DNA of 16,705 bases from Candidatus Alcyoniella australis (GTDB taxonomy: Bacteria > Lernaellota > Lernaellaia > JAVCCG01 > Alcyoniellaceae). Where the stretch lies: positions 1 to 16,705 of the forward strand of contig JAVCCG010000033.1 in the NCBI GenBank assembly GCA_030765605.1. Direction: 5' to 3'. This document shows positions 1 to 16,705 of this stretch, piece after piece. Numbering within the stretch: position 1 is the first letter of the stretch; the number at the start of each line of letters is the position of its first letter. The translations under genes and the position numbers were made by a program. Below the pieces are notes generated by a model. The model saw only the letters and a program-made list of their open reading frames with translations, ran no database searches and was not told the DNA's origin.

Positions 1-1
1 G

Positions 2-256
2 CTGGAGTCCGCGGCCAACCTGGCCGAGTCCGGCAAGATCGAGCCGCAACACCTGCGGATTCCGATCAAACAGCGCCCCGCGCAACAATCGCCGGATGCC
101 TCCTCGGACCAGGTGCTGACCATGGCCGAAGTCGAACGCTCGCACATCGTGCAGACCTACCAGCGACTGAACAGCAATAAGAGCCGCACTGCCCGCGCCC
201 TGGGCATCGGCTTGCAGACCCTGCACCGCAAACTCAAATCGTACGGCGTGAAATAA
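2..256 (+). CDS. Sigma-54-dependent NtrC-family response regulator, C-terminal fragment
   Basis: The gene enters from the left edge; only the last 84 codons are present, ending in TAA at 254-256. The visible part is a linker followed by a Fis-type helix-turn-helix: residues of the type MAEVERSHIVQTYQRLNSN, then KSRTARALGIG, then LQTLHRKLKSYGVK. This is the standard C-terminal DNA-binding domain of NtrC/AtoC-type activators, which bind enhancer sites and drive RNA polymerase carrying sigma-54 through an AAA+ domain. The AAA+ and receiver parts lie outside the window, so phosphorylation-dependence is assumed from the family. It is followed directly by a terminator, so it ends its own operon. 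The next genes are unlikely to be co-transcribed with it. Confidence 0.9.
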   Translation: MESAANLAESGKIEPQHLRIPIKQRPAQQSPDASSDQVLTMAEVERSHIVQTYQRLNSNKSRTARALGIGLQTLHRKLKSYGVK

Positions 257-260
257 CGAC

Positions 261-307
261 CCGGGCGGCTACGCCGGAATCAACATCCACTTCTAGCCCG
301 GTTTTTT
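261..307 (+). terminator. Rho-independent terminator after the NtrC-family gene
   Basis: CCGGGC (261-266) pairs with GCCCGG (296-301), immediately followed by six T (302-307). The 29-base interior contains a smaller GGCG/CGCC hairpin, giving a branched stem. It lies 5 bases after the stop codon. Confidence 0.75.
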
Positions 308-392
308 ATGTCTATATGAAAATTATTTTTTAAGTGTAGAATATCTTGACCGGATACGCAATATTAAGAATTGGGAATAGGCAGGAGGGCTC

Positions 393-1445
393 ATGTCCAA
401 TACGATTGAAGATTATACAACGCATTTTAATTCTGCAGAAGATTTCCTTGAAAAACTAAATCCCACCAAGGAGCCATGGTTAAGAAAAAGGCAAGCGGAA
501 CAAGGGGACATAGGTGAGGAGTATGAGGTTATCCCTGATTATTGGATTTTCAGGGGGCAGCCATTAGATATTGATCCTGGATTGAAACCATCTGCTTTGC
601 GTAACGACACATCATCCTCCGATCTTAGTAAAAACTGCATCAGATATAAAAAGAATTATCTCAGAAGAAAACTAGAAAAAGGAAACGCTGAAGAGGCAAT
701 ATACGAAAATCGGCTTCAAGTCGGTGCTGAGTTTGATCTGCTTCGTGATTTCTGTAAGGCAGCGGATTGGCAGGGAAGGAAACTGCCTCGTTATACTACT
801 GAGTTTCGTGATCGTCTTTTGGGTGTGACGGTTCGTGCTGCCTTAATGAAAATCGAAAACCCGTGCCCATGGCCAAATAAAAACTACTTTGAATTGCTCG
901 CGCTTGCACAGCATTACGAAGTGCCCACAAGATTATTGGATTGGACTGAAAAATCATATATTGCGGCCTACTTCGCCGCGGAAATGGCTGCCCAGTCTGA
1001 ATATAATCCAAAGCATGGTGAAGTAAAAGTTGTCGTATGGGCGCTGAATACAAGATTCATTAAAAAATTTCCCTACGGGATTTCCATTGAAATAATAAAC
1101 CCAATAAGAGCTAACAATCCGAACCTCGCGGCTCAGAGGGGCCTGTTTACCCTCGTAACAGATAGTGAAATAATGTCCCTTGATAAAATCCTCTGCCTCT
1201 TCGATAAAGACAAACTGAAAAATGAAATAAAGGACATTAAGGATTCGCTTAAAAACGAAATGGAAAGCATGATAGATGATGGAATTATTAAGAAATTCAC
1301 TCTTGCCCGAGGAAAGGCAGGGATCCTGCTGCAGCTGCTCTATGAGATTGGTTACCATAGTGGCACTTTAAAACCAAGCCTGTCCGGAGCGGCGGGATGG
1401 GCCAAGGAGAGAACGCTCTGGCCTGACCACCCAAAACAATCCTAG
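393..1445 (+). CDS. FRG domain-containing protein
   Basis: 350 residues. The name-giving motif WIFRGQP is at residues 51-57. The core motif LAQHYEVPTRLLDWT is at 171-185, followed by AAYFAA, and a third conserved stretch, NLAAQRGLFTL, is at 244-254. These three blocks define the FRG family (PF08867), whose biochemical function is not established; members are frequent in mobile and accessory regions. ATG 393 has AGGAGG at 383-388. The C-terminal third contains a charged KLKNEIKDIKDSLKNEMES helix, likely coiled coil. The gene is clearly AT-rich with ATA, AGA and AAA codons, unlike the GC-rich flanks, and has no functional partner beside it. This suggests horizontal acquisition as a single-gene insertion. 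No signal peptide or membrane segment is seen, so it is probably cytoplasmic. Family assignment is firm; role is unknown. Confidence 0.9.
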   Translation: MSNTIEDYTTHFNSAEDFLEKLNPTKEPWLRKRQAEQGDIGEEYEVIPDYWIFRGQPLDIDPGLKPSALRNDTSSSDLSKNCIRYKKNYLRRKLEKGNAEEAIYENRLQVGAEFDLLRDFCKAADWQGRKLPRYTTEFRDRLLGVTVRAALMKIENPCPWPNKNYFELLALAQHYEVPTRLLDWTEKSYIAAYFAAEMAAQSEYNPKHGEVKVVVWALNTRFIKKFPYGISIEIINPIRANNPNLAAQRGLFTLVTDSEIMSLDKILCLFDKDKLKNEIKDIKDSLKNEMESMIDDGIIKKFTLARGKAGILLQLLYEIGYHSGTLKPSLSGAAGWAKERTLWPDHPKQS

Positions 1446-1813
1446 AGATAAATATTCTCCTGACCAAACAGGGCCAGTTCAAACCTCATTCACCATCCGC
1501 ACGCAGATCCTTCGTCCAGGGGCCTCAGGATGACAGTTTATCGTTCAATATTAAGCGTATAGATCGTTTATGTCATTCACCGCCGCGCATTTGACCTATC
1601 TCAAACTGAGCTAGATTTTCAGGAAACCTTTAAATTCATCGTCTTACAACAATACGTGTGCCGTTTTGGCATGAACAGTTGGATTGTGCAGTGCTGGCAA
1701 TTCCGTAGGCCGAATTGTAACACCCCAATATCACATAACTATTATTTTTCGCCGTGTTGGCACGTTGCGTGTAATACCGAGAGTTGCATCGATTAAGAAA
1801 ACGGAGACCGTGG
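1446..1813. other. Non-coding gap between the FRG gene and the receiver-domain operon
   Basis: About 370 bases without a supported gene. Composition moves from AT-rich to mixed. Small open frames on both strands lack ribosome sites and family resemblance. The right half holds two near-identical 14-base elements (listed separately) and the Shine-Dalgarno of the next gene (GGAG at 1803-1806). No convincing promoter boxes with correct spacing were found. The region may include the junction of the inserted FRG gene. Confidence 0.6.
1660..1764 (+). promoter_or_regulatory. Pair of 14-base elements GCCGTKTTGGCAYG upstream of the receiver operon
   Basis: GCCGTTTTGGCATG (1660-1673) and GCCGTGTTGGCACG (1751-1764) differ at two positions. 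They are 91 bases apart and on the same strand, upstream of the start at 1814. Each can fold as a small GCC/GGC dyad. The TTGGCAYG part resembles a sigma-54 -24 box, but neither copy has a GC dinucleotide at the required -12 distance. They are better treated as candidate regulator sites. Confidence 0.3.
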
Positions 1814-2050
1814 ATGAAAGTCAGGTCGATCACCCTTGAGATCCTGCAGCTGGTATTTATCGGCCTGGCGATCGTCCTCTTCCTCTCCGTTCATATAGCG
1901 AGCGGACCCGAGTGGGCAGCAACCCAGAGCCAAGGCGAACTAGGCTCGCTCGGGTCCAATTCCGACTTTGAACAGGGTCAGGCGCGCATTGAGGTCGATT
2001 CGGCCTCGGGCAAGTACGTTGTGGTCCAGGCGGTGAAGGTGCAACCGTGA
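1814..2050 (+). CDS. Small single-pass membrane protein
   Basis: 78 residues from ATG 1814, which has GGAG at 1803-1806, seven bases upstream. An in-frame TTG at 1784 would add ten basic residues but has no ribosome site. Residues about 5-27 (ITLEILQLVFIGLAIVLFLSVH) form one hydrophobic helix preceded by K and R, so the protein is probably inner-membrane anchored with the C-terminus outside. The remainder is polar and ends in an alternating strand-like stretch (ARIEVDSASGKYVVVQAVKV). Its stop overlaps the GTG of the receiver gene (GTGA, 2047-2050), indicating translational coupling. No family is recognised. Context suggests a membrane partner of the receiver protein, but this is inference. 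Confidence 0.65.
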   Translation: MKVRSITLEILQLVFIGLAIVLFLSVHIASGPEWAATQSQGELGSLGSNSDFEQGQARIEVDSASGKYVVVQAVKVQP

Positions 2051-2430
2051 GAGTACTGGTAGTCGACGACGAGCGCACAATGCTCGAGACGATCCGCCGC
2101 GGATTACTGCTCTACGGCCACGAGTGTCTGACCGCAATCGACGCGGACGAAGCCCTGATCCAGATCGATAGTCCCCAGGGCGAGATGATCGACCTGTTGC
2201 TCACCGACCTGACCATGCCCGGCAAATCGGGACTGTCGTTGATCGAACAGGCTCGGACGATCCGCAAAGAACTGCCGGTTGTGGTGATCACCGGACTGAA
2301 CTCGAGCATGGACATCCAGAAGGTACGCGATCTGGGATTGCCGCTGTTGCAAAAGCCTTTTAATCCTGAGCAGCTGGACTGCACCTTGCGAGAAGCGGCG
2401 GCTGCAAAGGTTGAGGATAACCCCTCATGA
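2047..2430 (+). CDS. Stand-alone response regulator receiver domain (CheY-like)
   Basis: 127 residues, GTG start inside the upstream stop. All receiver landmarks are present: acidic pair D7-D8 after VRVLVV, phospho-acceptor D54 in LLLTDLTMPG, T82 in VVVITG, and K103-P104 in LLQKPF. The domain fills the whole protein, with no DNA-binding or enzymatic output domain. It therefore signals by protein-protein contact, or passes phosphate on, as CheY- and Spo0F-like proteins do. It overlaps its neighbours on both sides by four bases (GTGA and ATGA), so the three genes form one tightly coupled unit. No histidine kinase is visible in the window. An NtrC-family regulator lies upstream but behind a terminator. 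Confidence 0.92.
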   Translation: MRVLVVDDERTMLETIRRGLLLYGHECLTAIDADEALIQIDSPQGEMIDLLLTDLTMPGKSGLSLIEQARTIRKELPVVVITGLNSSMDIQKVRDLGLPLLQKPFNPEQLDCTLREAAAAKVEDNPS

Positions 2431-2627
2431 CCCTGCGAGCCCTATCCCCACCGAAATCCCACCCCAAACTGCCCCAATCTGAATCTACTCGTTTGCCGGG
2501 GGAGAGCAAGGCTCCCCCGGTGGACTCGACCCCCAAGTCCGGGTCGTCTCAGTTCTGGGTGGGATTGCTCAAGAAACTCAAGGAAAAAAACAACAATTCT
2601 TCCCCGGACCGGGAATCGAAGTCATAA
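2427..2627 (+). CDS. Small proline/serine/lysine-rich hypothetical protein
   Basis: 66 residues starting at ATG 2427, which overlaps the receiver stop (ATGA 2427-2430). The sequence is low complexity: about 45 residues rich in P, S and K, then an amphipathic basic segment FWVGLLKKLKEKNNN near the C-terminus. No domain is recognised. The tight ATGA junction supports translation, but composition and the perfect hairpin inside it argue that it could instead be a non-coding 3' region. If real, the basic C-terminal helix could contact the acidic receiver or a membrane; this is speculative. Confidence 0.45.
   Translation: MTLRALSPPKSHPKLPQSESTRLPGESKAPPVDSTPKSGSSQFWVGLLKKLKEKNNNSSPDRESKS
2496..2520 (+). 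other. Perfect 9-bp hairpin inside the small proline-rich frame
   Basis: CCGGGGGAG (2496-2504) pairs with CTCCCCCGG (2512-2520) around a seven-base loop AGCAAGG. G-U pairs extend the RNA stem further. There is no T-run after it, so it is not a standard terminator. It could attenuate, stabilise the upstream receiver mRNA, or be incidental. Confidence 0.5.
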
Positions 2628-2716
2628 TCTGCCACCAGCCTGACGCTCAGTACCTCCCTGCATATACCAGTCGCCCGGCCCGCTTACCCTTTCCCGGCGT
2701 TCACCCTCATAGTCTG

Positions 2717-2755
2717 AATTGCGTCCTACTGCGACACCTTGGACGCCTCGCAATT
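2717..2755. terminator. Stem-loop between convergent genes, possible two-way terminator
   Basis: AATTGCG (2717-2723) and CGCAATT (2749-2755) are inverted, and inside them GCGTCC (2721-2726) pairs with GGACGC (2741-2746). The structure sits between the end of the receiver operon and the end of the minus-strand DUF362 gene. That is where a shared terminator is expected, but it lacks a T tract in either direction. Confidence 0.35.
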
Positions 2756-2782
2756 GATCCCCAATAGTCCGAGCCTAGTCCG

Positions 2783-4012
2783 TCAGTGCCGCCGCGCAAG
2801 CATGCTGTCGAGCATGCCGTGGGCCAGATCGATCACGCGCGCGCTGTGCGGCACTACGATCCCCATGCTCAGCAGCCTGTAGGTCAGCGAGATCGGCGGA
2901 ATCGGGCAGCCGGAAATAAACCGGCCGCGATCCGCGTGCTCCACCGCGCAGTCGCCGATCACGAACGTCCGCTGCGGATCCAGGTCGTCGGGCAGATCCT
3001 TGACATCGGCGCCGATGATGAAGTTCATGCCGCGCAGCAGCCGCCAGTCGTTGTGTTTGGCGAACGGGTCCAGGGTGCCGCGGACCATCCCGGCGCAGCC
3101 CTGGGTGCAGGCCCGGCCGCTGCCCAGGAACACTCGCACTGACGGGTCGTAGTCCGCGAAGTCGCAGCGCGGACGCACCAGCGCCCTGGCGTGGGAGTTA
3201 AGCAGACTATCGCCGAGCAGCTCGATCTGATTGCGGTCGATGGGGCCCAGTCCCAGCTCGCAGAGCAGTCGCAGATGTTCGATCTCACGCGGCTGATAAC
3301 CCATCAGCAGGCAGCTGATCGCGTCGGCTGCCGGGCCGCAATCCGAACCCACGATCAGTCCCAGCGGCGCGGGATCGCAGTGCATCGGCCCCTGGCCCTG
3401 TCCGGCGACGATCGCGTCGGCAAGCACGAAGTCCGGCGGCCGCGTGCGGTAGAGGTCGGCGATCTTGCGGTGGATGTGGAAGTGGTGGTTGGGCAGCCGC
3501 TCGGGAGCCAGCAGCAGGCCCATGTGGTTCTTCACCGACAGGCTGACCTCCGTGTACATGTTGACCTTGATCTTGGGCAGGCTGATCAGCAGGTCGGCGT
3601 CCATCATCCGCTGCGGCATGCGAAAGCTCGACTCGACGATCGGATTGTCGATCCGCACATCGCAGCGCGGCTCGTCGCATAGATAAAGCGGCTGGGCGAT
3701 TCCGCGGATCAACGGCAGTACGCCCATGGCGTGAAACCCGGATTGCGAACAGCCGACCAGGCAATCCTCGCCGACCCAGACCGTGCGCGCTCCCATGCGC
3801 CGCAGGGCCAGGGCCACACCGGCCACGAACTCGGGCTGCGTGTTGACCCCGCGATTTTTCGGCGGTCGCGCCGGATAGACGAAGCTGGGCTTGAGGAAGA
3901 TTTTGCGACCGCGCGCATCGACCTGCGCCCGTTGCAAGATCAGTTCGATCTTGGCCGCGATTTGTTCGACATCGTATTCTGCCTGCGCCTCAAGCTGCAC
4001 GAGCGGATTCAT
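2783..4012 (-). CDS. DUF362 domain-containing protein
   Basis: 409 residues. DUF362 landmarks are clear: KIFLKPSFV near residue 40, ADLLISLPKIKVNMYTEVSLSVKNHMG at about 139-165, ADLYRTRPPDFVLADAIVAGQGQGP at about 185-209, and LIVGSDCGPAADAISCLLMGYQP at about 219-241. The family is widespread in anaerobes and deltaproteobacteria and is often fused to a 4Fe-4S ferredoxin domain; its reaction is unknown. Here the C-terminal 120 residues carry no CxxCxxC ferredoxin motif, but have C302, C306 (ACTQGC), C355 (GDCA) and C369 (SGCPIPP), which might bind metal. ATG 4012 is preceded by GGAG (plus-strand 4022-4025). The gene stands alone, convergent with the receiver operon and divergent from the DUF4956 run. 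No signal peptide is seen, so it is probably cytoplasmic. Confidence 0.85.
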   Translation of the reverse strand: MNPLVQLEAQAEYDVEQIAAKIELILQRAQVDARGRKIFLKPSFVYPARPPKNRGVNTQPEFVAGVALALRRMGARTVWVGEDCLVGCSQSGFHAMGVLPLIRGIAQPLYLCDEPRCDVRIDNPIVESSFRMPQRMMDADLLISLPKIKVNMYTEVSLSVKNHMGLLLAPERLPNHHFHIHRKIADLYRTRPPDFVLADAIVAGQGQGPMHCDPAPLGLIVGSDCGPAADAISCLLMGYQPREIEHLRLLCELGLGPIDRNQIELLGDSLLNSHARALVRPRCDFADYDPSVRVFLGSGRACTQGCAGMVRGTLDPFAKHNDWRLLRGMNFIIGADVKDLPDDLDPQRTFVIGDCAVEHADRGRFISGCPIPPISLTYRLLSMGIVVPHSARVIDLAHGMLDSMLARRH

Positions 4013-4065
4013 GATGCGCTACTCCGTCCCAAGGCCGAATCGAGGCGGGCGGTTGTCTGGCACCC

Positions 4066-4096
4066 ATTAGATGCGTTGACAAGCCGCACTGTCAAC
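4066..4096 (-). promoter_or_regulatory. Promoter of the DUF362 gene with overlapping dyad
   Basis: Reading the minus strand: a perfect -35 TTGACA (plus 4095-4090), an 18-base spacer, and -10 TCTAAT (plus 4071-4066, five of six consensus bases), about 54 bases before the DUF362 start. The -35 lies in a perfect dyad GTTGACA-N8-TGTCAAC (4075-4096), so a dimeric repressor could cover it. Confidence 0.55.
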
Positions 4097-4140
4097 CGCT
4101 GCGCGCCGTGCCCTGGCGCTCCGACGCCGATTGCGCACAA

Positions 4141-4191
4141 TTATTTCCGTCGGCTAACTACCTACTGGATTGCGGTTATTTCCTATGCTAA
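4141..4191 (+). promoter_or_regulatory. Tandem TTATTTCC...GCTAA repeats upstream of the DUF4956 gene
   Basis: TTATTTCC plus GCTAA occurs twice on the same strand: 4141-4148 with 4153-4157, and 4176-4183 with 4187-4191. The copies start 35 bases apart, about 45-95 bases before the TTG start at 4237. They are candidate activator sites for the DUF4956-HlyD-TolC run. No clear -35/-10 pair was found here. Confidence 0.25.
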
Positions 4192-4236
4192 TCTTCGCTC
4201 GGCCGCACACTGAGTTCGCACGAACGGGGGATTGTC

Positions 4237-4917
4237 TTGGCAGAGCTTTTCGGCGCATATCACCAGGGGATGATCTCCTGGCAGATTGCCCTGCTCTCGT
4301 TTCTGATTGCGGTACTGCTCAGCAGCATGATCTCCAAGACATATCAGTTTACTTACGAGGGGCTCTCCTGGTCCAAGTCGCTGACCCAGGCACTGGTGCT
4401 GGGCAGCGTAGTGACCTGCATGATGATGATGGCCATCGGCGACAACGTGGCGCGCGGCATCGGCGTGTTCGGCACGCTGGCGATCATCCGCTTCCGCACA
4501 AATTTGCGCGATCCGCGCGACATCATCTTCGTCTTCTCCGCGTTGGGCACCGGCGTGGCCGCGGGCGCGCAGAGCTTCGCCGTGGGCATCCTGGGCACCC
4601 TGACCTTCTGCCTGCTGGCGATCGGCATGAAATGGGGCAACATCGGCTCGCTGCGCCAGCACAACGGCTCGATCCGTTTCCAGCTCGCCCCGGGTTCCGA
4701 GTCGCTGGAACAGGTGCGCGGCCTGCTGGGCTCGGGCACGCGCAGCTTCTCGCTGGTGGCGATGAACGAACTGGCTCAGGGCACCTTGATCGACTACACC
4801 TACCAATTACGCCTGCGCAACATCGACAAGGCCGAACAACTGCTGCTCGAGTTGGGCAAGGTCGAGGGGATCCAGGGACTGAAGTTTATCAGCCAAGAAG
4901 GCTCGGTGGAGCTGTAG
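4237..4917 (+). CDS. DUF4956 domain integral membrane protein
   Basis: 226 residues from TTG 4237, with GGGGG at 4225-4230. The DUF4956 signature is strong: a glycine/alanine-rich helix leads into IGDNVARGIGVFGTLAIIRFRTNLRDPRDIIFVFSALGTGVAAG (residues 68-110). The block RFRTxxRDPRD is the family hallmark. Three to four membrane segments are visible: about 14-32, 50-68, and 95-130, which may be two passes. A soluble tail of about 90 residues (from 138) looks like an alpha/beta regulatory domain. The function of DUF4956 is unproven, but in other bacteria the gene is often beside VTC-type polyphosphate polymerases and CotH kinases, both present downstream here. Ten bases separate it from the adaptor gene, so co-transcription is likely. 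I infer an inner-membrane translocation or scaffold role. Confidence 0.85.
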   Translation: MAELFGAYHQGMISWQIALLSFLIAVLLSSMISKTYQFTYEGLSWSKSLTQALVLGSVVTCMMMMAIGDNVARGIGVFGTLAIIRFRTNLRDPRDIIFVFSALGTGVAAGAQSFAVGILGTLTFCLLAIGMKWGNIGSLRQHNGSIRFQLAPGSESLEQVRGLLGSGTRSFSLVAMNELAQGTLIDYTYQLRLRNIDKAEQLLLELGKVEGIQGLKFISQEGSVEL

Positions 4918-4935
4918 CATGGATACTTGCGGCTG

Positions 4936-5847
4936 ATGCGCTCGCGCGCCTGGTTCTGGATCGCCTGGGTGCTGATCGCGCTGGCCGCGGCCTGGCTCTA
5001 CGGCGCGTACCGCAGCCCGGGCAACTACGTGGGCATTGTCGAGGCGCTGCGGCATAACGTCAGCGCACAACTTCCCGGCACACTGATCGAGCTGAGGGTC
5101 GATATCGGCGATCGGGTCGAGGCCGGACAATTATTGGGGCGGGTCCAAGGCATGGACGCGCTTTTGGCAGACGGGCTGCGCGTTCGCAGCGACCTGTTCA
5201 CGCTCCAGTCGCGTCTGCGCGATGAGCTGAGCGGTCTGGCCGCGGACGAGGCCGAGAGCAGCGCGCTGAACTCCGAGATCAAGCGCCTCGAGCAGGCGCG
5301 CGATGCCGGAGTGGTGCGCTCCAGCGAGTTGACCCAACTGCGGCTGCGACGCGCCGCGTTACGCGCCAAGGTCGCGCGCCAGCGTACATTGCTGGCGCAG
5401 CAGACCGGAGAGCAAGCTCCCGTCGAACTTCAGCAAGGGCTCGATCAACTGCTGGCCGCGCCCGATTCCGGCGCCCTGCTCTCGCCGTGCGCCGGAGTAG
5501 TGGTCGAGCGGTTTGCCGCAACGGGAGATACGGTCGACGCCTTTATCCCGCTGCTGATTGTCCAGCAACTCGAGACGACCCACGTCAACGCCTACGTGCC
5601 CGAGCAGAACAATTTGCCAATGGTCCGCGGAGCGCGGGTCATGGTCGGCAGCAAACGACCGGGCATCGTGGAAACCGGCGGCACGATCGTCTTTGTCCAT
5701 CCGGGGTTCACTCTCCTGCCCTTGCGGCTGCTCATCGGACAGCAGCAGACCTGGGCGCGCCAAGTCTACGTTGAGCTCGACCAGGGACACGCCCTGCTGC
5801 CCGGTGAACAGGTGCGGGTCGTGCTGATCGACAAGCCGGAGCAATGA
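4936..5847 (+). CDS. HlyD-type periplasmic adaptor (membrane fusion protein)
   Basis: 303 residues from ATG 4936; an in-frame TTG at 4927 adds three residues, and neither start has a good ribosome site. In order: an N-terminal membrane anchor (about 5-25, AWFWIAWVLIALAAAWLYGAY); the first half of a biotinyl-lipoyl domain (about 33-70, NVSAQLPGTLIELRVDIGDRVEAGQLLG); a charged helical hairpin (about 83-165) typical of adaptors that dock on TolC; the second lipoyl half (about 180-210, GALLSPCAGVVVERFAATGDTV); and a beta-barrel domain to the end. Such proteins bridge an inner-membrane transporter and an outer membrane channel. The coding frame overlaps the TolC-like gene by four bases (ATGA). No ABC, RND or MFS pump is adjacent; the upstream DUF4956 protein is the only inner-membrane candidate. 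Confidence 0.88.
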   Translation: MRSRAWFWIAWVLIALAAAWLYGAYRSPGNYVGIVEALRHNVSAQLPGTLIELRVDIGDRVEAGQLLGRVQGMDALLADGLRVRSDLFTLQSRLRDELSGLAADEAESSALNSEIKRLEQARDAGVVRSSELTQLRLRRAALRAKVARQRTLLAQQTGEQAPVELQQGLDQLLAAPDSGALLSPCAGVVVERFAATGDTVDAFIPLLIVQQLETTHVNAYVPEQNNLPMVRGARVMVGSKRPGIVETGGTIVFVHPGFTLLPLRLLIGQQQTWARQVYVELDQGHALLPGEQVRVVLIDKPEQ

Positions 5848-7172
5848 TCCGCCGAAAACTGCCCGTGGTGGAGTTGCTGCTGATCGTCGCCTGGATCGGC
5901 GTGGGCTGCTACCACCCAAATCCCGCGCCCGCACCCCGCGCAGCATCCGCCATCGACGTGCCCTCCTACCACTCCGAATATGCCGCTGGCCGAACCCTTG
6001 ACGAGCAGGCCGCGGTGGAGCTGGCGTTGCAAAACGACTTTTCCCTGGACGCGCTGGCCCGCGACATCGAGCTGGCGCGATCACAGGCGCGTGTCAGCGG
6101 CGCTTTCCCCGACCCCGAGCTGCGGGTCGGACAGCTCTCGTCGCACGACCTGGACGGCACCCTGCACTCGCTGGAGCTCGGGCTGCGCTTCAGCACCCCC
6201 TACGTCGGCGAGCGCGCGGCCACGCGCGACGCGGACGAGGCGCGGGCCGATCTTTCGCAGTCCGAATTGATCGCCGAACAGATCGACCGCAGCGACTGGG
6301 TGCGGCTGGGATTCTCGCAGATCGTCAGGCTCGAGGGTCTGGTCGAGATCTGCCACAGCGAAGTGCAGTACCGCTCGCAGCTACTCGATCTGCTGCGCAC
6401 TCAGGCCGCGATCAACGAGCGCACCAACATCGAGCTGGTCAACGCCGAGCTCGAGCTGTTCAACGCGCAACAACAGCTGTCAAAGCGCGAAAACGATTTG
6501 CGTACGCTGCAACGTTCGCTGGCCGCGGCCGTGGGATTGGAAACGCTCCCCGCGCTGGAGCCGGTCTTTGAACAGCGTATCGAGCTCGACCGCGAGCAAC
6601 TGCTCTCAGAGGCCTTTGCCGCGCGTCCCGAGCTGCTCGAGACCTCGAGCAACTATCGCCTGTCCCAGGCGCGCCGTCACCTCGAACGAGTCCGAACCAT
6701 CCCCTGGATCAGCTTTGTCGAGCCCTCGTACCGCCGCGAGTACGACGAGGACAACGACGAGACCGAGCACTGGGCTGAGCTGCGTTTCGGCATTGCCCTG
6801 CCGATCTTCAACCTGGGCCGCGTGGGCGTGCGGGCTGAGGAACTGGCAATGCAGCGCGACCTGTCGCGGCTGCGCGGCATCGAAGGCCAAATCGCCATCG
6901 AGCTCGACCAGGCGCTGTCCGAGTATCGACGGCTGTGGGACGACAACGAACAGTTCGCCGCCACCCTGACCCGCCTGGAGGACCAGGTGCGCCAGACCAT
7001 CGAGCTGGGCCGCGCCAACCCCGAGGCCGATCCGCTGGATCTGATCGATCTGCAATTGGAGCTGCTGCAGGTACGACGCGCCCGAGTCGAGTTTCGGGCC
7101 CTGCTTTCCCAGGTGCGCATCGACCTGCTGCGCGCCGTGGGCGAAATCCACAGCGCACAGCCGCCCCACTGA
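5844..7172 (+). CDS. TolC-family outer membrane channel protein
   Basis: 442 residues, ATG inside the upstream stop (ATGA 5844-5847). The N-terminus MIRRKLPVVELLLIVAWIGVGC is a signal peptide ending in a possible lipid-attachment cysteine C22 (the lipobox GVGC is not canonical). The body shows the repeated long amphipathic helices of outer membrane efflux proteins: LDEQAAVELALQNDFSLDAL at about 52-71, PDPELRVGQLS at about 91-101, then long EL/AQ-rich helices. A second repeat contains ELRFGIALPIFNLGRVGVRAEELAMQRDLSRL at about 312-343, the usual second-half FxxPLF-like entry. It should form the trimeric outer membrane part of a tripartite channel with the HlyD-type adaptor. It is the last gene of this run; an AT-rich regulatory gap follows. 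Confidence 0.85.
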   Translation: MIRRKLPVVELLLIVAWIGVGCYHPNPAPAPRAASAIDVPSYHSEYAAGRTLDEQAAVELALQNDFSLDALARDIELARSQARVSGAFPDPELRVGQLSSHDLDGTLHSLELGLRFSTPYVGERAATRDADEARADLSQSELIAEQIDRSDWVRLGFSQIVRLEGLVEICHSEVQYRSQLLDLLRTQAAINERTNIELVNAELELFNAQQQLSKRENDLRTLQRSLAAAVGLETLPALEPVFEQRIELDREQLLSEAFAARPELLETSSNYRLSQARRHLERVRTIPWISFVEPSYRREYDEDNDETEHWAELRFGIALPIFNLGRVGVRAEELAMQRDLSRLRGIEGQIAIELDQALSEYRRLWDDNEQFAATLTRLEDQVRQTIELGRANPEADPLDLIDLQLELLQVRRARVEFRALLSQVRIDLLRAVGEIHSAQPPH

Positions 7173-7424
7173 CATACCCCCCAACGATTAAAAATTATTA
7201 CAAATAGTTATTGGCCCTACATTTAGTAACGCTATCATAGCGCTTCACCATGACGATAAGGTTAATTAACATATTGTTATTAAAGGTGATTCATATCATA
7301 GAGAGCCCGGCACGCTTTGTGCTACTTATGTTGCATGGAAGCTTCGAGATTAACCGCGCCCTTGGTCCCCAATGACTTGGGCGTACGGCGTCAGCATTTG
7401 AGAGTCAACCAGGCGGGATCGAAA
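7173..7424 (+). promoter_or_regulatory. AT-rich regulatory gap upstream of the VTC-domain gene
   Basis: This 250-base gap is far more AT-rich than the flanking genes. It contains a candidate promoter with -35 TTGGCC (7211-7216), a 16-base spacer and -10 TATCAT (7233-7238). A perfect dyad CGCTAT-C-ATAGCG (7230-7242) covers the -10. Downstream lie the perfect palindrome GTTAATTAAC (7261-7270) and the dyad TAACA-TAT-TGTTA (7267-7279). The dense symmetry suggests repressor control of the downstream genes. Confidence 0.45.
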
Positions 7425-8243
7425 ATGAGCAGCAACGGTAGATACGGCACTGTAAGCTCGATCAAGCGTTATGAGAACAAATTCCTAATACCGGAGTCTC
7501 TAAGCGCTGAGATCAGGGATTATATAAGGTTTTTCTCGCACCCCGACCCGCTGTCCGAGGACGGCTTGGGCAACTACACCGTTCACAGCCTCTACCTTGA
7601 CACCCCTGATTTGGCGTTCTACATGGCCAACCATCTGAAGGTCAACTCGCGGCTCAAACCGCGCGTGCGTTTTTTCGGCAATCAGCCCAACGGAACTCTG
7701 TTTCTGGAGGTCAAACGCCGCCAGGGGCAGATCGTCTGGAAAACCAGAGAACGCATCAGCACGGCGATCTGGCCCAAGATCCTGCTCTCTCCGGAAGATG
7801 TCGACGACAACAGCCAAAGCCCCGAGTCCAATATCGAGGATGCCTTTGCCAGCTTCACCAATGTCACGCAGTCTTTTCAGGCGATTCCCATGGCCCACGT
7901 GCGCTATCGGCGCGAGGCGTACGTCAGCGACATCGATAATTACGTGCGGATCACCTTTGACCGGCGGCTCTCCGGCGCCCTGGCCCGGGGCAGCGCCAAT
8001 CTGAATATCGACGAGCATGACATGTTCCATTTCGACGACGCGCACACCAGCAAATTCTTTGAATCGCCCGTGGTGCTTGAGATCAAGTGCGAGTCGCTGA
8101 TTCCGCAGTGGGTCGTGGACCTAGTGCAGCGTTTTCGTCTGACCAAGCGCGGTTTCTCGAAATACTACAACACGATGCGCATGGGGATGTTCGAACACGG
8201 CGGAGCACACGAGGTAAGGGCCGCGCGTTTCATGACCAACTGA
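7425..8243 (+). CDS. VTC-domain (polyphosphate polymerase-like) protein
   Basis: 272 residues from ATG 7425, which has an AGGCGGG ribosome site; in-frame starts at 7317 (TTG) and 7335 (ATG) would add residues outside the domain. VTC / triphosphate-tunnel motifs occur in order: KRYENKFLI (14-22); LYLDTPDLAFY then RLKPRVRFF (57-84, basic residues R76, K78, R80, R82); LFLEVKRRQGQIVWKTR (92-108); HVRYRREAY...NYVRITFDRRL (158-182); and VVLEIKCE...P.WV...FSKYYNT (216-250), with E219, K221 and K246. In yeast Vtc4 this fold makes polyphosphate from ATP in a basic tunnel; bacterial members are annotated as polyphosphate polymerase domain proteins, mostly untested. No membrane segment is present, so it must partner with a membrane protein, plausibly the DUF4956 protein encoded upstream. 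Confidence 0.87.
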   Translation: MSSNGRYGTVSSIKRYENKFLIPESLSAEIRDYIRFFSHPDPLSEDGLGNYTVHSLYLDTPDLAFYMANHLKVNSRLKPRVRFFGNQPNGTLFLEVKRRQGQIVWKTRERISTAIWPKILLSPEDVDDNSQSPESNIEDAFASFTNVTQSFQAIPMAHVRYRREAYVSDIDNYVRITFDRRLSGALARGSANLNIDEHDMFHFDDAHTSKFFESPVVLEIKCESLIPQWVVDLVQRFRLTKRGFSKYYNTMRMGMFEHGGAHEVRAARFMTN

Positions 8244-8320
8244 ATTAAAAAAAGGCTGGCATCGTCGCCCCATCGGCATGACAATGCTCAATGATGAATA
8301 CTATCCAAAGGAGAGATCGC

Positions 8321-8962
8321 ATGTCCCGTAAAACTATCGGCCTTTGGCATTGGGCGCTGCTGGCCATGCTGTTGGCAACACTGCTGGCCATGGGCGCGGC
8401 CTGCGACTCGGGCGACGACGACGATGACGATGACGACGACGTAGATAACCCGGCGCAACCTGCGGCGGGCGAGGCGCTATTCACCGAAATCATGTACGAC
8501 CCGCTGGCACTGGAAGACATCGTGGGCGAGTGGGTCGAGCTGCTTAACACGACCCAGACCGCGTTCAACCTGCGCGGCTGTGTTTTCAGCGACGAAAACG
8601 AAGAGCATCTCAGTACGATCGAGACCGACCTCGCGCTCCCGGCCAACGGCTATCTGATTTTGGGCATCGGCCTGGATGACAACCAAAGCCCGGCCCAGCC
8701 CGACTGGACCTGGGGCGAATACAACCTGGGCAACTCCGGCGATACGGTCAGCCTCACCTGCTCCGGTGAAGTAATCGACCAAGTTGTCTACGACGAAGCC
8801 GCGATGGACTACGACCCGGTGAAGGGCGCCAGCCTGGCCCTCTGTCCGGGCTCCGAGGACACGACAGCCAACGACGACATGGCGGCCTGGCGCTTCTCCA
8901 CCAGCGCGATGTCCGATGGCGACCTGGGCACCCCGCGCGAGGCCAACGACCCCTGTCAGTGA
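8321..8962 (+). CDS. Lipoprotein with lamin-tail domain (LTD)
   Basis: 213 residues from ATG 8321, with AAGGAG at 8308-8313 (an in-frame ATG at 8291 lacks this). The signal peptide (about 1-27, ending LLAMGAAC) puts a lipid-attachment cysteine at C28, although the lipobox is loose. A run of nine Asp follows (32-40). The rest is an LTD: LFTEIMYDPLALEDIVGEWVELLNTTQTAFNLRGCVFSDE (53-92), ALPANGYLILG (106-115), then GDTVSLTCSGEVIDQVVYDE (140-159) and the typical ending GTPREAND. LTDs are immunoglobulin-like beta domains found on secreted bacterial proteins, often alongside CotH domains or nucleases. The stop overlaps the ATG of the first CotH gene (TGATG), so the two are translationally coupled. 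Role is likely surface binding or scaffolding. Confidence 0.85.
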   Translation: MSRKTIGLWHWALLAMLLATLLAMGAACDSGDDDDDDDDDVDNPAQPAAGEALFTEIMYDPLALEDIVGEWVELLNTTQTAFNLRGCVFSDENEEHLSTIETDLALPANGYLILGIGLDDNQSPAQPDWTWGEYNLGNSGDTVSLTCSGEVIDQVVYDEAAMDYDPVKGASLALCPGSEDTTANDDMAAWRFSTSAMSDGDLGTPREANDPCQ

Positions 8963-10593
8963 TGCGGTTGTTTTGGCTGTTGCTGATTCCGATCCTGTGT
9001 TTCACGGCGCTGCCCGGCTGTGAGAGCCCGGACGAGGAAAAAGAAGAAGACAGCGGAGACGACGACGACAGCGTAGACGACGATGATCTTGACGACGACG
9101 ACGATGACGATCAGCTGCCTGCGGTTTGCGACGAGATCTACCAACAGGACAACCTGCCGTTATTCGAAATCCAGATCGCCCAGTCCGACTGGGACGAGCT
9201 GCTCTACAACTACCAATACGGCATGGAGATCCCTGAGCCCCGGTCGTACTTCCCGCTGATCGAGTTCCGCTACGGCGACGAGACGATCAGCAACGCGGCG
9301 ATCAGACTGCGCGGCAGCCCGGACCACTGGTGGCCCGACCCCAAGATGCAATTCAACATCTCGTTCAAACAGTACGACGAGGACGGACGCTTCCGCGGCA
9401 TGCGCAAGCTCAACCTGGACAACGCGCACGGCGATCACACCATTTTCCACGACCGCTTGGGCATGCAGTTCTTCCGCGACCTGGGCGTGCCCGCACCGTG
9501 CGTCAACCACGCTAAGCTCAACATCAACGGCGAGTACTTCGGGCTCTACGTCAACATCGAACACGTTGACCAGGAGTTCCTGCGGCGCAATTTCGGCAAA
9601 CAGGACGAGGGCAACCTGTACAAGAGCATGTCGCACTTCATCTACGAGAAGAAGACCAACGAGTCCGACCCGGACATGAGCGATGTGGAGCTGTTCGAGG
9701 CTGACCTGAACCTCGACGAGCTCGACGCGATCACCGACCTGGACGAGGCGATCGTCGAGTGGGCGGGCGAGGCGCTGGCGCCGCACCTGGACGGCTACTT
9801 CGCCGGCGCGGTGAACTACTACCTCTACAATCACCCCCAGCGCGGGTTCATCTTCATCCCCTGGGACATCGACTACTCGTTCGATCTGGCCCCATACGAG
9901 TTGGACCTGATCGATTTCGTCAGCAGCTGGGGGCATGGAAAGCCCAAACAGTTCCTGACAGTACTCACTGACAACGGCTGGTACCAGCGCTATCTTTCAG
10001 AGATCGAACGCGCACGGACTTACTACGATCCGGAGCTGCTTAATCAGCGGATCGACTTATACGCGGACCAGATCGAGGACGCGATGGCAACCGATCCCAA
10101 CCCGAGTTTCACGCTGGTCGAGCACCAGCAGGCCGAGTCCAACCTGCGCCAACATATTGCGAAACGATGGGAGTTCTCGCAGGGCTGGCTGAACTGCGCT
10201 GGCGGCGAGGTCGAACACCAGACGCTGGTGGCCGGGTCCGTCGATTACCAGGTGATCACCACCCCGTGTTCATGGAACCGCGCCCGGGAGAACTGCGAAC
10301 TGCTCGGCGGCGACCTGGCAGTGCCGCGCAACGCGGACGAACAGACGTTGTTGAGCAACGCGCTGTTCAGCATGGCCCCGGGCAAGGTCTGGATCGGTGC
10401 CAACGACCTGACCCAGGAAGGCCTGTGGACCGACGCTGCGGGCAATCCGTTGAGCCACTTGTTCTGGGGCCCTGGACAGCCTTCGGAACACGACCACATC
10501 GACTGCGTCCAGATGATCGAATACTACGACGGACTGTGGAGTGACGACTACTGCGCACGTCCCCGTCCTTCCGTTTGCACTGCCGACAAATAA
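8962..10593 (+). CDS. CotH kinase–C-type lectin lipoprotein, copy 1
   Basis: 543 residues from ATG 8962 (GTG 8959 is an alternative), overlapping the LTD stop. The signal peptide ends ALPGC with lipid Cys C20. An acidic linker (21-50) contains three Asp runs. The CotH domain spans about 55-410: AAIRLRGSP (112-120), QFNISFKQYDEDGRFRGMRKLNLDN (130-154), LNINGEYFGLYVNIEHVDQEFLRRNFG (186-212) and FIFIPWDIDYSF (296-307), where D302/D304 correspond to the metal-binding Asp of CotH atypical kinases. A C-type lectin domain follows (about 425-540): SWNRARENCELLGGDLA, VWIGANDLTQEGLWTD, WGPGQPSE, DCVQM, GLWSDDYC, with C445/C539 and C515/C531 as the expected disulfides. The ATP-using domain lies outside the inner membrane, which raises a nucleotide-supply question. 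Residue 284 is Val where copy 2 has Asp. Confidence 0.9.
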   Translation: MRLFWLLLIPILCFTALPGCESPDEEKEEDSGDDDDSVDDDDLDDDDDDDQLPAVCDEIYQQDNLPLFEIQIAQSDWDELLYNYQYGMEIPEPRSYFPLIEFRYGDETISNAAIRLRGSPDHWWPDPKMQFNISFKQYDEDGRFRGMRKLNLDNAHGDHTIFHDRLGMQFFRDLGVPAPCVNHAKLNINGEYFGLYVNIEHVDQEFLRRNFGKQDEGNLYKSMSHFIYEKKTNESDPDMSDVELFEADLNLDELDAITDLDEAIVEWAGEALAPHLDGYFAGAVNYYLYNHPQRGFIFIPWDIDYSFDLAPYELDLIDFVSSWGHGKPKQFLTVLTDNGWYQRYLSEIERARTYYDPELLNQRIDLYADQIEDAMATDPNPSFTLVEHQQAESNLRQHIAKRWEFSQGWLNCAGGEVEHQTLVAGSVDYQVITTPCSWNRARENCELLGGDLAVPRNADEQTLLSNALFSMAPGKVWIGANDLTQEGLWTDAAGNPLSHLFWGPGQPSEHDHIDCVQMIEYYDGLWSDDYCARPRPSVCTADK

Positions 10594-10607
10594 GGATGGC
10601 GCTGAAA

Positions 10608-12230
10608 ATGAACATCTCGCGGTTCACAATTTTCGCAATCTGCCTGATGCTTTTACTGGGCCTGCTCTCGATCGCCTGCGACGAATCGGGCGATGATGAT
10701 GACGACGATGCCGCAGACGATGACACCGGCGACGACGACGACGACATTGATCTCCCCGGCGCCTGCGACGAGGTGTTCGACCCAGATCAGCTTCCGACTT
10801 ACGATATCCAGATCGACCCCGGCCAGTGGGCCAACCTGCAGTACGAGTGGGCCAATTGGGCCGATCGCATGGACGAGGGACTGCCGACCAAGCCCTACCA
10901 CCCTTTGATCTCCTTTAAGTACGCTGACGAGGTCGTGGAGAACGCCGCGATCCGACTCAAGGGCAGCGAGCTGAACTGGGGATCGAGCCCCGATAAGATG
11001 CAGTTCAACATCTCTTTCAAGCAGTACGACGACAGCGGTCGCTGGCACGGCATGCGCAAGGTCAATCTCGACGCGCCGCACAACGACCCGAGCATGCTGC
11101 GCGAACGAATCGCCTTCTGGTACTTCCGCGAGCTTGGCTTGTCTGCACCGTGCGCCAACAGCGCGCGGCTGATGGTCAACGGCGAGTACTATGGTCTGTT
11201 CACCAACATCGAGCATGTGGACCAGGAGTTTCTAGAGCGTAACTTCGGTAAGGACGCAGCCGAGGGCAACTTATATAAAACCGGCGAGAAGCAGACCAAC
11301 GAGTCCGACCCGGATATCAGCGATTGGGAACAGTTCGATTCCGAGTTGACCCTGGAGCAGCTCGAACAGCTTGTAGACCTGGAGCAGGCAGTGCAGATGT
11401 GGGTCGGCGAGGCGGTCATCCCCCAGGTCGACGGCTATTGGGCCGGCGGCGACAACTGGTACATCTACAACCACCCCCAGCGCGGCTTCGTGTTCATTCC
11501 CTGGGACAACGACTACTCCTTTACCGTTGCCGGAATGAACGTCGACCCGATCACTTGGGAGGCCCCGTGGGGCCACGGCAAGCCCGCACACTTCTTGACG
11601 ATGATCCAAGACACCGACTGGTTCCTGTATTTCCTCGAGACTTTCGATTCGGCGCTGTACGTGTTCGACCCCGAGGTGCTGCACGCGATGATCGACCAGT
11701 ACGCCGAACAGATCGCCGAGGCAATGGACGCGGACGCCAACAAGCCCTACTCCACCGACGACCATCTGGACGCAATCGACGCAACCTACACGCACGTGGA
11801 ACAGCGCCAGCTCTTTGGTTTTGAGTGGCTCGACTGCAAGAACGGCGCGGGGACGTTCGAGGAATACGAGTTCGGCGGACGGACCTTCGGCGTCTGGCAC
11901 ACCTCCTGCTCGTGGCACAACGCCCTGAACTACTGCCAGTACCTGGGCGGCAGCCTGGCGGTCCCCCTTGACGCGGACGATCAGTTGTTCCTGACCAACA
12001 CCTTGTTGGGGCTGATCGATGACGATTGGTGGATCGGCGCCAACGACATTGACGAAGACGACGTCTGGACCGACCCGGACGGAACGATCCTCTCGTACCT
12101 TCCTTGGGGGCCGGATCAACCCTCCGAAAGCCCGGGCGTTGATTGCGCCACCATGGACGATTACCGCGACGGCCTATGGGCCGGAGACTACTGCAGTAGG
12201 CCCCACCCCTCGGTCTGCGTAATGCCCTAG
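10608..12230 (+). CDS. CotH kinase–C-type lectin lipoprotein, copy 2
   Basis: 540 residues from ATG 10608 (AAGGA 11 bases upstream; ATG 10596 and TTG 10575 are in frame). The signal peptide ends LLSIAC with lipid Cys C24, followed by a broken poly-Asp linker (25-48). Its CotH domain is collinear with copy 1: QFNISFKQYDDSGRWHGMRKVNLD (132-155), LMVNGEYYGLFTNIEHVDQEFLERNFG (188-214), GYWAGGDNWYIYNHPQRGFVFIPWDNDYSF (276-305). D282 and D300/D302 are candidates for the catalytic and metal-binding Asp. The C-type lectin domain (about 425-537) has CSWHNALNYCQYLGGSLAVP, WWIGANDIDEDDVWTDPDG, WGPDQPSE, DCATM and GLWAGDYC. Extensive identity with copy 1, just 14 bases away, shows tandem duplication followed by divergence. 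The gene ends in a hairpin that begins at its stop codon. Confidence 0.9.
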   Translation: MNISRFTIFAICLMLLLGLLSIACDESGDDDDDDAADDDTGDDDDDIDLPGACDEVFDPDQLPTYDIQIDPGQWANLQYEWANWADRMDEGLPTKPYHPLISFKYADEVVENAAIRLKGSELNWGSSPDKMQFNISFKQYDDSGRWHGMRKVNLDAPHNDPSMLRERIAFWYFRELGLSAPCANSARLMVNGEYYGLFTNIEHVDQEFLERNFGKDAAEGNLYKTGEKQTNESDPDISDWEQFDSELTLEQLEQLVDLEQAVQMWVGEAVIPQVDGYWAGGDNWYIYNHPQRGFVFIPWDNDYSFTVAGMNVDPITWEAPWGHGKPAHFLTMIQDTDWFLYFLETFDSALYVFDPEVLHAMIDQYAEQIAEAMDADANKPYSTDDHLDAIDATYTHVEQRQLFGFEWLDCKNGAGTFEEYEFGGRTFGVWHTSCSWHNALNYCQYLGGSLAVPLDADDQLFLTNTLLGLIDDDWWIGANDIDEDDVWTDPDGTILSYLPWGPDQPSESPGVDCATMDDYRDGLWAGDYCSRPHPSVCVMP

Positions 12231-12464
12231 GCACCTTTGAGGTGCCACAAAACTCGCGTAGTTCGCTGGTCGTAACGCCACGAGCCTCTCCGCGCCCGGC
12301 TTTGAGCCGGGCAAAACTCGCAAGTGGATCAAACTCGTAGCTCAACGATGATCCCCGCGACGCGGGGCAGATCGGCGTAGAACGACCAGGGAAATATGCG
12401 TTTTTTGTGGCGGCTCAAAGCCGCCGCTGCGAGCCTACACACAAAGATCGTTTTCACGATCTTT
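12230..12464. repeat. Cluster of intergenic hairpins, three sharing a TTTGA loop
   Basis: This is most of a 332-base gap (12231-12562) without a gene. Hairpin A is GGCACC-TTTGA-GGTGCC (12230-12246). Hairpin B is GCCCGGC-TTTGA-GCCGGGC (12294-12312). Hairpin C, on the opposite strand, is GGCGGC-TCAAA-GCCGCC (12409-12425), whose loop is the reverse complement of TTTGA. A and C (read on the minus strand) are followed by ACAAAA, B by AAAA, and A and B by ACTCGC; a CAAACTCGTAG copy is at 12330-12340. Two further stems are CCCCGC-GAC-GCGGGG (12353-12367) and AAAGATCG-TTTTCA-CGATCTTT (12443-12464). Different stems around one loop, with compensating changes, indicate a structured repeat family. None has a T-run, so they are not typical terminators. 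Confidence 0.65.
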
Positions 12465-12506
12465 CCCCACCTCCCTGTCGCGGAAAGCGCAGCGTTGCAC
12501 GTTGCT

Positions 12507-12538
12507 TTGTCCGTTACGCGGCCGATGGTATCGTAACG
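12507..12538 (+). promoter_or_regulatory. Candidate promoter and dyad before the ABC1 kinase gene
   Basis: -35 TTGTCC (12507-12512), a 16-base spacer and -10 TATCGT (12529-12534) lie about 30 bases before the start at 12563. A perfect dyad CGTTACG-N13-CGTAACG (12512-12518 and 12532-12538) covers the -10, as an operator would. Box matches are only moderate. Confidence 0.35.
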
Positions 12539-12562
12539 TCCGACAATTCGGACGGAGACAAA

Positions 12563-13879
12563 ATGGCGTCGGAAAAGAAAGTCCACACCACGCGCGGCGG
12601 GCGTTTCTTCAAGCTCGGCGGGCTCAGCGCGCGGGTCGGATCTTCGTACCTGGGCGAGCGCATCAAGGATACGTTCCTGTCCCAGGACAAACGCCGCGAC
12701 TCGCTGTCCAAGGCCCACACCCGCAACGCCCAGCGCGTGGTCGAAACCTTCGGCGAGCTCAAGGGCGCGGCAATGAAGCTCGGCCAGCAGATCAGCCTCG
12801 CCGCGGACATCCTGCCGCCGGAAATCACGCAGGTGCTCTCGCAACTCCAGCGCACCGCGCCGCCCGTGCCGTTCTCACAGTTGCGCGAGCAGTTCCTCAG
12901 CGAGCTGGGACGCGAGCCAGAGGAGCTGTTTCAGAGCATCGACCAGACCGCCCACGCCTCGGCCTCCATCGGCCAGGTGCACCGCGCGGTACTTAAAGAC
13001 GGCCGCGAGGTGGTCGTTAAAATCCAGTACCCCAACGTCGATCAGATGGTCGAGAGCGACCTGTCCAATTTGCGCTCGTTGGTGCGCACCATCGGCCGCG
13101 CCTGGTTCAAGGCCGACGTGGATAAATTTTTCGAGGAGGTGCGCGAGCTGATCACCGAGGAGCTGGATTACGAGATCGAGTCGTACAACCTCAAGCTGTT
13201 CCGCAAGCTGCTACGCGACCGCGACGACGTATTAATCCCCGAGCCGCTGGACGACTACAGCTCGCAACGCGTGCTGACCATGACCTATCTCGAGGGGCGT
13301 TCGTGGGACGAGCTGTGCTCGGATCGTGTCGATCAGTCGTTGCGCAACGAGCTTGCCGCGCGGCTGTTCGAGCTGCTGCTGCATCAGGTGTTCGATTTGC
13401 ACGTGCTGCACGCTGACCCGCATCCGGGCAACTACGCCCTGGATAGCCGAAACCGGCTGGTGATCTACGACTTCGGCTGCATTAAAAAATTCCCCGCACA
13501 GTTCGTACAGGCCTACCAACAAACGCTCAGCGACGGTTTCCACCGCCGCTTCGAGCGGCTGCCCGAGGACTGCGATAATTTGGGAATTCGCGTGCTGGAC
13601 GACGATCGCCCCGATCCGCAGATCTATCGCCAGGCCTGCGAGATCGGTCTCGAGCCGTTTGGCCGCGACGCGCCCTACCCGATGCATCTATCGGACGTCC
13701 ACGAGAAGATGCAGCAGTGGGGCACTGAAAATTATATGATGATGCGCAAATTCGATGCTCCGCCGAACATCATCATGCTCAACCGCGTGATCGGCGGGAT
13801 GTACGGCAACTTCCGCCGGCTGCGGGCCGAGGCTAACTGGCACGCGATCCTCGAGCCGTACTGCCGTAGTGTGGATTGA
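12563..13879 (+). CDS. ABC1/AarF/UbiB-family atypical kinase
   Basis: 438 residues from ATG 12563 with GGAG at 12554-12557; the open frame extends upstream into the hairpin repeats without a ribosome site. Family motifs: KLGQ at 72-75 (the KxGQ signature), QLQRTAPPVP at about 95-104, the alanine-rich-loop equivalent ASASIGQVH at 132-140 (Gly where many have Ala), VVVKIQYP with K153, EELDYEIE near 199-206, VLHADPHPGNY with D285 and N290, and DFG at 303-305. These proteins are protein-kinase-fold ATPases linked to ubiquinone or other isoprenoid lipid metabolism. The two C-terminal membrane helices of E. coli UbiB are absent, so this is closer to the soluble ADCK-like form. The next gene follows after ten bases with its own strong ribosome site, so the two may be co-transcribed. 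Confidence 0.88.
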   Translation: MASEKKVHTTRGGRFFKLGGLSARVGSSYLGERIKDTFLSQDKRRDSLSKAHTRNAQRVVETFGELKGAAMKLGQQISLAADILPPEITQVLSQLQRTAPPVPFSQLREQFLSELGREPEELFQSIDQTAHASASIGQVHRAVLKDGREVVVKIQYPNVDQMVESDLSNLRSLVRTIGRAWFKADVDKFFEEVRELITEELDYEIESYNLKLFRKLLRDRDDVLIPEPLDDYSSQRVLTMTYLEGRSWDELCSDRVDQSLRNELAARLFELLLHQVFDLHVLHADPHPGNYALDSRNRLVIYDFGCIKKFPAQFVQAYQQTLSDGFHRRFERLPEDCDNLGIRVLDDDRPDPQIYRQACEIGLEPFGRDAPYPMHLSDVHEKMQQWGTENYMMMRKFDAPPNIIMLNRVIGGMYGNFRRLRAEANWHAILEPYCRSVD

Positions 13880-13889
13880 CGGAGGTTTG

Positions 13890-15038
13890 ATGCCCAAACG
13901 ACAAATTGAGAAGGTCCCATTTAACCGCCCCCATCTGACGGGCAACGAGCTTCAGTACGTGTCCCGCGCCATTGAAAGCGGCTGGATCTCGGGCGACGGC
14001 GAATACACCCGGCGCTGCAACGAGCTGCTCGCAAAGCTAACCGGCGCGCCCAAGGTGCTGCTCACCACATCGTGCACCCACGCGCTGGAGCTCAGCGCGC
14101 TGCTGCTCGACCTCAAGCCCGGCGACGAGGTGATCGTGCCCTCGTTCACCTTTGTCAGCACGGTCAATCCCTTTGTGCTGCGCGGGGCCAAGCCGGTCTG
14201 GATCGACATCCGGCCCGACACCCTGAACCTCGACGAGTGCCTGATCGAGGGGCTGATCAGCAAACGCACCCGCGCTCTGGTCGCGGTGAACTACGCCGGG
14301 GTTGCCTGCAAATACGATCAAATCCGCGAGATCTGCGATCGCCACAACATTGCGCTGATCGAGGACAATGCCCACGGCCTGTTCGCCTCCTATCGCGGAC
14401 GTCCGCTGGGCACCTTCGGCGAGTTGGCCACGTTGAGCTTCCACGAGACCAAGAACGTGACCTGCGGCGAGGGCGGCGCGTTGATTATCAACGACCCGCG
14501 GCACATCGAACGCGCCGAGATCATCCGCGAAAAAGGGACCAATCGCTCGCGCTTCTTCCGTGGCGAAGTCGATAAGTACACCTGGGTCGACCTGGGCTCG
14601 AGCTATTTGCCCTCGGAAATCAACGCCGCGTTTCTTTTTGCCCAGCTCGAAGCGCGGGAGCGGATCCAGGCCGGTCGCCGCGCCATCTGGGAGCGCTACC
14701 ACGACGAGCTGATGGATTGGGCGCAAGATTGCGAGGTCTGGCTGCCCCATGTCTCGCCCGAATACGAGCAGCCGTACCACATGTTCCAGTTGCTGATGCC
14801 CACCAATCAGTCGCGCGATCGACTGCTGGCCTATCTGCGCGAACGCGAGATCTACGCGGTGTTTCACTACCTGCCGCTGCACCAGTCCAAGATGGGAAAC
14901 AAGTTGGGTGCGCGGGCCGAGGAATGCCCGGTGACCGTGGACGTCAGCAGTCGGCTGGTGCGGCTGCCGTTCTACAACGGCATGTCCCAGCAGGATCAGC
15001 AACGGGTGATCCAGGAGCTGTGCGCATTCGTTCCCTGA
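13890..15038 (+). CDS. wecE: dTDP-4-amino-4,6-dideoxygalactose transaminase (WecE/RffA-like)
   Basis: 382 residues from ATG 13890 with GGAGG at 13881-13885; GTG 13869 is rejected. It is a DegT/DnrJ/EryC1 PLP aminotransferase and closely follows E. coli WecE along its length: GDGEYTRRC, KVLLTTSCTHALELSALLLDLKPGDEVIVPSFTFVS, VNYAGVAC, SFHETKNVTCGEGGALI with PLP-lysine K188, IIREKGTNRSRFFRGEVDKYTW, and AVFHYLPLHQS. D159 (IEDNAHG) should contact the pyridine nitrogen. WecE converts dTDP-4-keto-6-deoxyglucose plus glutamate into dTDP-4-amino-4,6-dideoxygalactose, a precursor of Fuc4NAc in surface glycans. No other nucleotide-sugar or glycosyltransferase gene is in the window. The exact sugar substrate could differ. 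Confidence 0.9.
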   Translation: MPKRQIEKVPFNRPHLTGNELQYVSRAIESGWISGDGEYTRRCNELLAKLTGAPKVLLTTSCTHALELSALLLDLKPGDEVIVPSFTFVSTVNPFVLRGAKPVWIDIRPDTLNLDECLIEGLISKRTRALVAVNYAGVACKYDQIREICDRHNIALIEDNAHGLFASYRGRPLGTFGELATLSFHETKNVTCGEGGALIINDPRHIERAEIIREKGTNRSRFFRGEVDKYTWVDLGSSYLPSEINAAFLFAQLEARERIQAGRRAIWERYHDELMDWAQDCEVWLPHVSPEYEQPYHMFQLLMPTNQSRDRLLAYLREREIYAVFHYLPLHQSKMGNKLGARAEECPVTVDVSSRLVRLPFYNGMSQQDQQRVIQELCAFVP

Positions 15039-15052
15039 GCGAAGAATGAATT

Positions 15053-16447
15053 ATGAGAACTCTCGTTCCCTATCTCGCTTGGTATAAAAAACGGACCGGG
15101 TGGGGCCTGGACAGGTGGTCCGCCATGGCGCTCTCGGCCTTGTTGGTAGGCACTCTTTGCTGCTGCGCAATCTCACACGCACATCAGGAAGATTTGATTT
15201 ATACCAACGCCCTTGAGCTGGGCTCCCTGAAACAGGGATTGCTCGGCAACGATGTTGTGCGCGAGCTTGCCGATGCTGCGGCTGGAAAGCGTTTCATCGC
15301 TTTGGGTGAGGGAGACCACTTCGTAGCAGAGAAGTACGGCTATCGGCTGGCGTTTCTGCGAACGCTGGTCATCGATCAGGGAGTGCGCCTGATCGCGATG
15401 GAGATCGGCGGCTCCGATGCCCGTCGCATCGACGAGTTCCTGCGAACCGGCGATGAGGGTTGGCTCAATCAGGTGGTGCTCTACGGCTTTCGCGGCAACA
15501 CCGATTCTGAACGCCGTGAACTCAGTCCGTTTCCTCCCGTACCACCGGCCTCTTGCGAAGAGCGCTTCATCACAGCCGAACGCTCTTTTTGGAAAGACGT
15601 GCACGAGCTCAGCGAAGAAGCGCGATCCATTGACGGCCGACGGATCGAACTATACGGATTTGACTTCGATGCCAAGCCCGGCGGGGGTTACCGGGACGCT
15701 CGCGATGCCCTTGCGCAATGCTCGGCAGACCCGTTTGTCGATCAATTGCGTGCAGCGCTGACCCCACCAAGCGGATCGGGCGGCAGGGCTGAAATCGCCC
15801 GCATCAGGACGCTGGCCCAAGACTTTAGTGCGGCCCGGGACAGGCTTGACACATCCTGCGGGGATGACGCCGCTGGGATTGTCGCTCGCGATCTGCAACT
15901 CTTGGCATTGTCCTACGAAATCGCAATCGACTGGTCGGCTGCGGGCAATGACCTCGACGCTCAACGCGCAAGATTCGTGCGACGGGAAGCTCTGATGTTT
16001 GAGAGGATGAGCCTGCTTGCGCAACTCAGGCCTGGCGAACGCATCGTGTTGCTGGGGCACAACCTTCACCTCTGCAGATCTTCCACCTCTCTGCGATTTG
16101 GTCCCGACGGGCATGACCGGCCCATGTGGTCGAGCGTTGTCACTGAGCTTGAGCAATCCATGCCCGGCTCCACCTACATCGTCTGGTTGCTGTACGGCGA
16201 AGGTTCCCGACTGTATCCGACCCCGGAAGACGGATGTGATTCATTGGTCCGACTTCGCAAAGGTTCGCTCGAAGCAATGCTCAGCCAGCAGGGGGAGCAG
16301 TTTTTCCTGCCACTAAGATCAGTGCCGCGCGGAACCTGGATTGATCGCAAAATCGGGTTCGGCACACCGACCTCGTACGCCAGCGGGCCCTTGCGTGACG
16401 TTGTCGATGCGATCGTTTTTTCAAGAAGTGCCGAGGCAAGTCGCTAG
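15053..16447 (+). CDS. Erythromycin esterase family protein, exported or membrane-anchored
   Basis: 464 residues from ATG 15053; ATG 15125 (440 residues) has a better ribosome site, AGGTGG at 15113-15118, so the start is uncertain. The segment MALSALLVGTLCCCAISHAH (25-44) is a hydrophobic export signal or anchor, and its three Cys could allow lipidation. Erythromycin-esterase fold (PF05139) motifs: FIALGEGDHF (81-90, with E86 and H89 matching the GExxH of EreA/EreB), LIAMEIGGSDARRIDEFLRTG (113-133, E117), GFDFD (202-206), RREALMFERM (310-319) and LLGHNLHL (333-340, H336 and H339). Ere enzymes open macrolide rings, but most homologues are uncharacterised and need not give resistance. Known Ere proteins are generally cytoplasmic, so the N-terminal signal is unusual. 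It starts 14 bases after wecE. Codon use is less biased than in its neighbours. Confidence 0.82.
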   Translation: MRTLVPYLAWYKKRTGWGLDRWSAMALSALLVGTLCCCAISHAHQEDLIYTNALELGSLKQGLLGNDVVRELADAAAGKRFIALGEGDHFVAEKYGYRLAFLRTLVIDQGVRLIAMEIGGSDARRIDEFLRTGDEGWLNQVVLYGFRGNTDSERRELSPFPPVPPASCEERFITAERSFWKDVHELSEEARSIDGRRIELYGFDFDAKPGGGYRDARDALAQCSADPFVDQLRAALTPPSGSGGRAEIARIRTLAQDFSAARDRLDTSCGDDAAGIVARDLQLLALSYEIAIDWSAAGNDLDAQRARFVRREALMFERMSLLAQLRPGERIVLLGHNLHLCRSSTSLRFGPDGHDRPMWSSVVTELEQSMPGSTYIVWLLYGEGSRLYPTPEDGCDSLVRLRKGSLEAMLSQQGEQFFLPLRSVPRGTWIDRKIGFGTPTSYASGPLRDVVDAIVFSRSAEASR

Positions 16448-16643
16448 CCCGAATTATTGTCAACTCATCTTGGTTAGAGATAAAATCAGTTAATATTTGA
16501 ATACTTTTACCAACCATATGCCTTGACGCAGTTGGGAATACGTACTACGTATTATATTAAATCCACAACAGTGATCGCACCAAAAAATCGAATAGTGTTG
16601 ACTGATGGTCGTGGTGAAAACCGTGTAGCCGACAGGTCGAACA
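16448..16643. other. AT-rich intergenic region with a palindrome
   Basis: AT-rich sequence after the esterase-family gene, with no gene seen. A perfect dyad AATACGTA-C-TACGTATT lies at 16537-16553, just downstream of a TTGACG (16523-16528) that could be a -35 box. No good -10 sits at 16-18 bases, although TATTAT occurs at 16550-16555 (21-base spacing). Possibly the control region of the next gene. Confidence 0.35.
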
Positions 16644-16705
16644 ATGGTGAAGCGCTACATTATAGAAACCTTGTCCGGCAGTACCTATAATTCTGCGCGC
16701 AATCC
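16644..16705 (+). CDS. Possible 5' end of a further gene, cut by the window edge
   Basis: ATG 16644 has AGGT at 16634-16637 and stays open for the last 20 codons (MVKRYIIETLSGSTYNSARN). It is too short to recognise. The upstream AT-rich stretch with a dyad fits a promoter region, but the frame may be accidental. Confidence 0.3.
   Translation, partial: MVKRYIIETLSGSTYNSARN

Follow-up and report, generated by a model that had tools for sequence, protein, structure and literature searches.

The stretch of DNA analysed here (the window) is an entire contig of 16.7 kb from an assembly of 4.29 Mb that is 98% complete; its nearest relatives among the genomes compared belong to the same class as the host, and none shares a closer rank. 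Seven genes lie at positions 4237–12230, all seven on the + strand, and their coordinates matched the open reading frames of the window. A seven-gene set on a single strand had been proposed from the sequence, and all of the products scored above their Pfam cut-offs at these coordinates, which bears out that proposal. The first gene (4237–4917) encodes a DUF4956 (PF16316) membrane protein, classified by Pfam, profile comparison, and modeling as a distant relative of MgtC/SapB. It is followed by genes for an HlyD-type periplasmic adaptor (4927–5847; Pfam and fold comparison) and an OEP/TolC-type outer-membrane channel with a lipoprotein-like N terminus (5844–7172; Pfam and a local profile). The remaining genes encode a VTC-domain protein (PF09359), which is a polyphosphate-polymerase-like triphosphate tunnel enzyme (7425–8243; Pfam and alignment with Vtc4), a lipoprotein-like protein with a lamin tail domain (LTD) and an Asp-rich linker (8291–8962; Pfam), and two proteins that combine a CotH kinase-like domain with a C-type lectin domain (CotH1, 8959–10593, lipoprotein-like with an Asp-rich linker, and CotH2, 10596–12230; Pfam and alignment).

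The genes overlap by 4 bp at the HlyD/OEP and LTD/CotH1 junctions, and the DUF4956 and HlyD genes are 9 bp apart; these overlaps and short gaps suggest that each half of the gene set is co-transcribed. The sole exception to the tight packing is an AT-rich gap of 252 bp between the OEP and VTC genes (7173–7424). Four promoter-like matches were seen around this gap and 2.3 ± 1.6 are expected by chance, and so one transcript and two transcripts are both possible. Alternative start codons are present for DUF4956 (TTG at 4237 or ATG at 4270), VTC (TTG at 7317 or ATG at 7425), and CotH2 (TTG at 10575 or ATG at 10596).

The DUF4956 protein matched its Pfam model at 3.5e-13 (50.1 bits, with a cut-off of 30.6). 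The MgtC/SapB model (PF02308) had no direct match in the host genome; it matched the DUF4956 genes of two other genomes, G039 (1.6e-6) and G004 (1.7e-4), both below its cut-off. When a profile of 79 DUF4956 proteins was compared with one of 12 MgtC proteins by using hhalign, the two aligned over 207 columns (97.8%, E 1.2e-12), and controls with unrelated profiles gave 0.1%. An AlphaFold model of the window protein (pLDDT 89) contains five transmembrane (TM) helices and a C-terminal β-α-β-β-α-β domain. This domain matches ACT-like domains, with the C-terminal domain of MgtC (2lqj) among the matches; the PDB matches cover the ACT-like part only, and none lies over the membrane half. Residues R85, F86, R87, and D95 are invariant in the 79 sequences. 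The RFR loop, which connects helices 3 and 4, is more basic than any other loop of the protein, and by the positive-inside rule it would be cytoplasmic, as would the ACT-like domain. Judged by full-length profile similarity and by the combination of TM helices with an ACT-like domain, DUF4956 is a distant relative of MgtC/SapB. Five TM helices, an ACT-like domain, and a full-length profile match are thus common to both, but the window DUF4956 is unmatched by the MgtC model, and its family is separate, distinguished by an invariant RFR...D motif and by its partners. We also considered DUF4956 as a Vtc1-like channel and rejected this idea, as it had no sequence support and the profile comparison points to MgtC instead. 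MgtC is known as a regulator and not as an exporter, and we know of no transport by DUF4956.

We surveyed the neighborhoods of 93 DUF4956 loci, 80 of which came from a scan of a genome collection. VTC is a neighbor at 83 of the 93 loci and CotH at 53, on the same strand, and HlyD is one at 23, with HlyD identified by an iterated profile (the copies at loci L054, L155, and L157 were weak or unmatched in a Pfam spot-check and rest on the iterated profile and an alignment). VTC and CotH nearly vanish more than 4 kb from DUF4956: the ratio of copies within 4 kb to copies beyond it, over similar lengths, is 83:0 for VTC, 57:1 for CotH, and 23:2 for HlyD. HlyD is enriched tenfold near DUF4956, and it occurs there at 20 of 49 loci from diderm lineages and at none of 29 from monoderm lineages, as assigned from record titles. 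Among 118 genomes of the Cytophagales (the order of Algoriphagus), VTC is present in 11 of the 17 that carry DUF4956 and in none of the 101 others (p = 1.3e-11), and each of the 14 intact VTC genes is next to DUF4956; CotH is present in 16 of the 17 and in 30 of the 101 (p = 5e-7). In a set of 98 diverse genomes, DUF4956 was found in 13, and VTC was found in 11 of these 13 and in none of the other 85, in every case close to DUF4956. No VTC gene that lacks DUF4956 beside it was present among the 98 diverse and 118 Cytophagales genomes. A Pfam tally of 80 neighbor proteins revealed no further constant partner, including any second cargo-making gene.

These results indicate that the genes are associated far beyond chance and that the module is real and conserved. 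The original prediction had stated that VTC, DUF4956, and CotH are neighbors in other bacteria, as both our survey and published work (PMC7112168) confirm, and the neighborhood search that it proposed (DUF4956, VTC, HlyD, TolC, and CotH) finds the association in several phyla. At three monoderm loci (L089, L092, and L055), different polysaccharide synthase genes accompany the VTC-DUF4956-CotH set (PelF-type, GT2 with MBOAT and AlgX, and GT2 with HEAT), in agreement with PMC7112168.

The adaptor scored above the Pfam cut-offs for HlyD_D23 (2e-7) and HlyD_3 (5e-7). It consists of an N-terminal TM helix, a lipoyl domain, and a coiled-coil hairpin, and its fold is nearest to those of MacA and EmrA (E about 2e-17); the channel matched OEP at 1.6e-15. 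The DUF4956, adaptor, and channel genes are contiguous in the window and elsewhere in two gene orders. The order DUF4956-HlyD-OEP is found in the window, in its class-mate G004 (L026, CotH-DUF4956-HlyD-OEP-VTC), in the distant genome G094 (L024, DUF4956-HlyD-OEP-VTC-LTD), in Algoriphagus (L029, preceded by CotH), and in Cyclobacterium (L030, with the OEP broken into two frames). The two halves of the set in the window (4237–7172 and 7425–12230), whose separation in related genomes would have spoken against a single system, directly adjoin each other at L026 and L024. At L024 and L029 the OEP falls under the Pfam cut-off and was identified by a local profile, which reached two sequences when seeded from the window and was reseeded with Pfam-checked OEPs. 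A second HlyD-OEP pair is located a few kilobases away at L024.

The other order, HlyD-(VTC)-DUF4956-OEP, is found in Cytophagales, with VTC at L153 and L042 and without it at L155 and L157. L155 is a bare three-gene HlyD-DUF4956-OEP unit that is flanked by genes on the opposite strand, with no other transporter. The DUF4956 proteins of the DUF4956-HlyD-OEP loci form one clade across distant lineages (support 100/98), apart from the group found at HlyD-VTC-DUF4956 loci; those of the other order fall with the latter group in a quick tree. No OEP was seen beside most HlyD-VTC-DUF4956 loci, where, as everywhere outside the loci named here, OEP counts are lower bounds. As the DUF4956-HlyD-OEP combination persists in genomes without VTC, the adaptor and channel belong with DUF4956 rather than with VTC. 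No ABC, MFS, or RND pump was present among the scanned genes of the window or in the adaptor-channel units as scanned, which makes DUF4956 the best candidate for the inner-membrane partner, and we think it probable that DUF4956 forms a physical complex with the adaptor and channel.

The VTC protein matched its Pfam model at 2.5e-36 (125.9 bits, with a cut-off of 23). Using the residue numbers of the Vtc4 structure papers, checked against the chain numbering, we found that ten tunnel residues of yeast Vtc4 are identical in the window VTC in a profile alignment: K200, R264, R266, K281, and K294 correspond to K19, R80, R82, K97, and K106, and R361, R373, E426, K428, and K458 correspond to R163, R175, E219, K221, and K246. 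The mapped positions are invariant or nearly so across 84 loci. Comparison with published enzymes (PMC4641920) shows that the window protein has basic residues (R15 and K221), as in the polymerase, where hydrolytic triphosphate tunnel (TTM) enzymes have Glu, and that it resembles the hydrolytic enzymes at the position of Vtc4 T198, which is E17 in the window. The VTC domain stands alone in its 272 residues, with no SPX or Vtc1-like TM domain detected by Pfam.

Four genomes with adaptor-channel units (G098, G099, G221, and G136), which fall in two separate DUF4956 clades, have no VTC, indicating that the conduit does not need VTC. All four carry PPK1, and the host, G004, and G094 carry VTC and no PPK1; each of the nine adaptor-channel genomes has VTC or PPK1. 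PPK1 could replace VTC in the genomes that lack it, but it is common in Bacteroidota. In Poribacteria with DUF4956-CotH, neither VTC nor PPK1 was found. The eukaryotic VTC complex couples polyphosphate synthesis to translocation (PMC4641920), and the strict dependence of VTC on DUF4956 suggests that DUF4956 handles the VTC product. The distribution of VTC and PPK1 is compatible with polyphosphate being what links these genomes, but it is no proof; we regard polyphosphate as the likeliest cargo, at rather less than an even chance.

CotH1 and CotH2, which are 48% identical, matched the Pfam models for CotH (5.5e-34, 118.6 bits, and 4e-36, 125.6 bits) and Lectin_C (1.6e-15 and 4.9e-14). CotH proteins had been described in the original prediction as atypical kinases, and both copies retain the catalytic Asp pair (D278/D303 in CotH1 and D279/D304 in CotH2), which aligns with D228/D251 of 5jd9; mutation of D228 and D251 inactivates CotH (PMC7821199). 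The possible loss of a catalytic Asp in deltaproteobacterial CotH proteins was dropped from consideration, as a shift in that part of the alignment could account for it. The two CotH genes at this locus are the only ones in the host genome, and the single CotH gene of G004 lies within the operon. The lectin domains lack the sugar-binding EPN/QPD and WND motifs, having QPS and no WND. LTD was matched at 3.1e-11. LTD, CotH1, CotH2, and OEP each begin in a lipoprotein-like manner, with a hydrophobic stretch and then Cys, and none of the four satisfies the strict lipobox pattern; from these signal-like N termini, the CotH and LTD proteins are predicted to be placed at the surface. The LTD protein and the lectin domains have been added locally and stand outside the conserved core.

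We tentatively favor a reading, which we rate at just under even odds, in which the locus is a diderm version of the VTC-DUF4956-CotH set that is wired to a dedicated envelope-spanning conduit. VTC would polymerize polyphosphate from ATP at the cytoplasmic face, and DUF4956, with its five helices, cytoplasmic ACT-like domain, and basic loop, would act as the membrane partner of VTC and pass the chain. The HlyD-type adaptor would dock DUF4956 onto the OEP/TolC-type channel and so deliver the product to the outer surface, where the CotH kinases, with their lectin domains, and the LTD protein would act on or with it. The simplest role for CotH would be to phosphorylate surface proteins or polymers. 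That CotH uses the exported polyphosphate as its phosphate donor is improbable, and it is decidedly improbable that the whole is a tripartite machine of a new class, with an MgtC-like protein instead of a pump moving VTC-made polyphosphate to the surface as an ATP-free donor for extracytoplasmic CotH.

The trio may instead be a true tripartite exporter of some other cargo, such as a surface polymer precursor, a peptide, or an ion, with VTC supplying local polyphosphate or another signal as fuel or regulator, and CotH modifying the exported material. The retention of the trio without VTC in four genomes from two clades and the varied polysaccharide synthases beside the monoderm set (PMC7112168) speak for such an exporter. 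We nevertheless consider it rather unlikely, because VTC never occurred without an adjoining DUF4956 in our samples, which suggests that DUF4956 handles the VTC product, and because no second cargo-making gene is constant over the loci. It is also unlikely that DUF4956 is an MgtC-like regulator that uses its ACT-like domain to detect a metabolite and to control VTC or the assembly of surface polymers, with HlyD and OEP serving an unlinked pump. The MgtC kinship, the ACT-like domain, and the frequent absence of OEP from HlyD-VTC-DUF4956 loci are consistent with regulation, but the HlyD-DUF4956-OEP unit of L155 stands alone, the trio is kept in two orders with no pump gene, and HlyD is missing from all of the monoderm loci. 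The neighborhood survey led us to reject, as very improbable, the idea that an efflux pair lies next to a VTC/CotH cluster by chance or as a local arrangement: the 252 bp gap and the commonness of the HlyD and OEP families could be explained in this way, but the recurrence in several phyla and two orders, the clade support, and the HlyD enrichment could not.

CotH, VTC, and DUF4956 accompany one another in many phyla, and the links to MgtC and to the adaptor and channel suggest a candidate role for DUF4956 as an inner-membrane conduit. If the favored reading is correct, the locus would represent a pump-free type of tripartite exporter and a route for polyphosphate or a related polymer to the Gram-negative cell surface, and it would suggest a source of phosphate for extracytoplasmic kinases, which work where little ATP is available. 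MacAB-TolC, EmrAB-TolC, and type I secretion systems share with the window the MacA/EmrA-like adaptor fold and the OEP channel, but the window gene set has DUF4956 in place of an ABC, MFS, or RND pump. The yeast Vtc1–Vtc5 complex likewise has a TTM tunnel enzyme, whose active-site residues match those of the window protein, and a membrane partner that could pass the chain; the window differs in having no SPX or Vtc1-like (DUF202) domain, an MgtC-like partner, and an added outer-membrane route. The Bacillus CotH spore-coat kinase (5jd9) is of the same family and has the same catalytic Asp pair, whereas the window copies have a lipoprotein-like export signal and a C-terminal C-type lectin domain, and no spore context was seen.

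In the open-access literature searched, we found no description of the full gene set, as had been anticipated, or of the adaptor-channel variant or the MgtC kinship of DUF4956. The CotH-VTC-DUF4956 core is already published, and the adaptor-channel variant and the DUF4956-MgtC kinship appear to be undescribed. In the published case, cotH, polyphosphate polymerase (VTC), DUF4956, and DUF4832 are accessory genes beside Gram-positive pelDEADAFG (PMC7112168). The window resembles this cluster in having CotH, VTC, and DUF4956 together in a surface-polymer context; it has no pel genes detectable by Pfam, and it adds the HlyD adaptor, the OEP channel, and the lectin domain borne by CotH. NELoc-2 of C. 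perfringens is a related known locus (PMC2879425).

No PPK1 gene was found in any of seven genomes of the host's class (G000-G006), and VTC, the polyphosphate-polymerase-like enzyme, is therefore the sole one of VTC and PPK1 in the host (G000) and in its class-mate G004. At three Poribacteria loci (L051, L063, and L071), DUF4956 and CotH are kept, together with LTD in two of them, and the genomes that carry these loci lack both VTC and PPK1. In the window, the LTD protein and both CotH proteins contain an Asp-rich linker immediately past a signal-like N-terminus (8410-8450, 9050-9140, and 10690-10745).

Alignment of the HlyD proteins from loci with the gene order HlyD-VTC-DUF4956 (alignment A6) revealed, in the lipoyl region, an insert of approximately 30 residues that includes a conserved RGD; the window-type adaptor differs from these proteins in that it lacks the insert. 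The HlyD adaptor of the class-mate (L026:9075-11141) carries an extra C-terminal stretch of approximately 300 amino acids, which has no Pfam match.

A histidine phosphatase branch 2 (phytase-type) gene lies immediately downstream of DUF4956-VTC (L038:10793-12028), and at L027 DUF4956 is followed by a metallophosphoesterase gene.

Upstream of the DUF4956-CotH set, the window encodes an FRG-domain protein (393-1445, + strand; Pfam FRG, 9.3e-17), a domain that is frequent in defence-related genes, and a DUF362 protein (2783-4012, - strand) that is divergent from the DUF4956 gene. DUF362 genes also occur less than 10 kb from DUF4956, in non-adjacent positions, in two Chloroflexi loci (L072 and L091). 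Downstream, ABC1 kinase and DegT aminotransferase genes precede a gene for an erythromycin-esterase-like protein (15053-16447, + strand; Pfam, 1.1e-9).
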